From assembly GCA_020428465.1 (NCBI GenBank), contig JAGQMY010000025.1:1-48762 (forward strand): DNA of 48,762 nt, in the 5' to 3' direction. The notes below the pieces were generated by a model that was given only the letters and a program-made list of their open reading frames with translations, had not been told where the DNA came from and made no database searches. The DNA is from Candidatus Saccharimonadota bacterium (lineage in GTDB: Bacteria; Patescibacteriota; Saccharimonadia; Saccharimonadales; SZUA-47). This document shows positions 1-48,762 of this stretch, in pieces (positions within the stretch are counted from its first letter, which is position 1; the number at the start of each line of letters is the position of its first letter). The position numbers and the translations under genes are program-made.

Positions 1-81
1 CTTTGTGACCGGCTTTTTTCTTGCGATGAGTTATAGATGTTCAAAAGTGATGTTTACTTGAATAAAAAAATTCGGCACGAG

Positions 82-111
82 TGTTATAATATAACTGTAA
101 TGTATAAGGAG
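82..111 (+). promoter_or_regulatory. Promoter and RBS of lemA
   Basis: An extended -10 element, TGT followed by TATAAT, lies at 82-90. A clear Shine-Dalgarno AAGGAG at 106-111 sits 7 nt before a GTG start at 119 and decides that start. No convincing -35 is seen. Bases 1-81 show no gene. Confidence 0.6.
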
Positions 112-118
112 TTTTAAA

Positions 119-676
119 GTGGGTTACGTGATATTAGCAGTCGTTGGTCTTTTAGTAATAGTTTTAATCGGTATTTACAATGGCCTGATCAAAACAAAAA
201 TTCGTGTTGATGAAGCATGGAGCGATATAACCGTCCAGCTAAAACGGCGAGTTGATCTGATTCCAAACTTAGTGGAAACAGTTAAGGGTTATGCAAAGCA
301 CGAAAAAGGTGTATTTGAAGAAGTAACTAAAGCAAGAGCAGCTATGACAGGTGCAAGCGGTGTCGCTGAAACGGCTGCTGCAGACAATATGTTGAGCGGT
401 GCACTAAAGAGCCTTTTCGCAGTAGCAGAAGCATATCCTGACCTAAAAGCAAATGAAAACTTCAAAGACCTCCAAGCAGAATTGGTAGATACTGAAGATA
501 AAATTCAAGCTGCTCGTCGTTTCTATAACGCCGCTGTTCGAGATTTCAATACGAAAGTAAAAGTTTTCCCAACAGTAATCTTTGCTGGAATGTTAGGATT
601 CAAGGAAAGAGAATTTTTCGAACTTGAAGAAGCAGAGCAAGCTGCAGCTGAAAAACCAGTAGACGTTAAATTCTAA
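119..676 (+). CDS. lemA: LemA family protein
   Basis: 185 residues, normal LemA length. One N-terminal membrane helix (about residues 3-22) is followed by the family signature: EAWSDI, then LKRRVDLIPNLVETVKGYA, then long amphipathic helices ending in a Glu/Ala-rich tail. LemA proteins are membrane-anchored helical bundles of uncertain role that are very often encoded beside the HtpX protease. That pairing is present here, with one ORF inserted between them (716-1114). GTG start supported by AAGGAG at 7 nt. Family assignment is firm; function beyond envelope association is not known. Confidence 0.93.
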   Translation: MGYVILAVVGLLVIVLIGIYNGLIKTKIRVDEAWSDITVQLKRRVDLIPNLVETVKGYAKHEKGVFEEVTKARAAMTGASGVAETAAADNMLSGALKSLFAVAEAYPDLKANENFKDLQAELVDTEDKIQAARRFYNAAVRDFNTKVKVFPTVIFAGMLGFKEREFFELEEAEQAAAEKPVDVKF

Positions 677-681
677 GAAAA

Positions 682-716
682 CGTATAGTGTATAGCGGAT
701 ATCGTATTACGTATTA
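682..716 (+). repeat. Heptad repeat array, forward (5 units)
   Basis: Five uninterrupted 7-bp units of consensus CGTATNN, in phase (units at 682, 689, 696, 703, 710). The third unit is degenerate (CGGATAT). The array runs directly into the ATG of the four-helix-bundle ORF at 716. Units 704-715 form a 12-bp perfect inverted repeat with 1120-1131 in the opposing array. Confidence 0.7.
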
Positions 717-1114
717 TGGAGAATCAAACGTATGGTGAGGGAAGTATAAAATCGTTTACCAGTTTGAGAACTTGGCAAAAAGCAAAAACATTTGTTGTTA
801 GAATATATAAAATTACTAAACATTTCCCTGAAGATGAAAAATTTGGATTGGTATCACAAATTAGGCGCTCCTCAGTATCTGTAACGGCAAATATAGCCGA
901 AGGTTTTTCTCGTAATTCTGCAAACGATAAAAAACATTTTTACAGTATGAGCAAAGGATCTTTAACCGAAACATTAAGTCATTTGCACATAGCTAAAGAC
1001 CTTGGATTCATCGATTTAAAAAATTTCAAAATTCTGGAAAACGAGTGCACTGACATAAATAAGATGCTAAATGGTATGATTAAATCAGCAAAAGGAAAGG
1101 ATGCGTATACGTAA
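716..1114 (+). CDS. Four-helix-bundle protein (S23 / rRNA intervening-sequence protein family)
   Basis: 132 residues. The core FTSLRTWQKAKTFVVRIYKIT, then QIRRSSVSVTANIAEGFSR and the later SLTETLSHL match the four-helix-bundle family first described as ORFs inside 23S rRNA intervening sequences and related to the Avd accessory protein of diversity-generating retroelements. No RBS is visible before the ATG; the start and stop codons both lie within flanking heptad arrays. It separates lemA from htpX, which are normally adjacent, so it looks like an insertion. Function in this stand-alone form is unknown; a nucleic-acid-binding or mobility role is inference. Confidence 0.85.
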   Translation: MENQTYGEGSIKSFTSLRTWQKAKTFVVRIYKITKHFPEDEKFGLVSQIRRSSVSVTANIAEGFSRNSANDKKHFYSMSKGSLTETLSHLHIAKDLGFIDLKNFKILENECTDINKMLNGMIKSAKGKDAYT

Positions 1115-1146
1115 TTCTAAATACGTAATACAAAATACGAAATAAC
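1105..1146 (-). repeat. Heptad repeat array, reverse (6 units)
   Basis: Six in-phase 7-bp units, NNATACG on the plus strand (CGTATNN on the minus strand), starting at 1105, 1112, 1119, 1126, 1133 and 1140. The second and last units are degenerate. The array overlaps the last codons of the four-helix ORF and ends one base before the htpX ATG at 1147. With 682-716 it makes inverted flanks around the ORF. Confidence 0.7.
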
Positions 1147-2034
1147 ATGTATTCGGAGATTGATGCAAATAAACGCAAAACAGTTTTATTAATATTGGGT
1201 TTTGTTGTGTTTATCGGATTCTTGTCGTATTTTGGCGGACTGTATTATGGAGATTTTACAATAACAATTGGCGCCTTAATCGGGTCTATTGTGTATGCGC
1301 TTTTTAGTTATTTCGGAGCTTCTAAGGTTGCTCTAGCATTCAACGGTGCTGTAGAAATCCAAAAAAAAGATAATCCGAGGTTGTGGCGAATAGTTGAAAA
1401 TATTGCTATTACTGATGGGCTTCCGATGCCCAAAGTCCACATAATTGAAGATTCTGGATTAAATGCATTTGCAACGGGCAGAGACCCGAATCATGCTAGT
1501 GTCGCAATAACAACTGGTTTGTTAGAAATACTTGATGATTCAGAGCTAGAAGGAGTTATGGCACACGAACTGGGCCACGTTAAGAACTACGATATTAGGG
1601 TTAGTATGATTGTTTTCGGTTTAGTAATGATTGTCTCTATGCTTTCAGATATATTCTTAAGAGTAAGTTGGTATGGAGGCAGAAGGAGTAATGACGACAA
1701 CGATAATGCAAGTAATATACTGATGGTATTCGGAATCGTAGCAATGATATTAGCGCCTATCATTGCGGTGCTAATCCAATCAGCTATTTCCCGTAAAAGA
1801 GAGTATCTAGCTGATGCAACAGGTGCAATGACTACAAGATATCCTGAAGGATTAGCCAGTGCCTTAGAGAAGCTACGCGACAACAGTACTGTATTGCGCA
1901 GGCAAAATACTTCTACTGCTCATTTGTTTTTCGCAAACCCATTAAAAGGTAAGGGAATAACATCAATGTTTAGTACGCACCCACCTATAGAAGATAGGAT
2001 TGCAAAACTTAGAAGTATGGGATCAAAACTGTGA
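1147..2034 (+). CDS. htpX: HtpX-like M48 membrane zinc metalloprotease
   Basis: 295 residues, the usual size. Two N-terminal membrane helices (about 12-32 and 38-57), the zinc motif HELGH at 140-144, a second hydrophobic pair (about 152-172 and 193-215), and a downstream RKREYLADATG segment that supplies the third zinc ligand (Glu), then STHPPIEDRI near the C terminus, typical of HtpX. HtpX degrades misfolded membrane proteins in envelope stress. All catalytic residues are present. No RBS is evident; the ATG abuts the heptad array, so translation may depend on upstream lemA transcription. The 3' end overlaps the next gene by 4 nt (GTGA). Confidence 0.93.
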   Translation: MYSEIDANKRKTVLLILGFVVFIGFLSYFGGLYYGDFTITIGALIGSIVYALFSYFGASKVALAFNGAVEIQKKDNPRLWRIVENIAITDGLPMPKVHIIEDSGLNAFATGRDPNHASVAITTGLLEILDDSELEGVMAHELGHVKNYDIRVSMIVFGLVMIVSMLSDIFLRVSWYGGRRSNDDNDNASNILMVFGIVAMILAPIIAVLIQSAISRKREYLADATGAMTTRYPEGLASALEKLRDNSTVLRRQNTSTAHLFFANPLKGKGITSMFSTHPPIEDRIAKLRSMGSKL

Positions 2035-3041
2035 GCGAGTCAAAAAAAGGTAAACCGAAAGTTGTCTCTAAAAAAGTTCAAAAAGCTCAAAAAAACAAAA
2101 ACATGATTGTTAAAAAGCCAAAAATTATTAGTGATGACGCGCGTATTAGAAAAAAACCACAATACAAAAGTTTTCGCCTTCATAAGCGTGTGAAATATCC
2201 AGGCCCTTCACTCCCATCATGGTTGAAAATTTCACGTAAATCAATTAAGTTGATGCGGGCCAACAAAAAAAATATTTTTAAGTTCTTTATTATCTATGGT
2301 TTGTTGTATATGGTTTTTGTTAGAGGATTTTCATCGCCAATCAATGTCGGTGATATTAAAGATGCATTCAAACAATTTGCAGATGCCGATGTTTCGACTC
2401 TAGCGGCTAATTTCACAATAGCAGGTTTACTGCTTCAATCAACCACCAAGGCTTCTGGTGATATTTCTGGTTTATATCAAATGTTCTTATTGATAACTAG
2501 TTCGCTAGCATTAATTTGGCTATATCGTCAGCAACAAGCGGGCAATAAGGTTACGATGAAAGAGGCATTTTATCGGGGGATGTACCCAATGATCCCATTT
2601 ATTTTGATAGTTGTAGTTATAGCACTTCAGGTAATACCCGCATCTATCGGGAATTTTTTATTTAGAACCGTTATAGACAATTTTATTGCCGTTACTTTTC
2701 TAGAGCAATTTGTCTGGTTTCTGCTTTTTATTTCATTACTTCTGCTGTCAACTTATATGATTAGTTCTTCACTTATAGCTCTGATGGTTGTTACGTTGCC
2801 AGAAATGACTCCAAAAATAGCTTTACAAAAAGCCAAAGAACTAGTTACATTTCGACGCTTTAGTGTTCTAAGGAAAGTTTTAGCATTAATTATTCTGCTG
2901 ACGGTTGTTTTCATTAGCATAGTATTCCCTTCAATATTCATATCCGCAATATTAGCGCAAATCCTGTTCTATATATTGGTTATTTTGGCGATACCATTCG
3001 CCACTGCATACCTATTTGTTCTTTATAGAGAGTTACTATGA
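2031..3041 (+). CDS. Multi-span membrane protein, unknown function
   Basis: 336 residues, GTG start overlapping the htpX stop. A very basic, lysine-rich N-terminal 85 residues (likely cytosolic) precede about six membrane helices in two groups (roughly 90-110, 160-180, 185-215, 225-255, 275-300, 305-330). I do not recognise a named family; the layout resembles the membrane domains of DUF975/YciC-type proteins but no diagnostic motif is seen. Overlaps on both sides (GTGA with htpX, ATGA with ligA) place it in one operon from htpX to the rdgB-like gene. Confidence 0.75.
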   Translation: MSESKKGKPKVVSKKVQKAQKNKNMIVKKPKIISDDARIRKKPQYKSFRLHKRVKYPGPSLPSWLKISRKSIKLMRANKKNIFKFFIIYGLLYMVFVRGFSSPINVGDIKDAFKQFADADVSTLAANFTIAGLLLQSTTKASGDISGLYQMFLLITSSLALIWLYRQQQAGNKVTMKEAFYRGMYPMIPFILIVVVIALQVIPASIGNFLFRTVIDNFIAVTFLEQFVWFLLFISLLLLSTYMISSSLIALMVVTLPEMTPKIALQKAKELVTFRRFSVLRKVLALIILLTVVFISIVFPSIFISAILAQILFYILVILAIPFATAYLFVLYRELL

Positions 3042-5056
3042 CACACCGTAGTGAAGCCATTGAACGCATAAAAAAACTCAGGGACGTCATTAATGACTAT
3101 AGGTATCATTATCATGTTTTAGATGAATCGATCATGAGCGATGCAGCAGCTGATGGTTTGAAGCATGAGCTAGCCAAATTAGAAGAAGAATATCCAGACT
3201 TGATTACACCTGATTCACCAACGCAACGTGTAGCTGGCCAAGCACTTGATAAGTTTGAAAAAGTTGAGCATAAATATCCTATGATGAGCTTGACAGATGT
3301 GTTCAACCGAGAAGAAGTAGAAGCATGGGTTGAAAGAATATTAAAACTGTCTCCTTCAGCTAAATTAGAATTTTTTACAGATATAAAAATGGATGGACTT
3401 GCTTGCTCATTGATATATGAAGATGGAATCCTCGCTACAGCCGTTACGCGTGGAGACGGCAAAGTTGGTGAAAATGTAACCGCCAATATACGAACAATTG
3501 ATAATATCCCCTTAAAATTACGGAACTCTCTTGGGTATGAGAGTTTGCTTAGCGGTAGAACAGAAGTTCGGGGTGAAATCGTGATATATAAAAAAGATTT
3601 TAACAAGCTTAATGAAGCCAGAAGGCTATCTGGAGAACCCGAGTTTGCTAATCCTAGAAACTTAGCAGCCGGAACGATTCGTCAACTAGATCCTAAGTTG
3701 GTTGCTGAGCGACGCATGCATTTCTTAGCATACGATATGATTCGTGATAATCCCGAAGATGTTCCAACATATTCATGGGCATACGAGGCAATAAGGCACA
3801 TTGGGATTTCTGCAAATAAAAATGCCCAGGTACACAAATCAATCGATGAAGTTATGGATTACGTAAGTACTTGGGAAGATAAACGCAGAAAGCTAGCATT
3901 TAATACTGACGGATTAGTTATTAAATTAAATGATAGAAAGCTTTACTCAGACTTAGGCGTAGTAGGTAAGACTCCGCGTGGTGCAATAGCATTCAAATAC
4001 GCGGCTGAAGAAGCAGTAACTGTTGTACGAGACATTGTGATTAGTATTGGACGTACAGGAGCAGCTACACCGGTAGCTGTATTTGATCCAGTTGTTGTTG
4101 CCGGAACTACTGTTAAGCATGCATCGCTTCATAATGCTGACGAAATTGCGCGCAAAGATATTCGTATCGGAGACACTGTGGTGATATTTAAGGCCGGAGA
4201 CATTATTCCCCAAGTCTCTAAAGTATTAACCGATCTTCGACCTGATACTTCTCGAAGATTTGATTTTGAGCATGAACTTGCAAGGCAATATCCTGAGCTT
4301 GAATTTATACGCCCCGAAGGCGAAGCAGTGTATAGAGTTAAGGGGTCAAGCGGACCATTAATTTTGAAAAGATCACTTGAGCATTATGCTAGTAAAAGTG
4401 CCTTAGATATTGATGGCCTGGGAGAAAAAAATGTCGATGCACTTGTTGATGCTAAACTTGTTAAGGATATTGCTGATTTGTACAAATTATCCTATGAACA
4501 ACTGATTAATCTGGATAGATTTGCTGAGTTGTCGACGAATAATTTACTAAACGCAATTGCTGATAAAAAACATCCATCACTGGCTAAATTTATCTACGCT
4601 CTAGGTATAAGACATGTTGGTGCGCAGACGGCAGTAGATTTAGCTAATACTTTCAAGAACTTAGATAATCTAGGATCTGCCGAATATCACACCCTGATGG
4701 AAGTGAAAGGTATTGGCGAGATTGTTGCAGAGTCAATTTTAGCTTGGTTTGCGGATGATGATAACTTAGAATTGTTAGCAAAATTTAGAAGCCTTGGTGT
4801 ATGGCCAGATGATGTTAAGCACGTCGGTGGCCCGTTGAGCGGTAAAAGTTTCGTAATCACAGGGACGCTTGCAACCATGGGTCGGGACCTTGCTGCCGAG
4901 AAAATAAGAGCCCTAGGAGGCACTTTCCAATCAGCAGTAGCTAAAGGTACTACATATTTAGTTATGGGTGAAAAAGCCGGACAGTCCAAAGCAGACAAAG
5001 CTCGCGCTCTCGGAACAGAAGTAATAAACGAAGAACAACTGTTAAAAATGCTATGA
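3038..5056 (+). CDS. ligA: NAD-dependent DNA ligase (zinc-finger cysteines absent)
   Basis: 672 residues, normal LigA length. Joins nicks in DNA using NAD+. Order: Ia domain (1-70, with LITPDSPTQRV), adenylation domain with catalytic Lys in KMDG (K117), OB domain (IGRTGAATPVAVF, about 337-349), HhH region (GLGEKNVDAL; GIRHVGAQTA) and a C-terminal BRCT domain (GKSFVITGTLATMGRDLA onward). Two oddities: residues 405-445, where LigA normally has a Cys4 zinc finger, contain no cysteine at all, and the NMN-contacting Tyr of the Ia domain (E. coli Tyr35) is Ala38, while Tyr22, His23, Asp32 and Asp36 equivalents (Y25, H26, D35, D39) remain. Overlaps neighbours by 4 nt on each side. Confidence 0.96.
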   Translation: MTHRSEAIERIKKLRDVINDYRYHYHVLDESIMSDAAADGLKHELAKLEEEYPDLITPDSPTQRVAGQALDKFEKVEHKYPMMSLTDVFNREEVEAWVERILKLSPSAKLEFFTDIKMDGLACSLIYEDGILATAVTRGDGKVGENVTANIRTIDNIPLKLRNSLGYESLLSGRTEVRGEIVIYKKDFNKLNEARRLSGEPEFANPRNLAAGTIRQLDPKLVAERRMHFLAYDMIRDNPEDVPTYSWAYEAIRHIGISANKNAQVHKSIDEVMDYVSTWEDKRRKLAFNTDGLVIKLNDRKLYSDLGVVGKTPRGAIAFKYAAEEAVTVVRDIVISIGRTGAATPVAVFDPVVVAGTTVKHASLHNADEIARKDIRIGDTVVIFKAGDIIPQVSKVLTDLRPDTSRRFDFEHELARQYPELEFIRPEGEAVYRVKGSSGPLILKRSLEHYASKSALDIDGLGEKNVDALVDAKLVKDIADLYKLSYEQLINLDRFAELSTNNLLNAIADKKHPSLAKFIYALGIRHVGAQTAVDLANTFKNLDNLGSAEYHTLMEVKGIGEIVAESILAWFADDDNLELLAKFRSLGVWPDDVKHVGGPLSGKSFVITGTLATMGRDLAAEKIRALGGTFQSAVAKGTTYLVMGEKAGQSKADKARALGTEVINEEQLLKML

Positions 5057-5598
5057 AGTTTGTTTATGTTACTGGTAACGAGCATAAAGCAAAATTATTC
5101 AACGATATGGTTGGACTTAAGATAGAGCATGAAAAAGCTGATGTAGAAGAAATACAGAGTTTAGATTTAGCTGAAATAATCGAGCATAAAGCTAAATCTG
5201 CATATAAAAAACTAAATAAGCCAGTGATTGTTGAAGATACGAAGCTTGTTTTTAATGAGCTCGGAAAATTACCAGGCCCTTTAATCAAATGGTTTCTAGA
5301 AAGTATAGGTGTTGAAGGTCTCTGCAAATTACTTGATGGACGCGATAAATCAGCTGTCGCTGGTGCGGCAATCGCTTGTTTCGACGGCGAAAATTTAGAA
5401 ATTTTTGAGAAAGAGTTATCAGGAAAATTAAGCGATAAGCCAAGGGGTAAAAGTGGCTTTGGTTGGAACGTTGTATTTATCCCTACCGGTTCTGATAGAA
5501 CATTAGGTGAAATGAATCAAGCAGAGTTTAAGAAATACTACCTACAAATAAAACCGTTTAAAGAACTACGACGCTACCTTGACAGTCAAGAAGCATAA
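5053..5598 (+). CDS. RdgB/HAM1-type non-canonical purine NTP pyrophosphatase
   Basis: 181 residues. Starts MKFVYVTGNEHKAKLF, the nucleotide-binding signature of the Ham1/RdgB (ITPase) family, followed by EDTKLVFNELGKLPGPLIKW and the substrate-binding SGFGWNVVFIP. These enzymes hydrolyse dITP, ITP and XTP to monophosphates and protect DNA from deaminated purines. The ATGA overlap with ligA couples it to a DNA-repair partner. All visible family motifs are retained. Could alternatively be annotated as XTP/dITP diphosphatase; same family. Confidence 0.9.
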   Translation: MKFVYVTGNEHKAKLFNDMVGLKIEHEKADVEEIQSLDLAEIIEHKAKSAYKKLNKPVIVEDTKLVFNELGKLPGPLIKWFLESIGVEGLCKLLDGRDKSAVAGAAIACFDGENLEIFEKELSGKLSDKPRGKSGFGWNVVFIPTGSDRTLGEMNQAEFKKYYLQIKPFKELRRYLDSQEA

Positions 5599-5599
5599 G

Positions 5600-5619
5600 C
5601 GTATAAACTTACTTATACG
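5600..5619. repeat. Small palindrome resembling one unit of each heptad array
   Basis: Arms CGTATAA (5600-5606) and TTATACG (5613-5619) with a 6-nt loop, just after the rdgB-like stop. The arms match the CGTATNN unit seen elsewhere in the window. No T-tract follows, so it is not a standard intrinsic terminator. Confidence 0.35.
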
Positions 5620-5722
5620 GGTATCTAAGGCTCGAGTAAAATAAAAATATCCGTTCTTCGCTCTAGTGAGCTTCGAAGGACAAGAAACAAAAAACGCCCG
5701 AGCCGGGTGGGCGATACCCGAT

Positions 5723-5750
5723 AAAGATTGGCTATAAAGGTCAATCTTTT
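5723..5750 (+). terminator. Possible terminator upstream of tRNA-Ala
   Basis: AAAGATTG (5723-5730) and CAATCTTT (5742-5749) form an 8-bp stem followed by a T-rich run. Just upstream at 5696-5720 there is a further GC-rich palindromic stretch (CGCCC ... GGGCG and CGGGT ... ACCCG). Likely ends the lemA-to-rdgB operon. The rest of 5620-5787 shows no gene. Confidence 0.35.
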
Positions 5751-5787
5751 ACATTTTACTCTTTTACTTTATACTTTTTACTTGTCT

Positions 5788-5864
5788 GGGGCTGTAGCTC
5801 AGTTGGCTAGAGCGCTTGTATGGCATACAAGAGGTCAGGAGTTCGAGTCTCCTTAGCTCCACCA
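5788..5864 (+). tRNA. tRNA-Ala (anticodon GGC)
   Basis: 77 nt including an encoded CCA. Acceptor GGGGCTG pairs with TAGCTCC, D-arm GCTC...GAGC, anticodon stem CTTGT/ACAAG with loop ATGGCAT, giving anticodon GGC, and T-arm with GTTCGAGTC. Discriminator is A. A run of T follows at once. It reads GCC/GCU alanine codons. Confidence 0.95.
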
Positions 5865-5928
5865 CTTTTTAGTAATCAGAGCAAAATCTATAATATAAAA
5901 TCTATTTAAGCCTGGTACAATACAATAC

Positions 5929-6900
5929 ATGAATATGAAAAAATTATTGTCTGGAATCAAAAAATGGTTTAACAGACTATATCGAGCACTAATAGTCCTT
6001 GTTTCAGGGTGGAATTTGCGTAAATTAGCTAAGGCATTTGTTTCAATTGCTGTGGTGTTTTTGTTAGCTGGAAGTTATCTATGGTACACACGACTATATC
6101 TAAATAATGATCGACGATTCTGGATGGCTATCGAAAACAGTATGGCAACGCCAAGTGTTACGAGAACCTTAAACTCCGGCGGAACAGGTAACAAGGTTGT
6201 ACAAACTCAGCAATTCTTCTTTTCCCCGCAAATGGCGACTCGTAGTCATGTAAGCTATGAACAGAAAAATGCTGTAGTTAATACTACTGTTGAAACGGAG
6301 GGTCTCTCGTTCGTAGGAGCCGATTATTCGAGGTACACATCATTCAATACGAACCAGAAAAAAGAAGATGGTTCATCTCCGAACTTAGACAGTGTTCTTA
6401 ACAAATGGGAAAGTTCTGAATACACGGATGAAGAACTTGATAATTCAAGATTAAACTATATAAGCGAGCATGTCTCATTGGTTGTATTCGGTAACTTCGA
6501 TGCTAATACAAGACATGAATTTATTAGAGAATTAAAAGATAACAATGCTTATACGATTACCAATGTTACAGAATCAACTGAAGATGGAAGAAAATTGTTA
6601 AGCTATAGCGTTAAAGTCAACTTGAAAGCATATACGACATTGCTTCAAAAAGCATTTACAGCTGCCGGTTTCGGCGAATTTCCACCACTTAACCCCGATA
6701 ACTACAAAGAAGGAGTGACTATTAACTCAGGTATTCGTGTTGATAAGAACTCTGGTGAGGTAGTCGGCGTAAGTTTCGGAAGCAGAACAGAAGTATACAA
6801 TGGATACGGTATCCAAATTAATGTACAGAAACCTGATGCAGAATTTAGTAGTGGACAACTGCAAGAATTTGTCCAACAAGAAATCGGCACAGCCCTTTAA
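5929..6900 (+). CDS. Single-pass membrane-anchored protein, unknown function
   Basis: 323 residues. A basic N-terminal stretch and one membrane helix (about 35-55) lead to a roughly 265-residue extracytoplasmic domain rich in Asn/Ser/Thr with TVETEGLSFVGADYSRYTSF and a C-terminal beta-rich part. No family recognised. A TGG-TACAAT extended -10 at 5913-5921 lies 7 nt before the ATG and there is no RBS, so the mRNA is probably leaderless. The same topology (basic tail, one helix, exposed domain) is repeated in the next gene, suggesting a related envelope role; this is inference. Confidence 0.75.
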   Translation: MNMKKLLSGIKKWFNRLYRALIVLVSGWNLRKLAKAFVSIAVVFLLAGSYLWYTRLYLNNDRRFWMAIENSMATPSVTRTLNSGGTGNKVVQTQQFFFSPQMATRSHVSYEQKNAVVNTTVETEGLSFVGADYSRYTSFNTNQKKEDGSSPNLDSVLNKWESSEYTDEELDNSRLNYISEHVSLVVFGNFDANTRHEFIRELKDNNAYTITNVTESTEDGRKLLSYSVKVNLKAYTTLLQKAFTAAGFGEFPPLNPDNYKEGVTINSGIRVDKNSGEVVGVSFGSRTEVYNGYGIQINVQKPDAEFSSGQLQEFVQQEIGTAL

Positions 6901-6958
6901 TACATAAGAATTTTAAGCTATACTTCAGTTATTAATGCCATAAGGAGAGGCTAATAAG

Positions 6959-8521
6959 ATGGAGGATAATAATTCTAACGCAAACGAGGGTGCCGAAAAT
7001 ACCTCTCTTGAGCAAAGTGGGCCAACGGTATTGCCCGAAAACTCAAATACTCAGACACAAACAGCGCAACCGCAAAGTATAGACCAACCAAGTCCAGCGA
7101 CCGACATGAGCCAGACAACTCAAGCTGTACCGACTCAACAAGTTCAAGCGACACCTGAAATGAATATGGATGGACAAGTAACAACTTCAAGTACAAAAAA
7201 GATTAAGCCAAAATGGTTTTTGCCTGCAGTTTTTGCGGCTATATTGATTCTTGGAGGTGGTGCCGCTGCTTATCTCACGGTTTTCCAAAAAAATCCTACC
7301 TCCGCCTGGAAAAGTGCGCTTAAAAATACCGCCAACGCAATAGATAGCTATATCATTAATTCTAAAAATAATCAGAAAAAAGGCTCTAAAATCGACGGCA
7401 ATTTTAAGGTCAGCAGTCCTATCGCTGTTGACGGATCAATTAGTGGTAAGTCATATGCATCCAACGCTGAATTAAGCCTAGATTTTGGCGCTGCCGGTGC
7501 GCGAGTAAATTCTGAGGTTAAGATGATTGCAGAAAGCGAAAATGCTACACCAGATATTTACTTCAAAGTTAGTGGTTTAGAAGGAATCGATTCATTGTTA
7601 ACGGCCTTCGGCGATACAGAATCTGCTGGAGTAGCTAGTTTATTCTCGAGCGTAAATAATCAGTGGTTTTTCGTTGACCATACTCTAATAGATCAAGCAA
7701 GCGCAGGTTCACAAGACTCTGGTCTAACCTTAAGCCCAGATGAACTAAATGACATAGCTACGAAAATTAGTGCTGTGATAAGGGATAGATTATTATCGAC
7801 AGCAGTAGATAAAGCCGTCTTTAAGATAAATGAAAAATACGGTAAAGAAGATTTTGATGGAGTATCGACTTTCAAGATAAACGTGGCAGTTGATAAAGAT
7901 AAATTCAAAGATTTCGTTACTGCTCTAAAAGATTCAATCAAAGATACGAAGCTAGAAGAATTACTCAAAACCGGGCAAACCGATAAAACTTTGGAAGAAG
8001 CATTACAGTTCGATGATATGTTAAAACAACTTGATAGTGCGGACTTTTCTAAAGTTAATACAGATGTTTGGGTTGAAGCAAATGGTGGCTATATCCGAAA
8101 TATAAGATTCTACCCGATGCCCGACCAAAAAGATTCTAATTATTTGGACGTTGGTCTGAAGCTACAGAACGGAAGCGATAAATATCCAATTGAAATAAAG
8201 GCAGTGTTCGACGACAGTGGCTCAAAAGGAACGTTCACTTTCGGAGTTGAACTAGATAAAAATACAACTGACGCTACTTTGTCGTTTAACCTAGACTTGA
8301 ACTCAGACGGTGGAAACGTTAAAGCAAATGGGACACTTGCAATATCTGGATCGGATGAGCAAGTTACACCAGAGAAGCCAAGTGACGCCATGAATATTTT
8401 CCAGCTAATTGGTGGGTTACAACAGGGCTACGGGCTTATGCCAACGAATTACGACACTGGATATGACTATAATTCTCTAATGTACGACAATATATACGAC
8501 GACGTACAACTTTCGAACTAG
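6959..8521 (+). CDS. Membrane-anchored surface protein with disordered N-terminal tail, unknown function
   Basis: 520 residues. Residues 1-78 are a Gln/Thr/Pro/Asn-rich low-complexity cytosolic tail; one membrane helix spans about 86-108; the rest is a large exposed domain with repeated beta-strand-like segments (KIDGNFKVSSPIAVDGSISG, later KVNTDVWVEANGGYIRNIRF), reminiscent of lipoprotein-like LppX folds but without a diagnostic motif. Start supported by AAGGAG at 6942-6947. A TATACT at 6919-6924 could be its own -10. Pairs with the preceding membrane-anchored gene. Function unknown. Confidence 0.75.
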   Translation: MEDNNSNANEGAENTSLEQSGPTVLPENSNTQTQTAQPQSIDQPSPATDMSQTTQAVPTQQVQATPEMNMDGQVTTSSTKKIKPKWFLPAVFAAILILGGGAAAYLTVFQKNPTSAWKSALKNTANAIDSYIINSKNNQKKGSKIDGNFKVSSPIAVDGSISGKSYASNAELSLDFGAAGARVNSEVKMIAESENATPDIYFKVSGLEGIDSLLTAFGDTESAGVASLFSSVNNQWFFVDHTLIDQASAGSQDSGLTLSPDELNDIATKISAVIRDRLLSTAVDKAVFKINEKYGKEDFDGVSTFKINVAVDKDKFKDFVTALKDSIKDTKLEELLKTGQTDKTLEEALQFDDMLKQLDSADFSKVNTDVWVEANGGYIRNIRFYPMPDQKDSNYLDVGLKLQNGSDKYPIEIKAVFDDSGSKGTFTFGVELDKNTTDATLSFNLDLNSDGGNVKANGTLAISGSDEQVTPEKPSDAMNIFQLIGGLQQGYGLMPTNYDTGYDYNSLMYDNIYDDVQLSN

Positions 8522-8570
8522 ATAAATATTACACAAGACACCTTGCCTTAAACTAGGATATAATATACTC

Positions 8571-9329
8571 ATGGGCAAAGTTATCGTTGGTGGTCTAGCA
8601 ACCGAATATAAAATTCGCGGTAAAGGTCCTAATGTTGTGCTAATTCATGGATGGGGTGATAACTTAAAAACATTCAAATCACTAGAAAGCGCATTAGCCA
8701 ACAAATACACCGTAATTTCGTTAGATTTACCTGGATTTGGTCAGACTGATACACCTAAAGAAGCATACACACTTAAGAAATACGCTCTATTCATATCGGA
8801 GTTTCTAGATAAAATCGATATAAAACACATCTACGCATTCGTAGGACATTCAAATGGAGGAGCTATTGCGTTGAGGGGTCTATCTAGTGGCGTTTTGGTG
8901 TCAGATAAATTAATTTTGTTAGCAAGTTCAGGTGTTAGGTCTATCTACAAAACAAAGAAAAAAATAATTAGGATGGCTGTTAAAACAGCAAAAATCCCGA
9001 CATTATTACTACCTAGCTCAACTCGAAACAAGATTAGAAAACGTGTGTACAAAAAAATCGGTTCCGATATGTTCGTAGCGGAAAATATGCAAGAAACATT
9101 TAAGAATGTGATTACTGAAGATGTTGTTCACGAGTCCGCAATGATTCAGCAACCAACCTTGCTAATCTATGGCTCAGCTGATAAGTCAACACCACCGGAA
9201 TTTGGTCAAAAGTTCCATAAGCTGATCGAGGATTCAGAATTAAGAATTATCGAAGGTGCAGATCATTTTTTGCATCACACACATCAAAAAGAAGTTGATA
9301 ATTTAGTGCTTGAATATCTGGATAAGTGA
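8571..9329 (+). CDS. Alpha/beta-hydrolase fold protein
   Basis: 252 residues. HGWGD oxyanion segment at 26-30, nucleophile elbow GHSNGG (S94), acid in YGSADKS (D204) and histidine in GADHF (H232) give a complete Ser-Asp-His triad. Substrate cannot be inferred; it could be an esterase, lipase or similar hydrolase. TATAAT at 8559-8564 is 6 nt before the ATG with no RBS: a leaderless start. It precedes two Mur ligases but a shared pathway is not shown. Confidence 0.88.
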   Translation: MGKVIVGGLATEYKIRGKGPNVVLIHGWGDNLKTFKSLESALANKYTVISLDLPGFGQTDTPKEAYTLKKYALFISEFLDKIDIKHIYAFVGHSNGGAIALRGLSSGVLVSDKLILLASSGVRSIYKTKKKIIRMAVKTAKIPTLLLPSSTRNKIRKRVYKKIGSDMFVAENMQETFKNVITEDVVHESAMIQQPTLLIYGSADKSTPPEFGQKFHKLIEDSELRIIEGADHFLHHTHQKEVDNLVLEYLDK

Positions 9330-9332
9330 GTA

Positions 9333-9416
9333 ATGTCCATTTACTTTAAAAAAATACTTACAAAGATTTATTATCTAAAATCGTTATTTAAGTTGTATAG
9401 AGCCTGGGATTTTTAA
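9333..9416 (+). CDS. Possible 27-residue small protein before the first Mur ligase
   Basis: ATG at 9333, 3 nt after the hydrolase stop, stop at 9414-9416, 2 nt before the next ATG. The product is MSIYFKKILTKIYYLKSLFK plus LYRAWDF, a basic amphipathic peptide. It fills the gap exactly, which suggests translational coupling, but nothing else supports it; it may also be an eroded N-terminal extension. Treat as tentative. Confidence 0.25.
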   Translation: MSIYFKKILTKIYYLKSLFKLYRAWDF

Positions 9417-9418
9417 AA

Positions 9419-10636
9419 ATGAAAAAATTAATAGCCACGATTCTTAGAAGGCAAGCAACAAGATTTATAGGTAAAAATAAACCAAAGATAATTGCTATAT
9501 GTGGTAGTGCAGGAAAAACATCAACCACACAAGCCATAGCTACTGTTTTAGAAGAACAATATAAACTACGAAAAACAATTAAAAACTATAACACTGATCT
9601 TGGTGTGCCTTGTTCAATTTTTAATCGCAATTTTCCGGAGAATTTATATAATCCATTTGCTTGGTTGCTAATTTTTATAAAAAACGAAATTCAGTTACTC
9701 AAAAATAGTTCAACAGAAATTATGGTACTCGAATTAGGCACGGACAAACCTGGTGAAATTGCGGAATTTGCTTGGTTAAAGCCTGACATTGCCGTTGTAA
9801 CCTGCATTTCACCTGAGCATATGGAGTTTTTTCATACAATTGAGAATGTAGCAATGGAAGAGCTTAGTGTTATCAAATACTCAGGCAAGGTTTTCATTAA
9901 TGATAGGATGGTTGATAAGAAGTACCTTACAGCTTACAGTGAAGAAGCAAGTAAAATCACCTTTTTCAACGATTCTAATCTAGCTAAAAACAAAATAGAT
10001 AAGAATACTTTAAATGTTATTGGAAAACAAAGCATACAATCAATCTCAGCTGCAATTGCAGTTGCTTCTGAGCTGGGTATGGATAAAAGTTTGATTAGAA
10101 CGGCGGTCACAAAAGTTAAACCACAACCTGGTCGAATGAATTTACTAGAGGGGATTATGGATACTACGCTTATCGATGATAGCTATAATTCTAGCCCCAT
10201 TACAGTCACCGCAGCACTGGATTATCTTTATAGTTGTAAAGCTCCTCAGCGTATCGCGCTAATTGGTAACATGAATGAGCTTGGTGATACTTCTCGGCAA
10301 GCACATATTATGATTGGTGAGTACTGTAATCCAGATAAACTAGATTTGGTGATAACACTCGGGGAGGATGCTAATAAATATACATCACTTTCAGCTCGAG
10401 CTTCTGGATGTAGGGTTATAGAATCTGATTCCCCTTATCAGGCGGCTAGCCTCATAGAAAAAGAACTAAAAGAAGGTGCATATGTATTGTTTAAAGGTTC
10501 GCAAAATGGCGTATTCGCAGAAGAAGCAGTAAAAATGTTATTAAAAAATCCCGAAGATTCCGATAAACTTGTCAGACAATCTGTTTTTTGGAAAATTAAA
10601 AAAATTCAAACTTTTAAAGATGCGCCAACAAAATAA
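9419..10636 (+). CDS. Mur ligase family protein (MurF-like)
   Basis: 405 residues. P-loop GSAGKTST at 29-36, then the central-domain LGTDKPGEI and ISPEHMEFF segments, and the C-terminal PGRMNLLEGI with LIDDSYNSSPITVTAAL that is typical of MurF, which adds D-Ala-D-Ala to UDP-MurNAc-tripeptide. It is shorter than usual because it lacks the N-terminal UMP-binding domain, so substrate binding must differ or be supplied otherwise. Overlaps the second Mur ligase by 17 nt. MurF, a MurT-like modifier or an unknown amide ligase are all possible. Confidence 0.85.
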   Translation: MKKLIATILRRQATRFIGKNKPKIIAICGSAGKTSTTQAIATVLEEQYKLRKTIKNYNTDLGVPCSIFNRNFPENLYNPFAWLLIFIKNEIQLLKNSSTEIMVLELGTDKPGEIAEFAWLKPDIAVVTCISPEHMEFFHTIENVAMEELSVIKYSGKVFINDRMVDKKYLTAYSEEASKITFFNDSNLAKNKIDKNTLNVIGKQSIQSISAAIAVASELGMDKSLIRTAVTKVKPQPGRMNLLEGIMDTTLIDDSYNSSPITVTAALDYLYSCKAPQRIALIGNMNELGDTSRQAHIMIGEYCNPDKLDLVITLGEDANKYTSLSARASGCRVIESDSPYQAASLIEKELKEGAYVLFKGSQNGVFAEEAVKMLLKNPEDSDKLVRQSVFWKIKKIQTFKDAPTK

Positions 10637-12101
10637 AACTTCAAAAATTCTATCACTATCGAGGTACTATCTCAGCCTATTGAGTATTAAAAAACCAATT
10701 TATATAACCTACATGCTCCAACAAGTCGAATACAATCCATATAAATTATGGCAATGGCATAAAGATTTAGGTAAATTCTTGAGGCCGATTAGCAAAGTAT
10801 CAAATCGAAAATCATTGGTACTAACTAATCGTGCGAGATTATTGGTTTTAGCCGGATATATGCACTATGCATTTATATTTGCGATAGGAATTTTTGCAAT
10901 CGGTGCTGGTATGCCTTTAAAAAATTTCGTATTTGCAGTGGTTATTTCATACCTAATTGCATCAGGTACCTCAGTTGTTTATTACTGGATTTTAGCAAGT
11001 TTAGTCTTAAAATTTATTATTAAGCCAGAAAGAAACAAACAGAGACAAATAGCAAAAGACATATTTGCCAAACACAGGGCTATTAAGATTGCAGTTTTAG
11101 GTAGCTACGGCAAAACATCAATGAAAGAAATGCTTGCATTAATTTTGTCAGAATCGAAAAATGTCGCCATGACCCTGGGTAATCTAAATGTTGTAGCCTC
11201 ACATGCTAAATTCGCAAAATCTCTAACAGGCACGGAGGAAATTATCATCGTTGAGTTCGGCGAGGGTAAGCCTGGAGATATATCAGATATGGCAGAGATG
11301 CTCAAGCCTGACTACGCGATTATTACTGGACTTGCACCGAATCACCTAGATGAATATGACTCGATAGAAATGATTGCTGGCGATTTTCTAGAAATTCAAA
11401 AATTCGTTTCACCGGAAAATATATTTTTTAACACTGATTCTGAACATTTGAAGAAATATATCCCTCCTAAAACTCAAACGTATAGCTCAAGTACTGTTCT
11501 GGGTTGGACTATAGCTAACGTTGATGTAAAAATTAACAAGCTAAGTTTTGTTATGAATAAATCTGGTATTTCAATAAAGGTTGAATCCAGGCTGACGGGT
11601 AGACATCATGTTGCGCCATTAGCTCTAGCTGTAGCCTTAGCTTATAAACTAGGCTTAAAAGCCAATGCAATTGAACTCGGTATCTCGAAAATTACTCCAC
11701 ATAAACATAGAATGGAGCCGAGACAACTTAGTGGCGCGTGGATCATTGACGATACGTACAATGGAAACATAGAAGGCATGTCGGCAGGGCTTAAACTGTT
11801 GTCTGAACTTAAAGCTAAACGTAAATGGTATGTGACACCTGGTCTCGTAGACCAGGGAGAAGAAACAAATAATGTTCACATAGAGCTAGGCAAAAAAATA
11901 GCCGAATCCAATCCAGATATAGTCGTATTAATGGAAAACACTGTTAGACCAGTGATACAAAAATCGATGAGAGATAATGGTTTCAAAGGTGAGCTGAGAA
12001 TAGAGGCAGAACCGCTAGAATTTTATAAAAACCTCGAATATATAATTGCAAATGGCGATATTGTTATGATGCAAAACGACTGGACAGACAACTATAGTTG
12101 A
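10620..12101 (+). CDS. MurF-like ligase with N-terminal membrane domain
   Basis: About 493 residues from the ATG at 10620; a longer TTG-started reading from 10569 lies inside the upstream gene and is less likely. Residues 1-140 hold a basic region and two to three membrane helices (about 74-97 and 102-133). The Mur ligase domain follows: P-loop GSYGKTS (161-167), VEFGEGKPGDI, GLAPNHLDEY, and C-terminal PHKHRMEPRQL with IDDTYNGNIEGM. Known MurF enzymes are soluble, so the membrane domain is unusual. Together with the preceding ligase and ddl (12894) it suggests D-Ala-D-Ala peptidoglycan synthesis. Confidence 0.85.
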   Translation: MRQQNKTSKILSLSRYYLSLLSIKKPIYITYMLQQVEYNPYKLWQWHKDLGKFLRPISKVSNRKSLVLTNRARLLVLAGYMHYAFIFAIGIFAIGAGMPLKNFVFAVVISYLIASGTSVVYYWILASLVLKFIIKPERNKQRQIAKDIFAKHRAIKIAVLGSYGKTSMKEMLALILSESKNVAMTLGNLNVVASHAKFAKSLTGTEEIIIVEFGEGKPGDISDMAEMLKPDYAIITGLAPNHLDEYDSIEMIAGDFLEIQKFVSPENIFFNTDSEHLKKYIPPKTQTYSSSTVLGWTIANVDVKINKLSFVMNKSGISIKVESRLTGRHHVAPLALAVALAYKLGLKANAIELGISKITPHKHRMEPRQLSGAWIIDDTYNGNIEGMSAGLKLLSELKAKRKWYVTPGLVDQGEETNNVHIELGKKIAESNPDIVVLMENTVRPVIQKSMRDNGFKGELRIEAEPLEFYKNLEYIIANGDIVMMQNDWTDNYS

Positions 12102-12126
12102 TAATAATTGACAAATGTGATATAAT
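12098..12126 (+). promoter_or_regulatory. Promoter of the 12134 gene
   Basis: -35 TTGATA at 12098-12103, 17-nt spacer, TATAAT at 12121-12126, 7 nt before the ATG. The block ATTGACAAAT, one variable base, TGATATAATATA is nearly repeated before the phosphoesterase at 47827. Confidence 0.7.
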
Positions 12127-12133
12127 ATAACAT

Positions 12134-12853
12134 ATGGATGTGTTCACTGATTTAAGATCAGGGCAAAATGAGATTTGTAAAGGTTTCCCTGATGTCGCTG
12201 AAACGGCAGTTCGATTTGGTGAATCATTAGCTCAAATTGCTCCTGAATGGCTATTTGAAGGTGACACGACGAGGGTACAGACATTTTCAGAAGTCGGAGG
12301 TCTTATCGTTAGAGATAGATTAAGAGTCGATTTGGCACAGACTATATTTAATGAGCGTAATCAACGCGATGGATTATCACAGTCTAGAAATGGGGTATGG
12401 TTCTATACGAACTTTAATTTACAACAGTTTCAAAGAGGAGTACATAGCACTACACAACAAAAAATTTCTGAAATCTATTTCAATGCGTTCGGCGTAGTTC
12501 CGAATATTTCCTTGCATTTATATGATTTTATAAATGGTGTATCGGGATATCAATACCCACATCGTGATGCACCTAGTTTAAGAGGACCCACGATATCTTT
12601 CGGTAGCGGACCTGGTGGAACGCGTATAATTGATGCAAGTGTTAGTGATAATATCCCTTATTCTAATGACGGAATCGCTATCGTCGATAACTTACAGCAG
12701 AAGGGACTCGCATGCTTACTTGATACCAATAAGTTTGATTTTGGAGTTTTTGCAGGGCAATCACTATTTCATCATGGCATGAGATTAAGGACTGAGCAAG
12801 GTGGCCCACGATTAAGTTTAGTATTGAACGCCTACCTCGATGAGCCAGAATAA
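12134..12853 (+). CDS. Orphan protein resembling an Fe(II)/2-oxoglutarate dioxygenase
   Basis: 239 residues. The C-terminal half has the arrangement expected of the double-stranded beta-helix oxygenases: HRD (H143, D145) as the HxD metal pair, a distal His (H213 or H214 in LFHHGMRLR) and a following Arg (R226 in GGPRLSL) that could bind 2-oxoglutarate. The overall match is by motif order only, so the assignment is tentative. Arg clearly outnumbers Lys, unlike neighbouring housekeeping proteins. It sits between a Mur ligase and ddl with its own leaderless promoter, so it looks like an insertion into a cell-wall gene cluster. Confidence 0.5.
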   Translation: MDVFTDLRSGQNEICKGFPDVAETAVRFGESLAQIAPEWLFEGDTTRVQTFSEVGGLIVRDRLRVDLAQTIFNERNQRDGLSQSRNGVWFYTNFNLQQFQRGVHSTTQQKISEIYFNAFGVVPNISLHLYDFINGVSGYQYPHRDAPSLRGPTISFGSGPGGTRIIDASVSDNIPYSNDGIAIVDNLQQKGLACLLDTNKFDFGVFAGQSLFHHGMRLRTEQGGPRLSLVLNAYLDEPE

Positions 12854-12893
12854 TTTGTAAATTATCTCACTTGTTTGCCATACTCATAATAGT

Positions 12894-14060
12894 ATGAAAA
12901 CAATTGCAGTAATCTTTGGCTCTCGTTCAGCTGAACACGATGTTTCAATTGTTACAGCTTTATCCGCTATTATTAAGCCACTTGAGGCAACCAAAAATTA
13001 CAGTGTGATACCTGTTTATATCTCTAAATCTGGAAATTGGTATAGTGATGATAAATTAAAAGATATAAAAATTTACCAGTCAGATGAGATAAATGAATTT
13101 GTAAGCAAGTCGCAGAAGCTTCAGCTACTTATCGACAATGGTCTAACAATCGTGAAACCAGGTAAAGGTATCGCTAAAAGTTCCAAGATAAAAATAGATA
13201 TAGTCTTTCCTGCAACCCATGGAACGCACGGTGAGGATGGTGAGCTAATGGGTATTCTTGAAATGGCGAATGTTCCTTATGTAGGTTGCGGAGTTACTGC
13301 CAGCGCAATTGCAATGGATAAAGTGCTGTCCAAGCTTGTTGTACAGGCCCACGGAATTATTTCGCCTAAAATGAAGTTTTTTACTAAGAATGAATTTCAA
13401 GCTCAGTCTAAAACCTGGGTCGGAACGATTTTAAAGGAGTTAAAAACACCTCTTTTCGTTAAACCAGCAAGACTTGGTTCAAGCATCGGTATCACAAAGG
13501 TAAATAACGAAAAAGAGCTTGTTAATGCCATTGAAGTCGCCTTTCATTACGATGATAAAGTGTTGATTGAAGAGGGAGTACAAAATTTAGTCGAGGTTAC
13601 AGTGCCTATTATGGGTAACAATGAACTAATTACTGCATTTGTGGAGCAACCATTGCCTAAAGATGACGGTGTGTTTGATTTCGACACAAAATATATGAAT
13701 CAAGGTAAAGGATCTAAGTCAACTGGTGCAAAATCAGGTTCTCAGGGATACAGCAAAATCCCAGCTGATATTTCTAGAGAACTTTACGAAAAATCTTTGG
13801 AAGTTGCTAAAAGCGTATACAAAGCTGTCGGATGCGAGGGCATTGCTAGAATCGATTTATTGATTGATGAAAAAGCTAAACAAGTTTACTTTAATGAAAT
13901 TAATCCGCTACCGGGTAGTTTGTACAGTCATAACTGGCGCGCGAGTGGTATATCTAACGTTGAATTAGTAACAAAACTTGTTGAGCTTGCTGAGCAACGT
14001 TGGAGTGATAAACAAAAATACACAACAACTTTTAATACGAATTTTCTAAAGCAGTTTTAA
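12894..14060 (+). CDS. ddl: D-alanine--D-alanine ligase
   Basis: 388 residues. N-terminal VIFGSRSAEHDVSIVTALSA, ATP-grasp region with THGTHGEDGELMG, KPARLGSSIGITKV and the C-terminal metal and substrate motif FNEINPLPGSLYSH are all characteristic of Ddl, which makes the D-Ala-D-Ala dipeptide used by MurF. Catalytic residues appear intact. Near-leaderless: TACTCA at 12881-12886 is 7 nt before the ATG. A Lac- versus Ala-specificity call cannot be made by eye. Confidence 0.95.
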   Translation: MKTIAVIFGSRSAEHDVSIVTALSAIIKPLEATKNYSVIPVYISKSGNWYSDDKLKDIKIYQSDEINEFVSKSQKLQLLIDNGLTIVKPGKGIAKSSKIKIDIVFPATHGTHGEDGELMGILEMANVPYVGCGVTASAIAMDKVLSKLVVQAHGIISPKMKFFTKNEFQAQSKTWVGTILKELKTPLFVKPARLGSSIGITKVNNEKELVNAIEVAFHYDDKVLIEEGVQNLVEVTVPIMGNNELITAFVEQPLPKDDGVFDFDTKYMNQGKGSKSTGAKSGSQGYSKIPADISRELYEKSLEVAKSVYKAVGCEGIARIDLLIDEKAKQVYFNEINPLPGSLYSHNWRASGISNVELVTKLVELAEQRWSDKQKYTTTFNTNFLKQF

Positions 14061-14109
14061 ACATTAAACATTAGTAGCATTAAAATATTTGATATGCTAG
14101 CTTTACTAC

Positions 14110-14619
14110 ATGGCTAAAACAACGATAAATAATCGACAAAAAGCGTTCGTTGAAAAAGCATATGCTGATTTCACTGAAATACGCCGCAGTTATGGTGGCA
14201 TTATAGTCCGCAAAGACTGGAATAATTATGTTCCAGAGTGCGCACCTTCTAGAGATTATGATAAATTTGAGCTAAAAAAAGGTGAGAGCCCAAAACCCAT
14301 AAGAAAAATCTGCGCTCAATGTCCGTTATTTTTCGTTTGTGTCGAACATGAATTACTAAGTGGCAATGAGGAAACCGCAATCAGAGCTGGTATGACTCAA
14401 AGACAGAGAAAAGGTCTAAGGACAGCTATTGGAGCAGAACGTCTTCATGCAATTGCAGAATTAACACCTGGTCATTCCACAAGAGAAAGATTTTTTGAAG
14501 TAACTACTGCCGTAGCTAGTTTCTTATTACTTGGTGAAATTTCCGAAGCAGAAGCAACAGAACAAATATTACATACCGAACAACAAATAACTTTGGAAAC
14601 CATTGAGACTATACAATAA
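14110..14619 (+). CDS. WhiB-like iron-sulfur protein
   Basis: 169 residues. Four cysteines C44, C68, C71 and C77 give the exact WhiB spacing C-x(n)-C-x2-C-x5-C, in CAQCPLFFVC. Downstream AIRAGMTQRQRKGLR lines up with the Gly-rich turn and basic segment of WhiB proteins (usually GVWGG followed by TERERRALRR). WhiB factors carry a redox-sensitive [4Fe-4S] cluster and regulate transcription through the primary sigma factor; they are regarded as an actinobacterial and actinophage family. N-terminal 40 residues and an acidic C-terminal helix are extra. TATGCT at 14093-14098 may be its -10. Could bind a cluster without being a regulator. Confidence 0.8.
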   Translation: MAKTTINNRQKAFVEKAYADFTEIRRSYGGIIVRKDWNNYVPECAPSRDYDKFELKKGESPKPIRKICAQCPLFFVCVEHELLSGNEETAIRAGMTQRQRKGLRTAIGAERLHAIAELTPGHSTRERFFEVTTAVASFLLLGEISEAEATEQILHTEQQITLETIETIQ

Positions 14620-14667
14620 TTGTAAGTGTCGTAATTAACCTCTAGTTTAGATATAATATTCACAAGT

Positions 14668-17103
14668 ATGAAGAGATATAACCCAAAAGATATTGAGCCA
14701 CGTTGGCAAAAATGGTGGGACGATAATAAAACCTACCAAGCGGACTTGCATAGTGACAAACCAAAATATATCGCTATGAGTATGTTCAATTATCCATCTG
14801 GCGCTGGTATACATATAGGGCATGCTATGAACTACACGATTAGTGATGTTCTAGCTCGCTTCAAAAGACAACAGGGTTATGAAAGTTATCATCCTGTGGG
14901 CTGGGATGCTTTCGGTTTGCCAGCAGAGAATTACGCTATTAAAGCTGGCGTGTCACCGCAGAAATCAATGGCGACTATTATTCCTAACTATCACAAACAA
15001 TATAAGGCAATGGGCTGGAGCAATGACTGGAGCAAGGAAATTGCCACTCACGAACCAGAATATTACAAGTGGACGCAGTGGATTTTTAGCGAAATGTATC
15101 GTGCCGGGTTAGCTTATCAGGATGCCCGTATGCAGTGGTGGTGCGATAAATGTCAAACTGTACTTGCAAATGAACAGGTAATTGATGATAAATGTTGGCG
15201 CCATGATAGTGCAGATGACCCTGAAGTAACGCAAAGGGAAGTTAAACAGTGGTTTTTTAAAATTACCGAATATGCTGATGAATTATTAGAAGCAATCGAT
15301 GAACTAGATTGGACAGAATCTGTAAAACTAGCACAAAAAAATTGGATTGGTCGCTCTAAGGGTGCTGAATTAACATTTAAAATAGCAAATAGTAAAAAAT
15401 CTATAACCGTATTTACGACAAGACCTGACACTATATTCGGTGTTACATCATTAGTTCTCGCACCAGAACATGAGATTGTAAGCGAAATTATTTCTGACGA
15501 CAAAATATCTGAGGTTGAAGCTTATAAGAAATCCGCAGCAAAAAAAGATGAAGTTGAACGTCAAGCCTCCAAGGAAAAAACAGGGGTATTTACTGGTGCA
15601 TATGCGATTAATCCTATCAATAATGAGCAAGTTCCAATCTGGATTGCAGACTATGTTTTAGTTGGTTATGGCACTGGCGCGATTATGTCAGTTCCAGCTC
15701 ATGACGAACGAGACAACGAGTTTGCTAAAAAATTTAATTTGCCGATTATAGAAGTTGTAGAGTTGTCCGATAAGGATGATATTTCTAGCGAAGGAATTAT
15801 GATTAATTCTGGCGTATATACTGGACAAAGTGCGAGCGAGGCACGCGATAGAATAGTAGCAGACCTAGAGAAAAATAACTTAGCCACCGAGAAAACAACC
15901 TACAAAATTCGCGACTGGAGTGTTAGCCGGCAACGATACTGGGGGGCACCGATACCCATTGTAAATTGCGATAAATGTGGCTCTGTCCTAGTGCCTGATG
16001 AACAACTTCCGGTGATATTACCTGAGCTTGAAGATTTTCAACCGAGCGGTGACGGCAGAAGCGCGCTGGCGCGGGCAACGGATTGGCTACACACTACTTG
16101 CCCAGAGTGCGGAGGCGACGCAGAGCGTGAAACCGACACCTTGGATACATACATATGTAGTAGTTGGTACATGTTGCGTTACATGGATCCTCGAAATGAT
16201 AAAATGGCTTTTTCGTCAGATGTAGCAAATAAATGGATGCCGATAGATTTCTATAACGGCGCCGACCATGCTACAGCGCATATGATTTACGCGCGTTTTG
16301 TGACAAGATTTTTCCACAAAAAAGGCTTACTAGACAATCCTGAACCATTCAAGAAGTTTTTATTCAACGGGAAAGTTACTGCCTCTGATGGTCAAATGTT
16401 TAGTAAAAGCAAAGGCAATGGCGTTGATCCTCTAGAAATAATTAATCAAGGTTATGGCGCTGATGCGCTTCGTACTTACTTGATGTTTGCTAGCCCACTA
16501 GAACTTTGGACAAAATGGGACGCCAACGGAGTACCGGGATGTTATAGGTTTTTAAACAGGATATTCGTTTTAGTTGAAGAGTTTATCGATGCTGAAAAAG
16601 ACAATAAATCCGATGAAATCGACACATTAAAAATCGCACACACAGCGATTAAAAAAGTCACAGATGATCTTGAAGAACAGAAATATAACACAGCAATTGC
16701 CTCAATGATGAAGGCGACTAATGATCTGTATCTGTTGAAGGCTAAATCGGGCTTTTCTAGCAGTAATAATTGGCAGATTGCATTGGAGATTATTGCTCAA
16801 CTGATTGCGCCATTTGCACCACATACAGCTGAAGATATCTGGCATAACCTAGGTCATGAGGACAGTGTAAATAAAGATAATTGGCCGAAGTTTAACCCCG
16901 AATATGCACGAAACGAATCAATGAAATTAGCAGTTCAAGTTAATGGCAAGGTTAGGTCTGAAATAGAAGTCACGCAGGATGAAACAGAGGATAACATTAA
17001 GAAAATTGCCCTTTCACAAGAAAACGTCATAAATCATCTAAATGGAAACGAACCTAAGAAAATAATTTATGTAAAAGGTCGCCTTGTTAGTATCGTCGTT
17101 TAA
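14668..17103 (+). CDS. leuS: Leucine--tRNA ligase
   Basis: 811 residues. Class I signatures HIGH (49-52) and a KMSKS-like MFSKS near residue 575, with the LeuRS-specific WDAFGLPAENYAI, the editing domain (TTRPDTIFGVTSLVLAPEH; TGAIMSVPAHDERD), and two CxxC pairs (CDKC, CPEC) around a zinc-binding insert before DTLDTYICSSWYMLRYMDP. Charges tRNA-Leu. TATAAT at 14652-14657 lies 10 nt before the ATG with no RBS, so the leader is a few nucleotides at most. Full length and intact. Confidence 0.97.
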   Translation: MKRYNPKDIEPRWQKWWDDNKTYQADLHSDKPKYIAMSMFNYPSGAGIHIGHAMNYTISDVLARFKRQQGYESYHPVGWDAFGLPAENYAIKAGVSPQKSMATIIPNYHKQYKAMGWSNDWSKEIATHEPEYYKWTQWIFSEMYRAGLAYQDARMQWWCDKCQTVLANEQVIDDKCWRHDSADDPEVTQREVKQWFFKITEYADELLEAIDELDWTESVKLAQKNWIGRSKGAELTFKIANSKKSITVFTTRPDTIFGVTSLVLAPEHEIVSEIISDDKISEVEAYKKSAAKKDEVERQASKEKTGVFTGAYAINPINNEQVPIWIADYVLVGYGTGAIMSVPAHDERDNEFAKKFNLPIIEVVELSDKDDISSEGIMINSGVYTGQSASEARDRIVADLEKNNLATEKTTYKIRDWSVSRQRYWGAPIPIVNCDKCGSVLVPDEQLPVILPELEDFQPSGDGRSALARATDWLHTTCPECGGDAERETDTLDTYICSSWYMLRYMDPRNDKMAFSSDVANKWMPIDFYNGADHATAHMIYARFVTRFFHKKGLLDNPEPFKKFLFNGKVTASDGQMFSKSKGNGVDPLEIINQGYGADALRTYLMFASPLELWTKWDANGVPGCYRFLNRIFVLVEEFIDAEKDNKSDEIDTLKIAHTAIKKVTDDLEEQKYNTAIASMMKATNDLYLLKAKSGFSSSNNWQIALEIIAQLIAPFAPHTAEDIWHNLGHEDSVNKDNWPKFNPEYARNESMKLAVQVNGKVRSEIEVTQDETEDNIKKIALSQENVINHLNGNEPKKIIYVKGRLVSIVV

Positions 17104-17129
17104 AAGCGATTTAGCTTCACTCAAAAAAG

Positions 17130-17158
17130 TTGTTAATCTGGGGACAAATAGGTATAAT
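17130..17158 (+). promoter_or_regulatory. Promoter of the rpmF-nusB operon
   Basis: -35 TTGTTA (17130-17135), 17-nt spacer, TATAAT (17153-17158). Transcript would have a leader of about 45 nt before rpmF with purine-rich SD sequences (AGGAAGGAG at 17187-17195 and AAAGGA at 17197-17202). Confidence 0.75.
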
Positions 17159-17209
17159 TAATGCTAATTATAGGTAAGTTAACCAGAGGAAGGAGCAAAG
17201 GAATAGCTC

Positions 17210-17356
17210 ATGGGAAAACCAAAGAAGCGAACAAGCGCTAGAAAAACAGGTTTGCGACGTAGTCATATTGTGTTGAAGTTGGCACGAGCGGTTAATGCTA
17301 AATCGCCAGTTAAAGCGCGAACAACCACAAAGCAATCAGGCAAGAATTTTTCTTAA
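17210..17356 (+). CDS. rpmF: Ribosomal protein bL32 (short, cysteine-free)
   Basis: 48 residues, below common ORF length cut-offs. Begins MGKPKKRTSARKTGLRRSH, the conserved N-terminal signature of bL32 (PKKRTS followed by basic residues and RRSH), then a short basic tail. The C-terminal zinc-binding cysteines found in many bL32 proteins are absent. SD AAAGGA lies 7 nt before the ATG. It is followed by nusB, and the wider block holds rnc, rpsP and trmD, so the ribosomal context fits. Assignment rests on the N-terminal half; the tail is divergent. Confidence 0.8.
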   Translation: MGKPKKRTSARKTGLRRSHIVLKLARAVNAKSPVKARTTTKQSGKNFS

Positions 17357-17406
17357 AAATAATTAATTTAACAATTTAAAACCCCAAATAACGAGAGGTA
17401 ACAATA

Positions 17407-17913
17407 GTGGCTTCCAACCGTCATCTCGGTCGAATCGTAGCATTACAGACTTTGTATGAGCTCGATTTTAGACTCCAGGTTCAGGAGAAGAATCTCGATA
17501 TTGACGCTGTAATAAAGCGCAATATTAATCGTTACAGCGAAGTCATGCAGGACAAAGATTTCGTTGAGCATCTTATTAGGGGTGTGCTAGAAACAACTGA
17601 TAAACTTGACGATTTTATACAGCCCTTGGCACCTGATTGGCCTTTGAGTCAGATAGCAAGAATCGACAGAGTAATACTTCGTATCGGAGTTTGGGAACTT
17701 CAGAATTCATCTGAGGTGCCAGTGAAAGTTGTAATAAATGAAGCAGTCGAATTGGCAAAAGGATTTGGTGCTGATAATTCGTCCAAATTCGTCAACGGCG
17801 TACTGGGCTCAGCCGCTAAACAACTCGGAAAAGTTAAAGAGACAAAGACTAAAGGCCCTAAACAAAAAGATAACAAGTTAAGTGATACTAACTCAGACGG
17901 GGAAACCGCATAA
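17407..17913 (+). CDS. nusB: Transcription antitermination factor NusB
   Basis: 168 residues. MASNRHLGRIVALQTLYELDF at the start and PVKVVINEAVELAKGFGADNSSKFVNGVLG near residue 100-130 are NusB signatures. NusB with NusE (S10) binds boxA RNA and supports rRNA antitermination. A charged Lys/Asp-rich tail of about 30 residues extends beyond the usual 130-145. GTG start with SD-like GAGAGG upstream; 50 nt after rpmF, likely one transcript. The Nudix gene follows with 1 nt between. Confidence 0.95.
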   Translation: MASNRHLGRIVALQTLYELDFRLQVQEKNLDIDAVIKRNINRYSEVMQDKDFVEHLIRGVLETTDKLDDFIQPLAPDWPLSQIARIDRVILRIGVWELQNSSEVPVKVVINEAVELAKGFGADNSSKFVNGVLGSAAKQLGKVKETKTKGPKQKDNKLSDTNSDGETA

Positions 17914-17914
17914 A

Positions 17915-18409
17915 GTGAAAAGACCAAAGCCGATAAACGCATTTAAAAACATCGTCAAGCGTAGGAAAACAGCTATATCTGAAGTTGTTAAAGAGCCTAC
18001 TGCTGGTGGAGTTGTATGGCGCCGTAATAAGACCGGAACTGTTGAGATACTTCTTATTCAGGACGCTAAGGATCGCTGGACTATACCGAAGGGTCACATC
18101 GAAGAGGGAGAGACCGCGAAAGAAACGGCAGAGCGTGAGATTAGAGAAGAAACAGGTCTGCAAGAAATGGAAATGCAAGGTTGGCTAGGTAAAATTAATT
18201 TCCAATACCGACGACAGCAAAGCTTAGTTCTGATGACAACAGATATATTTTTGGTTGCAGCAAAGGGTGACACTGATAATATTAAGCCTGAAGAATGGAT
18301 GAAAGGTATTAAATGGCTTCCAGCTACTGATGCGTTAGAAAAAATTGAGTATGAAGACATCGGCAAGATTATATTATTAGGATTGAAGAAAATAAGACAA
18401 GGAAAGTGA
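17915..18409 (+). CDS. Nudix hydrolase
   Basis: About 164 residues from the GTG at 17915, 1 nt after the nusB stop; an alternative GTG at 17882 would overlap nusB and lacks support. A perfect Nudix box begins at GHIEEGETAKETAEREIREE and continues TGL (G-x5-E-x7-REUxEExGU). Upstream TAGGVVWRR and IPKG resemble MutT and Ap4A hydrolase types. Cleaves a nucleoside diphosphate linked to another moiety; the specific substrate is unclear. Basic N-terminal 25 residues are extra. Confidence 0.9.
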   Translation: MKRPKPINAFKNIVKRRKTAISEVVKEPTAGGVVWRRNKTGTVEILLIQDAKDRWTIPKGHIEEGETAKETAEREIREETGLQEMEMQGWLGKINFQYRRQQSLVLMTTDIFLVAAKGDTDNIKPEEWMKGIKWLPATDALEKIEYEDIGKIILLGLKKIRQGK

Positions 18410-18424
18410 GGAAGTATTTAAAAT

Positions 18425-18494
18425 AGTATTTAGCAGTTAGTATCTGATATTTTTACAAAATATACGAGATACAAGCTTCGAAATACTAAATACG
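18425..18494. repeat. Empty inverted pair of heptad arrays
   Basis: Forward units of the GTAT type at 18425-18452 (four, degenerate) face five reverse units at 18460-18494 (ATACG/ATACT type, all in phase). GTATTTAG (18426-18433) and CTAAATAC (18486-18493) are perfect inverted repeats. Same repeat type as around 716-1114 but with no ORF inside. Lies between the Nudix gene and rnc. Confidence 0.6.
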
Positions 18495-18499
18495 AATAA

Positions 18500-19192
18500 A
18501 TGATGGATACGACAAAATATTTAGAGTTCGCAAGTAACATACTTAAAACAAATTTTAATAACTTACAGCTACTAATCACAGCTTTTACGCATAGAAGTTA
18601 TGTCAACGAACATAAGAAGACAGCACGTGAGCATAATGAGAGATTAGAGTTTCTGGGTGATGCGGTTCTCGAGTTGGTCACGACCAAATTCCTCTATGAG
18701 AATTACGAGGAACCAGAGGGCGTATTAACTAACTGGCGAAGTAGTCTGGTGCGTACAGAGAGTATAGGAGCGGCAGCTGGTAATTGTGGTTTTGAACCGT
18801 TGCTTAGATTATCACGCGGTGAACGTAAGGCGAGCTCCGACCGCGCGAGGTTACAAATTCTTGCTAACGCATATGAAGCAGTGATTGGCGCTTTATACCT
18901 AGATCAAGGATATGATGCAGCTGCCGAATTTATCGAACGGACTCTAATCGTTACTTTCGATGACATACTAAAATCCGGTTCATGGCAGGATCCTAAATCC
19001 CGATACCAAGAAGTTGTACAAAGCGAAGAAGGCTTTACTCCTCAATACAAAGTGATCAGCGAAGACGGTCCTGACCATGATAAGACATTTAAAGTTGGTG
19101 TCTTTGTTAATGGTGAAATGCGAGCCGAGGGGCAGGGACCTAGTAAACAGTCAGCTCAAGTAGCAGCCGCCGAAAAAGCATTAAGAAATTAA
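18500..19192 (+). CDS. rnc: Ribonuclease III
   Basis: 230 residues. Catalytic signature HNERLEFLGDAVLELV near 47-62 and the second acidic site EAVIGALYLDQGYDAA near 124-139, then a C-terminal double-stranded RNA-binding domain (PKSRYQEVVQSEEGFTPQY and SKQSAQVAAAEKAL). Cleaves dsRNA in rRNA and mRNA maturation. Complete. Start is ATG at 18500 or 18503; the AT-rich heptad array lies directly upstream and no SD is seen. Confidence 0.97.
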   Translation: MMDTTKYLEFASNILKTNFNNLQLLITAFTHRSYVNEHKKTAREHNERLEFLGDAVLELVTTKFLYENYEEPEGVLTNWRSSLVRTESIGAAAGNCGFEPLLRLSRGERKASSDRARLQILANAYEAVIGALYLDQGYDAAAEFIERTLIVTFDDILKSGSWQDPKSRYQEVVQSEEGFTPQYKVISEDGPDHDKTFKVGVFVNGEMRAEGQGPSKQSAQVAAAEKALRN

Positions 19193-19240
19193 TATACAAG
19201 CGAGCGTTGAGAGTGAAGGGATATTATATGATTCTAATGC

Positions 19241-19269
19241 TTGCAAAAATACTAACTTATAAATATAGT
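19241..19269 (+). promoter_or_regulatory. Promoter of the 19277 gene
   Basis: -35 TTGCAA (19241-19246), 17-nt spacer, TATAGT (19264-19269), 7 nt before the ATG at 19277. No room for an RBS, so leaderless. Confidence 0.65.
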
Positions 19270-19276
19270 CTGCATA

Positions 19277-19957
19277 ATGAATAGGCTTGAAATTGCTACA
19301 GATCTAGATCCTAGTTGGACTCTGTCCAGAGTATTTCGAGGAATCGGCACAGAAGCAGAAAATGCTGTAGAACGTTTTGCTGATATGCAAGGCATACCAC
19401 TTGGAGTTGATACAAGAATAAAACATGTCGATGGTATAGGTAGCCTCATCTTGTTTAGAGGCAGAAAATCCGGAACCCCTACAAGCGCAAGAACTAGAGT
19501 GTTCGGAGTAAATATTAGTAATGGTAGGGGCAGATTTTTTCCTTTCCTAGTTTTCGAACAACATTCAAACAACCTTATCGGTGATGATTTTACTCCAAGT
19601 AATGTGCATGCTCAGCTTTTCGTAGATGGTAAAGTTTTGAAAGTAGGAGCCCATAAGTATTTTAGAGATAGATTTCGTGAAAGTGTTGGATTTTCAATAA
19701 GATCAGATTATGAAAGCTCAAGCGAAGAATATAGGAGTTGGCAAGATAAGATTAAGTCCTATGGAAAATCAGACGAATCTAGCGAAAGAGAACTTGCTGA
19801 GTGTAATCCAGAAGATCTGGGGCGCGTAAATGTTATCAATAAGTCAATTAGGCTTGCGTCCGCAGCAGTTTTGTCAATTTTGGCTGGTAATAATTATGCT
19901 GAAGTTTTAGAAGAAGCGAATGGTCTCCAAAGACAAATATTGGGTCTTGAAGGATAA
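19277..19957 (+). CDS. Orphan soluble protein, unknown function
   Basis: 226 residues, no signal peptide or membrane helix. Mixed alpha/beta composition; features include HVDGIGSLILFRGRKSGTPT and a helical Glu/Arg-rich C-terminal third (from about residue 165). No family recognised. It lies between rnc and rpsP, which are otherwise part of one translation-related cluster, and has its own strong leaderless promoter, so it looks like an independently expressed insertion. Confidence 0.65.
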   Translation: MNRLEIATDLDPSWTLSRVFRGIGTEAENAVERFADMQGIPLGVDTRIKHVDGIGSLILFRGRKSGTPTSARTRVFGVNISNGRGRFFPFLVFEQHSNNLIGDDFTPSNVHAQLFVDGKVLKVGAHKYFRDRFRESVGFSIRSDYESSSEEYRSWQDKIKSYGKSDESSERELAECNPEDLGRVNVINKSIRLASAAVLSILAGNNYAEVLEEANGLQRQILGLEG

Positions 19958-19985
19958 CGGGCAAATAATAACGTCCCTTCTTTGC

Positions 19986-20014
19986 TTGCTTTTTTTCACC
20001 TCTGTTAGTATAAT
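19986..20014 (+). promoter_or_regulatory. Promoter of rpsP
   Basis: TTGCTT (19986-19991), 17-nt spacer, TATAAT (20009-20014), about 48 nt before the rpsP ATG, leaving a leader containing a purine-rich GAAAGAGAG. Confidence 0.6.
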
Positions 20015-20062
20015 CTATATCTAGTTATTAATCTAAATGATGAAAGAGAGCATTGTAAGTAC

Positions 20063-20521
20063 ATGTTAGCAATTCGAATGCAGCGTGTTGGCCGTAAAGG
20101 TCATCCCGAATACCGTGTTGTTGTGCAGGATTCCAAACTCAGCCCAACAAGCGAGCGCGTAGTAGCGCGTATCGGTCACTTTAACCCTCATAATAAAGAG
20201 GTTACGCTTGATAAAGAAAAAGTGACTTTTTATCTGGACAATGGTGCACGACCAAGTCCTAGAGTAGTAAAAATGCTTCAAGCAGAAAAAATAAAATTAC
20301 CTGAGTGGGTAGTAGCACCGGCCACCGATAAGAAACGGGAGATACGGAACGCAGAAAAACTACGACGAAATCAACCAGCTGAAGAAGTAAAAGAAGAGCT
20401 TAAGGTTGAAGAGTCGAAAGAAGATGAAAGTTCAACTACAGAAGAGTCGCCAGAAGCTATAGCTGATGAGACGATAACAGAAAGTTCTGAAACCGAAGAC
20501 ACACCTGCAACGCAAGCCTAG
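20063..20521 (+). CDS. rpsP: Ribosomal protein bS16 with acidic C-terminal extension
   Basis: 152 residues. The first 80 are a standard S16: MLAIRMQRVGRKGHPEYRVV, then ERVVARIGHFNPH and FYLDNGARPSPRVVKML. The remaining 70 residues are a Glu/Ser/Thr-rich disordered tail. Small-subunit protein needed for 30S assembly. The KH-domain gene follows at 53 nt, the usual rpsP-khpA-trmD order, here with extra material before trmD. Confidence 0.97.
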   Translation: MLAIRMQRVGRKGHPEYRVVVQDSKLSPTSERVVARIGHFNPHNKEVTLDKEKVTFYLDNGARPSPRVVKMLQAEKIKLPEWVVAPATDKKREIRNAEKLRRNQPAEEVKEELKVEESKEDESSTTEESPEAIADETITESSETEDTPATQA

Positions 20522-20574
20522 AGTAATTTTGTTTTAAAAAATTTTATAATCTGAAATATGTAAGGAGAAATACC

Positions 20575-21060
20575 ATGAGTGAAACGACTATTGACCAGCA
20601 ATTTATCGAATATGTAGTAAAGTCTCTAGTTAGCAAACCTGACAGTGTGAAAGTTGAGAGAATCATTGATGAAAAAGGCGTTCTATTAACGCTGACTGTA
20701 GATCCAGAAGACTTAGGAAGAGTTATCGGTAAAAGAGGTGCAACAGCACAAAGTCTAAGAACATTACTCAGAGCACTTGGTACTAAGAATGAGGCGAGAT
20801 ATAACCTTAAAATCGTTGACAATGGAATCCCACGCGAAGAACGCTATACCGATAACAGAGAACAAACATCAAGTTCCGATGATAATTCATATACCACGAC
20901 ACCAGCTAGCGCTAGCGATGACAGCTGGAGCACAGCTCCCGTTGTAGATAACGATTCAGATTCAGCGGCTACAAATGCAGCTGATGCCAGCGGCGAAGAA
21001 GAATCATCTGTTTCTCGACATCGAAAAGATCTCGAAGATTTAGACGATCTCGATATTTAA
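20575..21060 (+). CDS. khpA: KhpA-like KH-domain RNA-binding protein
   Basis: 161 residues. Residues 1-82 match KhpA: IEYVVKSLVSKPDSV, VDPEDLGRVIGKRGATAQSL with the KH GxxG loop GKRG at 52-55, then LRTLLRALG. The last 75 residues are an acidic Ser/Asp/Glu-rich tail, as in the preceding rpsP product. KhpA binds RNA and affects cell size in Gram-positives. SD AAGGAG 8 nt before the ATG. Family firm; the tail is unusual for KhpA. Confidence 0.92.
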   Translation: MSETTIDQQFIEYVVKSLVSKPDSVKVERIIDEKGVLLTLTVDPEDLGRVIGKRGATAQSLRTLLRALGTKNEARYNLKIVDNGIPREERYTDNREQTSSSDDNSYTTTPASASDDSWSTAPVVDNDSDSAATNAADASGEEESSVSRHRKDLEDLDDLDI

Positions 21061-21064
21061 GAGA

Positions 21065-21106
21065 CGTATTTCGTATGACGTATAACGTATGATGTATCTT
21101 GTATTT
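21065..21106 (+). repeat. Heptad repeat array, forward (6 units)
   Basis: Six in-phase 7-bp units starting at 21065, 21072, 21079, 21086, 21093 and 21100: four CGTATNN then two TGTATNN. It follows khpA directly. No ORF and no opposing array is seen within 100 nt. Confidence 0.7.
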
Positions 21107-21126
21107 AACGATTGTTAATAAAAGAT

Positions 21127-21154
21127 TTGAAAGATTTGCATCGTTTGTTATAAT
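21127..21154 (+). promoter_or_regulatory. Promoter of candidate small RNA
   Basis: -35 TTGAAA (21127-21132), 16-nt spacer ending in TGT, TATAAT (21149-21154). No plus-strand ORF follows before the hairpin at 21243-21273. Confidence 0.6.
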
Positions 21155-21160
21155 TGGTTT

Positions 21161-21280
21161 AGTCGAATAAAAATAAAAACGACTGCGAGAAACCAAACAA
21201 GCTCATGCGAGCGAACACAAATGTTCGGAGCTTTATGTGAGTAAATAACCACTCTGAGTAAGGGTGGTTATTTAGTTAGT
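21161..21280 (+). ncRNA. Candidate structured small RNA, about 115 nt
   Basis: Starts just after a good promoter. AAGCTC (21199-21204) pairs with GAGCTT (21228-21233) around an inner GAACA-CAAA-TGTTC hairpin (21213-21226). It ends in a 10-bp stem AAATAACCAC/GTGGTTATTT (21243-21273) which could terminate transcription from both sides. I do not recognise an RNA family. It is not 4.5S, tmRNA or RNase P by visible motifs. Confidence 0.45.
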
Positions 21281-21300
21281 CAAATCATCCAAAACAGAAA

Positions 21301-21870
21301 CTAACGAGAAGCCGCAGTATACCAAAACAGTAGCTTCTTTGCACCTCTAGGTAGTGGTGCTGCCGCGTGTACGATGCAATTATAGTCAAATCTGGCTATC
21401 TGGCCATTTTTACCCAGCAACCAGGCGCCAAAATCGGAAGGCAATGAATTCCTTACATAAAGTGCTCCGTTGCTTCCAGCTCGTTCGAAGAAGTCCTGAG
21501 AGTAATAATGCTCCTCGGCTAGAACATTCGCCGGTTCTCCAGGAAACATTATTGTGCCCGCATTCGGGACATTACATATTGTCATTATATATTTGACAGC
21601 GACTATACCAGGATTATCTTTGTGTATATCTGAATTGTGATTAAAGCGCTCGTGATTATGAAACTCAGGAAGAAGACCTACTTTTTCTAGCTCTAGACCT
21701 GACACATGGGGGCGTATAGTCTCGGCAAACCATTGTCTCGCAAGTGTTATACCTTCAGGTAATTTGTCCGAAGTATTTCTCTGGTAAATTTCTAGATAAC
21801 TGTCGAATTCGGCTAACGCTTGTTCTTGAATATCACAGGGAAGTACATCTGGCAATAATTCACATATCAT
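21301..21870 (-). CDS. Orphan protein resembling an Fe(II)/2-oxoglutarate dioxygenase
   Basis: 189 residues from the ATG at 21870; a start at 21906 would lie inside trmD. Motif order fits a beta-helix oxygenase: HKD (H83, D85) and a distal His in NCIVHAAAPLPRGAKKLLFWY (H168) followed by basic residues (R175, K178/K179) that could hold 2-oxoglutarate. This is similar in logic, not sequence, to the gene at 12134. It is divergent from trmD, the two starts only 21 nt apart, so the promoters overlap. Assignment is tentative. Confidence 0.5.
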   Translation of the reverse strand: MICELLPDVLPCDIQEQALAEFDSYLEIYQRNTSDKLPEGITLARQWFAETIRPHVSGLELEKVGLLPEFHNHERFNHNSDIHKDNPGIVAVKYIMTICNVPNAGTIMFPGEPANVLAEEHYYSQDFFERAGSNGALYVRNSLPSDFGAWLLGKNGQIARFDYNCIVHAAAPLPRGAKKLLFWYTAASR

Positions 21871-21872
21871 GA

Positions 21873-21878
21873 TATAAT
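21873..21878 (+). promoter_or_regulatory. -10 element of trmD
   Basis: TATAAT 13 nt before the trmD ATG, giving a leader of only about 6 nt. It lies between trmD and the start of the divergent gene at 21870. Confidence 0.5.
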
Positions 21879-21891
21879 AATACAATAAATT

Positions 21892-22539
21892 ATGAAAAAA
21901 GTCCAAATAATCACACTTTTCCCAGAGATGTTAGACAAAGTTTTAAACAGCTCTATGATGTGGAAAGCTCAAGAAGCCAAAGCCGTAGAATTCTCGACAA
22001 TTAATTTGCGAAAGTTCGGACTTGGTTCAAGAAAACAAGTAGATGATCCTCCATACGGCGGTGGTGACGGAATGCTTTTGATGATAGAGCCACTCGTTTC
22101 TGCTATAGAATACGCGAAGAAAAAAGACCCTGACGCAGTCGTTCTGTTGCCAACTCCGAGAGGTCACATATACAAACAATCAGATGCGAAGAGGTTTGCT
22201 AATGACGACAAGGGCATGATTATTGTTTGTCCCAGATATGAGGGCTATGATGAGCGCATCGTGAATTGGGTAGATGAACAGATTTGTGTAGGAAATTATG
22301 TATTAACTGGCGGTGAAATTCCTGCGATGATTATTGTCGATAGCGTTGTTAGACTATTACCTGGAGTACTAGGCGGTCTCAATTCAGCCGAAGAAGAATC
22401 ATTCCAAAAAGACGATAAAACAATAGAATATCCTCAGTATACTAGACCGCTCAAGTTCAGAGATTTGAAAGTACCCGAAGTGCTAATAAGTGGTCATCAT
22501 GCAGAAATAGCAAAATGGCGTAAAGATAACCAGAAATAA
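21892..22539 (+). CDS. trmD: tRNA (guanine-37-N1)-methyltransferase
   Basis: 215 residues. ITLFPEMLDKVLNSSMMWKA, DDPPYGGGDGMLLMIEP, the trefoil-knot segments LLPTPRGHIYKQ, CPRYEGYDERI and GNYVLTGGEIPAM, then LLPGVLGG and the C-terminal ISGHHAEIAKWR are all TrmD signatures. Uses S-adenosylmethionine to make m1G37, which prevents frameshifting. The C-terminal domain is shorter than in E. coli (255 residues). Shares a bidirectional start region with the minus-strand orphan. Confidence 0.96.
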   Translation: MKKVQIITLFPEMLDKVLNSSMMWKAQEAKAVEFSTINLRKFGLGSRKQVDDPPYGGGDGMLLMIEPLVSAIEYAKKKDPDAVVLLPTPRGHIYKQSDAKRFANDDKGMIIVCPRYEGYDERIVNWVDEQICVGNYVLTGGEIPAMIIVDSVVRLLPGVLGGLNSAEEESFQKDDKTIEYPQYTRPLKFRDLKVPEVLISGHHAEIAKWRKDNQK

Positions 22540-22540
22540 T

Positions 22541-23209
22541 ATGGGCGACGTAATACATGTTAACTTTGGTGGGAGACAAGTTCCTCCTGAAATCGAACCA
22601 ACGGGCTCAAATGGCGGAACAATAGAGCTCCACAGTTTAGCTATTGCAAATCATGCAATGAATACAAAAAGAATCCTTGGTCTATTTAGTGGCTATACTA
22701 GAAGTAGGATTGCGGGAAACATGTCTGACAAATCGGTAAGTTTTGGGACAGTGATGGCCACCGATGATCCTAATCCTTTTGGTTTTATAGGATTTCAAAG
22801 TAATAAAGTAGGTGTGGATATTATTGTTACTGATAATTTCGCTAACTTATTTCGACCTTTTGTTTTTCCTGATGAGAACTGTGAACTTAAAGCAAGTAAA
22901 TTTGCAACATTTTACTGTAGTGCTTTGGCGATTGCCGCTTGTCAACCATCACTCTCTAATATCACTTTGAGAAGGATGAAAACAGGAATAGATAAAGAAG
23001 TATGGAGTAGGACTGGTGAAGCAAATAATGATTTACTTATCCATCGTTTTAGGTTTTCGGCTGGTTGCTTGTTCGCTATCCTACAATGTACACCCGAAGA
23101 AATCCCGCTGGCAACATCACTAGACGCAGCTAATCTGTCGGTGCAAGAAGCGTCTATGATTAATCCGCTACCGACAAATAAGCTAGATCTAGTTCTCCCG
23201 CTTTATTAG
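22541..23209 (+). CDS. Orphan soluble protein, unknown function
   Basis: 222 residues starting 1 nt after the trmD stop, so probably co-transcribed and translationally coupled. No signal peptide or membrane span. Visible features: GFIGFQSNKVGVDIIVTDNF in the middle and a short Cys-containing helix (FYCSALAIAACQPS). No family recognised. Base composition is like its neighbours but Arg roughly equals Lys, as in the other orphan genes. Confidence 0.6.
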   Translation: MGDVIHVNFGGRQVPPEIEPTGSNGGTIELHSLAIANHAMNTKRILGLFSGYTRSRIAGNMSDKSVSFGTVMATDDPNPFGFIGFQSNKVGVDIIVTDNFANLFRPFVFPDENCELKASKFATFYCSALAIAACQPSLSNITLRRMKTGIDKEVWSRTGEANNDLLIHRFRFSAGCLFAILQCTPEEIPLATSLDAANLSVQEASMINPLPTNKLDLVLPLY

Positions 23210-23229
23210 GATGACCGTTAAGCCTAAGG

Positions 23230-23252
23230 TATAATAATAAGCATTAAAGGTG
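23230..23252 (+). promoter_or_regulatory. Promoter -10 and SD of sodN
   Basis: TATAAT at 23230-23235 and a strong SD (AAAGGTGAGGTG, 23246-23252 core) before the ATG at 23255. Unlike many neighbours this gene has a conventional leader. No Nur-like TTGC palindrome is seen here. Confidence 0.5.
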
Positions 23253-23254
23253 AG

Positions 23255-23665
23255 GTGAATATGCTTAAGAATTTTATCAAACCAGTATATGCACACTGTG
23301 ATGTGCCTTGTGGGATTTATGAAACCGATACAATGATGCACGCTGCGGCTACATGTAAGCGCATGGTTGAAAAGCACAAAGAATTGGGAGATTTGTCATC
23401 ACCAGAAAACCTTAATCAATTCGTTAGAATTGTAGAGACGAAAGAGAAACACGCTCAAAACTGCAAAGATCAACTCTATCTTTTATGGAGTGATTATTTT
23501 AAACCTGAGCATTTAGAAAAATTTCCTGATTTGCATGATAAATTTTGGATGGCTACCAAACAATGCGGAAAAGTTAAGCAAACCCTAAGCATAGAAGAAT
23601 GTGATAAATTGATTGATATGGTTCATGACATATCTCATATTTTCGCTGATTCTAAAAAAGGCTGA
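23255..23665 (+). CDS. sodN: Nickel superoxide dismutase precursor
   Basis: 136 residues. After an 11-residue propeptide (MLKNFIKPVYA) comes the nickel hook HCDVPCGIY: His12, Cys13, Cys17 and Tyr20 correspond to mature H1, C2, C6 and Y9. The rest, including LYLLWSDYFKPEHLEKFPDLHDKFW, matches the four-helix NiSOD body. Converts superoxide to oxygen and peroxide. Maturation needs removal of the propeptide to free His1; the very next gene encodes the matching protease. Propeptide is shorter than in Streptomyces. Confidence 0.95.
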   Translation: MNMLKNFIKPVYAHCDVPCGIYETDTMMHAAATCKRMVEKHKELGDLSSPENLNQFVRIVETKEKHAQNCKDQLYLLWSDYFKPEHLEKFPDLHDKFWMATKQCGKVKQTLSIEECDKLIDMVHDISHIFADSKKG

Positions 23666-23673
23666 TTAATAAC

Positions 23674-23955
23674 TTGTTTTATTTCAGACGAATAGTTGGC
23701 AACAGTATGTATCCAACTTACAAAGAGGGTCAGATAATAATGATTAGACACACCAGAAATTTTAAGGTTGGTGATGTTGTTGTCGCAATTTTAGATGGTA
23801 AGGAAGTTATAAAACGGATCACATCTTATGACCATGGGTCGGTATTTTTAGAAGGCGACAATAAGCACAACTCAACAGACAGTCGACACAAAGGCGCTAT
23901 TCCAGATAGGAAGATTCTAGGTGTAGTCGCTTGGCCAAAAAGAAATCTAAAGTAA
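23674..23955 (+). CDS. sodX: NiSOD maturation protease (S24/S26 family, SodX-like)
   Basis: 93 residues from a TTG at 23674, 8 nt after the sodN stop; no later start would keep the catalytic serine. Ser-Lys dyad: S11 in VGNSMYPTY and K47 in GKEVIKRI, then EGDNKHNSTDSR, the S26 box. These short soluble S26-like proteases are encoded beside sodN in actinobacteria and cyanobacteria and cut the propeptide before His1. The TTG start is inferred. Its 3' end overlaps the convergent minus-strand gene by 9 nt. Confidence 0.9.
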   Translation: MFYFRRIVGNSMYPTYKEGQIIMIRHTRNFKVGDVVVAILDGKEVIKRITSYDHGSVFLEGDNKHNSTDSRHKGAIPDRKILGVVAWPKRNLK

Positions 23956-24906
23956 TTTCTTCTCTCGCAAATATAAATAAGAAAACATCCCAGGGATTAG
24001 AGGTTGCCAATAGTTAGCAGTTCTGAACAGAAGGGCAATACTAGTCGCGTCTGGTGCGCTATAGCCAAGAACAACTAAAGCACTCATTGTACCGGCTTCG
24101 ACAGCTCCTAGGCCCCCAGGAGTCGGTATAACACCACCTATGAATATCCCAGCACTTAATGCTATTAAAGCGTCAACTATAGTTATATTTATCGATAGTG
24201 CTTTAGCCGACAGGAAAATCATAAAGGTATGACCAAGCGTAATTGCTGTGGCATCAAGGAAAAGCAAAACTAGTTTCTTCGGTGATTTACGAAGACTAAT
24301 CAACATTGAACCCCATTGGAATTTAACTTTCTTTACTATTTTTTTAGTTGCCCTAGCGTGGGATAGCAGGAAAATTAACATTGCAAAAACTAATATTACT
24401 AATATAAAAACTAATAAATATCTGCCAGTCAGATTATTTAATATTCTTTCTAAAATATTGGGGTGAACAAACATAGCTATTGTTAATAGAATAATATTTG
24501 TAAATATGCCGATTAGGTTATTGGTAACTACTATAAGTATTGCTTTATCCAGTTTGATACCTGACTTACTAAGATATCTCGCACCGACGCTTATTTGGCC
24601 TAGGCCTCCCGGTATTATTCGAGCAGGTCCAGCTCCAGAGAGCTGTGCTAAGCATGTCATGGCAAGAGATAGCTTTTTTGTTGACAATAATATATATCCG
24701 AAAACAGCAATCGGTAACATCGCCCAGTAAAAAAGTAGTAATGCGCCAAGGTAGAATACATCACCTCTACGAATGTCTGAAACGGCTTGAACTATGACAT
24801 GTCTCTGACTAACGCATACCCATACTAAGACCCCGAAGCCTATCAGCTCTAATAAGGCGCGTTTTTTTAGATGGTTTTGTTTGATAATTTTTAATTTTTT
24901 CATCAT
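23947..24906 (-). CDS. Flippase-like / lysylphosphatidylglycerol synthase TM-region protein (UPF0104)
   Basis: About 319 residues from the ATG at 24906; a longer reading would need a TTG at 24951. Seven or eight membrane helices with the family marks GPARIIPGGLGQISVGARYLS, GGVIPTPGGLGAVEAG and LLFRTANYWQPLIPG near the C terminus. The family includes the membrane half of MprF and AglD-type lipid flippases. There is no aminoacyl-transferase domain, so a lipid-linked translocation role is more likely than lysyl transfer; this is inference. Confidence 0.85.
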   Translation of the reverse strand: MMKKLKIIKQNHLKKRALLELIGFGVLVWVCVSQRHVIVQAVSDIRRGDVFYLGALLLFYWAMLPIAVFGYILLSTKKLSLAMTCLAQLSGAGPARIIPGGLGQISVGARYLSKSGIKLDKAILIVVTNNLIGIFTNIILLTIAMFVHPNILERILNNLTGRYLLVFILVILVFAMLIFLLSHARATKKIVKKVKFQWGSMLISLRKSPKKLVLLFLDATAITLGHTFMIFLSAKALSINITIVDALIALSAGIFIGGVIPTPGGLGAVEAGTMSALVVLGYSAPDATSIALLFRTANYWQPLIPGMFSYLYLREKKLL

Positions 24907-24963
24907 ATAACCGTTAGCATTATGATAGCAGGACAATGAATTAATGTGCAATCTATGCTAAAT

Positions 24964-25530
24964 CTACAAATTGTTGATTATTGTCTGGACTTTTTGTTTT
25001 GGTAAAATCATCGTTACGCGTTTTTCGTCGCGAGCAACCTCTATGTAGCCAAACTTTGAATAAGCGCTCAAAGCTGCCCCATTGTCGGTATCTGTTTGAA
25101 GCCAGATTGAGGGATAGTTATTTTCTAGTGAATCTTCAACGAAAATTTTCAGACTTTGCGCCATAAAAGGCTTAGCTAGTCCTTTTCCAGCATAACCTTC
25201 ATAAATCCTTATGGCGAATGTATACTCGGGTGTATCTTCTAAATTTATATCCAAAGGAAATTCCGATTTTCCATACCAAATAAGTCCAGCCAGATCATCA
25301 CCGTCACCTATTAGCCAGTAAACAGAGCGACCTTTTGACTGCCATTTTTTTAACGCTTCACGGTTCGTAAAACGCTCACTAGCATCCTTGGGTGTGTATT
25401 TTAATATGGATTTTTCAGTTGCCGATTTGGTTATTAGCTGGTCTTCGAGCGTATCATCAAAGCCGGCACCTACGTATGTTATGAGCGGTTTTAGTGAGTC
25501 GATAGGAGTGTATTTTTTACATTCAGCCAT
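24964..25530 (-). CDS. GNAT family N-acetyltransferase
   Basis: 188 residues. Acetyl-CoA-binding segment RIYEGYAGKGLAKPFM (about 109-124) is the GNAT motif A, and ALSAYSKFGYIEVAR is motif B. Acceptor unknown. Start codon overlaps the glmM stop by 1 nt (TAATG), so it is expressed with glmM. Co-location with GlmM hints at amino-sugar or envelope substrates, but it is not a known GlmU-type enzyme. Confidence 0.85.
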   Translation of the reverse strand: MAECKKYTPIDSLKPLITYVGAGFDDTLEDQLITKSATEKSILKYTPKDASERFTNREALKKWQSKGRSVYWLIGDGDDLAGLIWYGKSEFPLDINLEDTPEYTFAIRIYEGYAGKGLAKPFMAQSLKIFVEDSLENNYPSIWLQTDTDNGAALSAYSKFGYIEVARDEKRVTMILPKQKVQTIINNL

Positions 25531-26834
25531 TATTTCTGCTCTTCATTCAAAATTAACTCAAGTTCTCTTGCTATTTTTTCTGCCTTATCAGTTGCACCAT
25601 CTGCTTCTACCATAACCCTTACCTTTGGTTCGGTGCCCGATGGTCTAATTAATAATCGTCCTTCGGCGCCAATAATTGCCTCCTGAGCAGAAATAAATTC
25701 CTTAACTTTATATAGCTCCAGCAGTTTTTTGTTCTGAAGTTTAATATTAACTGTTGCTTGTGGTAATAATTTAACTTCGTCTTTCCAGGCAGATAATTTT
25801 TTCTGAGTTGCCACAACTGCCGACATTACTTGTATCGCTGCTAATAATCCATCTCCGGTTGTTGCCAGGTCAGGTAGTACGATATGTCCACTTTGTTCAC
25901 CACCTAATTTTGCACCAGTTTCTTCTAAGCCTTCTAACACATACCTATCGCCAACTGCGGTTCTTTTTAGTTTTATACCTTTTGATTCTAAGCTGTTTTC
26001 GAAACCTTTATTACTCATAACGGTTGCGACGACTTGTTTATGATTATTACTCACAGCTAATACATACATTAGGGTGTCGCCGTCAAGTTCTCGGCCCATT
26101 TCGTCAACCATAATAAGTCGATCGCCATCACCATCAAAAGCGGCTCCTGCATCATAACTGCCTGATTTGACTAGTTCGGACAATTTCTTAATGTCTGTCG
26201 CGCCACATCCTTCATTGATATTTTTACCATCAGGTGCATCAAATATTGTCTCTACCACAAATCCGAGTCTTGTGAATACTCGGCCAGCAAGTTTGCTAGT
26301 AGCTCCATTGGCACTATCAAGTAAAATTTTAGTACCACTAAAATCAACATTCGACGATTCAACTAAATAATCTTCATAATCACTTACCCCCTCAGAACTA
26401 GTTGATGACACACCAGTATTTTCTACACTTGGAATTTCGCTATTAATTAAATCGTTAAGTTTGTCTTCTGTATCATCTGGAAGCTTACCACCGTTTTTAT
26501 CAAATACTTTGATACCGTTGTCAGAAAATGGATTATGGCTAGCTGTAATCATTACTCCAGCTACCACGTCCATTGTTCGAGTCAGATAAGCAAGCCCTGG
26601 GGTAGGGATAACACCAACAACCACAGTATTAACGCCAACTGTATTCAATCCTTCAATTACCCATGATGAAATATCTACAGAAGATTCGCGTGGGTCATAT
26701 CCGATGACAATCGTGTCATTAGTACTAGCGAAATACTTGCCGATTGCCTTACCGATTTGCACACAGCCGACTTGGTTTAACGGATATTCACCCGCAACAC
26801 CTCTAATACCATCGGTTCCAAACAATCTATCCAT
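25530..26834 (-). CDS. glmM: Phosphoglucosamine mutase
   Basis: 434 residues. FGTDGIRGVAGEYPL at the start, catalytic serine loop TASHNPFSDNGIKVF, metal loop FDGDGDRLIMVD, substrate loop GGEQSGHIVL and phosphate loop RPSGTEPKVRVMVE are all present. Converts glucosamine-6-P to glucosamine-1-P on the way to UDP-GlcNAc, needed for peptidoglycan and for the GlcNAc-type polymer suggested at 38995. PEYA-type phosphomannomutase activity cannot be excluded by sequence alone. Confidence 0.93.
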   Translation of the reverse strand: MDRLFGTDGIRGVAGEYPLNQVGCVQIGKAIGKYFASTNDTIVIGYDPRESSVDISSWVIEGLNTVGVNTVVVGVIPTPGLAYLTRTMDVVAGVMITASHNPFSDNGIKVFDKNGGKLPDDTEDKLNDLINSEIPSVENTGVSSTSSEGVSDYEDYLVESSNVDFSGTKILLDSANGATSKLAGRVFTRLGFVVETIFDAPDGKNINEGCGATDIKKLSELVKSGSYDAGAAFDGDGDRLIMVDEMGRELDGDTLMYVLAVSNNHKQVVATVMSNKGFENSLESKGIKLKRTAVGDRYVLEGLEETGAKLGGEQSGHIVLPDLATTGDGLLAAIQVMSAVVATQKKLSAWKDEVKLLPQATVNIKLQNKKLLELYKVKEFISAQEAIIGAEGRLLIRPSGTEPKVRVMVEADGATDKAEKIARELELILNEEQK

Positions 26835-26850
26835 AATTTAATTTATTTTA

Positions 26851-29800
26851 TCACGGCCTTGGAACGTATTCATCCCAAGATTTTGGTTGCATATTGTGCA
26901 GAGCTGGATCGCCTAAGCACTTTATTAGTAATTTACCAGTCTCGGAGTTACTTATGAGCGGTATGTGGTTGTCTACCGCAAGTCGTCTTATTTTGTACCC
27001 ATCGGTTGTTATGAGACCGTTGTTGGTCGGTACATTTACAATTAAATCAATTTTTCTCTCGTCAATTGCGGACGCTATTGAAGGTTTTTTGCCTTCGCTT
27101 AATTTATGAAGACGTGTAGTTTTAATTCCATTATCAATCAAGAACTTGTGTGTACCAGGTGTTGAATAAAGGTTCCAGCCTTGTTCACTTAGAGCTTTCA
27201 AAGAATCTGTGAAAGTGTGTTTTTTAGCATCAGACAGGGAAACGAATAGATTCTTGCCTTTGATATTTTGATCTGTTGCTAGCCATGAATAATAAAAAGC
27301 TTCAGATTCGTCATTGCCAAAGCAAGCTACTTCACCAGTCGAAGCCATTTCAACGCCAGCTACCGGGTCGGCACCTTTGAGCCTGTTGTACGAAAATTGC
27401 GGATTTTTAACGGCAACATGGTCAAGTTCTAGAGTTTTATAATGCTTATCATTTTTCTTGCCAAGCATACTTTCGGTAGCAATCTCGATGAAATTATAGC
27501 CAGAGACTTTAGACACAAAAGGGAACGAACGAGAAGCACGAACATTGCATTCTATGACCTTTAACTCGTTATTTTTCGCTATAAATTGAATGTTAAATGG
27601 TCCTGTAATATTTAGTCCTTTTATAACTTTCTTAGTAATTTCTTTAGCCCGTCTGATAGTCGCTATATAGAGCTCCTGAGCAGGGTAAACTACTGTTGCA
27701 TCACCAGAGTGCACACCAGCATTTTCGATATGTTCAGAGATAGCATAAATAATAAGCTTACCGTCTTGGGCAACGCCATCAATTTCTAATTCCTTAGCCC
27801 CAGTAATAAACTGCGACATTACAACCGGATGGTCGGGTGATAAACGAGTAGCGGCCTCTAGGTATTCTTCGAGCTCTCTTTCGTTCGTCACAACATTCAT
27901 TGCTCCACCACTTAGCACATACGACGGACGAATTAGAATTGGATAGCCTACTTTGCTTGCAAACTTTTTAGCTCTCGATAGGTTGGTTACTTCTTCCCAA
28001 TTAGGTTGGTCAACACCAAGTTTATTGAGCATCGAAGAAAACTTTTGCCTATCTTCTGCTCTATCAATATCTTGTGGTTTAGTTCCTAGAATTGGATATT
28101 TTAACTTTCCTAGCGGCAAGGCAAGATTATTTGCAATTTGTCCACCGACGGACACTACGATACCTTTGCAATTCTCGAAATCAGCGATATCTTGCATCCG
28201 CTCAAGTGAAAGTTCCTCGAAATACAATCTATCTGATCGGTCATAGTCGGTGGAAACAGTTTCCGGATTAGAATTAACAATAATTGTTTTATAGCCGTTT
28301 TTTTGCAGAGTTTTAGCTGTATTGACAGCGCTCCAGTCAAATTCTACCGACGAACCAATAGAGTAGGGGCCAGATCCAATTACAATTATGGATTTTTTCT
28401 TTAACGGCGTTATATCGTTTACGTTGCCATGATATGTTGAGTATAAATAGTTTGTTTCGGCATCGTACTCACCCGCGAGAGTGTCAATTTGTTTAAATAC
28501 AGGTTTAATGCCTAAACTAATTCTTTTTGCTCGAACTTTTTGCTCGTCGGAATTTACTAATTTGGCGATAACATAGTCAGAGAACCCATTTCTTTTCGCT
28601 TCAAGCATTAAGTCATATTCCAGCTTAGTTGACGTTTTTAAGGTTTTTTCGATTTTGAATATTTTCTCAATTTGCCATAAGAACCAATTATCGATTTTTG
28701 ATAAGTCGTGAATTTTATCGACACTATGACCTTTGCGTAACGCTTCGTATATTGCGTAGATTCGACGATCGGTAGCTGGATAGATTTCTTTGAGCGGGTC
28801 CGAAAAGGTATATGGGTGATCGCTTAATCCCTTAGCACCGATATTTAACATTCTAATAGCTTTTTGAAGTGCCTCTGGGAAGCTACGACCAAGTGCCATG
28901 ACTTCGCCAACGCTTTTCATTTCAGATCCTATGTTGTGATCACTGGACTTTAGCTTTGCTAGGTCCCAACGTGGCATTTTGACAGCGATATAATCAAGAG
29001 CTGGCTCATAGAAAGCTGACGTTTTACCAGTTACTGAATTTCGTAGTTCATATAGTGGCTTCTCAAGCATTAATTTGGTTGCGACAAAAGCTAGAGGGTA
29101 TCCTGTTGCCTTAGAAGCCAAAGCACTAGAGCGTGACAGCCGTGCATTTACTTCTATGACACGATAATCGCCATCAGCTGGGTTTAGTGCGTACTGAATG
29201 TTGCATTCACCGATAATGCCGAGATGGTTAATTGTTTTAATAGCCACTTCTCGCAGGTGATGATACTCTTCGTTGGTTAATGTTTGTGAAGGTGCGACAA
29301 CAATACTCTCACCGGTGTGGATGCCCATAGGGTCGAGGTTTTCCATATTGCAAACTGTTATTGTATTGCCCAGTGAGTCACGAACAACTTCGTATTCTAC
29401 CTCTTTCCAGCCCATGAGGTATTCCTCAATCAATACTTGCGGGACGGCTTTGAGAACTTCAGCTACTCTTTCTTTCAACTGGGTTTTATTGTCAATTCTG
29501 CCTGATCCCAGACCACCCAATGAATAGCCCGATCGCATCATAATCGGATAGCCAATTTTGTCGGCCGCTTTTATTGCATCATTTAGAGTTTCTGCGGCTA
29601 TACTTCGCGCCGTTTTCGTCCCGATTTGGCTCAGTGCTACTTTGAACAAATCACGGTCTTCGGTGGTTTTGATAACATCAACCGGTGTACCGAGCACCCG
29701 GATATTTAGTCGTTTAAATACACCTAAATCGTACAGCTTGAGACCTAGATTTAGGGCTGTTTGTCCGCCGAAGCTTAGCAATACGGCATCAGGTCGCTCT

Positions 29801-30039
29801 TTTTCGAGAATTTTGGTAACAGTCTCGACATTAAGGGGCTGAAAATATACCTTGTCAGCCATATCAGAATCAGTTTGAACAGTGGCGATATTAGGATTAA
29901 TAAGAATTGTGTAAATCTTCTCTTCTTTTAGAGCCTTTATCGCTTGAGAGCCGGAATAATCGAATTCACCGGCTTGACCAATACGAAGTCCACCCGAACC
30001 AATAATTACTGCGCGCTTGATGTCTTTTATTGCTTTCAT
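26851..30039 (-). CDS. carB: Carbamoyl-phosphate synthase large subunit
   Basis: 1062 residues, full length. Two ATP-grasp halves begin with GSGGLRIGQAGEFDYSGSQA and GSGPYSIGSSVEFDWSAVN; each has its metal-binding ECN segment (GECNIQYAL and KVIECNVRASRSFPF). The C-terminal 130 residues form the MGS-type allosteric domain (FVSLSDAKKH onward). With CarA makes carbamoyl phosphate for pyrimidines or arginine. Overlaps carA by 4 nt (ATGA). The second half's IGSSVEFDW pattern is of the type also seen in archaea and eukaryotes. Confidence 0.97.
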   Translation of the reverse strand: MKAIKDIKRAVIIGSGGLRIGQAGEFDYSGSQAIKALKEEKIYTILINPNIATVQTDSDMADKVYFQPLNVETVTKILEKERPDAVLLSFGGQTALNLGLKLYDLGVFKRLNIRVLGTPVDVIKTTEDRDLFKVALSQIGTKTARSIAAETLNDAIKAADKIGYPIMMRSGYSLGGLGSGRIDNKTQLKERVAEVLKAVPQVLIEEYLMGWKEVEYEVVRDSLGNTITVCNMENLDPMGIHTGESIVVAPSQTLTNEEYHHLREVAIKTINHLGIIGECNIQYALNPADGDYRVIEVNARLSRSSALASKATGYPLAFVATKLMLEKPLYELRNSVTGKTSAFYEPALDYIAVKMPRWDLAKLKSSDHNIGSEMKSVGEVMALGRSFPEALQKAIRMLNIGAKGLSDHPYTFSDPLKEIYPATDRRIYAIYEALRKGHSVDKIHDLSKIDNWFLWQIEKIFKIEKTLKTSTKLEYDLMLEAKRNGFSDYVIAKLVNSDEQKVRAKRISLGIKPVFKQIDTLAGEYDAETNYLYSTYHGNVNDITPLKKKSIIVIGSGPYSIGSSVEFDWSAVNTAKTLQKNGYKTIIVNSNPETVSTDYDRSDRLYFEELSLERMQDIADFENCKGIVVSVGGQIANNLALPLGKLKYPILGTKPQDIDRAEDRQKFSSMLNKLGVDQPNWEEVTNLSRAKKFASKVGYPILIRPSYVLSGGAMNVVTNERELEEYLEAATRLSPDHPVVMSQFITGAKELEIDGVAQDGKLIIYAISEHIENAGVHSGDATVVYPAQELYIATIRRAKEITKKVIKGLNITGPFNIQFIAKNNELKVIECNVRASRSFPFVSKVSGYNFIEIATESMLGKKNDKHYKTLELDHVAVKNPQFSYNRLKGADPVAGVEMASTGEVACFGNDESEAFYYSWLATDQNIKGKNLFVSLSDAKKHTFTDSLKALSEQGWNLYSTPGTHKFLIDNGIKTTRLHKLSEGKKPSIASAIDERKIDLIVNVPTNNGLITTDGYKIRRLAVDNHIPLISNSETGKLLIKCLGDPALHNMQPKSWDEYVPRP

Positions 30040-31142
30040 AATGACTTATAAAACCTTTCAAATATAAACGACGTGTCTGTTGGACCAGGACAAGCTTCGG
30101 GGTGAAACTGCACTGCATAAAAAGGCTTTGTTTTATGTGCGATACCTTCTACGGAATTATCATTAAGATTACGGAAAATAACTTTCCAGTTTGTAGGCAA
30201 GCTTTTATCATCGACTGCATAGCCATGATTCTGGCTGGTTATGTAGCATTTTTTAGTTTCAAGGTCGATACACGGTTGATTATGACCGCGATTGCCGAAC
30301 TGCATCTTATAAGTCTTAGCACCAGACGCAAGGGCTAATAACTGACTACCTAAACATATTCCGTAAACTGGCTTACCAATCTTTAAGGCTTTTTTGATAA
30401 TTTCTATAGTCTGCTTATAGTCTTGTGGGTCGCCTGGTCCGTTAGATATGAAAACTCCATCATAATTTTCACTCTCGGTGTAATCGTAATCATATGGCAC
30501 AACTTTTAGGCTAATCGGCATTGAGCTCAAGCTTCTGACAATGTTTTCTTTCGAGCCACAATCAACTAGTATTACTTTTTTAGCACCTTTTTTAATAAAC
30601 TCTCTAGGGTTTTCAAGTCTTACGAATTTAGTAAACGGTTTTATGCTAGCTATTTTTTCTGCAGATTTGCCAATCGATCCGATCGTGGTGCCACGTGTAC
30701 GCAAATACTTAGTTAATGCTCTAGTATCAACGTTGAAAATTATTGGCACATTTTGTTCTTTTAGCCATTGTAGTAATGATTTGGTTGATTTGGAGTGCGA
30801 CCAGTCGTGTTCAAGAGTATCTACAACGACTCCGCTAGCGTAGATTCTTAGTGATTCATATGAACTTTCGTCGATACCATAATTGCCGATCAGAGGGTAT
30901 GTAAAGACAAGAATTTGTCCTGAATATGATGGATCGGTTAGCGACTCAGTATAGCCTGTCATACCCGTACTGAACACAACTTCGCCGATTTGACCCTCAG
31001 CCTGCCACGACGGTACATCACCTTCAAAACTAACACCGTCGCTCAAGATGAGCTTACTTCTCTTAACACTAAAAAAATCGCCCCCTTTGGAGCGATTTCC
31101 GTGCACACTTTTAATACTGGTTGTCTTATTTTGTCTCTTCAC
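30036..31142 (-). CDS. carA: Carbamoyl-phosphate synthase small subunit
   Basis: 368 residues with a GTG start at 31142. N-terminal domain LILSDGVSFEGDVP with GEVVFSTGMTGYTESLTDPSY, then a class I glutamine amidotransferase with Cys in GICLGSQLLAL and His/Glu in QFHPEA. Supplies ammonia to CarB. The start is odd: TATACT is 6 nt before the GTG (leaderless), and codons for residues 15-24 form an intrinsic terminator. No ATG/GTG/TTG in frame lies between that hairpin and LILSDG, except a GTG at 31106 just before the hairpin, so translation must begin upstream of the terminator. Confidence 0.95.
   Translation of the reverse strand: MKRQNKTTSIKSVHGNRSKGGDFFSVKRSKLILSDGVSFEGDVPSWQAEGQIGEVVFSTGMTGYTESLTDPSYSGQILVFTYPLIGNYGIDESSYESLRIYASGVVVDTLEHDWSHSKSTKSLLQWLKEQNVPIIFNVDTRALTKYLRTRGTTIGSIGKSAEKIASIKPFTKFVRLENPREFIKKGAKKVILVDCGSKENIVRSLSSMPISLKVVPYDYDYTESENYDGVFISNGPGDPQDYKQTIEIIKKALKIGKPVYGICLGSQLLALASGAKTYKMQFGNRGHNQPCIDLETKKCYITSQNHGYAVDDKSLPTNWKVIFRNLNDNSVEGIAHKTKPFYAVQFHPEACPGPTDTSFIFERFYKSL
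31071..31098 (-). terminator. Intrinsic terminator inside the start of carA (putative attenuator)
   Basis: On the minus strand the stem AAATCGCTCC / GGGGCGATTT (10 pairs, one G-U) with loop AAAG runs into seven T residues (31077-31071). It lies about 45 nt after the leaderless carA start and is read in frame as part of the protein. Its placement suggests control of car transcription by coupling to translation. Confidence 0.7.
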
Positions 31143-31148
31143 ACTTGA

Positions 31149-31154
31149 AGTATA
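31149..31154 (-). promoter_or_regulatory. -10 element of carAB
   Basis: TATACT, read on the minus strand, 6 nt before the GTG at 31142. No convincing -35 is seen. Confidence 0.5.
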
Positions 31155-31192
31155 TTAAAGCAAAATAGACTGCACGTTACAAGTAAATTATT

Positions 31193-31456
31193 TTAAAGTC
31201 CAAGTACTTGATCGAATTTTGGCTTATCGAAACCTAAAATCTTTTCTTCTTTGCCGTCAGACTCGATAATTGTGAAGGGAACTCCTAACTGTCCGCTTTT
31301 CTCGTAGAGTTCACGTGCCAGGTTCTGGTCTGTGTCAGCTTTTTTCTCGTCATATTTGATGCCCTTGCTGTTCAGATAATTCTTTAGCATGTGGCAAAAA
31401 CCGCAAGTTGCTGTGCTGTAAATTGTGATTTTTGGTGTATTTGTCATTGAAGTCAC
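31193..31456 (-). CDS. Glutaredoxin-like protein
   Basis: 87 residues. Redox motif CGFC (C18, C21) after ITIYSTAT, cis-Pro in GVPFTII and a GFDKPKF end are typical of small glutaredoxins of the NrdH/Grx type. Reduces disulfides, electron donor unknown. SD AAGGAG lies 8 nt upstream and the gene starts 3 nt after the ArsR-family stop, so the two form an operon. Confidence 0.9.
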   Translation of the reverse strand: MTSMTNTPKITIYSTATCGFCHMLKNYLNSKGIKYDEKKADTDQNLARELYEKSGQLGVPFTIIESDGKEEKILGFDKPKFDQVLGL

Positions 31457-31459
31457 TCC

Positions 31460-31759
31460 TTATTTTATTAATTTAGATAACTGTTTAACTACTTTGTCAT
31501 TGCTATTTAAGCCGTAGCATATCTTTTGACCCATACGCTCTTTATTGACTAGTCCTAGCATTTCAAAATTACGAAAATGCTGTGAAACAGCAGATATAGA
31601 TGTTCCGACTTGGTCAGCTATTTCGCCAACACACAACTCTTTAGAGCCGGATAAAAGCTTGAACATCTTGTATCGGGTTTTATCGCCTAGAAGTTGCATG
31701 GCATATATCATGCGTTCTTCTGACGGGCTAATATTTGTTGCGGATGTCGTTTTTGACAT
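31460..31759 (-). CDS. ArsR-family transcriptional regulator
   Basis: 99 residues, winged helix-turn-helix: LLGDKTRYKMFKLLSGSKELCVGEIAD followed by recognition helix TSISAVSQHFRNFEMLGLV. The ELCVGEI segment keeps only one Cys (C43) of the classical metal site ELCVCDL, so metal sensing is uncertain. A perfect palindrome in its own promoter suggests autoregulation and control of the glutaredoxin and perhaps the divergent VIT transporter. Leaderless: the -10 is 6 nt before the ATG. Confidence 0.9.
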   Translation of the reverse strand: MSKTTSATNISPSEERMIYAMQLLGDKTRYKMFKLLSGSKELCVGEIADQVGTSISAVSQHFRNFEMLGLVNKERMGQKICYGLNSNDKVVKQLSKLIK

Positions 31760-31765
31760 ATTAGT

Positions 31766-31794
31766 ATTTTAGCAAACACTAAAACATTTGTCAA
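31766..31794 (-). promoter_or_regulatory. Promoter and operator of the ArsR-glutaredoxin operon
   Basis: Minus strand: TTGACA (31794-31789), 17-nt spacer, TAAAAT (31771-31766). The spacer holds a perfect palindrome TTTTAG-N6-CTAAAA (31767-31784) overlapping the -10, a likely ArsR operator. Confidence 0.75.
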
Positions 31795-31814
31795 TAGCAA
31801 TTATGAGCTCGTGC

Positions 31815-31820
31815 TATAAT
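31815..31820 (+). promoter_or_regulatory. -10 element of the VIT-family gene
   Basis: Extended -10 TGC-TATAAT, 10 nt before the ATG at 31831. It diverges from the ArsR promoter with only about 20 nt between the two -35 regions. Confidence 0.5.
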
Positions 31821-31830
31821 TTAATTAATT

Positions 31831-32526
31831 ATGGGTGATTCATTATTAGGCAGTGAAAAATCTAAACTTAACTGGCTTAGAGCAGCTGTTTTAGGTGCAA
31901 ATGATGGGGTTGTTTCGATCGCAGGTTTAGTCGTTGGTGTTGCGGGCGCAACTAACGAATCGGGAGCAATTGCTGCTGCCGGAATAGCTGGATTGGTTGC
32001 TGGCGCGTTATCTATGGCAGCTGGTGAATATGTATCAGTTAGTTCACAGCGTGATGCAGAGAAAGCTTATATCGCCAAAGAGAAGATGGAACTCCAAGAT
32101 AATCCTGAAGCAGAGATGCTAGAGCTCGTGGAATACTACGAGCGTAAAGGATTGAAGCCTACAACCGCAAAAACTGTTGCTAAAGAGTTAACAGATCATG
32201 ATGTGCTTGCTGCACACCTCGAGGCAGAATATGGTTTACAGGAATCCGATCTAATCAATCCGATGCACGCCGCGTGGGCATCAGCCATTTCTTTTGTATG
32301 TGGCGGAATGATTCCGATTACAGCGGTTTTGTTGCCACACGAGAATATGAAAGTGCCGGTGACGTTTATTTCTGTAATTTTTGCACTGTGCATTACAGGC
32401 TATGTAAGCGCTAAATTAAGCGATGCTGACGTAAGAAAAGCGATAAGAAGGGTAGTTATCGGTGGAATTTTCGCCATGGCTATAACCTATATTATTGGCC
32501 GTATCTTCGGCGTAACAGTAGGGTAA
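31831..32526 (+). CDS. VIT1/CCC1-type metal transporter
   Basis: 231 residues. LRAAVLGANDGVVSIAGLVVGVAGA with GLVAGALSMAAGEYVSVSSQRD is the VIT family signature (Fe2+/Mn2+ export or storage transporters), followed by a cytosolic helical metal-binding domain (DAEKAYIAKEKMELQDNPEAE) and three C-terminal membrane helices, about five in all. Divergent from the ArsR-family gene, whose operator could also affect it. Substrate iron or manganese by family; not shown here. Confidence 0.92.
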   Translation: MGDSLLGSEKSKLNWLRAAVLGANDGVVSIAGLVVGVAGATNESGAIAAAGIAGLVAGALSMAAGEYVSVSSQRDAEKAYIAKEKMELQDNPEAEMLELVEYYERKGLKPTTAKTVAKELTDHDVLAAHLEAEYGLQESDLINPMHAAWASAISFVCGGMIPITAVLLPHENMKVPVTFISVIFALCITGYVSAKLSDADVRKAIRRVVIGGIFAMAITYIIGRIFGVTVG

Positions 32527-32535
32527 ACTAAATTA

Positions 32536-32564
32536 TTGAAAAAACAGATACAAAAATGTAAAAT
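32536..32564 (+). promoter_or_regulatory. Promoter upstream of the structured RNA / tRNA-like repeat
   Basis: -35 TTGAAA (32536-32541), 17-nt spacer, TAAAAT (32559-32564). Predicted start about 32571, a few nt before the first copy of the tRNA-Gln 5' end. Confidence 0.7.
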
Positions 32565-32570
32565 ACATCT

Positions 32571-32705
32571 GTTAATGGGAATTGGCCAAGTGTGAAAACT
32601 GCCAGTGGCAGTTTGCAAGAGAACTTTTCAGGATAAAACTTGTTTTATGCATGAAAATTCTGTGGGCAGGCGAAGCTTGCCAAGGCAACACCTTACCACT
32701 TCTTT
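32571..32705 (+). ncRNA. Candidate structured RNA with tRNA-Gln-like 5' end
   Basis: Three strong hairpins in series: AAACTGCC-AGT-GGCAGTTT (32596-32614); a long one at 32621-32660 whose apical part ATAAAA-CTTG-TTTTAT closes on a CTTG tetraloop; and GGCAGGC-GAA-GCTTGCC (32665-32681). AAGTG (32588-32592) can pair with CACTT (32697-32701) and close the structure. The 3' part CCTTACCACTT is the reverse complement of the tRNA-Gln D-arm (32737-32747). No family recognised; may be a remnant rather than a functional RNA. Confidence 0.45.
32576..32592 (+). repeat. 17-bp direct repeat of the tRNA-Gln 5' end
   Basis: TGGGAATTGGCCAAGTG is identical to 32725-32741, the first 17 nt of tRNA-Gln, 149 bp downstream. 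Bases on either side differ, so the identity is bounded on both ends. Confidence 0.8.
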
Positions 32706-32707
32706 GT

Positions 32708-32713
32708 TATAAT
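32708..32713 (+). promoter_or_regulatory. -10 element of tRNA-Gln
   Basis: TGT-TATAAT extended -10, 11 nt before the tRNA 5' end. It lies at the 3' end of the segment between the two 17-bp repeats. Confidence 0.55.
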
Positions 32714-32724
32714 ATTTAGTATAT

Positions 32725-32798
32725 TGGGAATTGGCCAAGTGGTAAGGCAACGGGTTCTGGTCCCGTGATCGGGGGTTCGAATCCCTCATTCCCAGCCA
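32725..32798 (+). tRNA. tRNA-Gln (anticodon CTG)
   Basis: 74 nt including an encoded CCA. Acceptor TGGGAAT/ATTCCCA, anticodon stem ACGGG/CCCGT with loop TTCTGGT, anticodon CTG, T-arm GGGGGTTCGAATCCCTC, discriminator G. Reads CAG codons. Confidence 0.95.
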
Positions 32799-32845
32799 TT
32801 AAGCTTATGTTTGCATTAACTTCATAAATATAAGAGAATACGATT

Positions 32846-33205
32846 ATGAGCTATAGAGAAGATATTGGTGGTCCTGAAAATTGGAATTACGAACAACCAT
32901 TTATAAATGGAGAGGGAAAGCCAATCCTATGTGATAGAGAAGGATGTAGGTTAGGTACATACATTGTTCCTGAGGTTGGAGGTGCAGCAGTATTCCCGGC
33001 TTGTACAAATTGTGAGTTCGCTGCTTCGTTGGGTGATGTTTTTAATGAAGCAGAACCAAGGTTTGTTCCCGATGCACCCGAAGATTTTAAAGTTGGAGCA
33101 GCAAGAGTATTTGATCGAAATGTGGACGCCGCGAGATTAGCAGAAGTTATTAGACAAGGCCGCCCTGATACATGGGAAATGATCAAAGATTATTCTCGAA
33201 AATAA
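32846..33205 (+). CDS. Small protein with a CxxxxC...CxxC pattern, unknown function
   Basis: 119 residues. CDREGC (C29, C34) and CTNC (C53, C56) could form a zinc ribbon; the rest is acidic with a helical C terminus (DAARLAEVIRQGRPDTWEMI). No family recognised. Composition is Arg-rich relative to Lys, like other orphan genes in the window. A TATAAG at 32829-32834 may be its -10. Followed by a good intrinsic terminator, so it is a single-gene transcript. Confidence 0.6.
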   Translation: MSYREDIGGPENWNYEQPFINGEGKPILCDREGCRLGTYIVPEVGGAAVFPACTNCEFAASLGDVFNEAEPRFVPDAPEDFKVGAARVFDRNVDAARLAEVIRQGRPDTWEMIKDYSRK

Positions 33206-33275
33206 GTAAACTAAGTTTATTGTAGATTAGAGAGAAATAATATCTTCAAGATATTAATTCCCGGCCAACTATTAA

Positions 33276-33302
33276 ATCACTCCATTTCGGGGTGATATTT
33301 TT
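33276..33302 (+). terminator. Intrinsic terminator after the 32846 gene
   Basis: Stem ATCACTCC/GGGGTGAT (33276-33283, 33289-33296) with loop ATTTC, followed by ATTTTT. The 423 bases 33206-33628 carry no gene; they hold this terminator, a candidate minus-strand RNA and the terminator at 33575. Confidence 0.7.
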
Positions 33303-33369
33303 AATCTAAAAAATCAAAAGTACTTAATTAACCAAGCAGAATTCATTTTTAAATTTATTCAATAAAAAA

Positions 33370-33444
33370 CAAAAAACCGAGCTCGCATCTGGTGACTCGG
33401 TCTTTAAAAAACAACTCTCAAAACTACACAACAAACATATTATA
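33370..33444 (-). ncRNA. Candidate minus-strand small RNA, about 65 nt
   Basis: Extended -10 TGG-TATAAT at 33444-33439 (minus strand), predicted start near 33432, then a short U-rich stretch and a terminator hairpin ACCGAG-N14-CTCGGT (33401-33376) followed by TTTTTTGTTTTTT. No ORF lies between. It could also be an orphan leader-terminator. Confidence 0.35.
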
Positions 33445-33574
33445 CCATACATTTTTTTAGCGCAAGCAAGATGTTAATTTTATCTATTGTAAAACATACA
33501 ACATGAGAGTTTACATCTGTTATTTTCTAAAAAAAACATATGTTATAATATGTTTTTGAAAACACTTATGCATT

Positions 33575-33603
33575 AAAAAACCGCCCCTTTGTTAGAGCGG
33601 TTT
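33575..33603 (-). terminator. Intrinsic terminator of the MscS-related gene
   Basis: Minus-strand stem AAACCGC/GCGGTTT (33603-33597, 33584-33578) ending in a run of six T (33580-33575), 26 nt after the stop codon at 33629. Confidence 0.75.
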
Positions 33604-33628
33604 AATAAATCTTAATTATTTTTGCTAT

Positions 33629-34297
33629 CTATTTTTTCCAGTTATCGTGTAAATCTTTTAGCATTTTCTGTGCTACATCTCTTCCACCCAGTCCAAAAGC
33701 GAGCCCAAAAGCGAGCATGATGCCAGCAACTACCACTGTAATATTATTAGTTAGTATGCTGAGATCAAGATTGAGCTGAGAAGCTGCTAGTGGTAATCCG
33801 AAAATCAACACTACAACTCGAGCAGAAACAGCCAAAAACTTAGCTGCGTTTACCTTTGCACGTTTCGCTGACTCCATGACCACATCGTGGGCTGCATTGG
33901 CTCCCAAAATGCTAAGTCCTGCAATCAAAGCTGCAGCCAAAAGGTCAGGGATAAATCCGACCAGAGAGCTAAACGTATTTGACAATACTGTTAGTTGTAA
34001 TACATCAACTGCTGCGTTGAAGAACACCAACAATGTAGTCCAATAAACTAGAATATTCACCACCCAATTAATTTCTAGAGACTTAAGTCCCATTGATTTC
34101 GCAAACGATTTAACTGGTCTGCTTGACTCTACGCTGGATACGAGCCTTGTAACCCACTTGCTAAATAACTTTGCTAATATGAACCCCACCAGCACTAAAA
34201 GAAGTGCCACTACGACTCGTGGAGTGTAATCGACGACGCTATTTTTTACGCTGTCGATTGAACTCCGTAGCGAGTCTACGAATGTTGTATCGTTCAC
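33629..34297 (-). CDS. MscS-related conserved TM-helix membrane protein
   Basis: 222 residues with about five membrane helices. VVALLLVLVGFILAKLFSKWVTRLV near the N terminus, and a repeat of similar helix pairs, fits the conserved TM-helix family (CmpX-like); the last hydrophobic segment AFGLAFGLGGRDVAQKML resembles the MscS pore helix TM3. The beta and C-terminal domains of MscS are missing. SD AAGGAGG precedes the ATG at 34297. Role in osmotic or membrane stress is by family only. Single-gene unit with its own terminator. Confidence 0.8.
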   Translation of the reverse strand: MNDTTFVDSLRSSIDSVKNSVVDYTPRVVVALLLVLVGFILAKLFSKWVTRLVSSVESSRPVKSFAKSMGLKSLEINWVVNILVYWTTLLVFFNAAVDVLQLTVLSNTFSSLVGFIPDLLAAALIAGLSILGANAAHDVVMESAKRAKVNAAKFLAVSARVVVLIFGLPLAASQLNLDLSILTNNITVVVAGIMLAFGLAFGLGGRDVAQKMLKDLHDNWKK

Positions 34298-34475
34298 CTG
34301 TCTCCTCCTTGGTTTTAGTCAATATAATTGTATAACCATTTTGAACTAAAACAAAAAATCAAAGATAAAACTGTGGATAACCTTAACTTTTATATCTAAT
34401 CTTCAAAAATATCTAATTATTGTTAGAAAAGAAGATATAAGAAGTTTTAAAATAGCATATAATACAAAAATATGT

Positions 34476-34481
34476 TAAAAT
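34476..34481 (+). promoter_or_regulatory. -10 element of the DAGK-like gene
   Basis: TGT-TAAAAT extended -10 with 6 nt to the ATG at 34488; leaderless. The rest of 34298-34475 is AT-rich with no gene. Confidence 0.5.
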
Positions 34482-34487
34482 ATTTCG

Positions 34488-35456
34488 ATGATTGAGGTTC
34501 CACAGAGAATATTTGTACTTGAGAATCCCGTTGCTAAGAATGGACATATTGGTAACAGGCAACTTCAAGATCTTATTAATTTTACAGGTTTAAAACAAGA
34601 TAGAATTTATACGTCTAGAGATCCAGTAGAAACTGGCGGGGCGCTATCCGAGGAATTAGAACCTACGGATTTGCTATATGTAATAGGTGGTGATGGTACG
34701 GTGAATATGGCCACTGAAGCGCTGATGGACACAAAGGCGATTGTGTTACCTACACGCTCCGGTAATGCTAATGACCTAGCACGGGCATTAAACGGTAATC
34801 TAGCGCCGTGGGAAGTATACCGGGAAGCTTTCACAAACGGAGTGCTAAGAAGTGTAGAAGTTCGACCAATTCAGGTTGATGTCGAAAGATTAGATAATAC
34901 TTTTCATGATAGAAAATACGCAATGAATTACGTGAGTTTCGGATTTGCAGCACTAGCATCTGAATATGTGAATAGACCTTGGGAGCACCAACTTATGTAT
35001 GAGCTTTATAAAGTTCTACCTCCTAAAGTACAAGCGGCAATGAGACTACCTAGAGAAGCTGTACAGTTAGGTAAAGCAGCCAGGGATATTAGTCCTTTTG
35101 AAGTAATAGTAGGAGATCAGCGCCGTGAGGTGGTAGACCTATCTTTTGTGCACTCTTCTAGAATGGCAAAATTAGGTAGATTTCCCCTAGAACATACTGC
35201 TGATTACATGCTCTCATCGATGCTTAGCGAAAAAGGTGTTGGCGCTATGGCGGGGCAGTTTGTCAGAATGATGTTCAAGGCGATGTCAGTAGAACAAACA
35301 GCTGGTGCAGAATTTTGCGTTTCTTCTGGAGCTGACAATCAGCAGTTATTCTACCAAGTAGACGGGGAAGCACATGCGCTACCTAAAACAAGTATTGTAA
35401 GCGTGAGTCTTGCCGATAAATTTATACGAGCATTATCCACGAATATGACTAGCTAA
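34488..35456 (+). CDS. Diacylglycerol-kinase catalytic-domain protein
   Basis: 322 residues. VIGGDGTVNMATEAL (near 65-79) is the DAGK nucleotide-binding motif, followed by LPTRSGNANDLARAL, the second conserved glycine-rich turn. Such enzymes phosphorylate diacylglycerol, sphingosine or undecaprenol-like lipids; some are soluble lipid kinases such as YegS or DgkB. The C-terminal acidic DGEA motif is present (VDGEAHALP). Strongly Arg-rich over Lys, unlike neighbours. Substrate unknown. Confidence 0.85.
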   Translation: MIEVPQRIFVLENPVAKNGHIGNRQLQDLINFTGLKQDRIYTSRDPVETGGALSEELEPTDLLYVIGGDGTVNMATEALMDTKAIVLPTRSGNANDLARALNGNLAPWEVYREAFTNGVLRSVEVRPIQVDVERLDNTFHDRKYAMNYVSFGFAALASEYVNRPWEHQLMYELYKVLPPKVQAAMRLPREAVQLGKAARDISPFEVIVGDQRREVVDLSFVHSSRMAKLGRFPLEHTADYMLSSMLSEKGVGAMAGQFVRMMFKAMSVEQTAGAEFCVSSGADNQQLFYQVDGEAHALPKTSIVSVSLADKFIRALSTNMTS

Positions 35457-35469
35457 TACTGGGTGATTA

Positions 35470-36360
35470 TTATTTTTTCGAAGTTTCGCGAATATTTTTG
35501 TTTAACCAATAAGCTAATCCTGCAATTGCAGCAACCATGAATAAGGCGAACAGTGTCGCATAGCTCTTTGAAGCAGTACTCGCCTGTGGTGACTCGGTGT
35601 TTGCACCTAAAACATTCTCGTTATTGTTTGAAGATTGTTGGGTGTTTTCGTCGCTCGAGCCTGAACCCTGATTGTTATCTATCATACTAGGACTACTCTC
35701 ATCAGAAGTGTTTGTGATTGATGAGCTGTTACTAACAGAATTACTCTGGCTAGAGGAATGTGAAGATGATGAAGCACCGGAGCCAGAGCCAGAACTTGAG
35801 CTACCTGAGCCCGAGCTACTGCCTGAGCCACTGCCTGAAGTAGGTGGAGTTGGTGTAGGTGTCGGTTGAACAGGCGAAGGAGCGGAAATTACAATCGATG
35901 CTCCATATGTACCACCATTCCATATATTGACGCCAGCACTGGCTATCTGTGAATTTGATCCGAAAGCTAATTGAGCCGTCCCTTCGGCTGTAGCTGTGAA
36001 CTGCAGAGTACCAACTAATTGGCTGCCATTTAGTCCTGTACTTCCAGGTGCAATATAACGCGATATTGTTGCTATGCCAGACGCACATGTAGCTGAGATT
36101 GCATTAGCGAACGCACTACTTGCCACATTTACATTAGTGCAATTTAGTTTGGTTGAATCATAGGACATATTAATTGTAACTACAGATACGTTTGTTCCAT
36201 TCTCATAGATTGATACGTTCAAATTATCCCCGGTCGTAACGGAAGTACTGCTTGGTGACATAGAAAGTGTTGCACTGCCAACCGCTGATGTGCTTGCTGT
36301 CATAACAAAAATCGAAGCAATTACTGCCGTAAAATTTAGAAATTTATGTAAAACTCTCAT
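35470..36360 (-). CDS. Membrane-anchored cohesin-domain protein
   Basis: 296 residues. Signal peptide (about 1-28), cohesin domain (about 29-163) with LSMSPSSTSVTTGDNLNVSI, VVTINMSYDSTKL and the final GTAQLAFGSNSQIAS strand, then a 90-residue Pro/Thr and Ser/Gly-rich spacer, and a C-terminal membrane helix (about 266-286) with a basic tail. Cohesins bind dockerins. The gene immediately upstream (1 nt apart) ends in a dockerin. I infer a surface scaffold with one docking site. No LPXTG is seen, so anchoring is by the helix. Confidence 0.85.
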   Translation of the reverse strand: MRVLHKFLNFTAVIASIFVMTASTSAVGSATLSMSPSSTSVTTGDNLNVSIYENGTNVSVVTINMSYDSTKLNCTNVNVASSAFANAISATCASGIATISRYIAPGSTGLNGSQLVGTLQFTATAEGTAQLAFGSNSQIASAGVNIWNGGTYGASIVISAPSPVQPTPTPTPPTSGSGSGSSSGSGSSSSGSGSGASSSSHSSSQSNSVSNSSSITNTSDESSPSMIDNNQGSGSSDENTQQSSNNNENVLGANTESPQASTASKSYATLFALFMVAAIAGLAYWLNKNIRETSKK

Positions 36361-37866
36361 TTAATTACTCCAATTTGTTAAGACTAGTGATAAATCTAAT
36401 GCATCAACAGTTCCACTTGCGTCTAAGTCACCGTCAGCCAAAGTCATTCCTGTCTTACCCCAGTTACTCAATACAATGCTTAGGTCTAACGCATCAACTT
36501 TACCGCTCCCATCAATATCACCTAGTACGACGACTACAACTCCACTGCCGGCAACCTGTATGAGCTGAACGTTGTCTAGGAAGGCGCTTAATCCGGTTCC
36601 TGCAGTAACTACAACCTGTATCCTGACTTGCGCCACATTTGAGCTTGAAGGTACATAATTAAAATTGAGCATCTCAACCCAGACCGAGCCCTCCGAAGGC
36701 TTGGCTTGAGTAGATAAATAATTGCCGTTAATGTCATATTCATCGATGTAAAAGCCGACTTGGCTAGTCCCGTCGACCGATAATACATTAAGATAACTCT
36801 TAACAACGTAGCTGTTAACAGATGAAATAGGGATTAAGTCAAAGAATAAGTGTGAATCTTGATTAGGATTACTCGTGAGCATAATTGAGTTAGTTGGGCT
36901 TGGATATGAACCATTATTGCCGGTGTCAAGAACGACATTACTCGGTGCGTCAGTTGTCCAGCCGGTTTGGCCGTTTTCGAAACTGCCGTTGTTAACAAGA
37001 TTGGTTCCATTTATAAATGCTTCTGTCATGTTTGTATTGACCAAACCTTGTTGTTGAGCATAGGCAGCTATTTGAGCTAAATCAGATGTATTATATTCAT
37101 AATAATCTGGATTTGAACTAGCATTGCCGTTCAAAATGTCGTGAAAAACTAAGACTAATAGGTAGTTATTAGCTTTAGCGCGGTCTATTTGCAATTTAAT
37201 TTGATCGACGCTCACCCCACCGGTTACCTGGACAACATATGGTAGTAAATCACTGTACGGATATGCATTATTATGGTTATTGTTAGCGTAGTCAACAGTG
37301 TCGGCAAAGGGTCGGTGAACAGCATAATATTTTGCAATCTCTGCTAAACTCTGCATATTCCAGTCACCGTACGGGTCAGCAAAGCTTGTCGCATCAATAC
37401 CGTGGGCTGCCAAATCTGCCTTACTCTGTACAAGTTCATTAATTCGCTCAGCATCTGTTAGTACTATACCGGTGTTTTCGTCCGGAGAAACAAGTTCTGA
37501 GTGGTCGATTGTATGTGATCCTATCTCCCAACCATAAGAATTCTTAACTGATAATATTTGATCCCAAGTCATATATGTCTTATCAGTATCAGCTGCGCAT
37601 GTGTTCGGAGCAGTTGTCATGCCTACGCAACCCGTAATGACAAAACTTGTTCCCGTATATCCATAACTTGCAAGTGTAGGAGCTGCCTGACTTAATACAC
37701 TTGAATATCCGTCATCAAAAGTAAACGAAATTTTCGGTACAACTGCGTTAGTTGCAATAGCTTGGGCTTTTATAAAACCAGATAATGATAATGACGCAAT
37801 TAATGCGATTACTGTGAAAAATATCGTAAATTTACTTTGAATTTTATCAAGAATACTTCTCGGCAC
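36361..37866 (-). CDS. Secreted polysaccharide deacetylase with CBM-like domain and dockerin
   Basis: 501 residues, GTG start. Signal peptide (about 1-38); NodB deacetylase domain (about 44-280) with TFDDG (49-53), metal site HTIDH (118-122), DPYG (164-167) and FHD (H242), all catalytic positions retained; a CBM4/9-like beta domain (about 289-435, NLVNNGSFENGQTGW); and a type I dockerin (449-501) of two F-hand repeats, GDIDGSGKVDALDLSIVL and GDLDASGTVDALDLSLVL, with Ca2+ ligands D450, D452, S454, D461 and equivalents. Likely removes acetyl groups from a GlcNAc polymer. Confidence 0.93.
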   Translation of the reverse strand: MPRSILDKIQSKFTIFFTVIALIASLSLSGFIKAQAIATNAVVPKISFTFDDGYSSVLSQAAPTLASYGYTGTSFVITGCVGMTTAPNTCAADTDKTYMTWDQILSVKNSYGWEIGSHTIDHSELVSPDENTGIVLTDAERINELVQSKADLAAHGIDATSFADPYGDWNMQSLAEIAKYYAVHRPFADTVDYANNNHNNAYPYSDLLPYVVQVTGGVSVDQIKLQIDRAKANNYLLVLVFHDILNGNASSNPDYYEYNTSDLAQIAAYAQQQGLVNTNMTEAFINGTNLVNNGSFENGQTGWTTDAPSNVVLDTGNNGSYPSPTNSIMLTSNPNQDSHLFFDLIPISSVNSYVVKSYLNVLSVDGTSQVGFYIDEYDINGNYLSTQAKPSEGSVWVEMLNFNYVPSSSNVAQVRIQVVVTAGTGLSAFLDNVQLIQVAGSGVVVVVLGDIDGSGKVDALDLSIVLSNWGKTGMTLADGDLDASGTVDALDLSLVLTNWSN

Positions 37867-38140
37867 TTAGAAAATAAACCACAATTCTCCCACCTCGTTA
37901 TTGATTAGTAGCCATATTATAAGACATTATTTGAAATAATACAAAGAAAATGTTCAAAGTGCTTATGTTAAAACAATATACTTTACATAATGTCATATAT
38001 AATATAAAATATTTTACAGAAGTAGTGGTTCCTACTTTCTACTCTTAATACAAACGAGAGACAAACGCCACTCGGAGCTAGATTAGAAGGGGAATGTCTA
38101 CTTTAAAAAAGGTAGTTAACGACGACAAAGGAGTCAAGTT
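37867..38140 (+). promoter_or_regulatory. Divergent intergenic region with promoter and structured leader
   Basis: For the plus strand: TTTACA (37982-37987), 17-nt spacer, TAAAAT (38005-38010), predicted start near 38017 and a leader of about 124 nt. AAGTAG (38020-38025) can pair with CTACTT at 38032-38037 or with a second CTACTTT at 38098-38104, so two alternative hairpins are possible. An SD AAAGGAG (38127-38133) is 7 nt before the LPNTG ORF. No clear minus-strand promoter is identified. Confidence 0.5.
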
Positions 38141-38317
38141 ATGTACCAAAACGTTTTGGGAAGTGTTACTCCTGCAGTCGCAGGAATTGCGACACTACCG
38201 AACACCGGTTCTAACAATGTTCTTACAGTTTTATCGCTTGTAAGCATTGCTACCGGAACAGTCATGTTGGCAACAACTGTAGCTCGCTACATTGCCAAGG
38301 TGAGATATAACGCTTAA
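38141..38317 (+). CDS. 58-residue LPXTG microprotein, putative sortase substrate
   Basis: 58 residues, below normal ORF cut-offs. N-terminal 18 residues, then LPNTG (19-23), a hydrophobic segment (about 27-48) and a basic tail ending KVRYNA: a complete C-terminal sorting signal with almost no mature domain and no classical N-terminal signal peptide. Strong SD AAAGGAG with 7-nt spacing makes it a convincing gene. A sortase starts 80 nt downstream. Could be a cell-wall-linked peptide, a pilin-like subunit, or a decoy substrate; not known. Confidence 0.8.
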   Translation: MYQNVLGSVTPAVAGIATLPNTGSNNVLTVLSLVSIATGTVMLATTVARYIAKVRYNA

Positions 38318-38342
38318 GTTTTAGAATTTGGCGTTATTTGGG

Positions 38343-38379
38343 AGGGCGCTTGGCTTTTTAAGAAAGTCCGGCGCCTTTT
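38343..38379 (+). terminator. Possible partial terminator between the LPNTG ORF and sortase
   Basis: A long hairpin (AGGGCGC ... GGCGCCT outer arms with an inner GGCTTT/AAAGTCC pairing) followed by TTTT. It may reduce transcription into the sortase gene. Confidence 0.5.
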
Positions 38380-38397
38380 CTATAGGAATTAAGTTTT

Positions 38398-38991
38398 ATG
38401 AAAAAAATCACTAAGCCTAATAATTTATCAAAGTTGAGTATTGCAGGTATTTTGTTCCTGACTGCAGGGCTAATATTCGCTATCCAACCGTTTCAAAGGT
38501 ATCAAACAGATAAACAGGTGTCTGCAACTCCTTTCCCCGAATCAACTCAAATAATAGCGGCTCCAGAATTTGAGTATATTAGTGGTCGTCCCATACATAT
38601 AACACTGCCATCGATTGGTATTTCGCTTGAAGTTATTGACGGAAGCTACAATAAAAACAATAACAGCTGGACTCTTAGCAAAGATAAAGCTCAGTTTGCT
38701 CTTTTGAGTACTCTTGCGAATAACCTGCAGGGTAACACTTTTATCTACGGGCATAACAACAAATACGTTTTTAGAGATTTACATAAAATTACCGAAGGCG
38801 ACGAAGCAATTGTAACAACTGATAATGGACATGAGTTTGTCTATAAAATGACAGGAGTACACGTAGTTGATCCAACCGATACGTCGATTTTTAAATACAG
38901 TGGTCCACCTATATTAACGGTTCAGACATGCAGCGGTGCTTGGTACGAAAATAGAAGTCTATACACATTCGAATTTGTTGAGGTACGTTAG
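38398..38991 (+). CDS. Sortase family transpeptidase
   Basis: 197 residues. N-terminal membrane anchor (about 11-30), sortase barrel with His in FIYGHNN (H119), catalytic Cys in LTVQTCSG (C178) and Arg in ENRSLYTF (R186). Cleaves LPXTG-type signals between Thr and Gly. The only LPXTG protein in the window is the microprotein just upstream, which is its likely substrate. Class D/E-like by general shape, but the class is not certain. SD-like AGGA at 38384. The GT2 gene starts 3 nt downstream. Confidence 0.92.
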   Translation: MKKITKPNNLSKLSIAGILFLTAGLIFAIQPFQRYQTDKQVSATPFPESTQIIAAPEFEYISGRPIHITLPSIGISLEVIDGSYNKNNNSWTLSKDKAQFALLSTLANNLQGNTFIYGHNNKYVFRDLHKITEGDEAIVTTDNGHEFVYKMTGVHVVDPTDTSIFKYSGPPILTVQTCSGAWYENRSLYTFEFVEVR

Positions 38992-38994
38992 TCT

Positions 38995-40257
38995 ATGGAA
39001 AAGATAATATTTTTCATTTTTATCAGCTTCAGTTTTGTTAATATTATGCATATTTTTGCTTATTTAATTGGTGCAAATTTGTATGATATTTGGCAGTTGA
39101 AATACAACAGTAAAGTCGGTACTAAAATCCGAAAAAGAGTTCGACCGCTTGTAAGTATAATCATACCTGCCCACAACGAAGAAAACGGCATTATCAAAAC
39201 TCTCGAATCAGCATGCAGAAGCAGTGTGAGGAAGCTCCAAATAATAGTTATTGACGATGCATCAAATGACAACACTAAAAAGCTGGTTAGACAATTTATC
39301 GCAAATAATCCTAAAAAACCGGTTGAGTTAACATACCTACGAACTAATAAAGGTAAAGCAGTAGCACTGAATCACGCATTGAAAAATAGAGTTCGTGGTG
39401 AATTCGTGATGACACTTGATGCTGATTCTGAAATAGATAAGTATGCTGTACGCAGAGCTTTAAGATATTTCAATGACCCAAATGTAGCCGGAGTGGCAGC
39501 TAATGTTCGAGTTAAGCCGAGAGGTTCAGCTATCGGGCTACTGCAAATGCTTGAGCATATGGTCGGATATCGTTCGAAAAAATTCTACACAATAACAAAC
39601 AGTGAATTCATAGTTGGGGGTGTTGCTTCAACTTACAGATTCGATGTATTAAAGTATGTGAAATTTTATGATATCGACACTCAGACTGAAGATATTGGTC
39701 TAAGCATGAAAATAGCTTCTTTGGGTAATAAAGCACATCGACTTATATACGCGTCTGATGTTCTTGCATTTACGGAGGGAGTTCCAAATACTAAAGCCTT
39801 GTTTAAGCAAAGATTCCGCTGGAAATTGGGTATGATACAGAATCTAATTAAATACCGAAGATATCTATCCAGTTCAAACAATAAGTATAGTCGAAGCCTT
39901 ACTTTTTATAGGTATCCAATGGCCTTTTTTAGCGAATTAATGCTGCTATTCGAGCCATTAGTTCTTATATACGTAATATTTCTAACCATTAAATTCATGG
40001 AACCAGGATTCTTTATTGGTGCTTATGTCACGATAAATCTGTATCTTGCAATGGTTGTAATGCACGACGAGCATCTCAATTTTCGCAAAAGAATAGCTAC
40101 AGCGCTATATCTACCTGTATCTTATTTTGTGTTTTATCTAATGAACGCTGTTCAGTTTGTTGCTATAGTTAGGTGTTTAATTGATCCGAAAAGATTGACA
40201 TTGCGTAAAAATATCAGCAGCACATGGACTTCACCGGAACGCGCAAACTCCGTTTAG
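38995..40257 (+). CDS. Processive GT2 polysaccharide synthase (PgaC/IcaA/HasA-like)
   Basis: 420 residues. N-terminal helix (about 4-28), GT-A domain with VIDDAS (D87, D88), TLDADS (D142-D144), TEDIG (231-233) and KQRFRWKLG (QxxRW, 272-276), then three C-terminal helices. The TED and QRFRW signatures mark membrane-embedded processive synthases that make and export polymers such as poly-N-acetylglucosamine, chitin or hyaluronan. No PilZ or other regulatory domain. The deacetylase at 36361 would suit a GlcNAc product; the exact sugar is inferred, not shown. Confidence 0.88.
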   Translation: MEKIIFFIFISFSFVNIMHIFAYLIGANLYDIWQLKYNSKVGTKIRKRVRPLVSIIIPAHNEENGIIKTLESACRSSVRKLQIIVIDDASNDNTKKLVRQFIANNPKKPVELTYLRTNKGKAVALNHALKNRVRGEFVMTLDADSEIDKYAVRRALRYFNDPNVAGVAANVRVKPRGSAIGLLQMLEHMVGYRSKKFYTITNSEFIVGGVASTYRFDVLKYVKFYDIDTQTEDIGLSMKIASLGNKAHRLIYASDVLAFTEGVPNTKALFKQRFRWKLGMIQNLIKYRRYLSSSNNKYSRSLTFYRYPMAFFSELMLLFEPLVLIYVIFLTIKFMEPGFFIGAYVTINLYLAMVVMHDEHLNFRKRIATALYLPVSYFVFYLMNAVQFVAIVRCLIDPKRLTLRKNISSTWTSPERANSV

Positions 40258-40271
40258 TATCTTTATATTGC

Positions 40272-40277
40272 TATAAT
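40272..40277 (+). promoter_or_regulatory. -10 element of the 40284 gene
   Basis: TGC-TATAAT extended -10, 6 nt before a GTG start. Leaderless GTG initiation. Confidence 0.5.
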
Positions 40278-40283
40278 TGAACC

Positions 40284-40850
40284 GTGTCTAAGCATAACCG
40301 ACTAACTTCTGCTAAAGGATTCAGAAAATTCCTAACATTATTAGCTATTTTGGTTGCATACGGAGTATTTGTGGTGCTGAAATTTGGTCTCAAAGACGGT
40401 ATAAGTGCGACACTACTCACATGGGCATTTTTCGTAACCTGTACGCCTATTGCTGATGCTGGATTTATTGTAGACTTCCCAGTGCGCGTTGTTGTCGGCT
40501 TTAAAATGATTTATTCAGAAATTATCGTTTGGGTTGTGGCGGGGCTAATAATTTTCGGTAGTTTAGCTTTTAATGAAGCCTTATTCGACAAACTTCACCT
40601 ATTCAGGGTTTTCAAAACAATTTTGCTTAATCCATGGCCTCTTTGGAGCATTATTCTAATATCTTGTGCTGGTACGTTTATTTCTCTACATATTGGCGAT
40701 CAAATATATAATCTAGTTCAAGATTTTCGCGACAAAAAACGAATTAAAAAACTACGACTAAAAAGGATTGGGATAGAGGGTGTATTGTTTGTGTTGATAG
40801 TCGGCTGGTATTTTATACTGTTAAACCTTACTGGAATAAAGATTGGCTAA
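40284..40850 (+). CDS. Small multi-span membrane protein, unknown function
   Basis: 188 residues with about five membrane helices and a basic cytosolic loop (DKKRIKKLRLKRI) before the last one. No family recognised. It lies between the GT2 synthase and the CapA-like gene with its own leaderless promoter, so a role in polymer export or envelope assembly is possible but not evidenced. Confidence 0.7.
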   Translation: MSKHNRLTSAKGFRKFLTLLAILVAYGVFVVLKFGLKDGISATLLTWAFFVTCTPIADAGFIVDFPVRVVVGFKMIYSEIIVWVVAGLIIFGSLAFNEALFDKLHLFRVFKTILLNPWPLWSIILISCAGTFISLHIGDQIYNLVQDFRDKKRIKKLRLKRIGIEGVLFVLIVGWYFILLNLTGIKIG

Positions 40851-40879
40851 TTCATAATATTTAAGTGTAAAATGAAGTC

Positions 40880-42481
40880 ATGCGGATGAGGGAATACCGA
40901 GCTTATGATAGTCCTAAGAAAAGTAGACATTCTAAATCTAGAATAGTTGTATATCCAGCCCTATTTCTATTTATCCTAGGTGGCTATTTTGCCTATAAAC
41001 ACTTCACAAAACCGCAACCGATAGCAGAGGCAGTTATTAATTTGCTAAGATTTGACGATAGTGTTGGTAATTCCGAAAAAACCAAAATAAGACAGACCGT
41101 TAAAGAGCAAGTAGATTCAATAAAAGGCATAATAACTACAACTGTCGAAACAAAACAAGAAACTAATGTCTCAGATAAGCTACTGGATGCCTATGTGCCC
41201 GTAACTAGCGTACGGTCGTCGGTTCAACAGTTTACTACGGAGCAGGTTGCAAATGGCCAGCTATATATCCTAGAAAATAGTGATGAAGAAATTGCTTCTG
41301 CTATCGAAAAACTGTATAGCTTGCAATCCGGAACAATTAAAACTATTGCGAATTTAGATAATCTTGACGTTAATCAATTCGTATTTATACCCGTTAGTGA
41401 ACTAACCTATAAAGTTAAATTACTAAGCATAGACAGTAATTATTATCTTGATAATTACACGAGCGGTGCGTACTTTAGGACCGTTTCATTCTCTGGAGGT
41501 TCATCGGATGCTTTATCAGGCGTTAATTTCAATAATTTACCTAGCAAAGATACGATCATGAAGTTCAACCAGACTGGTGTAACTGCGCTGACACGCGTGA
41601 TGATGAAAAAGTTAAATGAGGTCGGTGATCCGAAATATTTCTCTGCTAAAATCGGTGCGTTCCTAAGTGATGCAGATATTACTCATGTATCTAATGAAGT
41701 TTCGTTTAAAGAAAATTGTGGATTTAGTAGTTCTGCCTTTTGCTCTGATCCGCGGTTTATTGAAACACTTAAAGATAGCGGGGTTGATTTAGTTGAACTT
41801 ACTGGCAATCATAATAACGATGTTGGAAGTGAGTACGACACGCAGACTATAAATCTATACCACAGTTTAGGCTGGAATACGTTCGGTGGTGGTTTAAATA
41901 GCACTGAAGCTGCAAAATATCATGAAACAGAAATTAAAGGTACAAAAATAGCTTTCTTAGGCTATAACTATGCTGATACTCCGCATGGTCTTGCGATTGC
42001 GACAGCTACTGAAGCTGGCTCTAACAGCTTCGATTTTGACCGAATACAAAGTGACATTGATAGTGCAAAAGCAAATGGTAATTTTGTAGTAATAGATGTT
42101 CAGTATTGGGAATGTTACGCATATCCGGACGGCTTTGTAGAGTATCCGATATGCGATTTGCCAATTGGCGAACAAGAATCGGTTTTCAAAAAACTAATAG
42201 ATATGGGTGCAGATATGGTAGTTGGGACACAAGCCCATCAGCCACAGATATACGAAATTTATAAAGGAAAGCCAATTTATTACGGTTTAGGTAATCTATA
42301 CTTTGACCAAACAAATTGGCCGGGTACTGAACGAGGTATTATATTGAGCCATTATTTCCTAAACGGGCAACTTATACAGACAAGGCTTACGCCAACAATA
42401 TATGACGCAGCATTACAAACTGCTCCAATGGATAACGCATCTGCAGAATCTTTTCTTAAACGACTACTTACCGCTCGTTAA
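40880..42481 (+). CDS. CapA-like metallophosphatase-fold protein
   Basis: 533 residues. Single N-terminal membrane helix (about 24-43), then an unrelated domain (to about 240) and a CapA domain: GAFLSDADITHVSNE, LVELTGNHNNDVGSEY, GWNTFGGGLNSTEA, GTQAHQPQIYEIYKGKPIYYGLGNLYFD. CapA/PgsA proteins are calcineurin-like phosphoesterases linked to polyglutamate or polysaccharide capsule production. It fits with the adjacent GT2 gene. TAAAAT at 40868-40873 is 6 nt before the ATG: leaderless. Catalytic activity of CapA proteins is unproven. Confidence 0.88.
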   Translation: MRMREYRAYDSPKKSRHSKSRIVVYPALFLFILGGYFAYKHFTKPQPIAEAVINLLRFDDSVGNSEKTKIRQTVKEQVDSIKGIITTTVETKQETNVSDKLLDAYVPVTSVRSSVQQFTTEQVANGQLYILENSDEEIASAIEKLYSLQSGTIKTIANLDNLDVNQFVFIPVSELTYKVKLLSIDSNYYLDNYTSGAYFRTVSFSGGSSDALSGVNFNNLPSKDTIMKFNQTGVTALTRVMMKKLNEVGDPKYFSAKIGAFLSDADITHVSNEVSFKENCGFSSSAFCSDPRFIETLKDSGVDLVELTGNHNNDVGSEYDTQTINLYHSLGWNTFGGGLNSTEAAKYHETEIKGTKIAFLGYNYADTPHGLAIATATEAGSNSFDFDRIQSDIDSAKANGNFVVIDVQYWECYAYPDGFVEYPICDLPIGEQESVFKKLIDMGADMVVGTQAHQPQIYEIYKGKPIYYGLGNLYFDQTNWPGTERGIILSHYFLNGQLIQTRLTPTIYDAALQTAPMDNASAESFLKRLLTAR

Positions 42482-42519
42482 TTCATGCATTCCGTAGCAT
42501 ATGTGTTTAAATATAAGTA

Positions 42520-43440
42520 ATGTCAGAAACATCCGAACTACATGCAAGGATGGGTGGTGAAGCGGAGTGTCAGCTAACTGATTTAGAGATTTCAGGTTTA
42601 GGTAGAATTTGTCTTGCAATAAGTGCCAATAATACAACTTCATATATTTTGGCCTTAAGACAAGGCATAGATAGAAGAATTTTGCCTGCTATACATAGTT
42701 TGAAAGTGCCTAGTGCAGCAGAAATTCATAAATCAAGCGGAGTGTCATTTACAGTTACAGATGTTGAGCTCGCAGGAAATATGGCACAACATATTCAATT
42801 ACCGGCAGTATTTTTCGATAAAAGAATAGCTTTTGACGGGAATGAGCTAGAAGCGTCAATAAAAGTATTATTTAAAGAAATATCTCTGTATGAAGCGAGT
42901 CAACATGAAAAGCAAGCCACAAGACTAAAGCAAGATAGAAGCTTATTTGGTAGCAGATTTTCCAGATCAATAGATTCGTTCACCATGCCACCGAACTATT
43001 TCAGTGTAATATTGAGCCACATGACTGACCCCGATAGATTAAGGGAAGTGGTGCAAAACGCTGGTCATAGCCATAGACCAGTCGCGGTGATTAGTAGCTC
43101 TAAAATAGCCGATGAAACCATGCACAGAGATGGTATAGATCCGGAGAAAATGACTATAGCCTTAGCAAGGAGAGCAGTTCATGCAGGAATTAGCAATTTG
43201 TTCATCGCTGCCCGTGACGCTTCAATGTTGCGAGATGAATTCAAAGACGTAGAAGGTCTAGTGTTGTTCGGTACAGGTGCTGACTTAGAATTAGATATAC
43301 CTAGCAACCATGAACGACCTGCACTTATTGAAGATGTTAAAGACTCAGTTGATGTATTCGTATTAGGAAGTGCTGTACTTTTGCATACTAACGCCGAGCA
43401 GAATCAGTTATTAAAGTTCGCAAATGCTATAGGTGCTTAA
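42520..43440 (+). CDS. Orphan protein, possibly TIM-barrel related to orotidine-5'-phosphate decarboxylase
   Basis: 306 residues. The C-terminal half has the OMP decarboxylase pattern: VILSHMTDPDRLREVVQNAG (beta5 region), RPVAVISSSKIADE, ALARRAVHAGISNLFIAARDASMLRDEF and SVDVFVLGSAVLL, which would be the phosphate-binding end. The DxKxxD catalytic motif is not recognisable, so activity is doubtful. A relation to CarAB and pyrimidine synthesis is suggestive only. Leaderless: TAAATA at 42508-42513 is 6 nt before the ATG. Confidence 0.4.
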   Translation: MSETSELHARMGGEAECQLTDLEISGLGRICLAISANNTTSYILALRQGIDRRILPAIHSLKVPSAAEIHKSSGVSFTVTDVELAGNMAQHIQLPAVFFDKRIAFDGNELEASIKVLFKEISLYEASQHEKQATRLKQDRSLFGSRFSRSIDSFTMPPNYFSVILSHMTDPDRLREVVQNAGHSHRPVAVISSSKIADETMHRDGIDPEKMTIALARRAVHAGISNLFIAARDASMLRDEFKDVEGLVLFGTGADLELDIPSNHERPALIEDVKDSVDVFVLGSAVLLHTNAEQNQLLKFANAIGA

Positions 43441-43501
43441 TAATGCTATTGTATGCAAATCGAAATAGCAGTAATATCTTAATTATAAAGGGAGAAATGT
43501 T

Positions 43502-44023
43502 ATGCAAGAACAAGTTAATGGTTTAGAAAAAAAATTAGCTGATTTATTTAAATCGGCACCAAAAATGCCAGAAGGTGCAAAAAAATTCTTTGTAGCCTAT
43601 ATGACATGGGCATCATTGGTTCTAGGAATATTGCAACTTTGGGCAGCGTTAGCATTGTGGAACCTTGGGCATCGCGCAAACGATGTTGTGAATTTCTACA
43701 ATAAGCTTGCGGAGACTTACGGTGTTGGCAATGGATCAGTCCACAACCTAAGCCTGTTCTATTGGCTATCTGTAATCTTTATTGCTGTAAGTGGTGTAAT
43801 GGCTCTCATGGCATTTCCAGGCCTTAAGGCAAAGAAAAAAGTTGGTTGGAACTGGGTATTTTACGCAAGCTTAGTAAATCTAGCATACGGTGTGTCATCA
43901 GTGTTTATGGATAGTTATTATGGTGGAGGAGCATCACGCCTAATTTCATCATTAATAGGATCGGCTATTGGCTTCTGGATTCTCTTCAGCATCCGAGATG
44001 CTTTCATGCCTAAGAAATCTTAA
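43502..44023 (+). CDS. Four-span membrane protein, unknown function
   Basis: 173 residues, with about four membrane helices (approximately 28-50, 80-103, 115-135, 145-165) after a soluble helix. Ends in KKS. No family recognised. SD AAAGGGAG just before the ATG, and a strong terminator follows, so it is a single-gene transcript. Confidence 0.75.
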   Translation: MQEQVNGLEKKLADLFKSAPKMPEGAKKFFVAYMTWASLVLGILQLWAALALWNLGHRANDVVNFYNKLAETYGVGNGSVHNLSLFYWLSVIFIAVSGVMALMAFPGLKAKKKVGWNWVFYASLVNLAYGVSSVFMDSYYGGGASRLISSLIGSAIGFWILFSIRDAFMPKKS

Positions 44024-44047
44024 TAATAAAGTTAAGATAATAATTTT

Positions 44048-44081
44048 AAAAAACCGGTTAAATAAAAATAACCGGTTTTTT
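44048..44081 (+). terminator. Intrinsic terminator after the 43502 gene
   Basis: A 13-bp perfect stem (AAAAAACCGGTTA/TAACCGGTTTTTT, 44048-44060 and 44069-44081), loop of 8 nt, ending in six T. It works in both directions by sequence symmetry. Confidence 0.9.
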
Positions 44082-44136
44082 AATCTGAAATATTGTTATC
44101 TCGTGGTGCTAGAATTATTAAAGAAAGAGGTTATTT

Positions 44137-45333
44137 ATGTTACAAACAGCTCACGAATCTATTAAAAATGCCGGAAAGCGCATGGGATTAACCCAAAAAG
44201 AAATTGACTATCTAATTCAAACTGACAAAGAGCACGAGTTTGAAATAGAACTATCTAGTGGCAAAAAGTTTAATGCCTTTCGAGTGCAACATAATAATAA
44301 AAGAGGGCCATATAAAGGCGGGATTCGTTTTCATCCGGAAGTAAATAAGGACGAAGTCAGGGCACTCGCAACACTTATGAGCTTCAAGACAGCAGCGCTA
44401 GGTCTGCCACTAGGTGGAGCTAAAGGTGGAGTTGCTGTTAATCCAAGAGACTTAAATGATGAAGAACTTGAAGAGCTAAGTCGTATGTTTGTACGTTCGC
44501 TTCACGAACATATTGGTCCTGACAAAGATGTGCCGGCCCCTGATGTTAATACTGATGGTAGAATTATCGACTGGATGGTTGATGAATATGAACATCTTAG
44601 TGGCGATACTACAAAGGCAAGTTTTACCGGAAAATCTATAGACGGTGGTGGAAGTGCTGGACGTGAGGCCGCTACTGGACGAGGAGGCGTTATAGTACTT
44701 AGAGAATTATTAAAATACTTAGGTAAAAGTAATGAAAAAATTACCTATGCGATTCAAGGCTTCGGTAATGTCGGTTCGTTTTTTGGTCTTATAGCCGAGA
44801 AAGATCATATTAACTGGACTATGAAATCCGCAACCGATTCAAGCGGTGGAGTAGCTAGTGAAGAACTTTCACCTGCAGAAATAAATAGCTATAAGAAAAC
44901 CGGTGCTAAACTCAGTGATTACATAAAAGGTTCGAAAATTACCAATGATGATTTTATATCTAGTGACGTCGATGTGCTAATATTGGCTGCGCTCGGCGAT
45001 GCCATAACAGAGGATAATGCAGATAAAGTTAAAGCCAAAATAATCCTCGAGCTTGCTAACGGTCCCGTAAACGAGAAGGCTTACAAAATCCTAACAGACA
45101 GGGGCGTGATTGTAGTGCCTGATATTCTGGCTAATGCTGGTGGTGTCACTGTTAGCTATTTCGAATGGCTACAGAACAGAGCGGGCGAACATTGGAGTGA
45201 AGAAAAAGTAAATAAAATGCTAGATGAATATATGACCAAAGCTTGCAAGGATATATTTACTGTTGCCGACAAAGAATCAGTTAGCCTAAAAGAGGCAGCA
45301 TTTGAAGTTGCGATAGCGAGAATCCTCGAATGA
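44137..45333 (+). CDS. gdhA: Glu/Leu/Phe/Val dehydrogenase (glutamate dehydrogenase)
   Basis: 398 residues. GPYKGGIRFHPEVN, LGLPLGGAKGGVAVNP (with catalytic Lys), DVPAPDVNTDGRIIDWM and the dinucleotide motif IQGFGNVGSFFG near 205-216. Reversible oxidative deamination of glutamate to 2-oxoglutarate, a possible ammonia or energy link. SD AAAGAGG. Cofactor NAD or NADP cannot be read by eye. Convergent with the Fur-family gene, one nt between stops. Confidence 0.95.
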   Translation: MLQTAHESIKNAGKRMGLTQKEIDYLIQTDKEHEFEIELSSGKKFNAFRVQHNNKRGPYKGGIRFHPEVNKDEVRALATLMSFKTAALGLPLGGAKGGVAVNPRDLNDEELEELSRMFVRSLHEHIGPDKDVPAPDVNTDGRIIDWMVDEYEHLSGDTTKASFTGKSIDGGGSAGREAATGRGGVIVLRELLKYLGKSNEKITYAIQGFGNVGSFFGLIAEKDHINWTMKSATDSSGGVASEELSPAEINSYKKTGAKLSDYIKGSKITNDDFISSDVDVLILAALGDAITEDNADKVKAKIILELANGPVNEKAYKILTDRGVIVVPDILANAGGVTVSYFEWLQNRAGEHWSEEKVNKMLDEYMTKACKDIFTVADKESVSLKEAAFEVAIARILE

Positions 45334-45334
45334 T

Positions 45335-45748
45335 TTAACTGCAATTACTACAGGTGCCTGTGATTTCTAAGCTGTGATTGCTAATATTAAAGCTGTATTT
45401 TTTAGAAATTCTATCTAAATCTTTAATTAACTCTTTTGACTCATGAAACTCAATTACAACTCCGCAATTACTACATAACATGTGGTGATGGTGAGACTTG
45501 AAGCTGTCGCTTAGCTCAACTTTATATTTCCATCCAGTGTAAACGCGGTGTGTAACTCCTAGTTCTTCAAATAAATCTAAGTTTCTATAAACAGTTGATT
45601 GGTCTAAGGTGTCGGATGTTCTTTTGACTAAATTATTAATGGTCAATGGGGCAGGTGAATCTTTTAGTTCGTTAAACAATCGCATACGCTCAGAAGTCAA
45701 ACGTAGGTTATTTTTGGACAACAAAGTTTTGAATTTTTCTCCTATCAT
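45335..45748 (-). CDS. Fur-family metalloregulator
   Basis: 137 residues. Winged-helix DNA-binding half with RLTSERMRLFNEL and DQSTVYRNLDLFEELGVTHRV, metal-binding HHHH (86-89) and two CxxC pairs (C92-C95, C133-C136) that form the structural zinc site. Fur, Zur and Nur share this architecture. The promoter palindrome resembles the Nur box and is shared with the ZIP transporter; a NiSOD gene is elsewhere in the window. Zur is the main alternative. Leaderless: TATAAT at 45756-45761 is 7 nt from the ATG. Confidence 0.93.
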   Translation of the reverse strand: MIGEKFKTLLSKNNLRLTSERMRLFNELKDSPAPLTINNLVKRTSDTLDQSTVYRNLDLFEELGVTHRVYTGWKYKVELSDSFKSHHHHMLCSNCGVVIEFHESKELIKDLDRISKKYSFNISNHSLEITGTCSNCS

Positions 45749-45755
45749 GTTTGCA

Positions 45756-45808
45756 ATTATATAGCTTATTGCGAAAAATTTGCAATAAGGATTTTAGTGT
45801 AATATAGT
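45756..45808. promoter_or_regulatory. Shared fur/ZIP promoter with Nur-like box
   Basis: Perfect palindrome CTTATTGC-N9-GCAATAAG (45765-45789), i.e. TTGCGA-N5-TTGCAA, one mismatch from the actinobacterial Nur consensus tTGCaa-N5-ttGCAA. TTGCAA (45780-45785) is self-complementary and serves as -35 for both genes: fur (TATAAT at 45761-45756, minus, 18-nt spacer) and ZIP (TATAGT at 45803-45808, plus, 17-nt spacer). Confidence 0.7.
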
Positions 45809-45886
45809 AGATTTTATGGTCTACAGGATGGAAAATAGCAAGATAATGATTAAGTTTAAGGAATTTTAAAAGGATAATAATAAATT

Positions 45887-46732
45887 ATGTTAAACGTGAT
45901 TTTTTATTCGTTAATCGGTGGAGTCTTCTCGCTTGTTGGCGGAATAGCTCTGCTTGGCAGAGGTGATTCAGCTTACAAGCTAGCTGGTTATGTTACGCCT
46001 TTCGCTGCCGGTGTTTTACTGTCGGCGGCGTTCTTGGATACTCTTCCTGAAGCATTAAGCGAACATGGAGATATGAAATTCATCCTAAAAATGGTTCTAT
46101 TTGGTATTTTGATATTCTTTCTTCTCGAGAGGTTTCTGCGTTGGTTCCATCATCATCACGAACACGGTGTAGAGAGTTCGAAGAATTCGTTAATAATAAT
46201 AGGCGATACGCTTCATAATGCAATTGACGGTGTAGCAATCGCTGCTGGATTTCTTATAAGTACTCCGACAGGAATCATAACGACAATTGCTGTTGCTGCG
46301 CATGAAATACCTCAAGAAGTCGGTGATTTTGGACTTCTTCTCAAAAACGGTATGGCGAAGGGCAAAGTTTTGCTAGTGAACCTGATAAGTGCAGTCGCTA
46401 CCACCGTAACTGCAGTTATAACCTATGCTGTCGGCAGTCACGAAAGTTTCCCTGTAGCGCCACTGCTCGCCATCACTACTGGGTTCTTTATTTACATAGC
46501 CTCGAGTGACATTATTCCCGAAATTCATGAGGGAATAACGAAAGGTAAATTTGATATAAGACCTTGGTTGTTGATTTTTGGTGTTATCTTAATGATGGTA
46601 ATTACACCTATTGCCGATAGCTATATTTCGGGACATGGCGATGATCATGCTTCAAATTGCGTAGAAAAAAGTTTAGACACTGGAAACAATATGCCCTCTG
46701 ACAATGAGGGCAAGCAATACTGTACAATATAA
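45887..46732 (+). CDS. ZIP-family metal transporter
   Basis: 281 residues, about seven helices. GDTLHNAIDGVAIAAGFL and AVAAHEIPQEVGDFGLLL are the ZIP metal-pathway signatures (H, N, D, E ligands), with a histidine-rich loop HHHHEHG in between, and an acidic Cys-containing C-terminal tail. Imports zinc, iron, manganese or possibly nickel. Divergent from the Fur-family gene and controlled by the same palindrome. SD AAAAGGA before the ATG. Metal specificity not determinable here. Confidence 0.93.
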   Translation: MLNVIFYSLIGGVFSLVGGIALLGRGDSAYKLAGYVTPFAAGVLLSAAFLDTLPEALSEHGDMKFILKMVLFGILIFFLLERFLRWFHHHHEHGVESSKNSLIIIGDTLHNAIDGVAIAAGFLISTPTGIITTIAVAAHEIPQEVGDFGLLLKNGMAKGKVLLVNLISAVATTVTAVITYAVGSHESFPVAPLLAITTGFFIYIASSDIIPEIHEGITKGKFDIRPWLLIFGVILMMVITPIADSYISGHGDDHASNCVEKSLDTGNNMPSDNEGKQYCTI

Positions 46733-46735
46733 CTT

Positions 46736-47794
46736 ATGAATACTTTGGTGGTCGTTCTATTGATAGTAAACGCATTGTTTGTAGCTTATTTGATATTTAG
46801 AAACAAACAACCCGAAAACAGTGAAGCTTCAAATCTTGTCCAGCAAAATTTACTGCACTTATCAGATAATGTTAATAAGCTTCAAGAGAGTCTAAAAAAC
46901 CAGATTGATACAAAACTCGATAAGTCGCAAGCAAGTATGATGCAACAGCTTGAAACAAGTGCAAAACTAGTTAAGGATGTAACTGAGCGACTGACAAAAT
47001 TAGATGATACCAACAAGCGCGTTGTCGACGTTGCTGACGAGCTGAAGCAATTACAAAATGTATTACAGAACCCTAAACAACGTGGTGTTTTAGGTGAGTT
47101 CTATCTCGAACAAATTCTTCAGAATCTACTCCCTCCTTCATCATATGAATTACAACATAAAATTGCCGATGGAATGATTGTTGACGCAGTCATTAAACTG
47201 GATGGTAAGCTTCTGCCAATTGATAGTAAATTTAGTTTAGAAAACTATAACCGATTAATTGAAGCAAAAGATGGTGAAAGAGACGTTTACGAAAAGGCTT
47301 TTAAGGAGGATTTAAAGCGGAGGATTGACGAGACATCTAAATACATACAGCCAAAAAGAGGCACTCTAGATCAGGCATTAATGTTTATACCGAGTGAGGC
47401 GATTTACTATGATTTGTTAGCTAATAAAGTCGGAAATTCTGGTGTCAACGGCCGAGATTTGATGCAGTATGCGGCAGTTGAAAAGCGAGTGGTTATAGTC
47501 GGGCCAAGTACACTATCTGCGATGCTACAAGTTATCGTGCAAGGCCTGAAGAGCTTAGAAATACAGAAGGATACAGAAATTATACGCAAAAATATCGAAC
47601 AGCTTCAGAAGCATTTGTTAGCGTATAATTCGTATTTTGGAAAAATCGGCAATTCACTATCGGCAACTGTCGGACACTATAACTCTGCTAGCCGAGAGCT
47701 AGGTAAAATCGACAAAGATATAGTCAAAATCGGCGGCGGCGAAACAGTACTAGACGTAGCTGAAATCGATAGACCAAAACAAGTTGATGACTAG
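46736..47794 (+). CDS. rmuC: RmuC-family DNA recombination protein
   Basis: 352 residues. N-terminal membrane helix (about 2-20), coiled coil (about 35-115), then a restriction-endonuclease-like core with RGVLGEFYLEQIL, GKLLPIDSKFSLENY and PSEAIYYDLL, matching RmuC. RmuC limits inversions at short inverted repeats in E. coli. This window has many inverted heptad arrays, an interesting but unproven link. Begins 3 nt after the ZIP stop, so co-transcribed. Confidence 0.93.
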   Translation: MNTLVVVLLIVNALFVAYLIFRNKQPENSEASNLVQQNLLHLSDNVNKLQESLKNQIDTKLDKSQASMMQQLETSAKLVKDVTERLTKLDDTNKRVVDVADELKQLQNVLQNPKQRGVLGEFYLEQILQNLLPPSSYELQHKIADGMIVDAVIKLDGKLLPIDSKFSLENYNRLIEAKDGERDVYEKAFKEDLKRRIDETSKYIQPKRGTLDQALMFIPSEAIYYDLLANKVGNSGVNGRDLMQYAAVEKRVVIVGPSTLSAMLQVIVQGLKSLEIQKDTEIIRKNIEQLQKHLLAYNSYFGKIGNSLSATVGHYNSASRELGKIDKDIVKIGGGETVLDVAEIDRPKQVDD

Positions 47795-47820
47795 ATAAAT
47801 ATTGACAAATATGATATAAT
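47792..47820 (+). promoter_or_regulatory. Promoter of the 47827 gene
   Basis: TATAAT (47815-47820) 6 nt before the ATG; best -35 at 17-nt spacing is a weak TAGATA (47792-47797). A TTGACA at 47802-47807 is too close to act as a normal -35. The segment from it to the ATG is almost identical to that before 12134. Confidence 0.55.
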
Positions 47821-47826
47821 ATACAT

Positions 47827-48597
47827 ATGAGTGAGTTTGTTGTTGTTACTGATTTGCATGGCAGGCTTGGACACTTAAAACAAATTCAAGCTAGATATCC
47901 CGGAGTTCAATTAATCAGTGGCGGTGACGTAGTCGATGGGCCTGAGTATTCGAATGTGGCTGAAACTATAGAGCTGTTGCTAGAAATGGGAGCGATTTGT
48001 TTATCAGGAAATCATGATTGGAATTTATCAGCTGTGTTATACGAAAATAATCCTGAATATAGAGAAGCATGGCTGCAGATTTGGCAACATAATCACTTGC
48101 GTACACTAGAGTCGTACGGTATTGAAGGTCTAAAAACTAAAGAGATAATTGAAGCACGGGTTAAAGCAGATCACTTAAGACAAAAAATAGAATCTCGCGG
48201 ACACGACAAGTATTTTCAAAATTTACAACCTTATTTTAGGTTTGGTAAATTCATCGTTGTTCATGCCGGTTTGCGAAATGATGTAAGTATCGAAGAACAA
48301 CTAACTAAGCTTGATGATGCGCAAACTTTGGCAAAGTGGAGTGATTTTAGTTCAGCACCTGATCAAATATTCGACGTTGACTATTACGAGCTTTCAAAAA
48401 GCGAATTAGTACCCAGTAATGAAAGCGGGACTACACTTGTTACCGGTCATTATCATAATAAGCTTACTCCCGAACAGAGGGTTACCGATAATGGGCGCAG
48501 AGTACGATTAGGTACTAAATACGGAGACCCAAAAGGACCGATTAATGTTTGGGAAAGCTGGAGCGGAAATGTGGTACCAATATTCCCCAGAAGTTAA
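47827..48597 (+). CDS. Calcineurin-like metallophosphoesterase
   Basis: 256 residues. Metal ligands in order: DLHG (D9, H11), GGDVVDG, GNHDWN, then VVHAG and the final GHYH. The set matches the PPP/ApaH-like phosphoesterases that cut Ap4A or phosphoproteins. Substrate unknown. Leaderless orphan with its own promoter. Its stop overlaps the end of the convergent pilin-like gene by 3 nt. Confidence 0.9.
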   Translation: MSEFVVVTDLHGRLGHLKQIQARYPGVQLISGGDVVDGPEYSNVAETIELLLEMGAICLSGNHDWNLSAVLYENNPEYREAWLQIWQHNHLRTLESYGIEGLKTKEIIEARVKADHLRQKIESRGHDKYFQNLQPYFRFGKFIVVHAGLRNDVSIEEQLTKLDDAQTLAKWSDFSSAPDQIFDVDYYELSKSELVPSNESGTTLVTGHYHNKLTPEQRVTDNGRRVRLGTKYGDPKGPINVWESWSGNVVPIFPRS

Positions 48598-48762
48598 TTG
48601 AGTGACAGTTTGGTATATTCTGTACCGTCACCAAGCTTTGCGGATAAAGTGTATTGAGCGCAACCGAGGGCAGTGCAATCGGACGGTTCGTATATGTAGT
48701 CGCCTCCTTGATTGATAAATTTGCCATCAGGATCGCGCAGAGATTCTTCGTCGAGTCCTGGT
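48594..48762 (-). CDS. Type IV pilin-like protein, C-terminal part (cut by window edge)
   Basis: 55 residues from the right edge to the stop at 48594. The sequence (PGLDEESLRDPDGKF ... YIYEPSDCTALGCAQYTLSAK ... TKLSLN) has the C-terminal pilin pattern: DPDG, a Tyr-rich strand, two Cys (CTALGC), then YTLSAKLGDGTEYTKLSLN. Type IV pili are known in Saccharibacteria and support host contact. The N terminus, with the diagnostic prepilin cleavage site, is outside the window. Confidence 0.65.
   Translation of the reverse strand, partial: PGLDEESLRDPDGKFINQGGDYIYEPSDCTALGCAQYTLSAKLGDGTEYTKLSLN

Follow-up and report, generated by a model that had tools for sequence, protein, structure and literature searches.

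Positions 682 to 1144 of the window, by which we mean the whole 48,762-nucleotide stretch of DNA analyzed here, are probably one instance of a small, widespread mobile element, in which an IVP gene lies between inverted arrays of about five heptads. Such elements share their architecture across the protein family, with a repeat unit specific to each element. They occupy sites that are empty in other genomes, have non-coding and solo derivatives, and are accompanied by dispersed arrays that depend on IVP. The best reading is an IVP/heptad mobile system that would work like REPIN-RAYT with no known transposase, and in which we infer IVP to be the mobilizing component.

The window copy occupies the interval between lemA and htpX, outside any rRNA gene, and a further array with the same unit stands alone elsewhere in the window:

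119 to 676, plus strand: lemA, the upstream host gene; its stop lies 5 bp ahead of the left array
682 to 716, plus strand: left array of five CGTATNN heptads, beginning just past the lemA stop and reaching into the IVP start codon
716 to 1114, plus strand: IVP ORF, 132 aa, a PF05635/TIGR02436 four-helix-bundle protein
1105 to 1144, minus strand: right array of five heptads and a partial unit, the reverse complement of the left unit
1147 to 2034, plus strand: htpX (M48 peptidase), the downstream host gene
21065 to 21106, plus strand: solo array of six CGTATNN heptads, immediately downstream of a KH-domain gene's stop codon

The left array reads CGTATAG, TGTATAG, CGGATAT, CGTATTA, CGTATTA, with an exact CGTAT in three of the five units, and its final base is the A of the ORF's ATG (716). 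Read on the minus strand, the right array is (TATTT), CGTATTT, TGTATTA, CGTATTT, AGAATTA, CGTATAC, one of its five units being degenerate; it contains the ORF's stop codon (1112-1114) and ends 2 bp short of the htpX ATG. Both arrays hold 7-bp phase, and their arms (33 nt) are 76% complementary around the ORF. In profile searches the ORF matched PF05635 (E = 1.9e-39; 134.6 bits, cut-off 33.8) and scored 134.3 bits against TIGR02436 (cut-off 24). Beyond PF05635 its matches were confined to bAvd models, which it fits weakly, and no Y1 (HUH) transposase domain was found. The original prediction of a four-helix-bundle ORF between lemA and htpX, framed by inverted arrays in 7-bp phase, with its start codon using the last base of one and its stop lying in the other, is confirmed by the unit readout, the lag-7 score, the profile match and the flanking genes, as are its five upstream units. 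Apart from its six downstream units, which are five and a partial one, that observation is real and general.

The weaker of the two arrays has a lag-7 score of 20/28, a value reached at four places in the 48.8-kb window and in no simulated 170-nt Markov sequence out of 4000. These places are the left and right arrays, the solo CGTATNN array (21065-21106) and, near 5747, a TTTTACT array. The last is a period-7 array at 5745-5783, just upstream of a tRNA-like sequence and with no nearby IVP-family ORF; it may be a solo array belonging to another IVP.

The same architecture recurs throughout the family. The survey covered 137 PF05635 loci, drawn from Patescibacteria, a wide range of further bacterial phyla and two archaeal contigs. 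Tandem arrays flank most of them, usually in inverted orientation and with a period of 7 bp (sometimes 8-9), and the framing is present in nearly every genome tested. At 45 Patescibacteria loci the best flank lag-7 match averages 18.5/28, versus 11.9 at other ORFs of the same loci, while other lags are flat except 14, the double of 7, and slightly 8; the right array fits the left better in inverted than in direct orientation in 40/43. A set of 80 loci from other phyla (Proteobacteria, Bacteroidota, Clostridia, Acidobacteriota, Planctomycetes, Chloroflexota, KSB1, Methanophagales archaea and others) gives 18.0 versus 12.2 for controls, with lag 8 raised too and the inverted orientation better in 58/78. 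IVP loci of Xanthomonadaceae and cyanobacterial plasmids are likewise framed. As a negative control, genes for the homologue Avd from diversity-generating retroelements (DGRs) average 11.8 over 60 flanks, with a single flank at 19 or above.

Array span has a median of 31.5 bp, or about 4-5 units. Variants include 8- or 9-bp units in an otherwise equal architecture (L044, L051, L040, L061, L073) and Bacteroidota copies whose two sides are direct rather than inverted (L154, L159, L173, L178). A Pseudanabaena copy (L068) has the longest arrays found beside an IVP, with about 15 near-perfect AAAAGCT units to its left and, in the same reading direction, about 14 AAAAGCC units to its right. One locus of the 137 lies in a 23S rRNA gene. 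A 23S context for most IVP loci is thereby ruled out, and the classical 23S intervening sequences appear as a minor case of the heptad element.

The repeat unit is common to both ends of an element and different between elements. CGTATNN, put forward originally as the end unit, holds for the window and for one relative (G002) and fails as a general unit, since the sequence varies by element. IVP proteins at least about 70% identical share a unit despite different neighbors (GAGTCAG in Nostoc and Aulosira), while below about 60% identity unit similarity falls to background. Paralogues within a genome, compared in seven genomes, reach at most 64% identity and carry distinct units; no recent near-identical duplicates were seen in those seven. 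This divergence, unlike that of freshly transposed insertion sequences, suggests that complete elements move rarely. The window's own genome holds five IVP loci, each with heptad-like flanks of a different unit as judged by eye; by lag-7 score two are clear (L018, L019) and three degenerate. One IVP gene in that genome (L022/L023, G000:C109:3811-4115) is broken, with its halves in different frames and several stops, which indicates that elements decay in place.

Comparison of the lemA-htpX interval among relatives reveals both occupied and empty states. In G002 the ORF and CGTAT arrays are both present, and the proteins are 61% identical. In seven members of the same GTDB family (G003 to G008 and G010) the region upstream of htpX contains neither ORF nor heptads, the stretch examined in G004 stopping short of lemA; the heptads are thus not fixed irrespective of the ORF. 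The solo array after the KH-domain gene is missing at that place in 10 relatives. Together these patterns indicate that arrays arrive with the ORF, and that at least one array occurs alone.

Filled and empty sites are also found far from the window. In a Nostoc plasmid operon (strain C052), an IVP element with GAGTCAG arrays lies between genes 2 and 3 and the 3/4 junction is empty. In the same operon on pNsp_c of Nostoc ATCC 53789, a different IVP element, of GGGGAAA type, lies between genes 3 and 4 and the 2/3 junction is empty. Picosynechococcus PCC 7003 carries an element between cas10 and cmr3 that pAQ6 of PCC 7002 is without, and in Azospirillum lipoferum 4B one plasmid-borne 23S gene has, in helix 45, an element with inverted heptad arrays like those elsewhere in the family, which another such gene lacks. 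The Nostoc, Picosynechococcus and Azospirillum junctions examined showed no target duplication, and no common target for IVP elements was seen. The Nostoc IVP had no match among 50,697 phage records.

A non-coding derivative was found in Nostoc N6, where the IVP ORF is interrupted by a 181-bp element bearing the same GAGTCAG/AATTCAG heptads at its ends:

L082, 1060 to 1240: 181-bp Nostocales miniature element

This element occurs at 98 places on 43 plasmids, with constant ends and internal hairpins. It sits immediately before GATAA in 6/6 copies, GATAA being present in the unfilled sequence too, and target duplication is not evident. The GATAA context resembles IS200/IS605-type targeting and could reflect another enzyme. 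Deleted and solo-end forms were also found. Mobility is supported by the reciprocal Nostoc plasmid sites, the empty sites in the cmr operon and in 23S rRNA, and the repetitive non-coding copy within an IVP ORF.

These sites bear on a regulatory explanation, in which IVP would be a TRAP-like RNA- or DNA-binding pentamer that autoregulates through its start and stop arrays, with the solo arrays as its regulon. The arrays do abut the relevant codons: for 47/107 right arrays a same-strand start codon lies no more than 5 bp from the array's end, and for 42/98 left arrays a stop codon lies equally close to the array's beginning. TAACTGA heptads have moreover been proposed as post-transcriptional sites (PMC4679880), and the unit follows the protein at high identity. 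However, close relatives have empty sites, copies lie within an ORF and within 23S rRNA, and published heptad surveys report no pattern among the functions of neighboring genes. A regulon would also leave the inverted ends and variable occupancy unexplained. Regulation alone is therefore an unlikely account, although it may coexist with mobility.

Solo arrays are dispersed chiefly where IVP is present. In sampled Patescibacteria DNA, heptad arrays numbered 63 over 800 kb from 21 genomes with IVP and zero over 658 kb from 15 genomes without it (Spearman 0.62, p = 5e-5, a statistic that ignores phylogeny, with the IVP-free genomes mostly of one order). These arrays are almost exclusively of period 7, with 0-7 arrays at other periods, and most lie away from any IVP. 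Similar arrays paired within 500 bp are inverted in 12/15 cases, and some pairs frame an IVP. Within the window, the CGTATNN unit that flanks the IVP gene recurs in a single solo array.

The dependence extends to the identity of the unit. Across 79 Xanthomonadaceae genomes, the median number of GGGANTN arrays is 90 with IVP versus 0 without (p = 4e-9, phylogeny ignored). Where the IVP flanks are themselves of GGGANTN type, as assigned by us from flank data, the median is 304 arrays versus 12 for other IVPs (p = 4e-4, phylogeny ignored). Six IVP-free Xanthomonadaceae still have at least 10 matches each, up to 105, which are perhaps relics. IVP-linked arrays account for most of the 'unexplained' GGGAATC repeats in Xanthomonadaceae. 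The original comparison with a REP/RAYT mobile unit thus gains support from IVP-dependent solo arrays, in addition to empty sites and miniature derivatives.

The protein itself offers clues to a mechanism. Eight polar residues are invariant or nearly so (Q48, R51, S55, N59, E62, R66, S82 and E85 in window numbering). Of 57 IVPs, the window's among them, all or nearly all keep the R..S...N..E motif together with S..E, and 32 Avd proteins do not; R..S...N..E was noted earlier as part of IVP conservation (PMC3936711). The solved homologues 2gsc and 2rld contain five chains each, and the title of the 2gsc paper, as cited in PMC3936711, speaks of five four-helix bundles.

A passenger explanation assigns the activity elsewhere: the arrays would be moved by an IS200/IS605 Y1 transposase or a reverse transcriptase (RT), or expanded by slippage, while IVP hitchhikes. 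Y1 genes are present in 13/16 IVP-bearing genomes tested, the IVP homologue Avd serves a reverse transcriptase, and the Nostoc miniature element has the fixed context, internal hairpins and lack of target duplication noted above. Against this, Y1 is absent from 3/16 (G032, G115, G167), among them G032 with 11 IVPs and some of the densest arrays, and RT is absent from 8/16, including the window's genome (no PF00078 match), G038 and G015. A needed RT or Y1 partner is inconsistent with these genomes, and neither enzyme can be obligatory. Array abundance, furthermore, tracks the presence of IVP and even the unit that flanks it, and slippage cannot yield inverted arrays with an element-specific unit at both ends. 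A hitchhiking IVP is accordingly improbable, marginally more so than regulation alone. A chance or compositional repeat at lemA-htpX, with no system behind it, finds some footing in the short and degenerate units but is as good as eliminated by the simulation, the control ORFs and the family-wide recurrence.

For the IVP/heptad mobile system, we propose that IVP, presumed to be a pentamer, would bind the heptad array of its own element, and the simplest fit to 4-5 units is that each subunit takes one heptad. It would pair the two inverted ends, and would drive or license the copying of array-bounded DNA into operon stop/start junctions, with no evident target duplication. It may also spread non-autonomous arrays in trans. 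Catalysis might lie with the invariant Q/R/S/N/E/R...S/E residues of IVP, or a host enzyme might supply it. An element within 23S rRNA would present its inverted arrays as a stem removed by RNase III; the Azospirillum 23S copy folds with its arrays as such a stem, and RNase III cleavage has been shown for the Coxiella IVS stem (PMC4990558). A stronger proposal, which we hold only tentatively and consider the less probable outcome, is that IVP founds a transposase or recombinase class unrelated to DDE, HUH, serine, tyrosine and RT enzymes. Its invariant residues would then catalyze strand transfer at tandem-heptad ends co-specific with the protein, and the class would be the source of most known bacterial heptamer repeat families.

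The S23/IVP protein has been known since 1993 from fragmented 23S rRNA. Its presence there, the upstream heptamers of Coxiella, dispersed heptamer repeats and IVP genes between cas genes are all known. In the open literature searched, no description of IVP genes framed by heptads was found beyond the Coxiella heptamers, and no tie between dispersed heptads and IVP was found. On present evidence the element class is new, the protein is an ordinary PF05635 member, and IVP is the presumptive mobilizer. Two puzzles, the function of S23/IVP and the origin of the Xanthomonas, cyanobacterial and other heptamer repeats, are thereby joined into one testable system. Elements of this type are spread over many bacterial phyla as well as some archaea, and they explain IVP genes misread as CRISPR-associated. 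They would add a class of transposable element with sequence-flexible tandem ends and no recognized transposase.

Among known systems, the 23S rRNA intervening sequences of Leptospira and Coxiella share a homologous S23/IVP ORF and complementary ends. In Coxiella, heptamers upstream of the ORF vary in number by strain, and the IVS has been called selfish (PMC4990558). The window copy differs in lying in a protein operon rather than in rRNA, and the heptads of the 23S sequences were previously unrecognized as paired ends, as family-wide or as tied to dispersed arrays. The DGR accessory protein Avd has a homologous fold according to the literature, and the window ORF weakly matches its bAvd model; however, Avd has no heptad arrays, adjoins a reverse transcriptase and is missing the IVP-invariant polar residues. 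The 23S_rRNA_IVP family has also been listed as CRISPR-associated (PMC3936711). The same family lies between cas genes here (cas6 and cas4, cas10 and cmr3; L068, L073), where it is better read as an insertion, the cas10-cmr3 site being empty in PCC 7002.

REPIN/RAYT is alike in that a single-copy-like protein gene is flanked by a repeat dispersed as inverted pairs and singlets. RAYT, however, is a Y1 HUH transposase and its repeats are single palindromes, whereas IVP is an unrelated four-helix bundle and its repeats are tandem heptads; as a mobile element, the IVP system fits no known transposase class. Dispersed heptamer repeats, which include the cyanobacterial STRRs, are alike in their 7-bp tandem arrays, often convergent pairs that hug stop and start codons. 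Described examples are GGGAATC in Xanthomonas and GGGGAYT in Nostoc (PMC4692102), and TAACTGA in Beggiatoaceae and cyanobacteria (PMC4679880). Those two reports assign them no source enzyme or mobile element, whereas the Xanthomonadaceae class here follows IVP presence and flank sequence.

Follow-up and report, generated by a model that had tools for sequence, protein, structure and literature searches.

Results

The window analyzed here is a stretch of 48,762 nucleotides from the small genome of a bacterium related to Saccharibacteria, and two abutting genes on its minus strand are the subject of this analysis. The upstream gene (36361..37866, −; GTG start) encodes a predicted secreted NodB-family polysaccharide deacetylase of 501 aa with a C-terminal dockerin, as judged from the open reading frame, Pfam matches, and motifs common to two orthologues. 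The downstream gene (35470..36360, −) encodes a putative membrane-anchored single-cohesin protein of 296 aa, as judged from the open reading frame and matches to a profile of its relatives (111.5 and 113 bits). The initial annotation of this DNA had placed both genes correctly but separated them by 1 nt; instead, the TAA of the deacetylase gene (36361-36363) and the ATG of the cohesin gene (36358-36360) directly abut, with 0 nt between them, and a GGAG ribosome-binding site (36368-36371) lies 7 nt upstream of this ATG (junction, 36358..36371, −). The two open reading frames share one frame across this junction (36358-36363), and read-through of the TAA would fuse the dockerin, the signal peptide, and the cohesin; the gene pair at locus L082 likewise has zero gap between stop and start. 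Probably, this in-frame abutment reflects only tight coupling.

The deacetylase begins with a hydrophobic, signal-like N-terminus, followed by a NodB/Polysacc_deac_1 domain (37330..37737, −; residues 44-179 as matched; PF01522, E 3.4e-15). The motifs TFDDG, GSHTxxH, PYGD, and FHxI are invariant in three orthologues (the window deacetylase and two others), and the Asp-Asp and HxxxH metal motifs together with the PF01522 match assign the protein to the NodB superfamily. The next module is a single CBM_4_9-like β-sandwich (36562..37005, −; residues 288-435), which matches a module model built here at 1.1e-56 and PF02018 at residues 289-420 with an E value of 0.0014, which is under the Pfam cut-off. 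The protein ends in a type I dockerin (36382..36525, −; residues 448-495) composed of two near-identical calcium-loop/helix repeats (DIDGSGKVDALDLSIVLSNW and DLDASGTVDALDLSLVLTNW). This dockerin matches PF00404 (Dockerin_1) with 8.6e-6 and 26.3 bits and, in a second search, with 30.9 bits (cut-off, 22.9), and is modeled by AlphaFold2 with a pLDDT of ~92 in a chain joined to the cohesin. Its contact positions are Ala-Leu, as in Clostridium cellulolyticum. Thus, the proposal in the initial annotation of a NodB deacetylase ending in a two-repeat dockerin is borne out by both Pfam matches.

The partner protein starts with a putative signal peptide (36280..36360, −; about residues 1-27; hydropathy peak of 1.65 at residue 10), followed by the cohesin domain (35884..36282, −; residues 27-159), a Pro/Ser/Gly-rich spacer (35575..35883, −; about residues 160-262), and a C-terminal hydrophobic helix with a short basic tail (35503..35559, −; residues 268-286; hydropathy 2.05). 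This layout is as initially annotated, and, here and in the relatives, signal peptides and membrane helices were called by hydropathy only. Because a sortase gene adjoins, we considered sortase-dependent anchoring of the cohesin protein; however, no LPxT[GAN] motif was found in the last 90 residues of this protein or of the other cohesin proteins examined, and we rejected this type of anchoring for the window protein.

Searched alone, the 296-aa protein has no cohesin match in Pfam, NCBIfam, or PDB sequences, and a search of the whole window genome with PF00963 gave no match. The protein is, therefore, too divergent for direct searches, and the cohesin assignment needed its relatives. An iterative profile seeded with the 296-aa protein and two relatives, and searched against dockerin-centered loci, recovered 60 cohesin-like domains in 48 proteins near dockerins. 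PF00963 is matched individually by 46 of the 57 aligned relative domains (best, 1.1e-14), and the window protein matches the profile of its relatives at 111-113 bits. When the alignment profile was compared with the PDB, the 19 best matches were all cohesins, with 1g1k at the top (4e-8). AlphaFold2 models the cohesin domain alone with a pLDDT of 87 and a pTM of 0.80, and all of the 50 best PDB matches listed by Foldseek for the fold predicted in a joined dockerin-cohesin chain are cohesins (best listed match, 6kgc chain E; 3.3e-9; TM 0.76 by target). By homology and predicted fold, the 296-aa protein is a divergent cohesin. The cohesin claim of the initial annotation consequently stands on the relatives, the profile, and the predicted fold, while the PF00963 match expected for the window protein itself is lacking.

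In total, the window genome (997 kb, 98.6% complete) contains a single dockerin and a single cohesin domain. Among 393 genomes of the class, many of which are draft assemblies, 87 have a dockerin, 65 have a cohesin of the family of the window protein, and 43 have both (odds ratio, 12.6; p 1.5e-17; this statistic ignores shared ancestry). In 41 of these 43 genomes, dockerin and cohesin are located within 4 kb of each other. Exactly one dockerin and one cohesin are present in 25/393 genomes, counting G235 despite a second, weak cohesin fragment; the distance is at most 2.7 kb in 25/25 of them. In a sample of the phylum (371 genomes), dockerins were found in 97 genomes, cohesins in 133, and both in 62 (odds ratio, 5.1; p 5e-11, again ignoring shared ancestry), and the modules of a pair are often ~100-150 bases apart. 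The sole dockerin and the sole cohesin of the genome, the abutting genes, the membrane helix, and the recurrence across the class, which a synteny survey of the kind proposed initially brought out, support a putative dedicated surface docking pair in the window genome. Genomically, this reading, which the initial annotation had also advanced, is well supported. Cohesin-dockerin binding can, as a general matter, bridge cells, and the main partner of the dockerin could be a cohesin on another cell (the host or another epibiont), such that the deacetylase would link cells. We consider this very unlikely because the gene beside that of the deacetylase encodes the only cohesin of the genome and the same pattern repeats in the class.

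The cohesin family is not restricted to deacetylases. It follows Ig-like/fn3 dockerin proteins at four loci (L038, L054, L082, and L114), a GH16-CBM6 dockerin protein at one (L098), and CBM-NodB dockerin proteins at two (L050 and L061). At L076, the cohesin gene comes after a dockerin protein without a recognized catalytic domain, which looks lysozyme-like. A terminal membrane helix is present in 38 of the 45 cohesin proteins not flagged as dockerin-bearing; two of the other seven carry a dockerin missed by the search pattern, and most of the remainder are truncated or broken. In adaptors, which combine a cohesin with a dockerin, the C-terminal membrane helix is generally absent. The gene order at L104 (dockerin protein, cohesin-dockerin adaptor, cohesin with membrane helix) reads as a putative relay. 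As related genomes use the pairing with several other kinds of cargo, it appears to be a general means by which these bacteria attach exported proteins to their surface. No relative was found in a search of viral contigs and plasmids.

In one genus (g41), the layout is cellulosome-like within a genome of ~1.1 Mb: scaffoldins that have a dockerin of their own and three to five cohesin matches adjoin one- and two-cohesin proteins (L058:3219-9836, L063:1-6400, and L086:3170-9895), and the several dockerin proteins of these genomes include GH25 muramidases, β-helix proteins, and Ig-like proteins.

The deacetylase family, with relatives taken from named Saccharibacteria assemblies and the genomes of the class, exists in two forms. 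Fifteen relatives have two or more CBM-like modules and neither a dockerin nor an adjoining cohesin gene; seven deacetylases (that of the window, those in L080, L121, L129, and L131, and a second copy each in L120 and L124) combine a single CBM-like module with a dockerin, and each lies beside a cohesin gene. A frame-broken eighth dockerin form, which we counted apart, agrees. In this locus (L139:1244-3700), the deacetylase-dockerin and cohesin genes are both frameshifted and a TGA occupies the position of a Trp in the relatives; these breaks are probably assembly or sequencing errors. Both forms lie side by side in L120 and L124. The form changes three times on the best tree and at least two to three times on most bootstrap trees; still, the dockerin-bearing deacetylases may have one origin. 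Since the second CBM-like module of the dockerin-less, pair-less relatives occupies the place of the dockerin, the comparison suggests that a tether replaced polymer binding as the means of holding the deacetylase. G003, the other sequenced species of the window genus, has neither the pair nor the deacetylase nor the neighboring glycosyltransferase, indicating that the locus is accessory or recently gained.

A dockerin without a detected cohesin was found in 44 genomes of the class, mostly in one family (f2) and chiefly in one genus (g14; 24/44); these genomes may use something else. At two g14 loci (L041:4979-10349 and L046:2697-8037), dockerins are present on a papain-like peptidase and an Ig-like protein of 276 aa, and the dockerin genes are followed by a gene for a membrane-anchored protein of 350 aa that has a Pro/Thr-rich spacer and no recognized cohesin. 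These loci may encode a docking system whose receptor is of another type or has diverged strongly. When the window dockerin and cohesin were modeled by AlphaFold2 as one joined chain (TAA read as a residue; 11 unpaired rows), both modules were confident, while their relative placement was not (pTM 0.59). These dockerin-only genomes and this model could speak for an alternative in which the dockerin is a calcium module without binding function, the cohesin-like protein is simply a β-sandwich protein of the surface, and the genes are adjacent only because they are co-expressed. However, this alternative is at odds with the close one-to-one linkage of the modules while the cargo varies, with the split of a single enzyme family into forms with and without the dockerin and cohesin, and with the chained adaptors that bear both modules, and we regard non-binding modules as improbable.

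The gene pair is divergently transcribed from a sortase gene (38398..38991, +; PF04203, 6e-20), which is kept beside a glycosyltransferase gene in relatives. This neighboring gene (38995..40257, +) encodes a processive, PgaC/IcaA-like GT2 glycosyltransferase (PF00535, 1.1e-29; TIGR03937, 4.6e-46). A sortase gene directly upstream of the GT2 gene, beside the deacetylase gene, is an arrangement of many Saccharibacteria (38398-40257 in the window; L122-L137), and the two genes lie near both deacetylase forms in many, though not all, loci. The best NCBIfam matches of the deacetylase are the exopolysaccharide deacetylases HfsH, IcaB, and PgaB. Yet, the deacetylase misses the equivalog cut-offs for poly-N-acetylglucosamine (PNAG) deacetylases (IcaB, 33.0 versus 248.35 bits; PgaB, 30.3 versus 321.9 bits), and the GT2 protein misses that for the PNAG synthase (TIGR03937, 157.6 versus 422.3 bits). 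Because both proteins are far under these cut-offs, the polymer and the activity are guesses. Based on the sortase and the PgaC/IcaA-like GT2 accompanying the deacetylase, the likely substrate is the cell's own exopolysaccharide, which the deacetylase probably trims. The editing of an envelope polysaccharide, as put forward initially, thereby gains from the genes that adjoin the pair in the window and its relatives.

The same docking pair could act on another substrate, i.e., peptidoglycan or the glycans of another cell (host wall or chitin). Deacetylases of peptidoglycan and of chitin are known among NodB enzymes, related genomes encode dockerin-bearing GH25 muramidases (L057 and L065), and the dockerin deacetylases of L050 and L061 have no adjoining GT2 gene. 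Against this stand the PgaC/IcaA-like GT2 and sortase genes that adjoin the deacetylase gene in the window and most relatives and the exopolysaccharide deacetylases as best NCBIfam matches; we therefore see a substrate of this kind as a serious but lesser alternative.

Discussion

As a whole, these observations are best explained by a plug-and-socket pair that keeps a deacetylase on the surface of the producing cell; there, the enzyme would modify exopolysaccharide of the same cell. We consider this explanation probable. In this model, the deacetylase would be exported by means of its signal-like N-terminus. Its type I dockerin would bind the single cohesin of its co-translated partner, as suggested by what is known of these families, the one-to-one occurrence, and synteny. 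As predicted from its sequence, the partner would be anchored to the cytoplasmic membrane through its C-terminal helix and expose the cohesin outward on a flexible spacer. Caught by a membrane-held cohesin, the deacetylase would stay at the surface of its own cell and there, judged from gene context, most likely de-N-acetylate a hexosamine-containing exopolysaccharide made by the neighboring GT2.

More broadly, we lean toward the view that Patescibacteria, despite genomes of ~1 Mb, have their own compact docking system in wide use, and that exopolysaccharide deacetylases acquired a docking module in place of one that binds polymer. If so, the parts of such a system would be an exported dockerin protein, optional cohesin-dockerin adaptors, and a membrane-helix protein with the terminal cohesin, all from neighboring genes. 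The cargo (deacetylases, Ig-like proteins, and muramidases) would be exchangeable, and some genera would also have multi-cohesin scaffoldins. Little is known about how ultrasmall Patescibacteria dress their surface and retain exported enzymes. A side-by-side pair would be a simple mechanism that is open to testing, and the partner gene would at once reveal the anchor of each cargo. The loci also offer natural, minimal cohesin-dockerin pairs of putatively new specificity. Moreover, deacetylated exopolysaccharide becomes a possible part of attachment in Patescibacteria. A dockerin protein is among the essential proteins of Southlakia epibionticum (PMC10633639).

The initial annotation had regarded such a pair in Patescibacteria as new. 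However, by gene content the putative pair is common in the class and not special to the window cell, and a "simple, two-subunit cellulosome" was previously reported, in one sentence and as cellulose-degrading, for the Saccharibacterium Ca. T. rhizospherense (Starr et al. 2018, PMC6031116). Apart from this sentence, cohesins were not found described as a Saccharibacteria feature in the parts of the literature searched. By analogy with that report, the window pair could be a minimal cellulosome that attaches to and degrades plant or microbial cellulose. Yet, Pfam detects neither a cellulase nor a cellulose-binding scaffold in the window pair. In addition, in genome G216, which is very probably Ca. 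T. rhizospherense, the only dockerin is on a CBM-NodB deacetylase (L061:4792-7148) beside a single, membrane-anchored cohesin. We therefore hold a minimal cellulosome to be highly unlikely. A cellulosome in the full sense, i.e., a multi-cohesin scaffoldin with several dockerin enzymes, was likewise rejected for the window genome with its one dockerin and one cohesin. The G216 arrangement calls the published cellulosome reading into question; the pair of Ca. T. rhizospherense appears to be better read as a deacetylase docking pair, although the authors may have meant other genes.

The putative docking pair resembles several known systems and differs from each. The published pair of Ca. T. rhizospherense is, like that of the window, a two-gene cohesin-dockerin pair in Saccharibacteria, whereas the deacetylase, the pairing rule, and the spread across the group are not part of the passages of PMC6031116 considered here. 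Archaeal cohesins and dockerins (Archaeoglobus fulgidus and ANME; PMC9012536) also form pairs outside cellulosomes, and their binding has been verified, as cited there; in contrast to the window, the passages of that paper considered here hold no tie to a polysaccharide deacetylase locus. The type I cohesin-dockerin system of Clostridium cellulolyticum (PDB 1g1k and 2vn5) gave the best sequence-profile matches to the cohesin family. There, many enzymes assemble on a multi-cohesin, cellulose-binding scaffoldin, while the window has one enzyme and one cohesin. OlpA of Clostridium thermocellum is held by S-layer domains. With its single cohesin, OlpA (PDB 3ul4), which is a fold match, holds a dockerin protein at the surface, as proposed for the window protein; the latter differs by its C-terminal membrane helix and its dedicated neighboring enzyme. 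The PgaBC and IcaAB poly-β-1,6-GlcNAc loci have, like the window, a processive GT2 beside a NodB deacetylase, while the deacetylase and the GT2 of the window both score below the curated cut-offs. A lipid anchor holds PgaB, and no dockerin is known to us from the PgaBC and IcaAB loci. Finally, the glycosidase cohesins of Clostridium perfringens (NagJ; PDB 2jh2 and 2ozn) are, like the window cohesin, non-cellulosomal single cohesins that link carbohydrate enzymes; in NagJ the cohesin is part of the enzyme, whereas in the window it is the putative membrane anchor.
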